Origin: Chloroflexota bacterium
GTDB taxonomy: Bacteria; Chloroflexota; Dehalococcoidia; Lucifugimonadales; Lucifugimonadaceae
DNA length: 44,069 nt
Assembly: GCA_022564545.1 (NCBI GenBank)
Contig: JADFLG010000008.1
Coordinates: 1-44,069, forward strand
Direction of reading: 5' to 3'
Positions within the stretch are counted from its first letter, which is position 1. Each line of letters starts with the position of its first letter. Below are positions 1-44,069 of the stretch, piece after piece. The notes under the pieces are model-generated. The model worked only from the letters and a program-made list of their open reading frames with translations. It made no database searches and was not told where the DNA came from. Made by a program: the position numbers and the translations under genes.

Positions 1-1178
1 CCACGATAACTACCGTGTCCTCGTTCAGCCCCGCAGCGCCGTCGGTTCCATCGTCCTGGACGACCACCACTACTCGTTCCGGAATCGACAAGAATAATGG
101 TCCCGGTAATCGTGTCGTCCGTCGGCACTGGCGTGGGAGCGGGGACATCATCGGGCACCACGCGAATAACGTTGGCGATCGGCCAGTCAACTGGTGAAAT
201 TGGTATTGCATCGACTTCGACGGTCTGTCCCGCCACGATGTCCGCGATCGTTCCCGCAGCCCCGCCGGACAACTCGACCACAGTCGAATCTGTAACGCCA
301 AAGCTCCATCGGGTACCGTCAGTGAGGCTCTCTACATGGAGTTCCGATGCGAAGACGCTGAGTACCGTCCCCGTCATTTGCACGGTGATCGAATCGCTTG
401 CAACTTCCTTCATAGTCGCTTCATAGCTCGCCTGGAATTCCGTGTACGCGGCCCGGATCCTGGCCTGCGTATCTACGTTGATCTCACTCAGCGTCTCGTG
501 GAGGCGGGTCATGTGCACGGTCGCCATCTCAGACATACGAATTTTCAGCAATTCCCTCTGTGCGAGAGATATTTCATAATCGATGGACTCGCTAAGTCTT
601 TTGACAGTCTCTTGAGCGGTCTGAAGAGCCGTCGACGTTAACTCGCCGGTGGTCGCATCGCGTTCGACGACAGTGGCAATCAGGCTTCCAACTTCGGTCT
701 GGTCGCTCCCATCGCCGGCAAGCTCGATCACAACGAGTTCGCCCGTAAATGTTCTAACGGTAATCGTGCTGCGATTTCGTTCAATAATTACACCGACGAC
801 GTGCTCAAAAATCCTGATCTGCGTGCGGTTCACGAACGTCAGGGTTACAGCAACTGGCCCCTTTTTCTTTTCTACGTAGTAACCCGCGACTGTCATGCCC
901 AGATCGACTAAAGAAAACTTTAATTCACCGGTCCTGCCGCGAATTATCGTGGCTTTGTCGATCTTCAGAGATATCACCCCGCTGCGCGTGGCAATGTCGA
1001 TACGATCGCGCTTGGGCAAGGCGGCCACGGTGCCGAATATTGCCGTCTTGTCTTCGGCGGCTGACGCTGTTGGAGTCGGCGGCGCGACTACCACTGTGAC
1101 GATCAGCACGGCCGCGGAAATGAATGCCGCAGCGATTCGGAGCACCATCGGTACGCTCGTTCGGCGGCCTCGAATCAT
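1..1178 (-). CDS. Secreted beta-domain protein, cut by the left window edge
   Basis: Reading the minus strand from the ATG at 1178 gives an open frame of about 392 codons that runs off the window. Residues 10-35 form a signal peptide or single TM segment. The rest alternates short beta-rich segments (about 40-190 and again after 290) with a charged helical stretch near 195-275, ending in a Pro/Thr linker (PAPTPVPTDD). The beta segments resemble DUF5666-like OB/beta domains, but I cannot name the family with certainty. The start overlaps the stop of the upstream gene by four bases (ATGA), so the two are probably translationally coupled and act together at or outside the membrane. Near 60-90 the frame becomes Arg/Gly-rich while another frame gives a smooth acidic/Val-rich continuation, suggesting a frameshift or assembly error. 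Function unknown. Confidence 0.6.
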   Translation of the reverse strand, partial: MIRGRRTSVPMVLRIAAAFISAAVLIVTVVVAPPTPTASAAEDKTAIFGTVAALPKRDRIDIATRSGVISLKIDKATIIRGRTGELKFSLVDLGMTVAGYYVEKKKGPVAVTLTFVNRTQIRIFEHVVGVIIERNRSTITVRTFTGELVVIELAGDGSDQTEVGSLIATVVERDATTGELTSTALQTAQETVKRLSESIDYEISLAQRELLKIRMSEMATVHMTRLHETLSEINVDTQARIRAAYTEFQASYEATMKEVASDSITVQMTGTVLSVFASELHVESLTDGTRWSFGVTDSTVVELSGGAAGTIADIVAGQTVEVDAIPISPVDWPIANVIRVVPDDVPAPTPVPTDDTITGTIILVDSGTSSGGRPGRWNRRRCGAERGHGSYR

Positions 1179-2125
1179 TGCGTTCTCACCAGGGTGAACG
1201 AGGCGCGCGTTGTGCGCCCCAGGAAATCACTGGCGAGGACCTCGATGAAGTTCGCACCATCTTCGAGTGGAATATCGACGACAAAGGCGCCGTATTCCGA
1301 CACCTCGACGTGTTTCCCGTTCACTGTCACAAACGCGTCCGGCGCTGTATCGCCCCAGAATGCCACCGCGGGCCCTTCGATCACTTCGCGGTCTTTGATC
1401 CCGAAAATCTTTAGCGGCAATGTATCCCCCGACAACTCTTCGATCGTAAGAGGGACGAGCGGCCTGAGGAGGATGCGCGGTATCACAGGAAGTGCCTTCG
1501 CAACCGGCGCGTCTTCTGTGGGCCCGGGCAGCACCAGAGCAACCACTACGACTGCCACCGCTACTACGGCCGTCGCTATTCCAGCAGTCGCCCAGTGCCA
1601 TCGTTCCGGAAAACGTTTTCCCGATGCTGGTGCAGATTCAGGCTTTTCACGATCGAAATTATCGTCAGCGATACGCGCCCGCGCCGCGGCCGGCCGGGAA
1701 GACGGTTGAGAAATTTTGGGCTGCCTGGCACGTGGGGCGGTCTTGCGCGGGGTCAGATTACTGGCCGGTATATTCCGGGCTATTTCCAACAGATCGGCGA
1801 CATTCGCCGCGAACAACGAGATCCCCAGGTGTTGAAGCCTGGCCGCCATGGGTGAATCTTTATCGAGACCCGTAGCCACGATCGGGCCGTCAAAACTGGC
1901 GCACAGGCGCTGTACTGACCCTGCGAATCCGAATTCCGAGATCGGGTCGAACACCACCATGTCGGGTCGCATTGTCTCGATCAGAGAGAACGCGGCCTCG
2001 CGCGACGAAATAACAGTGACGGGGTGACCTGCGCTGCGCAGCGTGTTTTCGTATGAATGGCCGACCAGCGTCTCTGCCCTGAGCAACAAGACCTGCGCGC
2101 CATAGATATCAGCATCCAACCGCAT
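1175..2125 (-). CDS. Pseudo-receiver / transmembrane / Ig-like domain protein
   Basis: This 316-residue protein has an unusual order. Residues 1-115 are receiver-like, with alternating hydrophobic strands and an Asp after a VVF strand where a phospho-acceptor would sit. The acidic pair expected after the first strand is missing (LLLRAET), so phosphorylation is doubtful. A basic, Pro/Arg-rich linker follows (about 115-170), then one TM helix (about 178-200, very Val/Ala rich). The C-terminal beta domain (about 240-316) resembles the Glucodextranase_B/bacterial Ig-like fold. The topology implies a cytosolic pseudo-receiver and an external Ig domain. I chose the ATG at 2125 because GGAAGAG lies just upstream; the in-frame ATG at 2140 has no such site. 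The gene overlaps the downstream secreted-protein gene by ATGA. Role unknown; a membrane signalling or adhesion scaffold is an inference. Confidence 0.6.
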   Translation of the reverse strand: MRLDADIYGAQVLLLRAETLVGHSYENTLRSAGHPVTVISSREAAFSLIETMRPDMVVFDPISEFGFAGSVQRLCASFDGPIVATGLDKDSPMAARLQHLGISLFAANVADLLEIARNIPASNLTPRKTAPRARQPKISQPSSRPAAARARIADDNFDREKPESAPASGKRFPERWHWATAGIATAVVAVAVVVVALVLPGPTEDAPVAKALPVIPRILLRPLVPLTIEELSGDTLPLKIFGIKDREVIEGPAVAFWGDTAPDAFVTVNGKHVEVSEYGAFVVDIPLEDGANFIEVLASDFLGRTTRASFTLVRTQ

Positions 2126-2515
2126 GTCTCTTCCACTCATTTGGCAGTACCGATGCTTCCAGTGTGGATTGACCTCCGCAGTGCATCATGAGTGAAGTTA
2201 CATACTTGGTATGGGTTCGACAGACCTGCTAATTGTCAGTTCCGTGGACCATATGGCTCACCCGGAACTTGGAGGGGTCTGAGACGGGGCGTTTTGCGTG
2301 CAGGAGCGAGAGAACGCTGGGACGAAGTTCAAGCCGGCGATTTAGCTGCCACAGAGGGGCGCTGTATCGAGATGCGGAGCCGCTGCGGTCGAGTTGAGGG
2401 CATGCCACCGCTAACGGATAAGGGCAGGTTCGGCGCCGCGCCCGATCCAGCCTGACACCATCACCTCAGCCATCTCCCAACCCGCGCTCGCGGTGACAAC
2501 AGTGCCACCAGCACC
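2126..2515. other. Intergenic stretch without a convincing gene
   Basis: About 390 bases lie between the aldolase stop and the pseudo-receiver start. An 87-codon plus-strand frame exists (2192-2455) but its Arg/Gly-rich content and lack of a ribosome site argue against it. Short coding-like runs occur in different frames near 2210-2280, so a decayed gene is possible. I see no RNase P, tmRNA, SRP RNA or riboswitch signature motif. Confidence 0.4.
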
Positions 2516-3292
2516 TCAAACCCGGATATCCGCCAACGCCGACCTGTAGCCGTCCATCAGCACATTCACCTCGCTCGAATAGACCACCAGTAAAACGCCA
2601 GCGTCGCGCCACTTGCGCGCCTGCTCGGCCGAATTGACCAGCATCGCGCACGTCTTGCCGTACTTGTTCGCCGCCTCAACGATCTGGGTCCGCTTCTCGT
2701 CCAGTACCCGGTCCTGATCGGGAGTGCCGAACACACCCAGGTCCTGCGCAAGGTCCTGCGGCCCCAGCGTCAGTGCGTCGATACCGTCCATCGAGGCTAT
2801 CTCATCGAGATGCTCGAACGCCTGCGCCGACTCGAACATTACGGTGATAAAGACCTGGTCGTTCGTGAACTTCAGGCGGTCCATCACGGGCATCCCGGAA
2901 ATATCGAAATCGTTACCAGGACTCGCACCGCTCATGCCCCTCGACCCCTGCGGGGTGTAGCGGGAAGCGGCGACGATCTCGGCCGCCTGCTCGGGCGTGT
3001 CGACCTGCGGACAGTGCAGGTTGTAGATGCCGACATCAAGCAGGCGCGTGATCCATTCGCGGCTGGCCTCCGGCGGCCGGACCATCACCGGAAAGTCGAG
3101 CGCCCGGCCCATCACAGCGAAGTCGGCTACCGTTTCGATCGAAGGTGAAGAATGCTCCATGTCGAGCCGCACAAAATCGAGTCCGGCCTGCTTGAACATG
3201 GTCAACGACGCCGGGTTGCGCATCATGTTTACCCACGTGCCGATCTGCAGTTCGCCGCGCTCGACGCCCGCTTTCAATGGATTCGCTCTCAC
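2516..3292 (-). CDS. HpcH/HpaI-type class II aldolase
   Basis: A 258-residue TIM-barrel aldolase of the HpcH/HpaI family, which cleaves or forms 4-hydroxy-2-oxo acids with a divalent metal. Visible family residues are the catalytic His in DMEHS (H47), Arg in VMVRPPE (R72), the metal Glu in MFES (E154) and the metal Asp in GPQDLAQDLG (D180). The frame stays open upstream to 3544, but that extension is Arg/Ser-rich and would overlap the divergent gene at 3503. The GTG at 3292 is preceded by AAAGGA at good spacing and gives the usual family length. It is cytosolic. No pathway partner lies beside it; the genes across the divergent promoter region encode an acylation pair. The natural substrate cannot be read from the sequence; some family members act on 2-keto-3-deoxy sugar acids or citramalyl/malyl-type substrates. 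Confidence 0.87.
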   Translation of the reverse strand: MRANPLKAGVERGELQIGTWVNMMRNPASLTMFKQAGLDFVRLDMEHSSPSIETVADFAVMGRALDFPVMVRPPEASREWITRLLDVGIYNLHCPQVDTPEQAAEIVAASRYTPQGSRGMSGASPGNDFDISGMPVMDRLKFTNDQVFITVMFESAQAFEHLDEIASMDGIDALTLGPQDLAQDLGVFGTPDQDRVLDEKRTQIVEAANKYGKTCAMLVNSAEQARKWRDAGVLLVVYSSEVNVLMDGYRSALADIRV

Positions 3293-3502
3293 GTCCGGTC
3301 GTCCTTTCAGGATTCTGGTCACGTTCCTGGCTTTCACGTTTTCCAGGCCAGAGACAAATTTCTGCGTGGCCTGCGGGCGCGAGTGTAGCCGAGAAATCGA
3401 CCTGCATAACTCGACTGGTGGGGACAGCACGATTGCCCGAGATCGCTCGGCCGATTTCCATCGGGAGGATGACGCATCGGCAGAGTAATACACTTTCGGC
3501 CC

Positions 3503-4537
3503 ATGACGACCCCTGCAAGTGACCGCGGGACCGATGCGGAGCAAGACTCGCCAGGCAGCGCGGACCGGCGCGCAGTACTGCTGCTGCTCGCAATGCTGGC
3601 CGTGGTCCTCATCGTGCCGGTGCTGCCTGGCCGGGCGAGGACAATCGAACCGTTTGACCAGTCGGTTGTCGACCGGCTCGAATCAACCGCGCCCGAGATC
3701 GTTTTTCTTGGGAACTCCCTCCTGGAAACCCGTATCGACCCCGGCTATCTGGCCGAACTGGCGGATCTGCGAACCGTTTCACTCGCCATCGATGGCACGG
3801 GGCCGGGCATCTGGTACCTGCAGCTGAAGAACGTGATTGGGGCCATTGCGAACCGACCGGAGACGGTGGTCATCTTTTTCCATGACGACCTGATCACCCG
3901 CCCAATCTCGTTCACCGGACCCAGAGACCGGGGCCTGGCAGAGCGCCTTTCTCAAGATTTCGAAGGTGATTACGAATCCGTGGCGACCCGTGACGAAAGC
4001 GCTGGCGATAGGATCAGGCGTGTGCTTGCGACGATCTACCCACTTGCCGTTTCTTCGTCGTCCGATCGCAATTCGATTAGCTCGGCAGGCGCATTCATGG
4101 CCGGGATGAGCCGGGATGAAGCCAGTGCCGAGGCCGACCGTGTCTTCGAGTTCGCCAACAAGCGTGAGCAGGACCAGGACATCCAGCAGCCAAAATTCCA
4201 TGGCGCTTTTGGCTCCACGGTCGAAAATTCGTTCCTCCCCCTGCTGGTCGAGCAGGCCGGGGATCTCTCTATCCAGCTGATAATCGTGCGTGTCTCGGCA
4301 AAACCCAGAGACGACGGCACCCCCAACGAACCCGATGCACTTGCCGAATATACGTCCGATTTGTCGCACTACCTGGCAGCGAACGGCGTCCGCTATATCG
4401 ACATGACCGGCAACCCGGGAATCGACGCCGGGATGTACTACGACGGCTACCACCTCATATACCGGTACCGCAGTTACTACACCGAGATTTTCAGCGAGTG
4501 GCTGCTCTCAAACCGTGGCCGGGGCGCAAACCCGTGA
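3503..4537 (+). CDS. Membrane-anchored SGNH-hydrolase-like partner of MBOAT acyltransferase
   Basis: This 344-residue protein has a cytosolic N-tail, one TM helix (about 23-42) and an outward-facing alpha/beta domain. The block I Ser motif is FLGNS (S72) and the closing D-x-x-H motif is YDGYH (about D314/H317), as in SGNH esterases/acetyltransferases such as the AlgJ/AlgX/DltD class that work with MBOAT proteins. The stop overlaps the next start as GTGA (4534-4537), so SGNH and MBOAT products are likely made together. By family analogy it would take an acyl group delivered across the membrane by the MBOAT protein and place it on an extracytoplasmic polymer. No polysaccharide synthesis genes are nearby, so the acceptor is unknown. 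The ribosome site before the ATG is weak. Confidence 0.75.
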   Translation: MTTPASDRGTDAEQDSPGSADRRAVLLLLAMLAVVLIVPVLPGRARTIEPFDQSVVDRLESTAPEIVFLGNSLLETRIDPGYLAELADLRTVSLAIDGTGPGIWYLQLKNVIGAIANRPETVVIFFHDDLITRPISFTGPRDRGLAERLSQDFEGDYESVATRDESAGDRIRRVLATIYPLAVSSSSDRNSISSAGAFMAGMSRDEASAEADRVFEFANKREQDQDIQQPKFHGAFGSTVENSFLPLLVEQAGDLSIQLIIVRVSAKPRDDGTPNEPDALAEYTSDLSHYLAANGVRYIDMTGNPGIDAGMYYDGYHLIYRYRSYYTEIFSEWLLSNRGRGANP

Positions 4538-5964
4538 CTTTCCAGTCGTTCGAATATGCGGTGCTGCTGGTTCTGGTCTTCGGCGCCTACTGGTTTTTGC
4601 CGCGACGTCCGCAGAACGTGCTGCTGCTGATCGCCAGCTACGTTTTCTACGCCTACGTCGACCCCCGGCTTGCACTTTTGCTCGCCGGTTACACCGTCGT
4701 CAACTACACGGCGGCGCGGGCGATCGCGGGCGACAGGGAAAACGGCCGGCGATACCTGGTCCTTGCCGTGGTGGCGTCGCTGGGTGCCCTCGGTTTTTTC
4801 AAGTACGCCGGCTTCTTCGTCGATAACTTCGCCTCGGTGCTGGACACTGTCGGCCTCGCCGGCTTCGACTCGACGCTGCGGATCATCCTGCCGGTCGGTA
4901 TTTCGTTCTACACGTTCCAATCGCTCGGCTACGTGATCGACGTGTACATGGAGCGCACCCATGCCCGGCGAGATTTCATAGACACCGCCCTGTTCATCGG
5001 CTTCTTCCCACAGCTTGTTGCAGGACCGATAGAGCGCGCCGCGAAACTGCTCCCACAGTTCGAACGAACACGAAAATTCAGGCCCGGCCAGGCTGCGTCA
5101 GGACTGTCGCTGCTCGCATGGGGGTTGTTCAAGAAACTGGTCATCGCCGACAACATCGGGATGATCGTCGACGACATATTTTCGACCACTGGACCGGGAG
5201 CGGCGATGCTGTGGGTCGGTGTGTTCGCGTTCGGAATCCAGATACTCGCCGATTTCTCCGGGTACACCGACATTGCCCGTGGATCGGCACGGCTGCTGGG
5301 AATCGAGTTGTCGCCCAACTTCCGGCACCCGTGGCTTGCGTCATCACCCGCCGATTTCTGGCGACGCTGGCACATTACGCTATCGACGTGGCTGCGAGAC
5401 TACGTCTACATTCCCCTGGGCGGGAGCCGGCCCCTGGGCGGGAACCGGCCACTCGGCGGGAACAAACCTGAAAGCCGACGGCCGGCAAATCTCCGTACCG
5501 CGATCAACATCGTAATTACGTTCGTGCTCGGGGGACTATGGCACGGCGCGGCATGGAATTTCGTGATCTGGGGACTGTTTCACGCCGGTCTGATTTTGAT
5601 CTGGCGTGGCGCTTCGCTATTGAATATGCGATCGATCAAGCCCGTCTCGATTGCGCTCACTTTCTTGCTGATTGGGACTGGCTGGGCCCTGTTTCGTGAA
5701 GGCGATCTGGCCTTCATTGGTGAGAACCTTTTCGGCCAGAGTAGAGACGTGCAACTGGCAGCGGCGCTGGGTGCAACCGCCCTGCTCTACTCGATTCCCC
5801 TGTGGCTGCATGCGATAGTCGATCAGCCGAGATTCGCAGCCTACTGGAATCGAACGGGTGTGAGCCGGACTATCAGTCTGACCGCGGTTACGCTCACGTC
5901 CTTTATCGGGATACTGTTGCTGCGCGCTGACGTTTCAGCGGAATTTATTTATTTCCGGTTCTAG
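4534..5964 (+). CDS. MBOAT-family membrane O-acyltransferase (AlgI/DltB-like)
   Basis: This 476-residue polytopic membrane protein has roughly ten hydrophobic helices and the MBOAT hallmark histidine in GGLWHGAAW (H337), plus the conserved loop motifs VAGPIERA, DFSGYTDIARG and FWRRWHITLSTWLRDY. Family members move acyl groups (usually acetyl) across or onto membrane-side acceptors. The start is the GTG at 4534, which overlaps the TGA of the SGNH gene; an ATG at 4498 would overlap that gene by 40 bases. The conserved YIPLGGN motif is followed by two extra copies, giving PLGGSR-PLGGNR-PLGGNK from three 18-bp DNA units at 5413-5466, unlike the single copy normally seen. Together with the SGNH protein it forms a minimal two-gene acylation module. 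Confidence 0.9.
   Translation: MTFQSFEYAVLLVLVFGAYWFLPRRPQNVLLLIASYVFYAYVDPRLALLLAGYTVVNYTAARAIAGDRENGRRYLVLAVVASLGALGFFKYAGFFVDNFASVLDTVGLAGFDSTLRIILPVGISFYTFQSLGYVIDVYMERTHARRDFIDTALFIGFFPQLVAGPIERAAKLLPQFERTRKFRPGQAASGLSLLAWGLFKKLVIADNIGMIVDDIFSTTGPGAAMLWVGVFAFGIQILADFSGYTDIARGSARLLGIELSPNFRHPWLASSPADFWRRWHITLSTWLRDYVYIPLGGSRPLGGNRPLGGNKPESRRPANLRTAINIVITFVLGGLWHGAAWNFVIWGLFHAGLILIWRGASLLNMRSIKPVSIALTFLLIGTGWALFREGDLAFIGENLFGQSRDVQLAAALGATALLYSIPLWLHAIVDQPRFAAYWNRTGVSRTISLTAVTLTSFIGILLLRADVSAEFIYFRF
5413..5466 (+). repeat. Three 18-bp in-frame tandem units inside the MBOAT gene
   Basis: Units start at 5413, 5431 and 5449. Each encodes Pro-Leu-Gly-Gly-Ser/Asn-Arg/Lys. The first two differ at one base in the Ser/Asn codon; the third is more diverged. 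The expansion lies in the conserved cytosolic loop after the WLRDYVYI segment. Confidence 0.85.
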
Positions 5965-6026
5965 CTGCTGGCCGGGGACACCCAGGTCGAAACTGGCGTA
6001 ATTCAGAAACCAACCCGATGTTGGAC

Positions 6027-6689
6027 CTACTCCGTCAGCCACTTCTCCAACTCTTTGCAGTTGGTGGACGGTTCGACCAGGTTTCGCCCGTCACCCTCGC
6101 ACATCATCACCAGGTTCCCGATCACCGTGTAGTCGTTGTATGTCGGGTATCGGTTCGGGCAGTACCGTTGCCCTTCTACTCGGTCGGAATCGGCGGGATC
6201 AGGATTTAGGTACGATGCCGTGGAGGCTTTGGACGGGGCACCTGTAATCGCCTTTACAGCCGATTGACCGGCGGCCTGACGGCACGATATACGGTCGATC
6301 CCCTCATCGGGGGCATGCCCGTCCCCTGGCCTGCGGAAGGTCTGGACATTGGCCGCTTCAACTCCGAGGGTCTTCGCTTCTTCCGCTGTCGCGTAGATAA
6401 GCACAGCGACTTCCTTCGTATTCAGGAACCCCCACTTCGCGACCGTAGTCCCCGGGTAATCGATCAGGAGATCTCTCTGCGGTTTCCAGCCGAGTGCCCT
6501 CACATCGTCCTCGGTAAAAATTAAATCCGTTTCAACGATTCGGATGACCTTCGGATTATCAGGGTCACCGCCTCCCCCTGCAACGACTGAAGAATCATCG
6601 GAACCACATGCGGCAACTGCGGCGACCGCGACAAGCAATGTCATGGTCGCAATGACCTTCACACCAGGGAATGTTCGGAACCGGACCAT
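6027..6689 (-). CDS. Small lipoprotein of unknown function
   Basis: A 220-residue protein with a lipoprotein signal: hydrophobic stretch at about 10-25 and lipobox AVAAC, followed by a Ser/Asp/Gly-rich linker (GSDDSSVVAGGGG). The mature part has four Cys (in ISCRQ, RYCPN, MMCEG and TNCKE), which may pair after export, and a mixed alpha/beta pattern. The chosen ATG at 6689 has GGAGG ten bases upstream; the frame is open to 6809, but that extension has no signal peptide and touches the sulfatase gene. It lies 117 bp downstream of the sulfatase in the same direction, so it could share a transcript. No named family recognised; an outer-surface or periplasm-like location is the only firm inference. 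Confidence 0.6.
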   Translation of the reverse strand: MVRFRTFPGVKVIATMTLLVAVAAVAACGSDDSSVVAGGGGDPDNPKVIRIVETDLIFTEDDVRALGWKPQRDLLIDYPGTTVAKWGFLNTKEVAVLIYATAEEAKTLGVEAANVQTFRRPGDGHAPDEGIDRISCRQAAGQSAVKAITGAPSKASTASYLNPDPADSDRVEGQRYCPNRYPTYNDYTVIGNLVMMCEGDGRNLVEPSTNCKELEKWLTE

Positions 6690-6805
6690 TAACCTCGTCC
6701 TCCAAGTACGTCGTGCAAGCAAGTTCGTTTCAAGAAATGAAATTCGAGATCGGAATCGAATAACGGAAAGCCTACCGGAATTAACCAACTTTCGGGGCAC
6801 AAATG

Positions 6806-8500
6806 TCATCGAGGAAACGCCCGTCCAATCGTCTCTGGAATTTCCACCGGATCGGGATCCTCGGTGTCGATCATCCAGCCCGCAAGCAGAGAGCGCATCT
6901 CGGAAATTACCCCTGCGTTTTCCGGTTTATGAGCCACATTCCGGAGTTCCCAGGGGTCCCTGGTCAGATCGTAAAGTTCGTCGACATCGCCCGGCCCGCC
7001 ATCTGACCCCGATGTCAGGGTCGCTCCTCGGGCCATCGGGTCGGTCACGTATTTCCACTCCCGGGTCCTGACCATCTTGCGGCGTCCTTCCGCCTCTCTT
7101 GCCCACAAAGTTTCGATGATGGTGCTGTAGCCAAACGGCTGCTCGAACCCATCGAGCATCTTCATCGTTACCGGAGGGCCGCCCGTGCCGTACTCCGAGA
7201 AGGCCGCTTCTCGCGGTGTGGCTGAAGTAACCGTGGGAAGTGGGCGTCCCTGCATGTAGCGGGTTTGTGCTTCGGTCAGTGCGGTCGGCCCGCGCCTGCC
7301 GCCCCCGGTGCCGGCACGGGCCCAGCCTGCTCCGAGCTCGTCGAACGACGCCAGTCCCTGCAGCTCGAGCAGCGTAGGAAGAATGTCCAGAGTGCTGGTC
7401 ATCGAACCGTCCACCACTCCCCGTGGAACGCCGCCGCCGGGCCAGGAAACGATCATCGGAACTCGCACCAGGCAATCGTAGAAAACTCCGCCCTTTACCG
7501 CCATGCCGTGCTCACCCATGAAATCGCCATGATCGGCTGTGAAAACGACAATTGTGTTGTCACGGAGGTCCAGTTCATCGAGTTTGTCGAGAATTCTTGA
7601 AATGCCGTCGTCGACAAACCGCGTCATGGCCTGGTAAACGCTGATCACGCCCCGACGGTGCTCCTCAAGGTCATCGGTCTGCCGCATCATCCGCGCCAGC
7701 ACCCGGTTGCGCTCTGGCGAGGTCCCGTCTGTGTACTCGTCGGTCCGCTGCGGGGGCAAGACCACGTCCACTGGCGGAAACATATCGACATAGCGACGGG
7801 GTGCCTCGAAGGGTTCGTGCGGATCGGGGAACGAGACCCACAGCGCGAAGGGCGCGCGCTCAGATTCACTTTTTTGTTGTGCAGCCTGCGGGTACTCGCC
7901 GCGTGTGTACCGGTCCAAAAACTCTTCAGTTTGCGTTGCGATCACCGCGCTGCCGAAATGCTCCTCCGGGGCATCGGAAACCCGGTAGGCGATGCGCGGA
8001 CTCTGGGCATGTTCCCTTAGCGTTACCCGGCCCTCGTGCGCGGCGTCGATGTCCGATTCGGGAACGACCCACTCCATGCCGGTGTTCCCAACGTTTTCCC
8101 CGGCGTAGGCGCCTTTTGGCAAGCCCTGGTGAGCGATTTCGCACCGAACGTCAAACAACGCCAGGTCACCTGGCTCGATGAAGCAGTGGTTCTTGCCGAT
8201 CAATCCGGTCACAAACCCACTGTTCTTCCAGATTCTAAAGGCATGCTGCTCGTTTTCCGGCATCAACGTCTCGTTGCGTCGACACCCTGTCGAGTGCGGG
8301 TACCGGCCCGTCATTACCGATGTCCTCGCCGGCACGCAGAGCGGGTGGGGTGTGATCGCATGCTCGAACCTGACTCCCTCGCTCGCCAGACGTTCGAGCG
8401 CCGGGGTCTCGATACCGATTTCCGAGTACATCCGGAGTATCGAGGCCTTCATTTGATCGGCCATTATGAATAAAACGTTTGGAGGCGAATTTTTAGTCAT
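6806..8500 (-). CDS. Formylglycine-dependent sulfatase (alkaline phosphatase superfamily)
   Basis: A 564-residue arylsulfatase-type enzyme. The N-terminal metal site is IMADQ (D15), the maturation motif is C-V-P-A-R (about residues 55-59, Cys to be oxidised to formylglycine) followed by TSVMTGR, and the later metal site is FTADHGDFMGEHG. The C-terminal subdomain (WKYV...ELYDLTRDPWE) is typical of choline-sulfatase/arylsulfatase A relatives. There is no signal peptide, so it looks cytosolic, which fits intracellular hydrolysis of small sulfate esters rather than polymer attack. No formylglycine-generating enzyme is in the window, so maturation must be encoded elsewhere. It lies 89 bp after the M20 peptidase in the same direction. 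Substrate unknown. Confidence 0.9.
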   Translation of the reverse strand: MTKNSPPNVLFIMADQMKASILRMYSEIGIETPALERLASEGVRFEHAITPHPLCVPARTSVMTGRYPHSTGCRRNETLMPENEQHAFRIWKNSGFVTGLIGKNHCFIEPGDLALFDVRCEIAHQGLPKGAYAGENVGNTGMEWVVPESDIDAAHEGRVTLREHAQSPRIAYRVSDAPEEHFGSAVIATQTEEFLDRYTRGEYPQAAQQKSESERAPFALWVSFPDPHEPFEAPRRYVDMFPPVDVVLPPQRTDEYTDGTSPERNRVLARMMRQTDDLEEHRRGVISVYQAMTRFVDDGISRILDKLDELDLRDNTIVVFTADHGDFMGEHGMAVKGGVFYDCLVRVPMIVSWPGGGVPRGVVDGSMTSTLDILPTLLELQGLASFDELGAGWARAGTGGGRRGPTALTEAQTRYMQGRPLPTVTSATPREAAFSEYGTGGPPVTMKMLDGFEQPFGYSTIIETLWAREAEGRRKMVRTREWKYVTDPMARGATLTSGSDGGPGDVDELYDLTRDPWELRNVAHKPENAGVISEMRSLLAGWMIDTEDPDPVEIPETIGRAFPR

Positions 8501-8589
8501 TTGCCGTTACTACTGCTGGCGCGCTGTCCGGTGAAAATCAGCGCAGTGCAAATAACGCATCCCCGCAGCAGGAACCGAAACTCGGTCGC

Positions 8590-9948
8590 TCATCTTGCGC
8601 CGCACAGATCGTAGGCAATCGCCAACATACAGCGGGTGCCGCTGATAAGCGATGCAATACCGACCGATTCGTCGGTGCCGTGAGCACGCGTAAGCATCGG
8701 GTCATCGTCCGGATGAGCACCTGTAAATCCGTAGGTGACAATCCCGAGGTTTCGAGTGAACCGTGAATCGGTAAATCCGTTGCTGATGGCCGGGACCCAC
8801 TGGATATCGTCACGCCCTACCGCCGCGGCCTGAGCCTTCTTGATCGCCTCGGTCAGCTCAGTCTCGAACTCCGACGAGTTGGGCACCGACATGTAATCGA
8901 TGTCGTATTCAAGCCCATCGATCCCCTCGAACGCCTGGTCGAGCTGGCGTCGGACATACTCCTCGTCCTGGAACGGAAGCGTTCGTATGTCGCAGGTCAG
9001 CTTGATCTCTTCGGGCACGCTATTCGACTTGACACCGCCCGAGACCATCGTCGGCGTCAGGACCATCCGTGAGAGTGCCCGCAGCAGCGAGCCCAGCCGT
9101 GGAGAGCTTTCGTTTAGCTCGGCGACCAGCCGGTCGATGTTCAACGGCGAGGGCTTCTCCTCGACCCCGAACAGCCCGATGTAATCAAAGATCGGCAGCG
9201 ACGTATCGAGTTCGGGACGGTATCCCTCGATCGCACTCAACGCCCGCGAAAGACGGTAACTGGCGTTCACACCGGTCCACGGCACGGATGCGTGCGCACT
9301 CTCGCCACGCAGTGTGATGTGAAGCTCCATGCGGCCCTTCTCGCCCGTTCCGAGCAGGTATGTGAGCGTGTTGCCCATCACGACCGGGATCCCGCCACCT
9401 TCATTCACGGCAAACTGTGATTTGAGCGACTCCGGGTGGTTGTCGGCAAGCCAGCCGAATCCCCATCGGCCACCATGTTCCTCGTCTGCACCGCTGACAA
9501 GGCGCAAACCGTGGGCCAGCCGCACCCCTGAACGCCGCATGACCGCCATCGCCATCAGCTGACATGTCAGCAGGGCCTTGCAATCGGACGCACCACGGCC
9601 ATAGACGCGGCCACCCGCGATCTCCGCTGCGAAGGGTTCGTATTTCCACTTTGTTTCATCTTCTATGGGAACGACGTCGGTGTGCGACATCAGCATCAGC
9701 CGCGTATCGTCGTCGTCGCCCGGATACACCGAAATAATGTTCCCGCGGTCGGGGTCGCGCGCAAGAATCTCTGAACTGAATCCCTCGCCATCGAGCCAGT
9801 CTCGAACGAACTCGGCAACAGCAGTTTCACCGCCCGTCGGCATGAATCCAGTGTTTACAGACGGGATTTGCACCAGGGCCCGTTCAAGCCCGACGATCTC
9901 ATTGGTTGCCAGTTCAACCTGGTCCAGCAGGCTCTGCAGTGATGGCAT
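8590..9948 (-). CDS. M20-family metallopeptidase/deacylase (ArgE/DapE/ACY1 type)
   Basis: A 452-residue dizinc hydrolase. The first metal His is in MSHTDVVP, the bridging Asp in YGRGASDCKA, the catalytic/metal Glu pair in ADEEHGG, a further ligand region is NEGGG, and the final His is in RAHGTDES. The dimerisation lid (about 210-330) interrupts the catalytic domain as usual. Known members remove N-acyl groups or cut small peptides in the cytosol; the exact substrate cannot be set from sequence. The ATG at 9948 has GAGGA at good spacing, and a TTGACC-17-TAGCTT promoter candidate lies upstream at 10027-10055. The sulfatase and lipoprotein genes follow on the same strand. Confidence 0.9.
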   Translation of the reverse strand: MPSLQSLLDQVELATNEIVGLERALVQIPSVNTGFMPTGGETAVAEFVRDWLDGEGFSSEILARDPDRGNIISVYPGDDDDTRLMLMSHTDVVPIEDETKWKYEPFAAEIAGGRVYGRGASDCKALLTCQLMAMAVMRRSGVRLAHGLRLVSGADEEHGGRWGFGWLADNHPESLKSQFAVNEGGGIPVVMGNTLTYLLGTGEKGRMELHITLRGESAHASVPWTGVNASYRLSRALSAIEGYRPELDTSLPIFDYIGLFGVEEKPSPLNIDRLVAELNESSPRLGSLLRALSRMVLTPTMVSGGVKSNSVPEEIKLTCDIRTLPFQDEEYVRRQLDQAFEGIDGLEYDIDYMSVPNSSEFETELTEAIKKAQAAAVGRDDIQWVPAISNGFTDSRFTRNLGIVTYGFTGAHPDDDPMLTRAHGTDESVGIASLISGTRCMLAIAYDLCGAR

Positions 9949-10294
9949 TGCATGGTCCTCAAGTAGGTGGGGGAAGATTCCTGATCTCGAGCGCTGTTTG
10001 CGCCTGACATGTGCCGCTCTTTGCGGAAGCTAGCATTCATAAAAGCGATGGTCAATGTGCCGGTGCCGGGGAATACAAGTATTCGCGAAAGGCCTGCGTT
10101 GGCGACCCGCGTTCTAAAAAATGCAGGCTATGCGGAAACGTGTGAAAATTTACAAAATCCGCTATCGTCGTCAACTGATGGCGGATGCAGGCCGTTGCTA
10201 CGCTTACTTTCGAACGGTCCCGCACCCTCGATTCGACTGGTTTTGCACGAGCCAAATCAGACCAGACCGGTCCGGACCAGAAGTAACCTTTTCA
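9949..10294. other. Divergent intergenic region
   Basis: This separates the minus-strand M20 gene from the plus-strand TolB-like gene. A sigma-70-like promoter for the M20 gene is visible (10027-10055). An in-frame extension of the plus gene reaches back to 10121 but gives Arg/Tyr-rich, non-signal-peptide sequence. No other feature seen. Confidence 0.45.
10027..10055 (-). promoter_or_regulatory. Candidate sigma-70 promoter for the M20 peptidase gene
   Basis: On the minus strand TTGACC (10050-10055) is followed by a 17-base spacer and TAGCTT (10027-10032). The gene starts about 80 bases downstream. Pattern match only. Confidence 0.4.
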
Positions 10295-11341
10295 ATGGAA
10301 AGCAGTTCAAAGTTCCCGATTCGCTGGATTCCTGCTTTTGCCGTTGGTGGCTCTCGCCTCGGCCTGATTTTGCTCGTTGTGGGGCTTGCGGCATGTGGCG
10401 GCGGTTCGAAAGCCGCAAAAGGCGATGTCGTGTTCACGGCCATCTCCAGTGGCAACACCGATATATACCGGGTCGACGACGAGTCGGGAGCCCCGTTGCG
10501 TCTGACAAATGCGGTCGGTGAAGACTTTGCACCAGCATGGTCGCCGAAGAAAGACATGATCGCCTTCCTGTCGAGCAGGAACGGTACGCCGGCCCTGTGG
10601 CTGATGGACTGGAACGGAGAATCGAAACGTCAGGTATCCGAACCAGGAACGGAAATCAACGATTTTCGGTGGGCCCCCGATTCTAAAGGAATTGGAATGG
10701 AGATCGCCAACGGGAAATTCACCTGGCTAGCGGTGCTCGACATCGAGTCGGGTGTTGTTGAACCGCTCACATCTCGAACCGAAAGCGTACGGATCGGGGA
10801 CTGGTCGCCAGACGGCGAGTGGCTGCTGTACGCGGTGGTCGATGGCGAAACGACCGGAATCAGGCGCAGAAACCCGAACGGCGTCGACGAGATAACCATC
10901 ACGACCGGACCGGACACCAATCCCCGCTGGTCGCCCGACGGACGCAGGATCGCCTTCAACCGGGTCACAGGTACCGACGGCAATACATCGACCGACCTTG
11001 TAGTGACCGACAGAGACGGCAACCAGATAACGAACGTTGCACCGGACGATTATGACGAGACCAGTTTCGACTGGGCCCCCGACAGCAAGCACATCATGTT
11101 CGTAAGCGAGGCATCGGGCAATGCGGAAATATACATCGTCACCCCCGACGGCAAGGATACGAAGCAACTTACATCGAACAGGGTGATCGACGCCGCACCG
11201 CGCTGGAACTCGAATGGATCTTCGATACTGTTCCTCTCGGAGGGCGACGGCTCGTTCGACATCTACACCATGAACAAAAATGGAGAGCAACAAAAAAGGA
11301 TGACGTCGATTGCCGATGTCATCCTTGAAGCCGACTGGTAA
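10295..11341 (+). CDS. TolB-like beta-propeller lipoprotein
   Basis: A 348-residue protein with a signal peptide and lipobox (VVGLAAC at about 28-34) followed by PD40/WD40-like repeats. The blades are marked by repeated signatures such as WSPKKDMIAF, WAPDSKGIG, WSPDGEWLLY, WSPDGRRIAF and WAPDSKHIMF, each with a following xDIY or xEIY strand, typical of TolB and DPP-IV N-terminal propellers. Six to seven blades fit the length. It should be an exported, lipid-anchored binding or scaffold protein. No tol/pal genes are nearby, so it is not the TolB of a Tol-Pal system. The start at 10295 is chosen because the signal peptide begins there; its ribosome site is weak. Confidence 0.82.
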   Translation: MESSSKFPIRWIPAFAVGGSRLGLILLVVGLAACGGGSKAAKGDVVFTAISSGNTDIYRVDDESGAPLRLTNAVGEDFAPAWSPKKDMIAFLSSRNGTPALWLMDWNGESKRQVSEPGTEINDFRWAPDSKGIGMEIANGKFTWLAVLDIESGVVEPLTSRTESVRIGDWSPDGEWLLYAVVDGETTGIRRRNPNGVDEITITTGPDTNPRWSPDGRRIAFNRVTGTDGNTSTDLVVTDRDGNQITNVAPDDYDETSFDWAPDSKHIMFVSEASGNAEIYIVTPDGKDTKQLTSNRVIDAAPRWNSNGSSILFLSEGDGSFDIYTMNKNGEQQKRMTSIADVILEADW

Positions 11342-11360
11342 ACCGGCGGGGGGCGACCCG

Positions 11361-11400
11361 TTCTCCTCCCTTACAGGGAGGGAGTTAGAGGGTGGGTAGG
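11361..11400. repeat. REP-like intergenic palindrome, copy A
   Basis: A CTCCCT/AGGGAG hairpin followed by GTTAGAGGGTGGGT lies just after the TolB-like gene. It belongs to the same family as copies at 13696, 29107, 30087, 35217 and the IS-split copy at 35328/36398. Confidence 0.7.
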
Positions 11401-11510
11401 TCCTTCACCATCGCCATCACGTGTCCTCTGACGGCCTTGACCCACAACCGCGCCCAGAAGGCACCCGTCTCCATGGCAAGAGAAGGAACCAACCACGCCT
11501 GCCCGAACGA

Positions 11511-12590
11511 CTATTCAGGTGTGTTGCTCAGGCCGAGTCGGTCCCGCCAGCCGCGCCGTCGTTCGGGACTTCCAGATGGCTCCACTCGTGCTGAATCGGG
11601 CTTCGACTCGGTTGTAGTCCTAAGTGGCGGCGGCTTCGGCGTCGACCGACCGTTGCGTGCACCATCAGCGGCGGCGCCGGAAGACGTCCCGCCGACGCGT
11701 CGGCGAGTCGGTGTCCGGCGCATCCCTGTGCCGCCTCTTTCTCGCGCGGCCGTTTCTTGCGGTGCTCGGGTCACATCCGGTGCACGAGACTCCCCGGGGG
11801 TGCGAGTCTCTGCACGATCGGCCACTTTTTTCACAGCCGGTGTTCGCGTGCGTGAGCCAGAACCAGAAGTCGAGGGGCGTCGTGTTCTCGTTGCCGTCGA
11901 AGCTGGCTTGCGTGAACTGGAACGGCGAGCGGTCGCCGCTTTGGTCGCTGCCTTGTCCTCACCGTTCGGGGATGCCGCCTCGTCGGAAACTTCGGGTCGG
12001 GAAGCCGCTGCTGCATGAGACCGGCTCTGCGACCGGGTCATCCACAATCCGGTGAAATACGTCTTGTTAAATTTGACGACAACGTCTGCGACCCGCCCGG
12101 ACTCTGCCGACAGGTTCGTATCGAAAGCCGCTACTTCTACATGCTTGCCAACGTCTTTGACAGCCTGAAGAGCGGGGTAAAAGTCGGCGTCGCCACTGAC
12201 GACTATTGCGGTGTCGTAGTGATCCTTGTAGGCGTGGGTGACAAGATCGGTCGCCAGCATTACGTCGACGCCCTTCTCCACCATTATGTCGCCACGTTGC
12301 TTCCAGATCCCGAGTCGCACCTCGACATACGGGGTGTCGTACAGCGAATCGAGGAACCTCTGCTGCTCGATGCCCATGTTCGGGTTGCTGTCCGATTCCT
12401 GGCGAATGTTGTAGTAGTAAATCCTTTTCAGATCTCGACCGTTCGCCAGCTTGACGGCGAACTTGTCGAATTGAAGGTCGTGCCTGCCACAACTCTGGGT
12501 GAGCACGTGGTACAGGTTGCTCCCATCGATGAATACCATCACGCGTTCGTTGTCGCGGGTCACCGAATTCGTAGAAGACTTTGAGGGCAT
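11511..12590 (-). CDS. NYN-domain (LabA/DUF88-like) putative ribonuclease with basic tail
   Basis: A 359-residue protein. Residues about 15-170 form a NYN/PIN-like domain with the expected acidic residues: D22 in VFIDGSNLYH, D109 and D115 in KGVDVMLATD, and D134/D136 in VSGDADFYPAL. These coordinate metal in the family and support RNA cleavage. Residues about 195-359 are a low-complexity Arg/Ser/Thr/Pro tail with many RR and TRT runs, probably disordered and nucleic-acid binding. The ATG at 12590 has GGAGG five bases upstream; an upstream ATG at 12614 lacks a site. It stands alone, convergent with the TolB-like gene. Target RNA unknown. Bacterial NYN proteins of this type are often small; the long basic tail is notable. 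Confidence 0.85.
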   Translation of the reverse strand: MPSKSSTNSVTRDNERVMVFIDGSNLYHVLTQSCGRHDLQFDKFAVKLANGRDLKRIYYYNIRQESDSNPNMGIEQQRFLDSLYDTPYVEVRLGIWKQRGDIMVEKGVDVMLATDLVTHAYKDHYDTAIVVSGDADFYPALQAVKDVGKHVEVAAFDTNLSAESGRVADVVVKFNKTYFTGLWMTRSQSRSHAAAASRPEVSDEAASPNGEDKAATKAATARRSSSRKPASTATRTRRPSTSGSGSRTRTPAVKKVADRAETRTPGESRAPDVTRAPQETAARERGGTGMRRTPTRRRVGGTSSGAAADGARNGRSTPKPPPLRTTTESKPDSARVEPSGSPERRRGWRDRLGLSNTPE

Positions 12591-12987
12591 TGAAGCCTCC
12601 GTATGTAAGTCCACACCGGACGCGCAACTCTACGGCCCGCTTTTCCGGCGGCTATTTTTCACAGGTGAGTCAGTGTGGGCGGAGGCGGGAAGAATTGAGA
12701 TAAATCAGATATGTGCGATCGCCCTTTTCGACTTCACCGTTCTATTGTAACTCCATTTCCAGTTGGCGCAGCGAGATCAACATCCAACCCGTATCCGTAA
12801 TAACACCACTTTGGCGCAGACTTGACTCCGGCGGGCATCGGAAACATTATTGCGGTGCTGCCGTGCGACGGCATCGATTGAAGCCATTGCGACGCTACCG
12901 GCAGGGCGCCGCCAGAAAAAACCAGACCTCCAGCAACCTTTTATTGCCCGCTGCTTGACCACTCCACAGCTACCCCAGAGAAACGCC
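12591..12987. other. Divergent intergenic region with one promoter candidate
   Basis: About 400 bases between the NYN gene and the propeller gene. A good promoter-like match for the plus strand lies at 12822-12850. An in-frame extension of the propeller gene back to 12850 is Arg/Ala-rich and unconvincing. Nothing else seen. Confidence 0.45.
12822..12850 (+). promoter_or_regulatory. Candidate sigma-70 promoter for the propeller gene at 12988
   Basis: TTGACT (12822-12827), a 17-base spacer and CATTAT (12845-12850) form a good -35/-10 pair. The leader to the ATG at 12988 would be about 130 bases. Confidence 0.42.
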
Positions 12988-13680
12988 ATGAAAGCCATAA
13001 AACAGATCGAAACCCCCTGCGATATGCCCAATGGGCTGCAGTGGACAGACGAAGGCCTGTTCGTGATGGACCAGAAGACTGACAATGTCTACGTAGTCGA
13101 CGAAACCGGCGCGGTCTTGCGAACCATCTACACTCCCACTGCCAATGGCTCTGGCATCACGGTTGGCGGCGGATATCTCTGGACGGCATCGAACGGCGAG
13201 TCGGCCTCACGCCCCCGACGCTCGACCGACACCGGCCTCGGCTACATTTACAAGCTGGACCTCCAGACCGGGGAAGCGGTCGACCGCTTCAGGACCCCGG
13301 ACGGAGGCGGCGTTCACGGTATCGAATGGGACAACGGCAATATCTGGATAACCGCGTTCAACCCGCTGGCGATCTTCCTTGTCGACCCGTCCGATGGGTA
13401 CAGGGTCGTCCACAAGTTCGAAGTAGACCTCCCGCGGTTGCACGGCCTTGCCCGGGTCAGCGACGGACTCTGGTGCGCCCACACAACCGACAACGTGATC
13501 GTAAAGTACGACGTGGATTCTGGAGAGGAAAAAGAGCGCATCACGATGGACCCGGGCGATGCGTTCATTCACGGGCTTTCGATCAAAGACGGTGAACTCT
13601 GGTACGGAGACGCGAATTTCGCAGGCAAACACAACACTGCGACCCATGGCCAGCCCGAAATAGGGGTAATCGCCGTTTAG
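12988..13680 (+). CDS. Cytosolic beta-propeller protein (SMP-30/Vgb/PQQ-like)
   Basis: A 230-residue protein built from short strand repeats with recurring patterns such as GLQWTDEGLFVMD, GGGYLWTAS, GIEWDNGNIWITA, GLARVSDGLWCAH and GLSIKDGELWYGD, a six-bladed propeller signature of the SMP-30/gluconolactonase or virginiamycin-B-lyase-like group. No signal peptide. The ATG at 12988 follows a weak AGAAA site. A lactonase role is possible but the metal-binding residues of SMP-30 cannot be confirmed by eye. It precedes an amidohydrolase-2 gene in the same direction (84 bp, with a REP palindrome between). Some amidohydrolase-2 relatives open sugar lactones, so a shared sugar-acid route is a speculative link. 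Confidence 0.65.
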   Translation: MKAIKQIETPCDMPNGLQWTDEGLFVMDQKTDNVYVVDETGAVLRTIYTPTANGSGITVGGGYLWTASNGESASRPRRSTDTGLGYIYKLDLQTGEAVDRFRTPDGGGVHGIEWDNGNIWITAFNPLAIFLVDPSDGYRVVHKFEVDLPRLHGLARVSDGLWCAHTTDNVIVKYDVDSGEEKERITMDPGDAFIHGLSIKDGELWYGDANFAGKHNTATHGQPEIGVIAV

Positions 13681-13695
13681 GGGCTGTCTGGAAAT

Positions 13696-13720
13696 ACCCC
13701 CTCTCCGCGGGGAGAAGGGA
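13696..13720. repeat. REP-like intergenic palindrome, copy B
   Basis: A CCCCCTCTCC-GCGG-GGAGAAGGG hairpin between the propeller and amidohydrolase genes. It is a shorter member of the family and lacks the AGGGT tail. Confidence 0.6.
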
Positions 13721-13764
13721 TTAATCGCACACTGCCTGAACGTCACTTTTTAGAGGTACAGACG

Positions 13765-14625
13765 TTGCCCGAAATTCCTGTTCGAGTACCGGTGATAGAC
13801 AGTCACCACCATTTCTGGGAAATCGACCGGTTCGATTACTCCTGGATGCCAGAGGGAAGTCCCCTTGCAACCGACTACGGCCCTGAAGAATTAAAACCTC
13901 TTATGGCGAATGCTGGAGTCGACTACACCGTGATAGTCCAGGCGGTGTCATCCCCCGATGAAGCACGGTGGCTGCTCGAACTTGCCGAGGATAACGAGTT
14001 CATCGCCGGCGTCGTCGGCTGGGTCGACCTCACCGACCCCGAGGTCGGCCACACGCTCGACGAACTTCAACAGAGCAAATGCTTCGTAGGCGTCCGCCAT
14101 ATCTGGGAATCAGAAGAAGACCCCGGGTGGATCGTAAATTCCGGAGCGATAAACGGCTTGAAGGAGCTTGCCCGGCGCGATCTCGCGTTCGATTTCCTCG
14201 CTAAGCCTGCCAACCTGCCCTACATCCCGCAGGTAATGGACCAGGTACCCGACCTGCGTGCCGTTGTCGATCACATCGCAAAGCCGTTGATCGCCGACCA
14301 CGTGGTTGAGCCGTGGTTGACCGATCTGCGAAAAGTCGCAAGCATCAACGGGGTCCATTGCAAGGTCTCGGGAATGATCACCGAGGCCGACCATCAGAAC
14401 TGGACCGTCGATGACCTCCGGCCCTACGTTCACCATGTGTTGGGGATGTTCGGTTCGGACCGCCTCATGTTCGGGACCGACTGGCCGGTATGCACACTGG
14501 CGGGAGGTTACGAACAGGTGGTCGACACGGCCCGCGAAATTCTTGGCTCGCTGTCGCCCGCTGCAAAGGCCGACGTGTTCGGCGGAACGGCTGCCCGGTT
14601 CTATCGCCTGGATATCCAGGGGTAA
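13765..14625 (+). CDS. Amidohydrolase-2 family metal-dependent hydrolase (fuconolactonase-like)
   Basis: A 286-residue TIM-barrel hydrolase. The H-x-H motif is in IDSHHHFW (H14, H16), a later His is in VVDHIAKP (H170) and the catalytic Asp in LMFGTDWPV (D239). The DSHHHFW opening and HIAKP block are typical of the COG3618 group, which includes L-fuconolactonase, rhamnonolactonase and 2-pyrone-4,6-dicarboxylate hydrolase. These open lactone rings in sugar or aromatic acid breakdown. It is cytosolic. The start is TTG at 13765, preceded by AGAGG at normal spacing; there is no closer ATG. The preceding propeller gene may work with it, but no complete sugar pathway is visible. Confidence 0.87.
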   Translation: MPEIPVRVPVIDSHHHFWEIDRFDYSWMPEGSPLATDYGPEELKPLMANAGVDYTVIVQAVSSPDEARWLLELAEDNEFIAGVVGWVDLTDPEVGHTLDELQQSKCFVGVRHIWESEEDPGWIVNSGAINGLKELARRDLAFDFLAKPANLPYIPQVMDQVPDLRAVVDHIAKPLIADHVVEPWLTDLRKVASINGVHCKVSGMITEADHQNWTVDDLRPYVHHVLGMFGSDRLMFGTDWPVCTLAGGYEQVVDTAREILGSLSPAAKADVFGGTAARFYRLDIQG

Positions 14626-14671
14626 TTCCCACAGAGGCGATTGGGATAAGCGTGCGACAACCGTGGGTATC

Positions 14672-14746
14672 GTCATCCTGAACTTGCCCACCCTGAGTAC
14701 ATCCTGAGCTTGACGCAGGGCGCAGTCGAATGGGATTCAGAATGAC
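14672..14746. repeat. GTCATYCTGAA-ended intergenic inverted repeat, copy 1
   Basis: The element starts GTCATCCTGAA and ends in the reverse complement of GTCATTCTGAA, with an internal CCTGAGCTTG core. A related element lies at 41695-41766. It looks like a small non-coding MITE/REP-type repeat. The rest of the 14626-14962 gap holds nothing I recognise. Confidence 0.6.
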
Positions 14747-14962
14747 AGCGGCGCTGCACTGCCACAATGCCGCAGAGTGAACCACAACTCGGGCGGCCCG
14801 CAGGTACGCCGGGCAATAGGTAGTTCCCTGCACCGCAATAGGCCGTTGCTCCTATGTGTGCACAGTGCGAATGGGTGACCATAGAGAGGATTAACAGAAT
14901 CTCGCGGCCGCAACTGCGGTCGCCTCCACTTTGAGATGTGAAGACAGGGAGTACTTGCAATC

Positions 14963-15460
14963 ATGTCTGACAACAATGGTATGGTCGGAGAGCGCCAGCT
15001 CGTCGTGTTCGACCTCAATGAAGAGGTTTACGGCGTAGACATCAGCGCAGTTCGGGAAATCATTCGCATGCAGGAAATTACCCGCGTGCCACGGGCCCCC
15101 GAATTTATCGAGGGTGTCATTAACCTCCGCGGCAAGGTGATTCCAGTGGTCGACCTCCGAAAAAGGTTCTCCATGCCCGATACCGAGCGCACTGAAGAGC
15201 ACCGAATCGTCGTCGTCGATGTTGACGGTCAGGATATCGGAATGGTTGTCGACGCGGTGACGGAAGTCAGCCGCGTCCCATCCAACTCGATTGAGCCGCC
15301 TTCATCGGTAATCACTACAAACGACTCTGCGTACCTCACCGGAATCGTCAAGACCGACGATAAGTTGATCATCCTGCTGGACATAGCAAAGGTGATCAGC
15401 GATACCGAAGCTGTCGCCCTTGCTGAGGTGCGCGAATCTCCTGACCCGGTCGCCGCCTGA
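14963..15460 (+). CDS. cheW: CheW-like scaffold protein
   Basis: A 165-residue single CheW domain. Visible family blocks are QLVVFDLNEEVYGVDI, VREIIRMQEITRVP, APEFIEGVINLRGKVIPVVDLR and the late GMVVDAVTEV segment. CheW couples receptors to the CheA kinase in the cytosol. No cheA, receptor, cheY-cheB/R or flagellar gene lies next to it, so it is an orphan here; the kinase and receptors would have to be elsewhere, or the protein serves another signalling array. The ATG at 14963 follows an AGGGAGTA-type site (GGGAG) at about 11 bases. A strong bidirectional terminator follows at 15513-15560. Confidence 0.9.
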   Translation: MSDNNGMVGERQLVVFDLNEEVYGVDISAVREIIRMQEITRVPRAPEFIEGVINLRGKVIPVVDLRKRFSMPDTERTEEHRIVVVDVDGQDIGMVVDAVTEVSRVPSNSIEPPSSVITTNDSAYLTGIVKTDDKLIILLDIAKVISDTEAVALAEVRESPDPVAA

Positions 15461-15512
15461 ACGTTTACCGAATTAAGTAACCGCCTGGCGTTCAGCCAGG
15501 TAGCTGCCGAAA

Positions 15513-15560
15513 AAAAGCGCCGGGTCGCCGGGTCTAAACACCCGAAAGCCCGGCGCTTTT
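15513..15560. terminator. Bidirectional rho-independent terminator
   Basis: Perfect 12-bp arms AAAAGCGCCGGG (15513-15524) and CCCGGCGCTTTT (15549-15560), flanked by an A-run on one side and T-run on the other. The 24-base loop holds a smaller CGGGT/ACCCG hairpin. It sits between the converging CheW and ABM genes and should stop transcription from both. Confidence 0.88.
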
Positions 15561-15609
15561 CTCTTGTGGCGATTTCTTTCTTCGTTCCGGGCTCTCCGGG
15601 CTCTGGGAC

Positions 15610-16305
15610 CTACCGGGCGGGCTTGCCCGAACTCCAGGCCCAGTTGTCGGGCGGCCACACGTTCCGGCCTACCCGGGCGCCGCCCTCGCGGCTCGTGTCA
15701 TACCAGTCCTTCACCGTCTCGACCCACTTGCTGATGTGAGGTGTGCCCTTGTGGTACTCGAACGCATCGGGGTTGGCATACACCTCGTAGAGATACAGCT
15801 CGGTCGGGTCGTTCACGTTCTGATAGACATCGAAACGCAGGCACCCCGGCTCTTCGCGGGTCGAGCCGATGCCATCGAGGGTAATCGCTTCGATAAACGC
15901 ATCAACTTTGTCTGCCTGGACATATTTCGGCGAGTGAATGACGTGCAGGCTCGACGCGAAGTAGTCGTCCTCGACAACGTGATCGCGGTACGCATCCCAG
16001 TTTGCGTCGCCACGCGGGTAGACCGGCCTGCAGAACGAAACTTCCACTTCCTGATCGAACATATCTTTCACGGCCCTGTCCCACTCCTTGAAGTGCGGAT
16101 ACGTTTTGTGGGCCTCGAAGGCATCTTCATCGTTGTACACCTCGCAGAACGCGAACGAAGTCGGGTCGTTAGCAGCCTGGATAATGTCGAACCGACGGCA
16201 TCCCGGCTCGTTCATCACCGAACCCCGTGCATCGCCAATCGAGGCGGAAATAAAATCGTCGATACGGTCTGCCTTGACCTTCAGTCGCACCATCAGGATG
16301 TACAT
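15610..16305 (-). CDS. Tandem antibiotic-biosynthesis-monooxygenase (ABM) domain protein
   Basis: A 231-residue protein with two related dimeric alpha/beta-barrel domains at about 1-100 and 118-215. Both carry the same pattern: a VKADRIDDFI or VQADKVDAFIEA helix start, EPGCRRFDI or EPGCLRFDV, then a CEVYNDEDAFEAHKTYPHF or YEVYANPDAFEYHKGTPH block. ABM domains include small cofactor-free monooxygenases and YgiN-like quinol oxidases; most are single-domain dimers, so the duplication makes an internal pseudo-dimer. ATG at 16305 is preferred because GGAG lies five bases upstream; a GTG at 16308 directly precedes it. It converges on cheW across the terminator. Substrate unknown. Confidence 0.85.
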   Translation of the reverse strand: MYILMVRLKVKADRIDDFISASIGDARGSVMNEPGCRRFDIIQAANDPTSFAFCEVYNDEDAFEAHKTYPHFKEWDRAVKDMFDQEVEVSFCRPVYPRGDANWDAYRDHVVEDDYFASSLHVIHSPKYVQADKVDAFIEAITLDGIGSTREEPGCLRFDVYQNVNDPTELYLYEVYANPDAFEYHKGTPHISKWVETVKDWYDTSREGGARVGRNVWPPDNWAWSSGKPAR

Positions 16306-16448
16306 CACAACTCCAAAACAACCGTTTCAACCGCACCTCTTGCCCCGAATATCGCAGGCCGCCTAACATGCTGGCTGGCGGAGTATACGCGCAGCGAGCG
16401 GCCCCACCAAACCGATAACCACCCCCGAAGTCGAGATCGCACGAGCAT

Positions 16449-17372
16449 TTGCCTGTATCAGAATCACGAATCGACCACACTATCCGGGAGCTGGCCGCAA
16501 CCCCCAGGAACTTGAGCGAGAACCCTGAGGACCATGCGAGGGCAGCCGATTGGATTGCTGCTGAGTTCGAACAGATAGGCCTGGCTGTCTCTCGCCAGAC
16601 TTTCGAGATCCCTGGCGTGATTCCCGAGCAATTACCGCCACGGCAGGGCGTCAACGTGGTCGGAAAACTGAACCGCCAGCCAGGCGATTCTCGCGAATCA
16701 CGTAATTCACATTCCGTTGTGATCGGGGCCCATTACGACACCGTTCCCGATTCACCTGGCGCCGACGACAACGCGAGCGGAGTGGCGGCGATGCTTGAGT
16801 GTGCGCGGGTCTTGAGTGAGTTGGGCAGCGATCGGGAAGTGACTTTTGTGGCGTTCGACGCCGAAGAAATCGGATTGCTTGGTTCGGCCGCTTACGTGGC
16901 CCGGCTGGCGTCCGCTCAACACCCTTCCTCAGCCATAATTTTCGAATCCATCGGGTTTAGCTCAACCACCGTCAAACAGCGTCTGCCGGGATCATTCCGG
17001 TTCCTGTTTCGCAGGATGTACAGGGCATTGAAGCAACAGCAATTCGCAGCCGACTCGCTATTGATTCTTTCGAAAGGGCCAGGCCGGGCCATTTCCAGGC
17101 ACCTCGAGGAGAGTGCGTCGAAGCCCGGCATCCGGTTGCCGATAATTCCGCTGGAGGTGCCGTGGTGGATGCCGTTGGTCCGCGATCTGCGAAGGAGCGA
17201 TCACGCACCTTTCTGGCTCGCCGGCATCCCGGCAGTGATGATTGGCGATACCGCGAACTTCAGGAACCCGCACTACCACCAGTCCACAGACACGCCCGAC
17301 ACCGTGGACGTGGGGCTGGTCGCCAGGGCTGCCCGAATGGCGATCGATGCGATCGAGAGAGGCGCGATCTAA
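16449..17372 (+). CDS. M28-family metallopeptidase
   Basis: A 307-residue aminopeptidase/glutaminyl-cyclase-like enzyme. Metal and catalytic residues are visible in GAHYDTVP (H95, D97), the GADDNASG block, the FDAEEIGLLGS block (E139/E140), RSDHAPFW and the late YHQSTDTPDT His. There is no signal peptide or lipobox, so it looks cytosolic, unlike many secreted M28 peptidases. Start is TTG at 16449; no better ATG or strong ribosome site is seen, so the N-terminus is uncertain by some codons. It ends 28 bases before the converging membrane-protein gene. The exact substrate (peptides or acylated amino acids) is not readable. Confidence 0.87.
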   Translation: MPVSESRIDHTIRELAATPRNLSENPEDHARAADWIAAEFEQIGLAVSRQTFEIPGVIPEQLPPRQGVNVVGKLNRQPGDSRESRNSHSVVIGAHYDTVPDSPGADDNASGVAAMLECARVLSELGSDREVTFVAFDAEEIGLLGSAAYVARLASAQHPSSAIIFESIGFSSTTVKQRLPGSFRFLFRRMYRALKQQQFAADSLLILSKGPGRAISRHLEESASKPGIRLPIIPLEVPWWMPLVRDLRRSDHAPFWLAGIPAVMIGDTANFRNPHYHQSTDTPDTVDVGLVARAARMAIDAIERGAI

Positions 17373-17399
17373 GGCGGCTTCCGATCGGGTGCCTGATTG

Positions 17400-19517
17400 C
17401 TACGTGGAAGAACCGCTCTCAGGTTTCGACCCGGCGCCAGAGTCAGGTTCGTTCACGGTCGCCTCGTCTGCTACGCCGTCTTCATTGGGGTTTTCATCGG
17501 TGACAGGCGCCCCGACAACATTTTCTGACGGAATCTTCGGATCAGACTCGGTCGAAGGCGATGGAACGGGATCGCCCGATTTTGATAGCGGGGGCAACGG
17601 TGGTGTGCGGCCGCCGCGCCACGTGTTGACCCGCGGCCAGGCGGCCCCTGCCGCAAAAACCACTATGCCTGCGAACATCCACGGCACGGTCTGGTTGCGC
17701 CATCCCCTCTGCCACGAATCGAGGGCTCTCTGCAGACGTTCGACCGGCTCGTCGCTTACCAACTCGACCGTCAATCGGGGGTAACTCGCTCTGAACTCGG
17801 CAGATAAATTGGCTTCATAGTCGGGAATATAGTCTGTCGCTACATCGATGAACGACCAGCCAACCGCAATTCCCGAGTAGACGATCAGCGCACAGACCGC
17901 GGCGACGCCCCCGGCCCACTTCAGCCGCCCGGCCCATCCACGGCCACCGATGAAGCCGATGGCTATCAACGGCATCAACACAAGAACCCAGAGAAGCCAG
18001 CGTAACGACAGCCCGCGGTTCACATAACCCCGCACGTCGTCGAGCTGCTGCACGGCGCTGGGTATCAGGTTATCGGTAATGTTCTTTTCAGTGATGACCA
18101 CGCCGGCGGCGAGGACCTGCAACAACGCTTCAGCATCGACCCGCGACGCCGGGTCATTTTCAATCGCCAGTGCGTCGATCAAGTCCTGTTCGGTGAAGCT
18201 GACTCCATCGATCACGCGTCTGCGAAGATCTTTGACCGTTTCGAGACCGCCACCGACCTGGGATTCAAAATCGGCCAGCGAGTACGTGAGTTGGCTCGGC
18301 ACCTGTGTGCCCACGAACGACTCGACCTGCGCGTCCATGATCGGCCCAAACGTGCGTAATGCCAGGTCAATCGCCGTTTGCCCGCCGGCGATACATCGCG
18401 GCAACTGCCTGGCTGCCAGGTCCTGTCCGGCCCCGACCACAGCGGCGGGTGAATCGCAGGCAGGGATTGCGTCGAGAGTCGTCTTCAGCTTCTGGCGGGC
18501 AAGTACCTGGAGTTGAAACGTGGCGGCGGTCTTGCGGTCGGTCAGTTCAAGCGTGTATTCGAGTTCATCCGCATTCCCAACCATGTAATCGATCAGAGCG
18601 TCAATGACGCCGTCCCCCTGTTCGCGCACCCAGGCACGGGGAGCTATCACTTCAAAAGCATCGACAACTTCCTGTTCTGTCAGCGAGATGCCGAAACCAA
18701 CAGAAGTCGATTGGGCAACGGTCTGCTGAATGAGAGGGTCGATCACCTGCGCGAACACAAGGTTGTAAAGAGTGTCCTCGCGGGCCAGCTTATCCTTCAG
18801 GATTTCGCCGATTATCACAACTCGGTCGTCGAACTGCAGCACCACGTTAAAACTATCGGCATCGCCAGCGAAATACGGTGTGATCTCGTCGATAGCGCCG
18901 AAAAACTGCCCCTCCAGCCAATCGGGCGCGAAGACGGCGCGCGTGGTTTCCTCGATTTCTTGCCGGGTGAAGGCGATTCCGAGGGCATCGCTGGATATTA
19001 GCGAGCTGAACTCCGCGATTTGCGGCACCAGCAGGTCGTCGACGACCTGCTCGGTTAGCTTCAGGTCGGCAACCAGCGCACGAACGGCTTCGGGGACCGC
19101 CCGTACACGTTCCTGCACCTCAAGGTCGATCGTGAACTCATCGGTTTCACCCCTGAGATAGGGTGCCAGGTCATGCAGCCCCTCCTCGAACTTCTCTTTT
19201 ACGTACTCCCGCGGAACGAGGGTTTCTATAAGCCCAAGGATGGCCACTGCTGCTGCATCGGGATCGTCAAAACTGAGAACGGTGGGAGCTGAAGACTCGC
19301 CCAGTCCCGAATTGACCTCGAAACCCCTTTCGACCGTATCGTGGACAAGGTTGGCAACGATGTGGTCATATACATAGTCGTACGCCCCGGCGCCGTTCAC
19401 CATGCCGATAATAACTTCAGGGTCCGACGCCGTTTCGACGACCTGATTGAGGGTCACGGCCGCCAGGAACAGGACCAGGAACAGGCCTGCGAGCAGTGCG
19501 GCGAGTAGGTTTCGCAT
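17400..19517 (-). CDS. Large membrane protein with repeated ectodomain units, unknown function
   Basis: A 705-residue protein. A first TM helix (about 4-25) is followed by a large outside region with a repeated unit at roughly 97-150, 195-245 and 290-345. Each unit has a T-x-Q-(E/D) element, then P-x-W/Y-hydrophobic, a helix ending DxxxPY or DALIDY, G-(D/E)-x-D, and a strand ending in an acidic residue and Arg (EER, DDR, TDR in position). A further T-E-Q-D element sits near 443. TM helices follow at about 507-528, 536-556 and 612-630, then a Pro/acidic, probably disordered C-tail. ATG at 19517 is chosen over the adjacent TTG at 19520 because GGAG is then seven bases upstream. No named family recognised; it resembles large uncharacterised Chloroflexota membrane proteins only in general build. 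Confidence 0.72.
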   Translation of the reverse strand: MRNLLAALLAGLFLVLFLAAVTLNQVVETASDPEVIIGMVNGAGAYDYVYDHIVANLVHDTVERGFEVNSGLGESSAPTVLSFDDPDAAAVAILGLIETLVPREYVKEKFEEGLHDLAPYLRGETDEFTIDLEVQERVRAVPEAVRALVADLKLTEQVVDDLLVPQIAEFSSLISSDALGIAFTRQEIEETTRAVFAPDWLEGQFFGAIDEITPYFAGDADSFNVVLQFDDRVVIIGEILKDKLAREDTLYNLVFAQVIDPLIQQTVAQSTSVGFGISLTEQEVVDAFEVIAPRAWVREQGDGVIDALIDYMVGNADELEYTLELTDRKTAATFQLQVLARQKLKTTLDAIPACDSPAAVVGAGQDLAARQLPRCIAGGQTAIDLALRTFGPIMDAQVESFVGTQVPSQLTYSLADFESQVGGGLETVKDLRRRVIDGVSFTEQDLIDALAIENDPASRVDAEALLQVLAAGVVITEKNITDNLIPSAVQQLDDVRGYVNRGLSLRWLLWVLVLMPLIAIGFIGGRGWAGRLKWAGGVAAVCALIVYSGIAVGWSFIDVATDYIPDYEANLSAEFRASYPRLTVELVSDEPVERLQRALDSWQRGWRNQTVPWMFAGIVVFAAGAAWPRVNTWRGGRTPPLPPLSKSGDPVPSPSTESDPKIPSENVVGAPVTDENPNEDGVADEATVNEPDSGAGSKPESGSST

Positions 19518-19621
19518 CAAGGTTCTCCGGCAGGTTCTTGCGAATTTCCAGCGGAGTCTAGCAATGCCCGTGTTACTGCTGCATTGCTGAAGGTGTGAGT
19601 GTGGGAAACGTCCGGTCTGAT

Positions 19622-20374
19622 TTAACCCCTGCCGAGGTAATCCTGGCCCAGTGGCAACACGATCGCTTCAAGCATGTTGGCATCAGCGGGAAGAGTCGCC
19701 ATCAAAAGGGCTGTCCGCGCCATGTCGGCGGTCGAAATCATCGGCTCAACCCCCTCGTCGCGCCCTGTGGTCGACTTTCCATCTGCACGGCGTTCGACCA
19801 TCACGTTTCCGGGGTGAAGCACGCTGACAGCGATGCCGAAATCGCGGCCCTCAAGCGCTAAAGAATGAGTCAAACCCGTGACCGCGTACTTGCTGGTGCT
19901 GTAGGGCAACGAACTGTGCCGCGGCCTTTGTGCGGAAATGCTGCCGATGTTGATGATCCGGCCGCCGCCCTGCTTCTTCATGATTTTGAACGCCTCGCGT
20001 GCGCCAAGAAACGGCCCGGTCACATTGACCTGCAATACCCGCTGCCACTGCTCCATCGTGAGATCCTCAACGGGCGCCCCGTCAAAAGCCCCTGAGTTGC
20101 TGACCAGGATGTCGAGCCTGCCGAACCATTCCATCGTCTTCGAGAACAGATTCACCATCTGCTCCTCGTTGGTAACGTCGGTGGGTATCGCAACGACGGG
20201 CCCGGCAGCGCCGGCGTCACCCCCCAGTTCTTTCGCCGCGGCGTGCAGTCTATCGGCATTCCGGGCGGCAATCACCACCGTACAACCTTCTTCGACAAAT
20301 GCCTTCGCGATGCCCTTGCCAATTCCCGACCCACCACCGGTGACAATTGCGACTTTCCCATCGAGTTGGCCCAT
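19622..20374 (-). CDS. Short-chain dehydrogenase/reductase (SDR)
   Basis: A 250-residue classical SDR. The nucleotide-binding TGGGSGIG is at 12-19 and the active site is S145, Y158 and K162 (Y-S-T-S-K). The NAG-type motif is present as NSGA, and Arg at the end of strand two (AARNADR) suggests NADP preference. These cytosolic enzymes oxidise or reduce alcohols and ketones; the substrate is not readable. The frame is open to 20584, but the ATG at 20374 has AGGAG six bases upstream and gives the normal family length. It lies downstream of a transporter remnant and rlmB on the same strand. Confidence 0.9.
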   Translation of the reverse strand: MGQLDGKVAIVTGGGSGIGKGIAKAFVEEGCTVVIAARNADRLHAAAKELGGDAGAAGPVVAIPTDVTNEEQMVNLFSKTMEWFGRLDILVSNSGAFDGAPVEDLTMEQWQRVLQVNVTGPFLGAREAFKIMKKQGGGRIINIGSISAQRPRHSSLPYSTSKYAVTGLTHSLALEGRDFGIAVSVLHPGNVMVERRADGKSTTGRDEGVEPMISTADMARTALLMATLPADANMLEAIVLPLGQDYLGRG

Positions 20375-20484
20375 TTTTTTCTCCTGTCGGTTCCCGTCCT
20401 GGATTCGATTCTGAGAAATATCGTTGCCCCAAAAAAATATTATCGGGCAGGCACCGGAAGCAGGTACACGGATTTCAGTTCCTG

Positions 20485-20745
20485 TTATTCGTCTTCTGGG
20501 TCCCTTGTATAGACCTTTGTCCGCACAGCTGCAAACTGTGCGACAGCCGTAATAGCTGCCGGAACACGGAATGTCAGGTTCCACCCGTCCAGGAACGCTC
20601 CGGTGATCGTCGAACCGGTGGCGTCTGCAGGCTTGCCGGCCTGGACCTCGACACCACGGCTCAGCATGGTGCCAGCGATGATCGCCGCCGCCAGTGCCTG
20701 CCCGAGGGTTTGTACGTAAATCCCGTGGTCGCTGCCAGCCGCTAA
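20485..20745 (-). pseudogene. Possible C-terminal remnant of a multi-TM transporter
   Basis: Directly after the rlmB stop, and in the same reading frame, about 86 codons continue open to a stop at 20485. They encode two hydrophobic segments (GQALAAAIIAGT and the FRVPAAITAVAQFAAV region) separated by a short loop, resembling the last helices of a multidrug-type permease. The first ATG is at 20667 and would give only 60 residues; no ribosome site is evident. A relic of a lost transporter gene fits best, but a short real protein or chance open frame remains possible. Confidence 0.3.
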
Positions 20746-21528
20746 CTACCGGGCCGACGCCTTCTCCCGGCGCTGCCGGAACGCCTCGTAAAGCACGATT
20801 CCGGCGCTCACCGACGCGTTCAGCGACGAGAGCTTCCCCGTCATTGGGATCGACGCGATCTGATCGCAGTTCTCACGGACCAGCCTTGAAAGGCCTTTGC
20901 CTTCGGAACCCACGACAATCACGACTGGCCCGGTCAGGTCGGCCTGTGTGTAATCGATATCGCCATCTGCATCGAGGCCGACCACCGAAACTCCAGCCTG
21001 TCTCAGGTTTTCGATCGTCCGGTTGAGATTGACCACTCTCGCAACTTTGACATGCTCGAGCGCACCCGCCGACGCACGTACCGCACCGGGCGTGATGCCG
21101 ACAGCCCTTCGTTCAGGAATTATCAGCCCGTGAGCACCGGCAGCGTCGACCGTTCTGGCTATCGCACCCAGGTTGTGGGGATCTTGAACGCCGTCCAGCA
21201 TGACGATCAGGGGTGTTTCGCCCTTGCGGTTGGCCGCAGAGATGAAGTCCTCCGGGTTGTGGTAACGGGGGTCCGGGACCACGGCAATAACGCCCTGGTG
21301 TTTCTTGGTTTGCGACTGACCCTCCAGATCGCGTCGTGAAACCGCGTCGACTCGAATGCCAGCGTCTTCAGCAAGAATAATGATCTCGCGGAGTTGGGAA
21401 CCCAACTCAAGGTCATCGACCATTATCAGTCGCTCGATTTCCCGCCCGGCGCGGAGCGATTCCAGCACTGCACGACGACCTTCAACGGTCTGTCCGTGAA
21501 CTTTTTTTGCCCTTGAAAATCGCGACAT
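20746..21528 (-). CDS. rlmB: 23S rRNA 2'-O-methyltransferase RlmB/TrmH-family (SpoU)
   Basis: A 260-residue SPOUT methyltransferase. Residues about 8-85 form the substrate-binding domain (VEGRRAVLESL opening). The knotted catalytic domain has motif 1 in DPHNLGAIARTVDAAGA, motif 2 in VVGSEGKGL and motif 3 in IPMTGKLSSLNASVSAGI. RlmB methylates the 2'-OH of a G in 23S rRNA using S-adenosylmethionine. Start is ATG at 21528, the usual distance before the conserved VHG block. It is likely a housekeeping gene, divergent from the aldolase at 21685. Other SpoU family members methylate tRNA, but the RlmB-type N-terminal domain favours rRNA. Confidence 0.92.
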   Translation of the reverse strand: MSRFSRAKKVHGQTVEGRRAVLESLRAGREIERLIMVDDLELGSQLREIIILAEDAGIRVDAVSRRDLEGQSQTKKHQGVIAVVPDPRYHNPEDFISAANRKGETPLIVMLDGVQDPHNLGAIARTVDAAGAHGLIIPERRAVGITPGAVRASAGALEHVKVARVVNLNRTIENLRQAGVSVVGLDADGDIDYTQADLTGPVVIVVGSEGKGLSRLVRENCDQIASIPMTGKLSSLNASVSAGIVLYEAFRQRREKASAR

Positions 21529-21684
21529 CGTTCGAATTGTTTTAGATGGCCCAGATGAAAATGGGCTGGTGTGGACTGACCGGCTGCGCCACCTGCCAGA
21601 CTAAACCGGAATAGAAGTGTAAGTTTCAGCGGCACTGCACGCCATCGACTTCGCCAAAAAAAATTTACCAGTAGGAGCCAGCAA

Positions 21685-22461
21685 TTGGCACGCGAACGCG
21701 AATACAACACCAATCGACTCAAGCAGACCATTGATTCGGGTGGTGTGGGAGTCATTGCGAACGGCCTGAACAACTCGGATATGTGCGACTTCCTCGGGCA
21801 TCTCGGTTTCGACGCGGCCTTCATAGACTTCGAGCATGGGGGAGTTTCATGGTCCGAACTGGCCGATATCACAAGGGCGTGCGAACTGTGGGGTATGTCG
21901 AGCGTCGTACGAGTGAACAAACTGGATGAGGCCCAGATCCTGAGGACCCTCGACCAGGGGGCAAGCACCGTAATGATCCCCCACGTCATAATCAGGGCCG
22001 ACGCCGAACTTGCGGCAAGCGCATGCAAGTATCCGCCCGAAGGAGTCCGCGGCGTGGCCGGGGGCAGGCGGGCCTACGGTGTCGAAGATTATTTTCAGAG
22101 AGCCAACGCCGAAGTCCAGTGCATTGCGCTGATCGAGGATTTCGAAGCGGTCGGCAATCTTGGGGAACTGACCGGGGTGGACGGCATCGATGTCTTCTAC
22201 GTCGCACCGTCCGACATGGCGGCTTCTATGGGCCACACGGGCGACCCTGGACACCCCGACGTTCAACAGGCGATAGAACGCGCCATCGGGCAAATCGTCG
22301 ATGCCGGACGAATCGCAGGGACGTTGGTGAACGACGACAACCTCGACAGGTTCCTGGCCATGGGAGTGCGCTGCGTTGGTGTTCCCTGGCAGTTGTGGCT
22401 CAAGCAGTCGGCCGAAACGTTTCTCGCCCGGATCGTGGCCCGCGCACGGGCTGCCGGTTGA
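21685..22461 (+). CDS. HpcH/HpaI-type aldolase, second copy
   Basis: A 258-residue family member with catalytic His in DFEHGG (H51), Arg in VVRVNK (R76), metal Glu in ALIEDFEA (E151) and metal Asp in VAPSDMAASMG (D177). It is clearly paralogous to, but diverged from, the enzyme at 2516-3292 and so probably takes another substrate. Cytosolic, metal-dependent retro-aldol chemistry on 2-oxo acids is expected. The start is TTG at 21685 with AGGAG seven bases upstream. It diverges from rlmB and is followed 190 bases later by the sensor kinase gene. Confidence 0.88.
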   Translation: MAREREYNTNRLKQTIDSGGVGVIANGLNNSDMCDFLGHLGFDAAFIDFEHGGVSWSELADITRACELWGMSSVVRVNKLDEAQILRTLDQGASTVMIPHVIIRADAELAASACKYPPEGVRGVAGGRRAYGVEDYFQRANAEVQCIALIEDFEAVGNLGELTGVDGIDVFYVAPSDMAASMGHTGDPGHPDVQQAIERAIGQIVDAGRIAGTLVNDDNLDRFLAMGVRCVGVPWQLWLKQSAETFLARIVARARAAG

Positions 22462-22480
22462 GCAACATGACCAGTGCACC

Positions 22481-22663
22481 ATGACCGATCAGACCCCCGG
22501 TGGATTGGAGATTGCACTTACTCGTATACGCAGGGTTGCGGACGAGCAAGGCCTGAACGTACGCAATACTCGTAACGTGGCGCACGTGGGTCATGCGCGC
22601 AGCGCGGCCGTGCGGTGTGGCGTGACCATCGTTTTCCGTCAACACGGATCAAGTGGCGAATAA
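22481..22663 (+). CDS. Doubtful 60-residue small protein upstream of the kinase
   Basis: An ATG at 22481 opens a 60-codon frame that overlaps the GTG start of the histidine kinase by 11 bases. The product is basic and polar (GLEIALTRIRRVADEQGLNVRN at its N-half exceeds any known motif I can name), with no ribosome site visible. Overlap with the next gene is compatible with coupling, but composition is ambiguous. Low confidence. Confidence 0.2.
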   Translation: MTDQTPGGLEIALTRIRRVADEQGLNVRNTRNVAHVGHARSAAVRCGVTIVFRQHGSSGE

Positions 22664-25220
22664 CTCGCGCAGTTCAACACATTTGAAAGACGAGCCAAAC
22701 AGGCTTCGCCGTTCGTTGCGCTTACTTGCCGCGAACGACGGTGCAGATCGTTTCAGAATGATCGCCTACGCTCCAGCCACTGCGATCATTATCACCGTCC
22801 TCGTGATCGAACTTGGTCTTAATGGGCTTCGCAGCAGCGCCAGTTCATGGCTTCCGCTGGTCGAAGTCTCCGCCGTACTGGGCGGCGTCCTCGCGGGCGC
22901 GTTGTGGTTCGGCTGGCGACAGGCCCGGGTCGCCGCCCGCGCAATGATAGTGTTGAATGCTGCCGAGGACGAGCGCAGGATCATTTCCGCCATTGGCATC
23001 GGCTCGAACTGGGACCTCGACCTCAACCGGATATTCGTCCGGTTCAGCAATGACCTGACCACGCTTGTCGCCTACGATCGCCTGACCATCACCACGGCAC
23101 GGAGCGACGGACAAATGCAACTCGAATTCATTGCCGGGTTGCAGGCACCCGAAGACGAAATCGGTAGGGCCGTTCTGTCTGTCCGCGGCAGTCCTGACGG
23201 TCTCCTGAACCCGACCGATTACGGACTTCACTCGCAAATGACGGTGCCAATTGCTGCAGTCGATGGGACCATCACCGTTCGAAGTCGCGACCGAGACGCA
23301 TACGGGCCGCACCACGTCGAAATAATGCGCCAGGTCGTGGCCCAGCTTTCGCCCGGCATTAGCAACGCCATCCACTACCAGGAATCCCAGCACCTGGTGA
23401 TGGAACGCACCGCCCTGGCTGAAATTGGCAGAGCAGCGACCCAGGAAATCGATCTCGACTCGATCCTCATGGTCGTGAGCGGAGCGCTCTCGAACCTGAT
23501 GAAGTTCGATCACCTCGGGACAATTCTCACGAATCCAGACGGGGGACCGGCAACTATTGTCTGCTGGTCGACGGAAGGCCTTCTTGGACTCAAGGTCGGC
23601 GATAAAGTCGATCTTGACGGCGCACACAACATGTCGGGAATTCTTTCAGGTCGCGGGAAAGACCCGCTGGGCCTGGGTACCAACGGCGGGGACGCTGCGG
23701 ACGAGCAGCGCCTCTGGATGCAGGTACAACTGGGTGAACAGTCGAACTTGCTCGGTGTGATAGTGGTCAGTGCGCAAGCCGGTTCCGTTCTCGGCGAGGA
23801 CGAGGCAGACCTGCTTCAACGCGTGGCAGACCAGATCGCTCCGGCCATCAAGAACGCACAGTTGACCGCCAAATTGACCAGGGCGGTTGAAGAGCGCCAC
23901 GCTATCGCCGCGATCGGCCGCGCTGCCAGCAATGAGTTCGAGATGAAGCGGATCTTCAAGGTTGTTGCCGACGAACTCGAAACCATCATGCCGTGCGACA
24001 GGTTCGTCGCCACGATCACGGAACCAGACTCAAAATACGTCGAAATTATTTATGTAAGGGGTGTAGAACGCGGCGGAGCGGGGGTCGGCGATCGGATCAT
24101 GGGTCTTACGGACGACGAACGGCGAGAGCTAAATTCACGCCACGTGATATTGCGCAACAGGCAGGACAAATTTGTTTCTACAAAGCCCGGAGATCACCAT
24201 TCTGGAATGCGTTCGTGGGTTCAGGTCGCGCTCGGTGATCTGGCCGAACCGATGGGCTACCTGAGTTTGCGCAGCAGAAATCCGGACGCCTATGACATTA
24301 CCCAGGTCGAGTTCCTCGAAGGAATCGCACGGCAGATCACGCCGCCTCTCAAGAACGCCCGACTTTTTGCACAGGAACACGCACTGCGCGATCAACTCGA
24401 CGTACGGAACAAGGAACTCCAGGAAGCAAACGCTGCCAAATCCCGGTTCCTTTCAACAGTTTCGCACGAGCTTAAAACCCCACTCACGATCATCTCTGGA
24501 TTCATTGATCTCATGATCGATGATTCAGATCAATTCAATGAAGAACACGTCGAGACTCTGGACATCATTCGCAAAAACGCAACGCAATTGGGTTCGCTAA
24601 TTAACGACGTGCTGGATATTTCGCGGTTTGACGCTGGCAACCTTCGGATCGAGCCGACAGTGTTTCAGGTTAACGAACTCGTCCACGAACTCGAAAAGGG
24701 GTTCGAACAGCTGCTCGATACAAAAAACCAAAAGCTGACTACTTCGATTCCTGACACCGCCATTTGGCTGAAAGCCGATCGCAACCGGGTGTCCCAGCTG
24801 ATTACGAATTTGCTCAGCAATGCCCATAAGTACTCTGGTGACAACTGTGAAATCAGACTCAGCGTCGCGATCGAGGACGAGAATATAACGGTACTCATCG
24901 AAGATGAAGGAATCGGCATCTCAGAGGAAGACCAGAAGCAGTTGTTTACCGCCTTCTTCAGGGCCGACAACCAGGCCGCCAAAGGGGTCGGTGGAACGGG
25001 GCTGGGTCTCGTTATCGCCAAATCGATTGCAGAGTTGCACGGGGGTGACCTGTGGCTCAACAGCGTAGAAAACCAGGGAACGACGGTGGGGTTCAGACTC
25101 CCCGGCATCACTTCCGAGCCGCAGAAAGACCCCGAGGCCGAGGCGAAGTTGGCGATGCTGGCCCAGCGGTCGCGTCTTTTCCCGGATGTCGACTGGGAAG
25201 ATATTGGCAAGATCGCATAA
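22653..25220 (+). CDS. Membrane sensor histidine kinase with three GAF domains
   Basis: An 855-residue kinase. Two TM helices lie at about 36-58 and 66-88. Three GAF-like sensor domains follow at about 105-250, 258-405 and 410-575; the second and third begin with the same AxAEIGRAA/AIAAIGRAAS-type linker. A short coiled coil leads to the dimerisation domain with phospho-acceptor H605 in TVSHELKTPL, and then the ATPase domain with N box TNLLSNAHKYS (about 715-725), DEGIGI and GGTGLGLVIA. It autophosphorylates on His and passes phosphate to a receiver, very likely the single-domain regulator encoded 63 bases downstream. There is no periplasmic sensor domain, so signals are probably cytosolic ligands of the GAF domains. 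The start is GTG at 22653 with a weak site; an ATG at 22758 would lose the first cytosolic residues. Confidence 0.93.
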   Translation: MANNSRSSTHLKDEPNRLRRSLRLLAANDGADRFRMIAYAPATAIIITVLVIELGLNGLRSSASSWLPLVEVSAVLGGVLAGALWFGWRQARVAARAMIVLNAAEDERRIISAIGIGSNWDLDLNRIFVRFSNDLTTLVAYDRLTITTARSDGQMQLEFIAGLQAPEDEIGRAVLSVRGSPDGLLNPTDYGLHSQMTVPIAAVDGTITVRSRDRDAYGPHHVEIMRQVVAQLSPGISNAIHYQESQHLVMERTALAEIGRAATQEIDLDSILMVVSGALSNLMKFDHLGTILTNPDGGPATIVCWSTEGLLGLKVGDKVDLDGAHNMSGILSGRGKDPLGLGTNGGDAADEQRLWMQVQLGEQSNLLGVIVVSAQAGSVLGEDEADLLQRVADQIAPAIKNAQLTAKLTRAVEERHAIAAIGRAASNEFEMKRIFKVVADELETIMPCDRFVATITEPDSKYVEIIYVRGVERGGAGVGDRIMGLTDDERRELNSRHVILRNRQDKFVSTKPGDHHSGMRSWVQVALGDLAEPMGYLSLRSRNPDAYDITQVEFLEGIARQITPPLKNARLFAQEHALRDQLDVRNKELQEANAAKSRFLSTVSHELKTPLTIISGFIDLMIDDSDQFNEEHVETLDIIRKNATQLGSLINDVLDISRFDAGNLRIEPTVFQVNELVHELEKGFEQLLDTKNQKLTTSIPDTAIWLKADRNRVSQLITNLLSNAHKYSGDNCEIRLSVAIEDENITVLIEDEGIGISEEDQKQLFTAFFRADNQAAKGVGGTGLGLVIAKSIAELHGGDLWLNSVENQGTTVGFRLPGITSEPQKDPEAEAKLAMLAQRSRLFPDVDWEDIGKIA

Positions 25221-25283
25221 ACATATGTGTACGTGTGTAAACGACCTGAGGCCGCTTTACACAATGTGCGGGAGGACATTGCA

Positions 25284-25703
25284 ATGAACAAGATTCTGAT
25301 AGTGGACGACAGTCCGGATATACGCCTGCTACTTGGCAAAACGCTGAAGGCAGCCGGGTACGGAGTATCGGAAGCAGACGATGGCGATGAGGCATTGCCA
25401 GCGGCGCTATCGTATGAGCCCGACATGATTCTGCTTGACGTGGCAATGGAACGGGTCGACGGTTTCAAAGCACTTGCCATATTGAAGGCCGACCCCCGAA
25501 CGAAGGAAATCCCCGTTCTCATGATCACGGCAAAAGGCCACCCGAGCGACCTCGAAACGGCACGGTCGCTCGGGGCGCTCGACTACATCAACAAGCCATG
25601 GGCACATGGTGAGGTTGAGCTTCGCATCCAATGGGCGATCACATCGGTTCAACGCCAACGCGAACGAGATGAGCAGAATAACGTCGATCGGCTCGTCAGC
25701 TAG
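25284..25703 (+). CDS. Single-domain response regulator (partner of the triple-GAF kinase)
   Basis: A 139-residue receiver with no output domain. Acidic pair D8/D9, phospho-acceptor D52 in ILLDVAM, T82 in MITAKG and K104 in NKPW are all present, so it should be phosphorylated normally. The last 20 residues are a charged helical tail. The ATG at 25284 has GGAGG eight bases upstream. Its position right after the kinase gene implies a cognate pair, with output through protein-protein contact rather than DNA binding. The C-terminal receiver surface resembles the other single-domain regulator at 32765-33145, including the (A/G)xxDYxxKPW end. Confidence 0.92.
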   Translation: MNKILIVDDSPDIRLLLGKTLKAAGYGVSEADDGDEALPAALSYEPDMILLDVAMERVDGFKALAILKADPRTKEIPVLMITAKGHPSDLETARSLGALDYINKPWAHGEVELRIQWAITSVQRQRERDEQNNVDRLVS

Positions 25704-26008
25704 GTTCGTTCGCCAGTCATCGCTAAACCTGTCGTAGTAACGTCGATTTAGCGGTCGCCGCAACAAATCTCTTCCGCACTCCAGAGCGGTCTTCAACGGA
25801 AGACCGCTTTGCCGCGTTGACACAGATCCCGCACAATGCCAGCATTGGGCCTCTCTGGCACTATGGCTACGGACCATTTGCGACCGGCGGGTTGGTTCCA
25901 GGGTCCGGTGAGTCCCACCAGCGGGGAATCCCGGATGTGACAGTTTTAACGGACCGGGCCTCTCGGCACCCCGGAACAAAATTAAACGACCGGCCAGAAG
26001 GAAATACG
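25704..26008. other. Intergenic region with hairpin and possible promoter
   Basis: Between the response regulator and the aldehyde dehydrogenase lie a 10-bp hairpin (25785-25808) and a TTGACA box at 25817-25822 without a clear -10 element at 16-18 bases. An in-frame extension of the dehydrogenase back to 25817 is not supported by composition or ribosome site. Confidence 0.45.
25785..25808 (+). terminator. Hairpin, probable terminator after the kinase/regulator pair
   Basis: AGCGGTCTTC and GAAGACCGCT pair perfectly around an AACG tetraloop, followed by only a short T tract (TT). It probably ends the two-component transcript. Confidence 0.65.
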
Positions 26009-27469
26009 ATGGCAGAACGGTATCAAAACTATGTTGGTGGAGCCTGGACCGACGCGACGTCCGGCAATGTGTCGACCAGCATCAACCCGGCAGACCTTTC
26101 CGATGTAATCGGCGAATTCCAGGCATCGAATTCCGCTGATGCCGATGCCGCGATAACCGCAGCGTCGGACGCCAAAGAAGGCTGGCGGCGTACTTCGTCA
26201 TTGGCCCGCGGCAGCTATCTTTTCAAGGCAGCTGCGTATCTCGAAAACAATCTCGAAAAATACGCGCAGGCCGTCACCCGAGAATCGGGCAAGGCGATCC
26301 TTGAGTCCCGTGGAGAAGTCGGGCGCGCAATCGCGCTGTTGCAGTACTACGGGGTCGAGGGCTCGAACCCGGTCGGCACCGTCGTCCCGTCCGTAAATCC
26401 AAATATCCTGCTCTACACAAACCGCATGCCGCTGGGTGTGGTCAGCTTAATCACTCCGTGGAACTTCCCAATTGCGATCCCGATCTGGAAAATGGCGCCC
26501 GCACTCGTTTACGGGAACACCGTCGTCCTGAAGCCCGCCTCGGCCACGCCATACGTTGCAACCTTGATCGCAAGGATGTGGGAAGCTGTCGATCTACCCT
26601 CGGGCGTGTTCAACCTGCTGACAGGGTCCGGCGGGACCGTCGGCAACGAACTGATCACGAGTCCAATGGTCAGTGCGATTTCTTTCACCGGCTCAACACG
26701 GATCGGCATGCAAATCGCCGTCGAATCGGCAAAACGGGGCAACAAGTACCAGCTGGAAATGGGCGGAAAAAACCCCGTGATAGTTCTGCCCGACGCCGAC
26801 CTCGAACAGGCTGCCGAGATCACCGTTTCCGGCGCGATGAAGTACTCAGGCCAGAAATGCACGGCCACGTCGCGGGCGATCGTCGTAGGCAACGTGATGG
26901 AGGAGTTCACGAGCCTTGTGGTCGATAAGACCAGGAAACTGAAGATTGGGCCCGGGATCGAAGAAGACTCGATCGTCGTCCCCGTTATCGACCAGGTTTC
27001 AAAAGACAACATCAAGTCGATGATCGAACGAGGGGTCGCCGACGGTGGGACGGTATTGACGGGCGGTGGCGCGCCGACTGGTCCTGAATACGACGCCGGG
27101 ACGTTCGTTGAGCCAACAGTCATTACGGAGGTCGCACCTGACGCGTTCGTGGCGTGCGAAGAGATTTTCGGCCCGGTGCTTTCGATAATTCCCGCGGCCG
27201 ATGCTGAAGACGCACTCGAAATCGCCAACTCGGTCGAGTACGGACTGAGCGCGGGAATATTTACTCGAAACCTTAACTCGGTGCTCGACTTTGCTGACCG
27301 CATCGAAGCAGGCATCGTCAAGATCAACGGAGAAACGGCTGGCGTCGAACCACAGGTGCCGTTCGGTGGCATGAAAGCGAGTTCCTCAGGGAATCGCGAG
27401 CAGGGCAAGGCGGCTATCGAGTTCTTCACACAGACCAAAACAATTTACGTCGATCGCAGTGCTACCTGA
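26009..27469 (+). CDS. NAD(P)-dependent aldehyde dehydrogenase (2-oxoglutarate semialdehyde type likely)
   Basis: A 486-residue aldehyde dehydrogenase with all core residues: N152 in TPWNFPIA, K175 in VVLKPAS, E250 in LEMGGKNP and nucleophile C284 in SGQKCTA. It oxidises an aldehyde to the acid in the cytosol. The next gene (130 bases on) is a DapA-family lyase. That pairing is known from hexarate, pentonate and hydroxyproline breakdown, where a DapA-family enzyme makes 2-oxoglutarate semialdehyde and this dehydrogenase makes 2-oxoglutarate. The pathway is therefore an inference from context. ATG at 26009 has AAGGA at good spacing; the longer open frame upstream is unlikely coding. Confidence 0.92.
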   Translation: MAERYQNYVGGAWTDATSGNVSTSINPADLSDVIGEFQASNSADADAAITAASDAKEGWRRTSSLARGSYLFKAAAYLENNLEKYAQAVTRESGKAILESRGEVGRAIALLQYYGVEGSNPVGTVVPSVNPNILLYTNRMPLGVVSLITPWNFPIAIPIWKMAPALVYGNTVVLKPASATPYVATLIARMWEAVDLPSGVFNLLTGSGGTVGNELITSPMVSAISFTGSTRIGMQIAVESAKRGNKYQLEMGGKNPVIVLPDADLEQAAEITVSGAMKYSGQKCTATSRAIVVGNVMEEFTSLVVDKTRKLKIGPGIEEDSIVVPVIDQVSKDNIKSMIERGVADGGTVLTGGGAPTGPEYDAGTFVEPTVITEVAPDAFVACEEIFGPVLSIIPAADAEDALEIANSVEYGLSAGIFTRNLNSVLDFADRIEAGIVKINGETAGVEPQVPFGGMKASSSGNREQGKAAIEFFTQTKTIYVDRSAT

Positions 27470-27599
27470 ATCGCTGCCCAGATAGCGTGGCGTGGGTGCA
27501 CGGCTCTCGAACTTAGTGGGCTTGACCCCTCATTATTTTGGTGAGGGGCCAACCGCCGGGCTGCGGGACCATTCGACGATCGGAACAAGGGGCAACATA

Positions 27600-28493
27600 A
27601 TGGCAGATCACACTTTCAGCGGGGTCTTCCCGATTCTGCAAATGCCGTTCGACGAGGAAGGGCAGGTCCTCTACGAAGAACTCCGTGCAGAAGTCGAGTA
27701 CGCGGTCCGTGGCGGCGTTCACGGTGTAGGCATCGCATACGGTTCGGAGATCAACAAACTCGACGACCACGAGCGCGACCAGGTCCTGAGCGCCGTTGTC
27801 GACCAGGCCGGTGGCAGGATCAAGGTCGTTATGAACACCGGTGCGCCATCGACCGTTCAGACGGTTCATTACACCCGTGTCGCCAGAGTCCTGGGCGCCG
27901 ATGCGGTAATGATCGCCGCGCCGGTCATCCCCGGAATCGCAGCGTCGCTGGTGCGCCAGCACTTCCTCGACGTTGCCGAAAGCACCGACCTTCCCATCTT
28001 CATGCAGGACATGCCGGGCGCCAGCCTGGCCCCGGCCATGATGGCCGATCTGTCGAAAGCCAGTGAAAATCTTTGCTACGCCAAGATCGAAACTTTGCCG
28101 ACACCGAGCAGGTTCACCGAGACACGCGAACTCGCGGGGGAAGACCTGTCGATGTTCGGTGGGGCCAACGGCGTCTTTTTCATCGAAGAAATGAGGCGCG
28201 GGGCAAAGGGCACAATGCAGGGCATCGCCCTGTGCGATGTGGTGCGAAAAACGTGGGACGCTTTCCAGGCTGGTGATGAGATCGCCGCCGAATCGATGTG
28301 GAACCTGTACCAGCCGCTGGTGAAGCTCTACACGCTCGGTGAAGGCCAGCTCTACTGGGTCGCCAAAGAGATCCTCCGCAGACGCGGGGTTTTTACACAG
28401 GCAAACCCTCGCCTGCCCGCCGCTAAACCCGACGCAGAGACGTTCAGGGAGCTCGATGCGCTGATCGAGCGGCTCGGGGTTGCCCCGATTTGA
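27600..28493 (+). CDS. DapA/NanA-family lyase or dehydratase with altered catalytic motifs
   Basis: A 297-residue class I aldolase-fold enzyme. The Schiff-base Lys is K162 in CYAKIE. At the place of the usual Y-N-(V/I)-P-G motif it has MQDMPG, so the catalytic Tyr seems replaced by Gln, and the family G-T-T-G-E loop reads AYGSEIN. It therefore belongs to a divergent branch and cannot be taken as dihydrodipicolinate synthase. Next to an aldehyde dehydrogenase it may act on a 4-deoxy-5-keto sugar acid or similar. ATG at 27600 follows AAGGGG; the frame is open from 27492 but with poor sequence. The stop overlaps a possible TTG start of the following GNAT gene. Confidence 0.85.
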   Translation: MADHTFSGVFPILQMPFDEEGQVLYEELRAEVEYAVRGGVHGVGIAYGSEINKLDDHERDQVLSAVVDQAGGRIKVVMNTGAPSTVQTVHYTRVARVLGADAVMIAAPVIPGIAASLVRQHFLDVAESTDLPIFMQDMPGASLAPAMMADLSKASENLCYAKIETLPTPSRFTETRELAGEDLSMFGGANGVFFIEEMRRGAKGTMQGIALCDVVRKTWDAFQAGDEIAAESMWNLYQPLVKLYTLGEGQLYWVAKEILRRRGVFTQANPRLPAAKPDAETFRELDALIERLGVAPI

Positions 28494-29104
28494 GCAGCCC
28501 GGTTTCAAGAAGCCAGTCGAGGAGCGCCGCGGGCCGCGGTGCTCTCAAGCCGCAATTAGAGATGGTCCGGAGCAGCAACCCTGTGCCAGAGGTGCCACGG
28601 CCCGCAGCCGGGTACTCGCTGCGAAATGCGAGACCCGAGGACAGACACTCCTACTCGCAAACTTTCCAGACCGCATTCGACGAACCCTCGCCGTTCGCCG
28701 ACCTGATGCGGAAAACGCTGCCCGGAGGTTTCTTCGTGGTCGAGCACAAGCCCACCGGTACCATCGTGGCAGCATCGACCGCCGCAAGTTACCCGAAAGC
28801 CCAGCACCCGGAAGGATACAGCCTTCAGTGGGTGGTCGCCCATTCCGATCACCTCGGCACCGGCTCTGGCCGGGCGGCGACCGCGGCCGCAACCCAGGTG
28901 CTCGCCGACTCAGCGCCGGCCTACTCGTATCTCTCAACCGATGACTTCCGCCTGCCTGCCATAAACATTTATTTGAAGCTGGGCTGGCAGCCGCTCCTGT
29001 TCCAGGACGATCAAACGGCAAGGTGGTCAGAGGTCTTCGAAAAGCTCGGCATGTGGTTCGACGAAAAAGAATGGCCGACAACGCCTCAGGAAGCCGGAGT
29101 CTGA
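28490..29104 (+). CDS. GNAT-family N-acetyltransferase-like protein
   Basis: Up to 204 residues. The core (about 40-160) has the GNAT strand order: SLRNARPEDRHSYS start, GGFFVVEHKPTGTIVAASTAA, the LQWVVAHSDHLGTGSGRAA acetyl-CoA loop region, then YSYLSTDD and AINIYLKLGWQP. These enzymes acetylate amines with acetyl-CoA. Starting at TTG 28490 gives a TTGA overlap with the lyase stop, but the first 24 residues are Ser/Arg-rich; ATG at 28562 is an equally plausible start. It is the last gene of the dehydrogenase/lyase group and could modify an amino intermediate, which is speculative. A REP palindrome follows its stop. Confidence 0.75.
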   Translation: MSSPVSRSQSRSAAGRGALKPQLEMVRSSNPVPEVPRPAAGYSLRNARPEDRHSYSQTFQTAFDEPSPFADLMRKTLPGGFFVVEHKPTGTIVAASTAASYPKAQHPEGYSLQWVVAHSDHLGTGSGRAATAAATQVLADSAPAYSYLSTDDFRLPAINIYLKLGWQPLLFQDDQTARWSEVFEKLGMWFDEKEWPTTPQEAGV

Positions 29105-29106
29105 TT

Positions 29107-29142
29107 TTCTCCCTCCCTGCGAAGGAGAGAGGACAGGCCTGG
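29107..29142. repeat. REP-like intergenic palindrome, copy C
   Basis: TCTCCCTCCCTGCGAAGGAGAGAGGACAGG-type hairpin lying between the converging GNAT and NMT1-like genes. Its partner copy D is on the other side of the NMT1-like gene. Confidence 0.65.
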
Positions 29143-29153
29143 ACTCGCTCCCC

Positions 29154-30041
29154 CTATCGTTCCGGCGGCGGAACGACAACATCGTCGTACGGGTGGCGCG
29201 AGCCAACCATGCCCGAGTGCTCGAACACGTCCAGCGCGGCATCGTAAAGTTCTGGCTCCACCTCAATGCCGCCGTCCCAGGTGCCAAGGTCCTGGTAGAA
29301 GCCAACCGCCGATGCAATTGCACTTTCCGCCATGTCAGGAAAGAAGCTCGCCTCAGCGCGGGCGACCTCGACCGGATCCGCCGTGTTTACCCATTCGCGA
29401 GTTGCCCTGTAGGCTGCCGCAAAACGCCTCGCATCGTCAGTGTCGGGCCAGTCCCAACGACACACCAGGCTCGAAAAGGCCACCGGGCCCACTGCTTCCC
29501 CAACCGAGGCGACGATGTGCCCCTGCCCGTCATGTTCAAGCTGCTGGGGGAACGCACCCTGCTCGTGAAAATAATCGCCCTCGCCGTTTGTCCACTGTGC
29601 CACCATTTCATTGCCGCCTGCCGACTTGATGTCGTCGACATCGGCAAGGTCGACGCCCTGCCTGTGGGCACCGAAACGGAGCATCGCCTCGGGCTGGCCG
29701 CCATGCACATGAAGGAACCTGCCGTTCAACAGCTTGTCCCACGAAAAATCCGGGTCTGGCTCCCTTGCAGCGATAAAGAAGCCATCGTACCGGTTGATCT
29801 GTGCAAACTGGGCGAACGCCGGTTTTTCGCCCCTGTCGAGCGCCGGCCAGCTTGCAGAGACCGCAGCCTGGGCAACGTCCATCCGGCCCTCGGCCACCGC
29901 CCCGCCGCTGCTACCGCCCGGTTCAACAACGTGATACTCGCCCACCAGACCCTCCTTTTCGAGGAACCCTCCGGCGATCAGGCAGATCAGCGGACTGTAG
30001 AAAGCCGAGTGGCGGGATGCCATCAGGCGGATGCTGGTCAT
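29154..30041 (-). CDS. NMT1/THI5-like substrate-binding-fold protein without signal peptide
   Basis: A 295-residue protein of the periplasmic-binding type II fold, related to ABC transporter binding proteins of the NMT1/THI5/SsuA group. The pattern LICLIAGGFLEKEGL, the GGSSGGAVAEGRMDVAQAA loop and the later W-x-x-T-DD-ARRFAAAYR helix fit. It starts directly with the first strand and has no signal peptide or lipobox, and no permease or ATPase gene is adjacent. It may thus be an intracellular binding or enzymatic relative rather than a transporter component. ATG at 30041 has AAGGA seven bases upstream. A ligand cannot be named. REP palindromes lie on both sides of the gene. Confidence 0.7.
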   Translation of the reverse strand: MTSIRLMASRHSAFYSPLICLIAGGFLEKEGLVGEYHVVEPGGSSGGAVAEGRMDVAQAAVSASWPALDRGEKPAFAQFAQINRYDGFFIAAREPDPDFSWDKLLNGRFLHVHGGQPEAMLRFGAHRQGVDLADVDDIKSAGGNEMVAQWTNGEGDYFHEQGAFPQQLEHDGQGHIVASVGEAVGPVAFSSLVCRWDWPDTDDARRFAAAYRATREWVNTADPVEVARAEASFFPDMAESAIASAVGFYQDLGTWDGGIEVEPELYDAALDVFEHSGMVGSRHPYDDVVVPPPER

Positions 30042-30086
30042 TTATTCGTCCTTAACGATTGGGCATTCAGGCAGGCGAGCATGAGT

Positions 30087-30128
30087 GGGAATCCCTTCTC
30101 CCCAGGGAAGGAGGTCAGGTCAAGGGGA
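30087..30128. repeat. REP-like intergenic palindrome, copy D
   Basis: CCCTTCTCCCCAGGGAAGGAGGTCAGGTCAAGGGG-type element (hairpin plus AGGTCAAGGGG tail) lying upstream of the NMT1-like gene and downstream of the FG-GAP gene. Confidence 0.65.
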
Positions 30129-30250
30129 ATGCTGCCGACGGTGGCGTACATGCTATCGAAAGCATGCTACCTGCTCCGCACCTTCCGCCTCACACGCGCC
30201 CACAAGCGTGCGCCCGTCTGCCGGAGAAGAGGGAGATTTGAAATAGCGTC

Positions 30251-31678
30251 TCATTGCCAGATCAGCAGTTCCCCGTCCCGCGTCACAGCACCAAGAATGA
30301 TTCTGCCATCAGAGCCGTCTGGCAACACAACCCCGGCAAGGTTCGTCGCAAGTGGTGAACCAAGCCACAGTTCCCACACTTCTTCCGCCGACTCCCCGCT
30401 CCGGCGCAGCGCTACCAGACTCAGCCGGTTACGCGAAGGCACCAGCAGTTCTACATTCCCATCGCCATCGAAATCGCCGGCGACCGCCATATCGAGATTG
30501 CGAGACCCGTTTACGTGCGACGAGTAACCCCCCGACAGCGATGCGACCCGTTCCAGTTTCCTGTCACTCAACCTGTAAAACTCAGCGACCCCGCCGATGT
30601 GCGGAGTCCTGATCGTCGCCAGCTCCATCTCTCCATTCGGGCCAAACGGTGCCACGGCAACCTGGTGCGTCCACCTGAACGCCGTTCCGATCGGTTCAGA
30701 TTCAGCCGCAATCCTCATGCCGGTCTTACCGTTCTCGATCACGATCAACCTGGCCCCGCCAGTACGATTGCTCACTGTGCCAATGATTTCTTCGACACCG
30801 TCGCCATCAAAATCGGCAAGTATCGGGTAAAGCCCCTCGAAAACATCATCGTCGTTCAGCAAAAGAAGGCTGGCGCCGGCCCCATCAGCGACCGGTATTG
30901 CCGTTACTGCGCCCCACTCGTTCTGATCGCCGATTGCACCGTGGGGGTATCTGTCAGTCGAGATGACATACGAGTACAGGGTCGAATCGGAGCCGATCAT
31001 AAAAGTGGCGTCCGGGGCGTTCCGCACGGAAATCGTCGAACTCCTGTCCCCGCGGGTGATCCTCAGATTTCCGTTACCCGCTCCGTCTTCAATAAATTCG
31101 ATCCGCGCGCCCGGCAGTAGCGTGTCAAGTCCGTCGACTGCACGCGTGGTCGTCAGCCCGACCTGCCCGGACTTTCCAATAACGAGTATCGGGGGCGACA
31201 GGGAGAAGGTTTCGAGTGGAAAATCGATGAGGATGTGGCCTGCCCCCTCCCCGTACAGCCCGGTGCGAAATGCCACGGATTTCCCATCGACGCCGGTGAC
31301 GACCCACACCGCGCCTCCGTCGGGATGAATCGCGGCAGTCAGCCACATCGGAATATCCACGAACCCTGACACCTCGAAGCGCACCGACGCCGACGACAAC
31401 TCGTCCGTTCCCAGCCCTCCCGTTCCCGAGAAATAACGGTTCCCGGAGGCGTTTGCGTACGTGTACCCGATCGAATAGACCTCGGGACCGTCAGGGACCC
31501 CGTAATCCATTGATACGACGACTGCGTCCAAATTCGGCCTTCCCGGATCGGTTACCGGGGCAGCCGGCGCCCCGCACGCAGCGGCAAGTATCAGGGCGAC
31601 AGCCGCCAGCGCAAGCTTCAACAATCTCGCACGCCGCGGTGTTGCGGCCCGATGCCACCCGCCGTTAGCCTTCATCAT
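30251..31678 (-). CDS. FG-GAP/VCBS-repeat lipoprotein
   Basis: A 475-residue protein with signal peptide and lipobox (ALILAAAC at about residues 29-36). The mature part carries FG-GAP-like propeller repeats with Ca-binding loops DFDGDGVEE and DFDGDGNVE, as found in integrin-like and surface propeller proteins. It should be lipid-anchored outside the cytoplasmic membrane; family members bind ligands or stabilise surface structures. The start is ATG 31678 or the adjacent 31675; the frame is open to 31900 but that part lacks a signal peptide and overlaps the divergent epimerase. Ribosome site weak. Ligand unknown. Confidence 0.8.
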   Translation of the reverse strand: MMKANGGWHRAATPRRARLLKLALAAVALILAAACGAPAAPVTDPGRPNLDAVVVSMDYGVPDGPEVYSIGYTYANASGNRYFSGTGGLGTDELSSASVRFEVSGFVDIPMWLTAAIHPDGGAVWVVTGVDGKSVAFRTGLYGEGAGHILIDFPLETFSLSPPILVIGKSGQVGLTTTRAVDGLDTLLPGARIEFIEDGAGNGNLRITRGDRSSTISVRNAPDATFMIGSDSTLYSYVISTDRYPHGAIGDQNEWGAVTAIPVADGAGASLLLLNDDDVFEGLYPILADFDGDGVEEIIGTVSNRTGGARLIVIENGKTGMRIAAESEPIGTAFRWTHQVAVAPFGPNGEMELATIRTPHIGGVAEFYRLSDRKLERVASLSGGYSSHVNGSRNLDMAVAGDFDGDGNVELLVPSRNRLSLVALRRSGESAEEVWELWLGSPLATNLAGVVLPDGSDGRIILGAVTRDGELLIWQ

Positions 31679-31829
31679 TGTGCTCAAATAATAGTGCGCA
31701 CACTGGGAACCTGCGCATTGCAACTCCGGGCAACCACCCTCAATCTGGCGATCTGGCCCCGGGGCCCCGGCCCGGGGGTGATTTGCGATTGGGGCTCCGT
31801 CATGAACGACCGCCAGGGAGGACGCTAAC

Positions 31830-32768
31830 ATGGCAGGTAAGACCGCTATCGTAACGGGCGCCGCAGGGTTCATCGCCTCGCACCTCGTCGACCGGCTCAT
31901 CTCAGACGGTTACACGGTGACTGGCATCGACGACCTGTCGACCGGAAAGCTTGCAAACCTTCCCCCGGACTTCGATCTGCGGCAGCTGGACATCCGCGAC
32001 CCGGAAGTGCGAAAAATCGTCTCTGAGGTCCGCCCCGATTTCGTGTTTCACCTGGCGGCGCAAATCAGCGTGTCTGTCTCTGCCAGAGAGCCGGTAATGG
32101 ACGCAGAGGTGAACGTGCTGGGGGCGCTGAACCTTTTTGAGGGCATCAGGGCGGTGGAGGGCAAGACGACAAAGGTCGTATACGTCACATCGGGCGGGAC
32201 GGCCTATGGAGAGCCATCCGTCCTGCCCGCCGACGAATCGACGCCCGTGCGCCCCCTTTCCCCGTACGGGGCGTCGAAGCTGGCCATAGAGACCTACCTG
32301 CCAGTCTACGAGAGGCTGTGCGGGCTGGACTATTCAATCATCCGTCTGGCCAACATCTATGGACCGCGGCAAGACCCGCACGGAGAAGCCGGCGTTGTCG
32401 CTATCTTCGCAAGGGCGATGCTCAGCGGAAAATCGCTGACCATCTTCGGAGACGGAAACGACGAGCGCGACTATGTTTACGTCGGCGACGTGGTCGATGC
32501 CATCGTCAAAGCCGCCGAAAATTCGCGACCCGGTCCGTTCAACGTCGGAACTGGCGAAGGAACAAGTACAAACCGGATTTTCGAGGTCGTCGCCGAAAAC
32601 TGCGGCCATACCGACGACGCAGTCCACGGCCCTCCCCGCCCCGGTGATGTGAACCGGATATACCTGGACGCGACCAGGGCCGGAAAAGAGCTTGGCTGGA
32701 CCCCGAAGATCACACTTGAAGACGGCTTGAAAACCACCGTCGACTGGTTCAGGCAGCAGCTCGACTAA
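31830..32768 (+). CDS. NAD-dependent nucleotide-sugar epimerase/dehydratase (GalE-like)
   Basis: A 312-residue extended SDR. The NAD-binding motif is TGAAGFIASH (about 9-18), Asp at the end of strand two in GIDDLSTGK favours NAD, and the active site is the Ser of TSGGTAYG with Y-G-A-S-K. Late blocks NIYGPRQDP, RDYVYVGDVVDA and FNVGTGEGTS are typical of UDP-glucose 4-epimerase and relatives. It makes an activated sugar isomer for glycan synthesis in the cytosol; the exact nucleotide sugar is unclear. ATG at 31830 follows GGGAGG. The stop interlocks with the stop of the converging response regulator (CTAA at 32765-32768). Confidence 0.92.
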   Translation: MAGKTAIVTGAAGFIASHLVDRLISDGYTVTGIDDLSTGKLANLPPDFDLRQLDIRDPEVRKIVSEVRPDFVFHLAAQISVSVSAREPVMDAEVNVLGALNLFEGIRAVEGKTTKVVYVTSGGTAYGEPSVLPADESTPVRPLSPYGASKLAIETYLPVYERLCGLDYSIIRLANIYGPRQDPHGEAGVVAIFARAMLSGKSLTIFGDGNDERDYVYVGDVVDAIVKAAENSRPGPFNVGTGEGTSTNRIFEVVAENCGHTDDAVHGPPRPGDVNRIYLDATRAGKELGWTPKITLEDGLKTTVDWFRQQLD

Positions 32769-33145
32769 GCACTCTTGCGCTCGATCGTGGTTGCCCACCG
32801 AATTCGATCAAGCAGGTCATCTGCGGTCCAGGGTTTCGATACGTAGTCGATTGCGCCCATCGAACGTGCTTTAGCGAGATCGTCGTCTTCGTTCAGGGCT
32901 GAAAAAATTATTACCGGAATATGTTTTGACGCTGGACTCGATTTCAGTCGCTCAAGGGCCTCCCAGCCATCCATGCCGGGCATCATTAAATCGAGGATTA
33001 TCAAGTCGGGTTTGGCATCACTCACCCATGATTGAACGCTTGCGCCATCAGTCGCCTCAACAACCTCATGGCCGGCCCGTTGGAGCACGGCGACCAGCAA
33101 GAGGCGAACGTCATGAGAGTCGTCCACCACGAGTATTCGGGCCAT
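32765..33145 (-). CDS. Single-domain response regulator, second copy
   Basis: A 126-residue receiver alone. Acidic pair D8/D9, phospho-acceptor D52 in IILDLMMPGMDG, Ser in place of Thr in IIFSALNE, and Lys in SKPW are visible. No kinase gene is adjacent. It resembles the regulator at 25284-25703 and could take phosphate from the same triple-GAF kinase or another kinase. ATG at 33145 has GGAGG five bases upstream. Its end overlaps the stop of the epimerase gene on the other strand. Confidence 0.92.
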   Translation of the reverse strand: MARILVVDDSHDVRLLLVAVLQRAGHEVVEATDGASVQSWVSDAKPDLIILDLMMPGMDGWEALERLKSSPASKHIPVIIFSALNEDDDLAKARSMGAIDYVSKPWTADDLLDRIRWATTIERKSA

Positions 33146-33388
33146 AATTACCTCCAACCACCCACAAATTCACTTCATGCCGAAAGCGCCCCGCCTGCAT
33201 TCATCCTCAATGGCAACTCGACGGCATATTTCGTGACCACGCTTCCACCCCACACCCCACGATATTTGGCGCGACCCATCTCAGCATTGGCGAATCCCTG
33301 AGCCGAGTTGCGCATTTCACATAGTGGTTTCGCGTATGCCTGTAACAGCCATCCGCCCGTTCTGGTCGGTCGTTATCCTGTATCGGTT

Positions 33389-35212
33389 ATGTATTCGGCC
33401 AGAACCCCCAGGGCGCACAGAGCGCCCAAAGCGCCCAGAACGCCATTTCGATCGCTCCTCGTCAGGCGCGCATCTCTTCCAGCTCCGCAGTTTGGCGTTT
33501 TTGTGCTGTTTGCCGCGCTGATGGTCCTGGCCGGGTGTTCAAGCGAAACAACAAGTTCCACATCGACACCTGACAACTCGGCCAGGAAAACCGAAACACC
33601 TGTGGTTCCGGCAAATACCGCTCAATCGGCCCCGACCTCGACTCCCGGCCCGACCGCGACTCCCTTCGCTCCGCCTACTGCGGTTCCATCCCCGACATCG
33701 CTCGCGCCCCCTGAAGACCTTGAGCGAGGCGGAGTTTTGAGATTCGCAGTGCCAGAGGGACCGCCACACATGGACCCGCATCTGACAGTTTCGGGCGGGC
33801 TGCTGACCTGGGGCGCAGGACAGTCTTACTCCCGGCTGTTCAAGTTCGATACGACGGGCGACCGTTCGATAGTCGTATGCGACCTGTGCGAATCGTGGGA
33901 GCAGCCGTTTCCCACGACGTTTCTTATCAAGCTGCGTGAAGATGTCAACTGGCAGAATTTGCCGCCCCTGAATGGACGTAAACTGACCGCCCAGGACGTC
34001 GTGTTCAGTTTGCAACGGCAGGCAACCCCGAACTTCCCGAATGCCGCGGTTCTTTCTAACATTGCCGAATTCACGGCAGTGGGCGAGTTCGAGCTAATTG
34101 TTCGGCTCGTTGCACCCGACTCGGAAACGCTGGAAAAACTCGCCGACTCGCACTCTCGAATAGTCGCTCCCGAGGCAGTCGCGGTAAACGGCGACCTCCG
34201 CCGCGGTCCTACAGTCGGGACAGGCCCGTGGATAACATCGGAAGCGCAGTCCGACCGGACCAGCCTGCTGGTGAACCCCGATTACTTCGACGATCAATTG
34301 CCATATCTCGATGCCCTTGACATACAGGTCATCCCGTCGGAATCGACCCGCGCTGCGGGTATGCGAACACGGATCATCGACATTGCACAGGCCGGGTTCC
34401 CGGAAATCGCTGACGCCACCGACCGCTTCGACAACATTGAGTGGACAGGAATCTCCAATCCGGCCGCCGGTGTCGAGATCGCCCTGAATACCGGCCGAAG
34501 CCCCATGGACAGGCTGGCGGTCAGGGAAGCGATGATGCTGTCATGGGACCCAGGTGCGTGGAACAGGGATTTCTGGTACGACCACGCAGGGCTCAGCGTC
34601 GGTCTGCCTGGCCCGGGAGTGGGTGCAGATCGGCAATTGCCTGCAACCACCTTCGCAGACCGCTTCAACGATCTGTCGGGTGCCAACTCCAGGCTGTCTT
34701 CGGCTGGGCTGGGGCCAACCGATGACGTGGTCATCAAGGTTGGCGAATTCGGTCAGAAATACATCGACCAGGCATTCGCGATGGCCGATGGCCTGGCCGC
34801 GGTCGGAATTCGGGCGGAGGTAGAGCGGGTGTCCACGCGAGTTTTCGGGGACGAAGTCTGGATCGGTGGAGATTACGACATCGCGGTTGGAGCGCCGCCT
34901 CCGGTTTCGAGCACGACGGCCTATCTCTTCGCAGTGCATCACTCGGACGGCCCGTGGAACTCCACAGGCTACGCCGACCCCGAAATCGACCGGCTGATCG
35001 AAGCCCAGGCACGTGAGTACGACATCGCTAAGCGATCAGAGATGCTACTTGCCCTGCAGCGGCGAATCCTCGACGGTTCACACAGGTTTATTTCGGCAAC
35101 CCGGACGACGTACTGGATGTGGTGGGATTACGTACACGATTTCAATCCACGTACCCCGCGCGGCAATAGCGATTTCCTGACCAGGGTATGGCTAACCGAG
35201 CGGCCGAGCTAA
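33389..35212 (+). CDS. ABC transporter family-5 solute-binding lipoprotein
   Basis: About 607 residues. A basic N-tail leads to a hydrophobic signal and lipobox VLAGC (near residue 50), then a long Thr/Pro/Ser linker (TPGPTATPFAPPTAVPSP), typical of Chloroflexota lipoproteins. The mature domain has the SBP_bac_5 pattern: GGVLRFAVPEGPPHMDPH opening, LCESWEQPFPTTFLIKLREDVNWQN, LTAQDVVFSLQR, GTGPWI and NPDYFDD. Such proteins deliver peptides or other organic solutes to an ABC permease, but no permease or ATPase gene is adjacent, so it is an orphan. The frame is open from TTG 33308; ATG 33389 is preferred but lacks a clear ribosome site. A REP palindrome follows. Confidence 0.87.
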   Translation: MYSARTPRAHRAPKAPRTPFRSLLVRRASLPAPQFGVFVLFAALMVLAGCSSETTSSTSTPDNSARKTETPVVPANTAQSAPTSTPGPTATPFAPPTAVPSPTSLAPPEDLERGGVLRFAVPEGPPHMDPHLTVSGGLLTWGAGQSYSRLFKFDTTGDRSIVVCDLCESWEQPFPTTFLIKLREDVNWQNLPPLNGRKLTAQDVVFSLQRQATPNFPNAAVLSNIAEFTAVGEFELIVRLVAPDSETLEKLADSHSRIVAPEAVAVNGDLRRGPTVGTGPWITSEAQSDRTSLLVNPDYFDDQLPYLDALDIQVIPSESTRAAGMRTRIIDIAQAGFPEIADATDRFDNIEWTGISNPAAGVEIALNTGRSPMDRLAVREAMMLSWDPGAWNRDFWYDHAGLSVGLPGPGVGADRQLPATTFADRFNDLSGANSRLSSAGLGPTDDVVIKVGEFGQKYIDQAFAMADGLAAVGIRAEVERVSTRVFGDEVWIGGDYDIAVGAPPPVSSTTAYLFAVHHSDGPWNSTGYADPEIDRLIEAQAREYDIAKRSEMLLALQRRILDGSHRFISATRTTYWMWWDYVHDFNPRTPRGNSDFLTRVWLTERPS

Positions 35213-35216
35213 GACC

Positions 35217-35260
35217 AAATCCCCTCTCCCTGCGAGGGAAAGGGTCAGGGTTTGGGTGAA
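35217..35260. repeat. REP-like intergenic palindrome, copy E
   Basis: CCCCTCTCCCTGCGAGGGAAAGGG hairpin with GTCAGGGTTTGGGTG tail, directly after the solute-binding gene. It faces the IS-split copy F in opposite orientation, like a BIME pair. Confidence 0.75.
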
Positions 35261-35342
35261 ACCTTCTATTGAAACAAGCAGTAGCGACGCGAACATATCG
35301 ATCTGCACCCGCGTATTTGAGGAAACCGACCCACCCTCTAAC

Positions 35343-36391
35343 TGTAGTTCCCACGGACGTTGTTTACAGTCTTGAGACGGGAACTGCCCCACCGATGCCG
35401 CCGTGTGGTCGCCTGCGATTGTAATAGTTGATGAAGCGTGGAAGCTGCTTTAGCCGCTGCTGATTAGAGTGGAATGGCCGCGAGTACGCCCACTCTTGTT
35501 GCAGTGTGCGGATGAACCGTTCCGCCTTGCCGTTGGTCTGGGGTCGGAACGGACGTGTCCGTTTGAGTTTGATTCCAAGGGCACGGGCCATATCGGCGAA
35601 AGCGTGCGAGATGTAGTTGCCGCCGTTATCGGTGAGGACGCATTTGACTGTTATCCCCTTTGCTGCAAAGAAGCCGACTACTCGTTCGAGGAACTCGGCC
35701 GTGGTCTCTCCTTTCTCATCGGCCAGCGGCTCCACGTAGACGACCCGGGAGCGGTCATCAATCGCCACGTGCATGTAGTCATAGCCGAGGGGCCGTTTGG
35801 AGTCTGGCCCCGAATGGGTTTCAGCAAATCCAGGTGCGAACCGCTTTCCGCCGCCATCGGGCACACGCGCCAGCTTCTTCACGTCCAGATGGACCATGTC
35901 TCCGGGCGAGGGGTGCTCGTAACGGACTATCTCTCGTGTCACCCGGTGCATCCACGCCAGGCGGCTGAGACCGTTGCGACTGAGTACCGCGTAGACCGTG
36001 GAGCGAGCGATTCCCAGTTGCCAGCCAATGCGGTGCGGACCCCAGCTCCGCTTGCGCCGCAGCTTGCAAATCGCCTTTACGAGCCGGGGCGACGTCAACT
36101 GCGGGCTACTGCGGGGCCTGGAGCTGCGGTCGAGTAGACCTGACTCTCCTTGTGCCCGGTACCTGCGAACGTATTTTGCAACCGTGGCGCGGGAGACTCT
36201 GAACTGCCTGGCGACCTCGGCCTGCGACCAGCCATATTCGACCTGCTGGACCATTTCAAAACGCACACGGACCGTGAGACGAGCATTACGATGCAACATG
36301 GGGGAACCTCCTGTTTTTGCTTGCGTTTCGATCACACAGCAACAACAGTGAGGTTCCCCTTCACCTGCTAACAACCTCTATGGGAACTACA
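35343..36391 (-). mobile_element. Complete IS481-family insertion sequence
   Basis: The element is 1049 bp. Its ends are 27-bp imperfect inverted repeats (35343-35369 and 36365-36391, both beginning TGTAGTTCCCA when read inward; 22 of 27 match). It is flanked by a perfect 6-bp direct repeat TCTAAC (35337-35342 and 36392-36397). It carries one transposase gene whose stop codon lies inside the left inverted repeat. Ends, duplication and intact gene suggest recent, possibly still active, insertion. Confidence 0.93.
35364..36299 (-). CDS. IS481-family DDE transposase
   Basis: A 311-residue transposase. An N-terminal helix-turn-helix (about 24-47, SQAEVARQFRVSRATVAKYV) is followed by a second helical DNA-binding region and an RNase H-like rve core. 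The catalytic triad is D139 (VHLDV), D224 (VLTDNGGNY) and E260 (NGKAERF), with 35 residues between the last two, as in the IS481/IS3-like DD35E group. The ATG at 36299 has GGAGG upstream; the frame is open to 36374 but that part lies in the terminal region. The gene is intact with no frameshift. Confidence 0.93.
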   Translation of the reverse strand: MLHRNARLTVRVRFEMVQQVEYGWSQAEVARQFRVSRATVAKYVRRYRAQGESGLLDRSSRPRSSPQLTSPRLVKAICKLRRKRSWGPHRIGWQLGIARSTVYAVLSRNGLSRLAWMHRVTREIVRYEHPSPGDMVHLDVKKLARVPDGGGKRFAPGFAETHSGPDSKRPLGYDYMHVAIDDRSRVVYVEPLADEKGETTAEFLERVVGFFAAKGITVKCVLTDNGGNYISHAFADMARALGIKLKRTRPFRPQTNGKAERFIRTLQQEWAYSRPFHSNQQRLKQLPRFINYYNRRRPHGGIGGAVPVSRL

Positions 36392-36580
36392 TCTAACTCC
36401 CTCCCTCGAAGGGAGAGAGGAGATCTACTTCAGATCGCACTGTTCGACGGTTTCTACTCCACCGTTGACGCCTTCGCCTGTCGCGGTATTTTGAGACAGT
36501 TTCACAGTGTGTGAATCTTCAGGAGGGCGGTCGGCATCGAAATGGTGTTCCGCTGGGTGTTCTGGGGAAGAATTTAGTAA

Positions 36581-36895
36581 CAAGTTCTGGCGAGAGACGA
36601 TTTGCAACTCCTGATAACCGACGCTGCACGGGAGAACCTGAACGGGCGTGACAGGCCGGTGGCACTCGACTACCTTGCCGGGCTGGGCTGAGGCGGTCAC
36701 GCTTCGGTGTCGGTCGACACCTACGCCAGGAAAGCCAACATGTCGGCTTACCAGAGGGTCAAGGACCAGGGAGTCGAGATACTTGTTTCGAAGAACCTTG
36801 CTTCCCGTGCGGCCGCCGTGCTCATCGAACAGAAAAGTTTCCTGTGGTTCAAGTGGCTCTCTGTCAGGGCACAGCTCTACGGCCATGTCACCTGA
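36581..36895 (+). pseudogene. Decayed coding remnant with an internal stop
   Basis: One frame reads coherently on both sides of a single TGA at 36689-36691. Before it: a helical LLITDAARENLNGRDRPVAL segment; after it: SVDTYARKANMSAYQRVK, GVEILVSKNLASRAAAVL and a WFKWLSVRAQLYG end, closing at a TGA (36893-36895) that touches the first 52-bp repeat. The KNLASRAAAVLIEQK part faintly recalls phospholipase-D-like motifs, but the family is not established. No start codon or ribosome site survives at the front, where TAG-TAA stops precede it. Position between an IS and a repeat-flanked cassette supports decay. Confidence 0.4.
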
Positions 36896-36946
36896 AGCCA
36901 CTGACAAACCCCGGCCGTGCGCCGGGACTAGAACACAGGCCACTCA
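36895..36946 (+). repeat. 52-bp perfect direct repeat, left copy
   Basis: Identical over 52 bases to 38489-38540. It contains a CCCGGC-CGTGC-GCCGGG hairpin flanked by the similar decamers AAGCCACTGA and AGGCCACTCA. It lies just after the decayed gene. Confidence 0.93.
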
Positions 36947-37044
36947 ACATGGCGGTTTTTTTCGTTTCGTTTGGATGGAACCTCACGAGGTTGTCTGAAA
37001 TTTACGACGCGAACCAGATGACGTAGCGGTCATTATGCGGTTGC

Positions 37045-38331
37045 TCATTCAGCCTCGGATGCCGGGAGCTTTGGTGCTGGTGGTTGCCACGCCTTCAGTA
37101 CCTGCACGATTTCGCGGTAAAAATCCTCGAGTGTCGTTTGAACCGAATCGACAAATGATCCTTGGCCGTTGCCCTTTTTTACGCCCATATCTGCCGTCAA
37201 CGCGATGGTGAACCGCCGTGGATTTACCTGGTTGTCGACCAGAAGGCCCTTTGACGGTTCATCCCTAAGCGCGCTCAGGGTGTTCGATGTCGTATCACGT
37301 CTTCGATCGAAGCTGACAACGATTCGCGTATTATCTGGGGCTTTTGAGAGCTGCCTGACCACCCAATTGACTCGAGTCCGCGGGCGACCTTCTTTCGGGG
37401 CATCGACTGTAATGTTGGCTTCTACGACTCGCCTGGCCAGATTCGCAGAAACGCCCACTACGGCAATCGCATCTGGAATGGAAAATGCTCCACGTAGTGA
37501 CTGCTCCGACTCAAGGTATTGCATAGCCGAATTTACACGAAATGACTGGTCGTTCCGCTCGTTTTTGGATAACGACTGGCGCACTTCCGCTCCGAGTTCT
37601 CTGCCCAACTGTAGGCTAAGAAACCGCATGAATTCGATCCAGCGCTCCACTACTTCTTCGACTCCCGGGTCAGTTTTTCTGAGGGTGCCGTCTTTCGCTG
37701 AATTTCGAACGGATACCCAGTGCTGCCCCATGTCTTCGAATTGCAGGGCACCGGAATTTGGATGTTCGAGGTAACGGATCAGTTCTTCAAGAATCCATGC
37801 CTGATCAGGATCCGATATTCCGCGGTGTTCATGCTGAATAGTCGCCTCGGTGATCAGCGCGATCCACGAGAGGTGATGCATTTGTACACGGCGAAGTTTG
37901 TGGCCACTGACCTTTACTGGGTGCACGCCAGCTGACGGTGAATATTGATTCGAGATGGTCACCAGGGCGTCAAACCCGTTTGTCCTTGCTACGTCGAGAT
38001 AGGTTTCAAGTTGTTCTCGGTCGAGCATATTGCGCCCCGTTTTGACCTCAACAAGACAAACCCACGAACGTTTTCCCCTGCTCACCCGAATTAATCCGTC
38101 AGGACGTACCATTCGTCCATCTGGGGCTTCGAACGGCACTTCCACGAATGTTTCTACAGTCCCGGCCGGTGCGCCGAATTGTCGAAGCAAGGATTTTGAG
38201 AATTCGGGCACAGCACTAAGAACAGAAAGCAATGCTGACGTTGCCCGCATTTCTTGTTCTTTCGCACCACCAATACCCGTCGTGGGAATCAGGCTTGCTC
38301 GGTGCCAATCAGGAGCTTCGGCGGGCGTCAT
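37045..38331 (-). CDS. Putative PD-(D/E)XK nuclease-fold protein between 52-bp repeats
   Basis: A 428-residue protein. The N-terminal domain (about 20-160) has a PD-(D/E)XK signature: helix with KEQEMRA (E25/E27), then RPDGLIRV (D78) and VCLVEVKTG (E95, K97), followed by a helix (DREQLETYLDVA) and a strand (DALVTISNQ). This is the metal-dependent nuclease core seen in restriction and repair enzymes. The rest (about 165-428) is helical then beta-rich and unrecognised. Family members have been annotated only loosely, so a defence or genome-maintenance role is an inference. ATG at 38331 has GGGAGG upstream. It is the only complete gene in the segment bounded by the 52-bp repeats and stands opposite to the lipid-gene operon. 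Confidence 0.75.
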   Translation of the reverse strand: MTPAEAPDWHRASLIPTTGIGGAKEQEMRATSALLSVLSAVPEFSKSLLRQFGAPAGTVETFVEVPFEAPDGRMVRPDGLIRVSRGKRSWVCLVEVKTGRNMLDREQLETYLDVARTNGFDALVTISNQYSPSAGVHPVKVSGHKLRRVQMHHLSWIALITEATIQHEHRGISDPDQAWILEELIRYLEHPNSGALQFEDMGQHWVSVRNSAKDGTLRKTDPGVEEVVERWIEFMRFLSLQLGRELGAEVRQSLSKNERNDQSFRVNSAMQYLESEQSLRGAFSIPDAIAVVGVSANLARRVVEANITVDAPKEGRPRTRVNWVVRQLSKAPDNTRIVVSFDRRRDTTSNTLSALRDEPSKGLLVDNQVNPRRFTIALTADMGVKKGNGQGSFVDSVQTTLEDFYREIVQVLKAWQPPAPKLPASEAE

Positions 38332-38408
38332 TTATCCTCCCAGCGGACTTACAACATCGTTCAGCACAACACGATTCCACTAAGATCGCACATTATCAGG
38401 CCGCTGCA

Positions 38409-38437
38409 TGAATATCACGAATGCGATTCTTGGGCAA
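38409..38437 (-). promoter_or_regulatory. Candidate sigma-70 promoter for the nuclease-fold gene
   Basis: On the minus strand TTGCCC (38432-38437), 17 bases, TATTCA (38409-38414). It lies about 80 bases before the ATG at 38331 and inside the repeat-bounded segment, so the segment carries its own promoter. Confidence 0.35.
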
Positions 38438-38488
38438 GCGGCGAACTGATGTGATTTGAGATTTCGGGCCAGAGTGGACTCGGTACTC

Positions 38489-38540
38489 AAGCCACTGACA
38501 AACCCCGGCCGTGCGCCGGGACTAGAACACAGGCCACTCA
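38489..38540 (+). repeat. 52-bp perfect direct repeat, right copy
   Basis: Identical to 36895-36946 with no mismatch; sequences differ immediately outside on both sides. Start-to-start distance is 1594 bp. Confidence 0.93.
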
Positions 38541-38707
38541 CGAATTGCGCCATTGCCACCGGCTGATCATTCAGTGCACCGTTGAAACAGAGAGATTCTG
38601 CGCCGAATACGCGGGTGCCTACATCAAATGGGCGTACGCTTCGGAGAATAGAGCCCGGTACTCCAGAAACGTCGGTGGCTGACGGAATTGAGTAGGAGTG
38701 GTGCTGA

Positions 38708-40255
38708 GTGGCGATTGACCAACAAACAACCGGCTCGACTTCTGGCTCTGGCTCTGGCCGAATAATGAAGACCGCCGACTCTGTATTTCACGAGCTGACT
38801 CGCACAATGTGTCCCGAGTGCAAGGACATCATCAACGGTGAGATCCACCTGACCAATGGCAAGGTCGTGTTGCGCAAGCGGTGTCCGGCCGGTTGTAACG
38901 ATGGCAAACAGTGGGAGGTTTTGATCTCACCTGACATAGAGGGATATCTCGACCTACAGCGATACAACAAGCCGGGCACCATTCCGCTCGAATTCAGCAC
39001 CGAGATCAAAGATGGTTGCCCCTACGACTGCGGCCTGTGTCCCGACCATAAGCAGCACGCGTGCCTGGTGCTCATCGAGGTAAACACCGCCTGCGACCTG
39101 GCATGTCCCACCTGCTTTGCCAACGCGGGGCCCGGCTACAACATCGACATGGACGATTGCGAGAGGATGCTCGACACATTCGTCCGTACCGAGGCCGAGC
39201 CTGAAGCCGTTCAGTTCTCAGGCGGCGAACCCACCCTTCACCCCCAACTGTTCGACTTCATGAAGCTCGCCAAGGCCAAGGGCGTGCGACACGTAATGGT
39301 CAACACAAACGGCCTGAGAATCGCAAGAGACCCCGAATGGGCGAAAGAGTTCGCCGCACTCAACCCGACGGTTTATTTCCAGTTCGACGGTTTGCGCGAC
39401 GAAACTTACATCGCGCTCCGTGGCGAACCCCTGCTGAAACAGAAACTCGAAGTCCTGGACCGGCTCGCCGAATTCGATCTCAACACGATTCTCGTCGCCG
39501 CAATAGAACGCGATGTGAACGAGGACGAAATTCCGGCGATCATCAAGTTCGGCCTGGAGCACCCGGCAGTGAGGGCGGTGATGTTCCAGCCGGTAATGCA
39601 CACGGGCCGCCACCTGAAGTTCGATCCCATGAACCGCGTGACAATACCGGAGGTGATCGAGCGGATCGATGCAGGCATGGACGGCGTATTTGTGAAGAGC
39701 GATTTCGTGCCGGTACCGTGCTGCCACCCGTCGTGCCAGTCGGTGACCTACTCGTACATCGATGAGGAGGGCGGAGTGGTGCCGCTGCCCCGTATCGTCG
39801 ATGTAGACGAGTATCTCGATTACATCACCAACCGAACGTTTCCCGACCTGGCCGGTGAGGTCCGCGAAGCGCTTGAAGGCCTCTGGTCGTCTTCTGCTAC
39901 CCCGGGCGGGAACAAGCTTGCCGATGACTTTTGTGCCGCCTGCGCCGACCTCGGACTTTTCGACGGCGAGTCGAAGGCGATCGCAAAACGCATCTTCTCG
40001 ATCTCGATCAAGGACTTTCAGGACCCCTACACGTTCGACATCAAAAAACTGATGAAGTGCTGTGTGGAGATCGCCACGCCCGACGGTCGACTGATCCCGT
40101 TTTGCGCCTACAACAACGTTGGCTACCGGGAGGAAGTTCGTGAGGAAATGATGAAGCAGCGGGCCCGGGAGCGATTCAGCCGAATCGAAGCTTCCAATTT
40201 GCTGGACAAACGAAGCGGAAAAAACGGCAAGGGCGTCCGTAAAAACGAGGTTTAA
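38708..40255 (+). CDS. tes: Radical-SAM tetraether lipid synthase (Tes/MJ0619)-type protein
   Basis: A 515-residue protein. The N-terminal Cys-rich part has C35/C38 and C59/C63 (zinc-ribbon-like), then C104, C108, C111 and C119 in a CPYDCGLCPDH block, the radical-SAM cluster motif C129-x3-C133-x2-C136 (ACDLACPTCFA) and the SAM-binding SGGEP (172-175). The C-terminal part has further Cys (CCHPSC, CAAC, KCC) and the PDGRLIPFCAYNN block. Order and motifs match the archaeal Tes family, which couples two lipid tails by C-C bond formation to make membrane-spanning tetraethers. Bacterial homologues exist; their products are largely unproven. GTG at 38708 has TAGGAG nine bases upstream. It leads a tight three-gene unit with a SRPBCC protein and a methyltransferase. 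The gene symbol reflects family, not a tested function. Confidence 0.88.
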   Translation: MAIDQQTTGSTSGSGSGRIMKTADSVFHELTRTMCPECKDIINGEIHLTNGKVVLRKRCPAGCNDGKQWEVLISPDIEGYLDLQRYNKPGTIPLEFSTEIKDGCPYDCGLCPDHKQHACLVLIEVNTACDLACPTCFANAGPGYNIDMDDCERMLDTFVRTEAEPEAVQFSGGEPTLHPQLFDFMKLAKAKGVRHVMVNTNGLRIARDPEWAKEFAALNPTVYFQFDGLRDETYIALRGEPLLKQKLEVLDRLAEFDLNTILVAAIERDVNEDEIPAIIKFGLEHPAVRAVMFQPVMHTGRHLKFDPMNRVTIPEVIERIDAGMDGVFVKSDFVPVPCCHPSCQSVTYSYIDEEGGVVPLPRIVDVDEYLDYITNRTFPDLAGEVREALEGLWSSSATPGGNKLADDFCAACADLGLFDGESKAIAKRIFSISIKDFQDPYTFDIKKLMKCCVEIATPDGRLIPFCAYNNVGYREEVREEMMKQRARERFSRIEASNLLDKRSGKNGKGVRKNEV

Positions 40256-40260
40256 GTCCG

Positions 40261-40860
40261 GTGGCGCACATACCAATCGACCTCCCCGACCAGTCAATAC
40301 ACATACACGCGCAGCGCGAGCTGGCGTTCGAGGTCATTTCTGCTTTAGGAGGCGGTGCCAGCGGCATGGCCAGTGCTGGCGACATGGCCGGCGGCACCGG
40401 CGCCAGGAAACAGAGCCCAACGAGTGTCGTTCTGGAAGAAGACGGTGACCGAATGTTGGTTGAGTTCCGTTCCCACGTGAAGATTGGGCCGATCTCGACC
40501 ACGTGGAAAACGACGGAATGGGTCCTGCCAGAAAAGCCGGTGTCGATCAGCTTTGAGCTGGTGCCAGATCACGGGATCATCACCGGTGGGTTGAGGCAGC
40601 TTACCGATCACTTCGATTTCGAAAAACAGGGCAACTGCACAGTGCTGACATATAAAAGCCGCTTCGGCATCCGCTGGTCAGTGGGGGGTTGGCTGCTGGG
40701 TAAGGCGCTGATCGGGCCGATCATCAAAAAACACATGATCGAGCACCTCGGAGAAGTCAAAGAAATGATAGAAAGTCGGGCCGGCCGGAGTCGGCTGTAT
40801 CCGCAACTTGAATGTGACGAAGGCGACGAAGATGTTGAGGTCGGGAAGGATGATGGTTAA
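40261..40860 (+). CDS. SRPBCC (START-like) lipid-binding-fold protein
   Basis: A 199-residue protein that fits the SRPBCC/polyketide-cyclase fold: first strand IHIHAQRELAFEVISA, then strands MLVEFRSHV, TTWKTTEWVLPEKPVSISFEL, LRQLTDHFDFEKQGNCTVLTYKSRFGI and the long C-terminal helix (about 140-172, IGPIIKKHMIEHLGEVKEMIE). An Ala/Gly/Met-rich insertion at about 28-52 is unusual. The acidic tail is probably disordered. These folds have a deep hydrophobic pocket for lipids or polyketides. Five bases separate it from the Tes-like stop and the next ATG follows its stop directly, so it is co-translated with both. Carrying or presenting a lipid to the radical-SAM enzyme is an inference. GTG start has only a weak site. 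Confidence 0.72.
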   Translation: MAHIPIDLPDQSIHIHAQRELAFEVISALGGGASGMASAGDMAGGTGARKQSPTSVVLEEDGDRMLVEFRSHVKIGPISTTWKTTEWVLPEKPVSISFELVPDHGIITGGLRQLTDHFDFEKQGNCTVLTYKSRFGIRWSVGGWLLGKALIGPIIKKHMIEHLGEVKEMIESRAGRSRLYPQLECDEGDEDVEVGKDDG

Positions 40861-41676
40861 ATGGCTGTCCAGGTCAACGATCTCGATGCCGCGCCGGTGG
40901 GTGCCTGCTGCTCGATCATCTACAGCCACCCGCTCGCGACCTGGCTAATCGGCGAGTCGTTTCACCCCGGTGGACTGGCCCTGACTGACGAACTGGCCCG
41001 CCTGGCTGAACTTGGTCCAGGCAAGCGATTACTGGACGCCGGGTGCGGCCGGGGGGCAAGCACGGTCCACCTGGCGGAGTCGACCGGGTGCGAGGCGGTG
41101 GGCCTTACGCTTGAATCGGACGGCGTCGAGCGGGGGCGACAGCTCGCCGAGGCCAGAGGTGTCCAGGACAGGGTGACCTTCGTGCAGGACGACATCATGC
41201 ATATGGATACAGCCACTGGCATTGGCGGGTTTGACGTGGTGCTGATGGAGTGTGTCTTATCGACGCTTGAGCAGAAGCCAGAATCGTTGCGGCAGTTGTA
41301 CCGGATCACGAAGCCCGGCGGATATATCGCCATTACGGACGTGACGGTTTCCGGAGAGCTTCCGCGGCAACTGCAGGGCTCGATCGGCGCGGCGCTCTGC
41401 ATGGCCGATGCACGAGACCTTGACGAGTACATGAGCATGGTTGAAGAGGCCGGGTTCAGGGTCAGGGAGTACCGCTCGGCGAAAGAGGCGGTTCACCAGC
41501 TGATCAAGAAGATCGGCACCCGACTGATGATCGCCGATGCCGCGATCGGGCTCGGGAGCCTCGTGGTCGACCGGTCGATGATAGTTGAGGCACGCGATTC
41601 GCTGAAGCTGGCAAATAAACTCGTCGATGATGGAACGCTGGGTTACGGCCTTATCGTCGCCCAACGGGTCGGGTGA
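40861..41676 (+). CDS. Class I SAM-dependent methyltransferase
   Basis: A 271-residue Rossmann methyltransferase. Motif I is LLDAGCGRGAS (about 57-67), an acidic residue after strand two is in GLTLES, motif II region is VTFVQDDIMHMD, then FDVVLMECVLSTLEQKPESLRQLYRITKPGGYIAITDVT. This order resembles the UbiE/Methyltransf_11 group, which methylates small molecules and lipids. The N-terminus has a Cys pair (C16-C17) and a SFHPGG block, typical of a subfamily I cannot name. ATG at 40861 follows the previous stop without a gap and has GGAAGGA upstream. In this operon it could methylate a lipid head group or tail, which is inference. A repeat element follows the stop. Confidence 0.85.
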   Translation: MAVQVNDLDAAPVGACCSIIYSHPLATWLIGESFHPGGLALTDELARLAELGPGKRLLDAGCGRGASTVHLAESTGCEAVGLTLESDGVERGRQLAEARGVQDRVTFVQDDIMHMDTATGIGGFDVVLMECVLSTLEQKPESLRQLYRITKPGGYIAITDVTVSGELPRQLQGSIGAALCMADARDLDEYMSMVEEAGFRVREYRSAKEAVHQLIKKIGTRLMIADAAIGLGSLVVDRSMIVEARDSLKLANKLVDDGTLGYGLIVAQRVG

Positions 41677-41694
41677 CCGGGGCGAAGATTTATT

Positions 41695-41766
41695 GTCATC
41701 CTGCACTTAATTCGGGATCTCCCGCCCATTTCGCCACCAACCGTGCTGGATCGAGTTTGCAATGAC
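41695..41766. repeat. GTCATYCTG-ended intergenic inverted repeat, copy 2
   Basis: The element begins GTCATCCTGCACTTAATTCGG and ends in the reverse complement of GTCATTGCAAA. It is related to 14672-14746 by ends and size and lies between the converging methyltransferase and plsY genes. Confidence 0.55.
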
Positions 41767-41810
41767 AGGACTCCACCCGTTCGCAAGCCCAGATACCGAA
41801 CCAAAACCCG

Positions 41811-42443
41811 CTACTCGAGCAGCCCGACTTTGCGCCAGTTGCGGTCCCGAAAGGCCAGTCTTAACTCACGATATTCGCGTGCGAAATGGGTTGCGACGAC
41901 CAGCACGCTCAACACCAGGCAGAGCACAATGTCCAGTCTCTCGGCCCCGGACCAGATAAGCAGGGCATTGATGGCGATAATTCCCGCGCCAAACGCCCAC
42001 ACCCAGCTTCGAGTGACGTAGTACACGGCAAACACAAGCGGACCGACCATCACCGATATCACCGGGGCCATTGCCAGTGAAATACCGAAGATAACGGCGA
42101 CGCCCTTGCCGCCTTTGAAGCCGATATATGGCGACCAGTTGTGCCCGGCGGTCACTGCGAGCGCCATGGCAAACAGGGTGTAGTCTGACACCCCGGCCAG
42201 TCTTCCCAGGCCAATGATTGCTGCGCCCTTTGCAGCATCGGCGGCGAGGACCAGCATCCCGGTTCGCATTCCAAGCGTTCGAACAGCGTTGACCGTTCCG
42301 ACGTTGCCGTTTCCGTAATTCCGAATGTCGGTGCCGTTCTGAATCCTGCTACCAAGGTAGGCAGCAGGAATCCCGCCGATCAGGTAAGCAACAACGACCA
42401 GCAGAGCGGCGGTCAGGGTTTCAGATAGGAGTTCTGGCGACAT
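41811..42443 (-). CDS. plsY: Acyl-phosphate glycerol-3-phosphate acyltransferase PlsY
   Basis: A 210-residue membrane enzyme with five to six TM helices. Conserved motifs are IPAAYLGSR, the GNGNVGTVNAVRTLG glycerol-3-phosphate loop and GHNWSPYIGFKGGKGVA. PlsY moves an acyl group from acyl-phosphate to the sn-1 position of glycerol-3-phosphate, the first step of phospholipid synthesis at the cytoplasmic membrane. ATG at 42443 gives the usual length; its ribosome site is weak. It converges on the Tes/SRPBCC/methyltransferase unit and supports a lipid theme for this area, although plsY is also a housekeeping gene and co-location may be chance. The last residues (REYRELRLAFRDRNW) form a basic cytosolic tail. 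Confidence 0.94.
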   Translation of the reverse strand: MSPELLSETLTAALLVVVAYLIGGIPAAYLGSRIQNGTDIRNYGNGNVGTVNAVRTLGMRTGMLVLAADAAKGAAIIGLGRLAGVSDYTLFAMALAVTAGHNWSPYIGFKGGKGVAVIFGISLAMAPVISVMVGPLVFAVYYVTRSWVWAFGAGIIAINALLIWSGAERLDIVLCLVLSVLVVATHFAREYRELRLAFRDRNWRKVGLLE

Positions 42444-42600
42444 CGGTTATTGGATGCAGCGATCTAAAGGCCGGTTGCTGTTGCGGAAGCCGACGTCGGC
42501 GAGCATACATCAGCAAGCCTGATGTAGCCTTGCGCCGGAGCAAACGCCGGGCGCTGGAGTTTGTGAACATCATCTTGAGGGTCTTGATGCGGGGTGGACC

Positions 42601-43752
42601 ATGAAGCGAATCATCATTTGTTGTGATGGCACAGCGAACAAGCCCGATGCCGAATACGTCACGAACGTCGTAAAGGTCGCTCGCGGGGTTGCCGGAATGT
42701 CTGCCGACGGCGTGACGGCGCAGGTCGTGTTCTACGACCAGGGAGTCGGTTCGCACGGCCTCAAGGACTCCATTACCGGCGGGGCGCTCGGGCATGGTCT
42801 GGCAAAGAATATCCACGAGGCGTACAGGTTCATCGTCCTCAACTATTCGCCCGGCGACGAGCTGTTCCTGTTCGGGTTCAGCCGTGGCGCGTTCACTGCC
42901 CGGAGCCTGTCTGGACTGATCAGCAAGTTCGGCGTGCTCGATGCAACCGAAGTCCAGCAGATCCGCCCGACGATGGACCGGTACCGCGACGGTCGGTCGC
43001 GCTCAGACGCGAAGACTCATGCAGTAAGAATCAAGTTTCTCGGGGTATGGGACACCGTCGGCGCAATGGGTGTCCAGACAAACCGGATCGCCGGCACACT
43101 GGGTTGGTGGACCGGCAGCGCTCTGGGAAGTGCCGCACGCGCCTTCAGCTGGATTCCAAAACGCTGGACCCCCGACTATTTACGGCGGAAGTTCGCAGGC
43201 ACAGGGAGGTCGGTCAGCAAAAGACTCAGGCTTCCGAAAGGAAAATATGCGTTCCTGAACGCGACTCTGTCCGAACAGGTCGAGAACGGCTATCACGCGG
43301 TAGCAATAGACGAGCGTCGACCGATATTCGACGTGGTCCTCTGGAACAAAGAACCCGACGCTGATCAGCATATTGAGCAGGTCTGGTTTTCAGGAGTTCA
43401 CACAGAAGTGGGCGGCGGAAGTTCCAACGAGCACACCTCAGCGATAGCCCTCGAATGGATGTCGGCCAGAGCCAGGGGCCACGGGATGGCCTTCACGAAA
43501 GCGTTCGACGACGACGTAGACAAGTTGCTTGCCGCAGCCAAACAGCCCATCAGCGGGTCGCCCCCCGGACTTTGGCGCATCGCGGGACGCCTGTGGCGCA
43601 CGATTGGCTCGAGCGGCACCCAAACCGAGAGCATTCACCCCAGCGCCATCAGCCGGTATTGCGACCCGCAATCCAAATACGCACCGCCAAACCTGAAGTC
43701 GTACATGGACTCGAACGGGATCGACTGCCCGCCAGATGAAGACAGCAATTAG
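42601..43752 (+). CDS. DUF2235-family alpha/beta hydrolase (Tle1-like fold)
   Basis: A 383-residue protein of the DUF2235 type. The opening IIICCDGTANKP is characteristic, the nucleophile elbow is GFSRGAF (S94), the acidic residue is probably in FLGVWDTVGAMG and the catalytic His in WFSGVHTEVGGG. DUF2235 proteins include type VI secretion phospholipase effectors such as Tle1, but many others are uncharacterised. There is no signal peptide and no type VI secretion gene here, so an intracellular lipase or esterase is more likely. ATG at 42601 follows GGGGTGG. Its neighbours are plsY and the Tes-like unit, so lipid or acyl turnover would fit, as an inference. The C-terminus is acidic and probably disordered. 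Confidence 0.88.
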   Translation: MKRIIICCDGTANKPDAEYVTNVVKVARGVAGMSADGVTAQVVFYDQGVGSHGLKDSITGGALGHGLAKNIHEAYRFIVLNYSPGDELFLFGFSRGAFTARSLSGLISKFGVLDATEVQQIRPTMDRYRDGRSRSDAKTHAVRIKFLGVWDTVGAMGVQTNRIAGTLGWWTGSALGSAARAFSWIPKRWTPDYLRRKFAGTGRSVSKRLRLPKGKYAFLNATLSEQVENGYHAVAIDERRPIFDVVLWNKEPDADQHIEQVWFSGVHTEVGGGSSNEHTSAIALEWMSARARGHGMAFTKAFDDDVDKLLAAAKQPISGSPPGLWRIAGRLWRTIGSSGTQTESIHPSAISRYCDPQSKYAPPNLKSYMDSNGIDCPPDEDSN

Positions 43753-43761
43753 CGGCCAACT

Positions 43762-44069
43762 CTAAACGTCGACAGCCATCAACTCTTCGGCGTAGATGAC
43801 CTGTCCGCCGTAGACTTCGCGGATGTCGCCGAGGGCTTTTTCCAGTGGGCCGTGCTGCGAGATATGCGCCCCCATGTGGACAAGGATCAGCTTTTTCACG
43901 CCTGCCTCTTCGGCCATGCGGGCCGCCCCGGTGGTGCCGCACTGACCCGGCGCCTCGCCTTCGGCGTCCATCAGCTCCTGGTCGTCCCAGCACATGCACA
44001 GCATCACGTCGGCGCCTTTTGCCAGGTCGATGACCGACTGGCAGGGCTGCGTATCGCCAGTGAACACGA
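43762..44069 (-). CDS. Metallo-beta-lactamase-fold hydrolase, C-terminal part
   Basis: The visible 102 residues are the C-terminal end of a RNase Z/YhfI-like MBL-fold hydrolase; the gene continues past the right window edge. The metal Asp lies in VFTGDTQP, followed by a helix of VIDLAKGADVM type, then a block aligned with the usual H(S/T)T...AAxxAxxAGVKKLILVH. In this protein the block reads GQCGTTGAARMAEEAG, so the first His of that block is replaced, while the later LVHMG His remains. Family members cut RNA or phosphodiesters/lactones; activity here is unclear. It converges on the DUF2235 gene with nine bases between stops. Confidence 0.72.
   Translation of the reverse strand, partial: VFTGDTQPCQSVIDLAKGADVMLCMCWDDQELMDAEGEAPGQCGTTGAARMAEEAGVKKLILVHMGAHISQHGPLEKALGDIREVYGGQVIYAEELMAVDV

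Follow-up and report, generated by a model that had tools for sequence, protein, structure and literature searches.

Tes, or GDGT-MAS (MJ0619; 7TOL; NF045702), resembles the radical-SAM protein of the locus studied here in domain order and in its rubredoxin-like iron site, and shares with it three sets of [4Fe-4S] cysteine ligands and six SAM-contact residues. The two differ in Met439, in Tyr459 and in clade, and the protein of our locus has in addition a methyltransferase (MT) partner and extra cysteines. A Tes-like radical-SAM protein likewise stands beside an MT of the same wider family in the TrsS/DVU_1556 system (NF045646, NF045667), and these two families are the best NCBIfam matches of our radical-SAM protein and MT, both below cut-off. 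Enzymes of the ArsM/AS3MT type have, like our MT, two arsenic-column cysteines at near-equal spacing and an N-terminal cysteine pair.

The initial annotation knew of no described system with this gene set. Indeed, we found no report of a Tes-MT pairing in the literature searched, but bacterial Tes homologs, including those of Chloroflexota, are already in print (PMC8941075, PMC11868695, available portions) and serve to name possible makers of membrane-spanning climate-proxy lipids (PMC11868695, PMC10087280, likewise in part). The homologs of Zeng et al. 2022 and of a Black Sea study of 2025 come from Chloroflexota and Acidobacteriota, among others, and belong to the same broad family; the accessible text of these two studies describes no MT or Lgt-like partners.

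The stretch of DNA analysed here (the window, 44,069 nucleotides) comes from a 2.9 Mb genome of 195 contigs. Open reading frame positions bear out the three genes and convergent plsY of the initial annotation (Table 1), with gaps of 5 bp between the radical-SAM and SRPBCC genes and 0 bp between the SRPBCC and MT genes. The radical-SAM motifs it quoted are also present (C129-x3-C133-x2-C136, C104-PYD-C108-GL-C111 and PDGRLIPFCAYN). Pfam scores exceed the cut-offs for the radical-SAM protein (Radical_SAM, 67 bits; Zn_ribbon_HMPTM, 34 bits), the MT (Methyltransf_31, 77 bits) and the PlsY-like protein (G3P_acyltransf, 118 bits), the last of which scores 109.7 against TIGR00023, below the cut-off of 137.2. 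Among the best 80 of 585 relatives, the nearest named ones are Chloroflexota MAGs.

Table 1. Features of the locus in window coordinates. MT cysteine counts refer to 64 non-duplicate homologs over 200 aa.
Feature	Position	Strand	Details
Tes-like radical-SAM gene	38708..40255	+	515 aa, GTG start
Rubredoxin-like iron site	38810..38896	+	C35, C38, C59; aligned to MJ0619 C9/C12/C33/H36
N-terminal [4Fe-4S] site	39017..39049	+	C104, C108, C111, H114; aligned to MJ0619 C73, C77, C80, H83
Radical-SAM cluster	39092..39115	+	C129-x3-C133-x2-C136
C-terminal cluster region	39719..40105	+	C343, C451, C452, C466, all as in MJ0619
SRPBCC/START-like gene	40261..40860	+	199 aa; lineage-specific operon member
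MT gene	40861..41676	+	271 aa; SAM-dependent, kin of DVU_1556 and ArsM families
MT N-terminal Cys pair C16-C17	40906..40911	+	C16 in 61/64, C17 in 63/64 homologs
MT invariant C131	41251..41253	+	64/64 homologs; ArsM C174 / human AS3MT C156 equivalent
MT invariant C180	41398..41400	+	64/64 homologs; ArsM C224 / human AS3MT C206 equivalent
PlsY-like glycerol-3-phosphate acyltransferase gene	41811..42443	-	210 aa; neighbour, convergent on operon

Tes kinship and metal sites of the radical-SAM protein

The radical-SAM protein had been described as a full-length Tes-type protein. Kinship with Tes stands: the phmmer match to MJ0619 (7tol) has an E-value of 8e-80, far past chance level, and all MJ0619 cysteine ligands are retained in the alignment, at the rubredoxin site and at the N-terminal, radical-SAM and C-terminal clusters. 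Identity with Tes proper does not, as the protein scores 319.6 bits against the Tes model NF045702 (cut-off 450); against the TrsS model NF045646 it reaches 327.4 bits (cut-off 490). In a quickly built tree, the three canonical Tes rows are split from 62 other rows, the window included, by a branch with an SH-aLRT of 98. The columns of Met439 and Tyr459, residues kept in all three canonical Tes checked and reported as conserved in 1,000 archaeal homologs (PMC9433317, in the portion available), are K435 and I455 in the window. Because the protein misses the Tes cut-off, lies outside the canonical clade and lacks both residues, we reject canonical Tes and assign it, on sequence grounds, to the Tes superfamily.

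The metal sites differ in detail from those of MJ0619. With the rubredoxin-site iron ligands taken as given in PMC9433317 (consulted in part), the column of the fourth, His36, is G66 in the window protein, and C63, inside an insert, may stand in for it. In the C-terminal cluster region, C338, C339, C409 and C412 have no counterpart in the aligned MJ0619. C339 is present in two of the three canonical Tes, and C119, C338, C409 and C412 are missing from all three.

Conservation and gene neighbourhood of the pair

We designated as class I those loci with an MT gene within 800 nt of a Tes-like gene. They account for 65 of the 132 non-duplicate loci listed, a capped sample that includes the best 80 of 585 relatives in order of similarity to the window radical-SAM protein. 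The MT lies downstream in 64 of the 132, spanning Chloroflexota, Acidobacteriota, Actinomycetota and archaeal MAGs; the two-gene order is conserved well past the phylum of the window. Unlike in the window, the MT lies upstream in the TrsS locus L104, where a true DVU_1556-family MT (183 bits, cut-off 155) is followed by a true TrsS (543 bits, cut-off 490); the latter lacks C338 and the former the C16-C17 pair, both of which the window has. In L187, from a Methanococcoides MAG, the partner overlapping the Tes-like gene is a true ArsM (357 bits, cut-off 263).

Among 400 Chloroflexota genomes searched, all 34 bearing the MT also carry a Tes-like gene, present in two of them as a contig-end fragment only. 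A class-I-level homolog (51-52%) occurs in 6 of 247 acidobacterial genomes, with an MT at five of the six loci, one of these five being the genome of L127 again. Distances between radical-SAM proteins track those between MTs (n=60; Mantel r 0.79, a value reached in 0 of 2000 permutations), and the SAM-contact residues G145, Y195, D199, R210, Q268 and R275 are kept in all 62 class I rows. What is conserved across loci is a pair of enzymes, Tes-like radical-SAM protein and DVU_1556/ArsM-type MT, for which homology, metal-ligand conservation, gene order and co-occurrence are all observed.

The three-gene set of the initial annotation is not what recurs across the loci. The SRPBCC gene separates the radical-SAM and MT genes at 9 of the 132 loci listed, all in the window's clade (as placed with rows below 380 aa left out), which rules it out as a core member; it is a local, lineage-bound addition to the operon. 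Its product scores 23.7 bits against Polyketide_cyc2 (cut-off 27.4), and an AlphaFold model built from five sequences, the window and four related loci, has a pLDDT of 69. The Foldseek matches listed for this model are polyketide cyclases, CoxG and START proteins (E to 2e-6, query TM 0.3-0.6), consistent with a predicted SRPBCC/START helix-grip fold for the 199-aa protein, which is probably a hydrophobic-ligand carrier. At locus L058, an SRPBCC-like match lies directly upstream.

Another 59 of the loci listed combine a Tes-like gene with an Lgt-like gene (class II). In the comparison of neighbours, with nine loci repeating an already included genome left out, the class I and class II loci listed differ in CDP-alcohol phosphatidyltransferase genes (9/65 vs 0/59), plsY within 6 kb (8/65 vs 0/59) and disulfide-reductase-type flavoproteins (21/65 vs 1/59). 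The first two sets of counts agree with the lipid-related neighbourhood noted earlier. We take HGG[LFY] and RxGN to be Lgt motifs; the former is absent in 14 class II Lgt-like partners and the latter in nine of these, which therefore lend no support to thiol chemistry. By partner gene, bacterial Tes homologs fall into an MT-linked and an Lgt-linked class at least, neither of them Tes proper.

Two thaumarchaeal MAGs (G454 and G455), whose contigs may be misbinned, carry canonical Tes (690 and 698 bits) alongside the Tes-like and MT pair. The pair is therefore probably not the GDGT synthase of those MAGs, and membrane-spanning lipid synthesis, as initially proposed, cannot be inferred from it. 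Since the MT-linked class accompanies real Tes in two archaeal MAGs and at least two such classes exist, reading every homolog as a tail coupler is unsafe.

Family and cysteines of the methyltransferase

The MT had been annotated as UbiE-like. We discarded a UbiE-like quinone methylase, as Ubie_methyltran is the sixth Pfam match and the UbiE/MenG models score far below their cut-offs. By NCBIfam scores, the protein is nearer to the DVU_1556 methyltransferases (NF045667, 130.1 bits, cut-off 155) and to ArsM (NF008823, 81.3 bits, cut-off 263). Its alignment comprises the window and 28 of 36 MT candidates, and its AlphaFold model has a pLDDT of 89.

The invariant C131 and C180 are 49 residues apart; the arsenic-binding C156 and C206 of human AS3MT are 50 apart (PMC3877260, accessible text). 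Both align with cysteines of the true ArsM of L187, in columns equated to CmArsM C174/C224 by motif and spacing rather than by structure, and the same two cysteines are found in the DVU_1556-family MT of L104. Such ArsM-type cysteines do not suggest the ordinary head- or tail-group methylase that was first put forward. The third arsenic ligand, CmArsM C72, has no counterpart in the window MT, and the alignment has no cysteine in that region of class I MTs; the C16-C17 pair might substitute for it.

A possible lipid-tail modification and competing readings

The recurring pair suggests that lipid tails are modified in an uncharacterised way, and not that the archaeal lipid pathway is present. 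We tentatively favour, as possible though short of probable, a reading in which the radical enzyme equips a lipid tail with a functional group and the MT transfers a methyl to a soft atom, sulfur or arsenic. The radical enzyme would act on an unactivated carbon in a long alkyl chain, abstracting a hydrogen as Tes does and forming a new bond there. In the least certain steps, the new group would be retained as a soft atom, either sulfur from the cluster or arsenic, which the MT would grip between C131, C180 and C16-C17 and then methylate. The end product would be a lipid with a modified tail, not a GDGT. For Tes itself, the first step is reported to yield a carbon-sulfur bond from the lipid to the auxiliary cluster (PMC9433317, in the available part). 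A specific version, in which a fourth [4Fe-4S] cluster may exist in the radical-SAM protein and the pair makes a methylthio- or methylarsenic lipid class in bacteria of soils and the sea and in certain archaea, is unlikely; if true, lipids with sulfur or arsenic in their tails would be a new lipid class, with a new enzyme pair.

Several observations, the lack of a CmArsM C72 counterpart among them, count against lipid-tail modification with soft-atom methylation. Lipid-gene neighbours are concentrated in a few lineages. Of the SAM-contact residues, S271 and T273 vary within class I, and T238 is Ala in 49/62 rows. The 25 Pfam families found most often in 107 class I neighbour proteins include none for arsenic resistance; this tally draws on 148 ORFs, no more than three per locus, out of 292 candidate neighbours, with 41 ORFs left out by hand (many suspected wrong frames, but also real genes such as the plsY of the window's genus). 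An arsenic operon was looked for in this tally and not found. ArsM is absent among the 50 Foldseek matches listed for the MT model, and ranks 7th and 8th when the MT profile is compared with PDB sequences, behind phosphoethanolamine methyltransferases (PEAMTs) at the top. The latter also appear among the fold matches, as expected if the MT were an ordinary PEAMT-like phospholipid head-group N-methyltransferase simply co-transcribed with the radical-SAM gene. Yet the alignment places an invariant cysteine of the window MT at the PEAMT Asp column, a residue we presume to be catalytic, and C131/C180 are common to ArsM and the L104 MT, making this account very improbable.

A pair acting on organoarsenicals or metalloids with no tie to membrane lipids would explain C131/C180 and the true ArsM adjoining a Tes-like gene in L187. 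It has precedents in ArsS, the radical-SAM partner of ArsM in arsenosugars, and in arsinothricin, which is reportedly linked to the arsQML genes, ArsL being a radical-SAM enzyme. We consider it decidedly unlikely, given the missing ars genes in the commonest class I neighbour families, the lipid genes beside the pair in some lineages and the long alkyl chains bound by Tes (PMC9433317, in part). Less unlikely, though still doubtful, is bacterial tail coupling, in which the radical-SAM protein couples two tails, acyl or alkyl, to give membrane-spanning lipids such as brGDGTs, the MT methylates head or tail, and SRPBCC protein and PlsY serve the same lipids. Homology to Tes with every cysteine ligand retained, the lipid genes at class I loci and the proposal of bacterial Tes homologs for brGDGTs (PMC8941075, PMC10087280, available sections) argue for it; moreover, Tes variants M439A and at Y459 remain active (PMC9433317, same portion), so that loss of Met439 and Tyr459 is compatible with coupling. 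However, the window protein falls outside the canonical clade with four cysteines that canonical Tes lack, the two thaumarchaeal MAGs with the pair already have canonical Tes, the ArsM-type cysteines are left unexplained, and a separate enzyme, Mss, has been described for bacterial coupling (PMC13274423, accessible part). The pair also occurs in Ktedonobacter racemifer DSM 44963 (L119), a named strain that offers directly testable candidate enzymes for lipid modification.

Pairing of the Tes-like gene with a methyltransferase

Homologous loci were taken from Chloroflexota genomes and from the best 80 of 585 relatives in named genomes; 132 remained once nine same-genome repeats were removed, and recurring neighbours were found by profile scan of the fetched surroundings. 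With the named-genome part being those best 80 of 585 relatives, a SAM-dependent methyltransferase (MT) gene lies within 800 nt of the gene for the Tes-like radical-SAM protein (rSAM) at 65 of the 132 loci (class I), an Lgt-like gene is the partner at 59 (class II), and eight, several of them at contig ends, have neither. The close-packed trio of rSAM, SRPBCC and MT genes facing plsY that the initial annotation had described is borne out by open reading frames at 38708-41676 (+) and 41811-42443 (-). The rSAM-MT order proved conserved, with MT downstream at 64 of the 132 loci and upstream at one class I locus, the TrsS locus L104; the three-gene order did not hold as a conserved unit, the SRPBCC gene intervening at 9 of 132 loci, which together make up the window's nine-row clade (best 80 of 585 named relatives included in both counts).

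Coordinates of the window genes and of features at homologous loci
Feature	Location	Strand	Remark
rSAM	window 38708-40255	+	515 aa
SRPBCC-like protein	window 40261-40860	+	199 aa
MT	window 40861-41676	+	271 aa
PlsY-like gene	window 41811-42443	-	convergent with trio
Tle1-like phospholipase domain protein	window 42601-43752		PF09994, 239 bits
IS transposase-like ORF	window 35364-36374	-	HTH + integrase core
Lgt-like/Tes-like loci	L151-L189 (e.g. L176:5268-6029, L159, L180) and L085-L103
Tes-like gene + true ArsM	L187:5971-8270		4-base overlap
Extra class I MT copy	G418:C7:2513559-2514104		278 bits
Small CxxC-motif protein	L141:3414-3773
Small CxxC-motif protein	L143:3458-3769
Small CxxC-motif protein	L114:647-1060

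Class I loci occur in Chloroflexota, Acidobacteriota, Actinomycetota and other bacterial MAGs, and among archaea in two Thaumarchaeota, one Heimdallarchaeota and one Methanococcoides MAG. An MT profile at E 1e-50 matched 34 of 400 Chloroflexota genomes, and an rSAM gene is present in all 34 (apparently the same 400-genome sample), although in two of them (G179, G369) the class-I-like gene is just a fragment at the end of a contig; a few genomes, such as G444, have it on a different contig from MT. At least two genomes (G227, G328, both at contig ends) hold an rSAM gene or piece with MT not found at E 1e-50. The rSAM and MT distance matrices are correlated (r 0.79, n=60; 0 of 2000 permutations as high). 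Class-I-level homologs were found in 6 of 247 acidobacterial genomes, with MT at five of the six loci. The draft genome to which the window belongs as contig C118 measures 2.9 Mb; among named genomes, Chloroflexota MAGs come closest to it. The rSAM gene recurs at 88% identity or more in 4 of 19 same-genus genomes (its own counted), so its distribution is patchy. One genome, G418, carries an extra class I MT copy away from the pair. Small CxxC-motif proteins adjoin the thaumarchaeal pairs at L141 and L143 and lie upstream of a Dehalococcoidia pair at L114; the two tested (L141, L114) had no NCBIfam match at E 1e-12.

Family position and metal ligands of rSAM

The closest solved structure to rSAM is the archaeal tetraether synthase MJ0619 Tes (E 8e-80). 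Its scores against the NCBIfam models for Tes (320 bits, cut-off 450) and TrsS (327 bits, cut-off 490) fall below threshold, so it is not Tes proper. Nor does it group with archaeal Tes: in quick trees with SH-aLRT support only, few canonical Tes and long branches for L104, L187 and L149, three canonical Tes split from all other rows (65 rows, support 98), and the window falls in a clade of nine loci (131 rows). In two thaumarchaeal MAGs canonical Tes, scoring 690 and 698 bits, is encoded on contigs other than those of the class I pair, though a misbinned contig is possible. Four acidobacterial loci (L220, L222, L223, L225) each contain a Tes-family frame with a single in-frame TGA and are possibly TrsS-type selenoproteins.

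Aligned with the MJ0619 ligands given in PMC9433317, rSAM keeps all cysteines of the rubredoxin site and of the N-terminal, radical-SAM and C-terminal clusters, together with the N-terminal cluster histidine. The fourth rubredoxin ligand, His36, is replaced by G; C63 lies in an insert near that column, and 5 of the 9 rows in the window's clade show this arrangement. The SAM-contact residues G145, Y195, D199, R210, Q268 and R275 are identical in all 62 class I rows; conservation is lost at S271, T273 and, in most rows, T238. Met439 and Tyr459 of archaeal Tes correspond to K435 and I455; that paper reports no exception to either residue among 1,000 archaeal homologs, and the variants M439A, Y459F and Y459L as still active (PMC9433317).

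Several cysteines are not in MJ0619: C119, C338 and C412 (62/62 class I rows), C409 (58/58 bacterial class I rows) and C339 (54/58). Three canonical Tes were checked; none has C119, C338, C409 or C412, and two have C339. Class II also has C119 and C338. With the four of MJ0619 type, the C-terminal region of the window's rSAM has eight cysteines, by count enough in principle for one further [4Fe-4S] cluster.

Arsenic-type cysteines of MT and the proposed chemistry

For MT the highest-scoring curated models are those of the DVU_1556 methyltransferase, at 130 bits against a cut-off of 155, and of arsenite methyltransferase, at 81 bits against 263. Among 64 non-duplicate homologs longer than 200 aa, none lacks C131 or C180; 63 have C17 and 61 have C16. 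C131 and C180 align with two cysteines of the true ArsM from L187 (357 bits, cut-off 263), and by motif and spacing we equated their columns with published arsenic sites, which PMC3877260 gives as C156 and C206 (confirmed) in human AS3MT and C72, C174 and C224 in CmArsM. Unlike CmArsM, class I MT has no counterpart of C72, the third site. Evidence against the arsenic reading comes from a PDB profile search, in which phosphoethanolamine methyltransferases (PEAMTs) took the first place and ArsM the seventh, and from the 50 fold matches listed for the MT model, which do not include ArsM. The column of one PEAMT aspartate is an invariant cysteine in MT. At L104 a true TrsS (543 bits) is preceded by a true DVU_1556-family MT (183 bits), and at L187, from a Methanococcoides MAG, a Tes-like gene overlaps a true ArsM gene. 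ArsM-related methyltransferases are thus coupled to Tes-like genes in three arrangements.

For Tes, PMC9433317 describes how the lipid tail first loses an H and is joined through a C-S bond with the C-terminal cluster, and a thiolated lipid under limiting SAM. Class I rSAM could halt at such a C-S stage on a lipid tail, and MT, with its soft-atom cysteines, could then cap the product; among the readings considered, this tentative one fits the facts best. Tail coupling by class I rSAM is possible; the bacterial coupling enzyme described in PMC13274423 is Mss. Arsenic chemistry without lipids is likewise a possible role for the pair; a tally of 107 neighbour proteins has no arsenic-resistance family among its 25 commonest Pfam families. 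The predicted model of the SRPBCC protein (pLDDT 69, from 5 sequences) shows similarity to polyketide cyclases, CoxG and START proteins.

Lgt-linked loci and other neighbours

The Lgt-like gene (PF01790) is divergent. It lies just upstream of the Tes-like gene or overlaps it in Bacteroidota, Paenibacillaceae, Cyanobacteriota and Chloroflexota; in Planctomycetota it lies downstream. Between 2 and 6 Lgt matches are present in each of the fifteen class II Chloroflexota genomes checked, and the copy linked to the Tes-like gene is never the top scorer. In the 131-row tree (best 80 of 585 named relatives included), ten Lgt-linked rows form a group inside the MT-linked ones, which suggests partner exchange. 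Published work reports bacterial Tes homologs, with 456 homologs in Zeng et al. (PMC8941075) and, from the Black Sea, homologs in 281 bacterial MAGs, with 111/684 Chloroflexota MAGs as printed (PMC11868695). A literature search mostly without subscription journals, preprints and supplements found no description of a Tes-methyltransferase or Tes-Lgt pairing, weak evidence of novelty given that coverage.

Within 6 kb, class I and class II differ in FAD-dependent disulfide-reductase-type proteins (21/65 versus 1/59), CDP-alcohol phosphatidyltransferase (9/65 versus 0/59) and plsY (8/65 versus 0/59), counts that are not independent events because the loci are related to each other (best 80 of 585 named relatives included). 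Two such flavoproteins reached no NCBIfam cut-off among the matches listed. In the window, plsY is adjoined by a T6SS Tle1-like phospholipase domain protein, and an IS transposase-like frame was read by eye.
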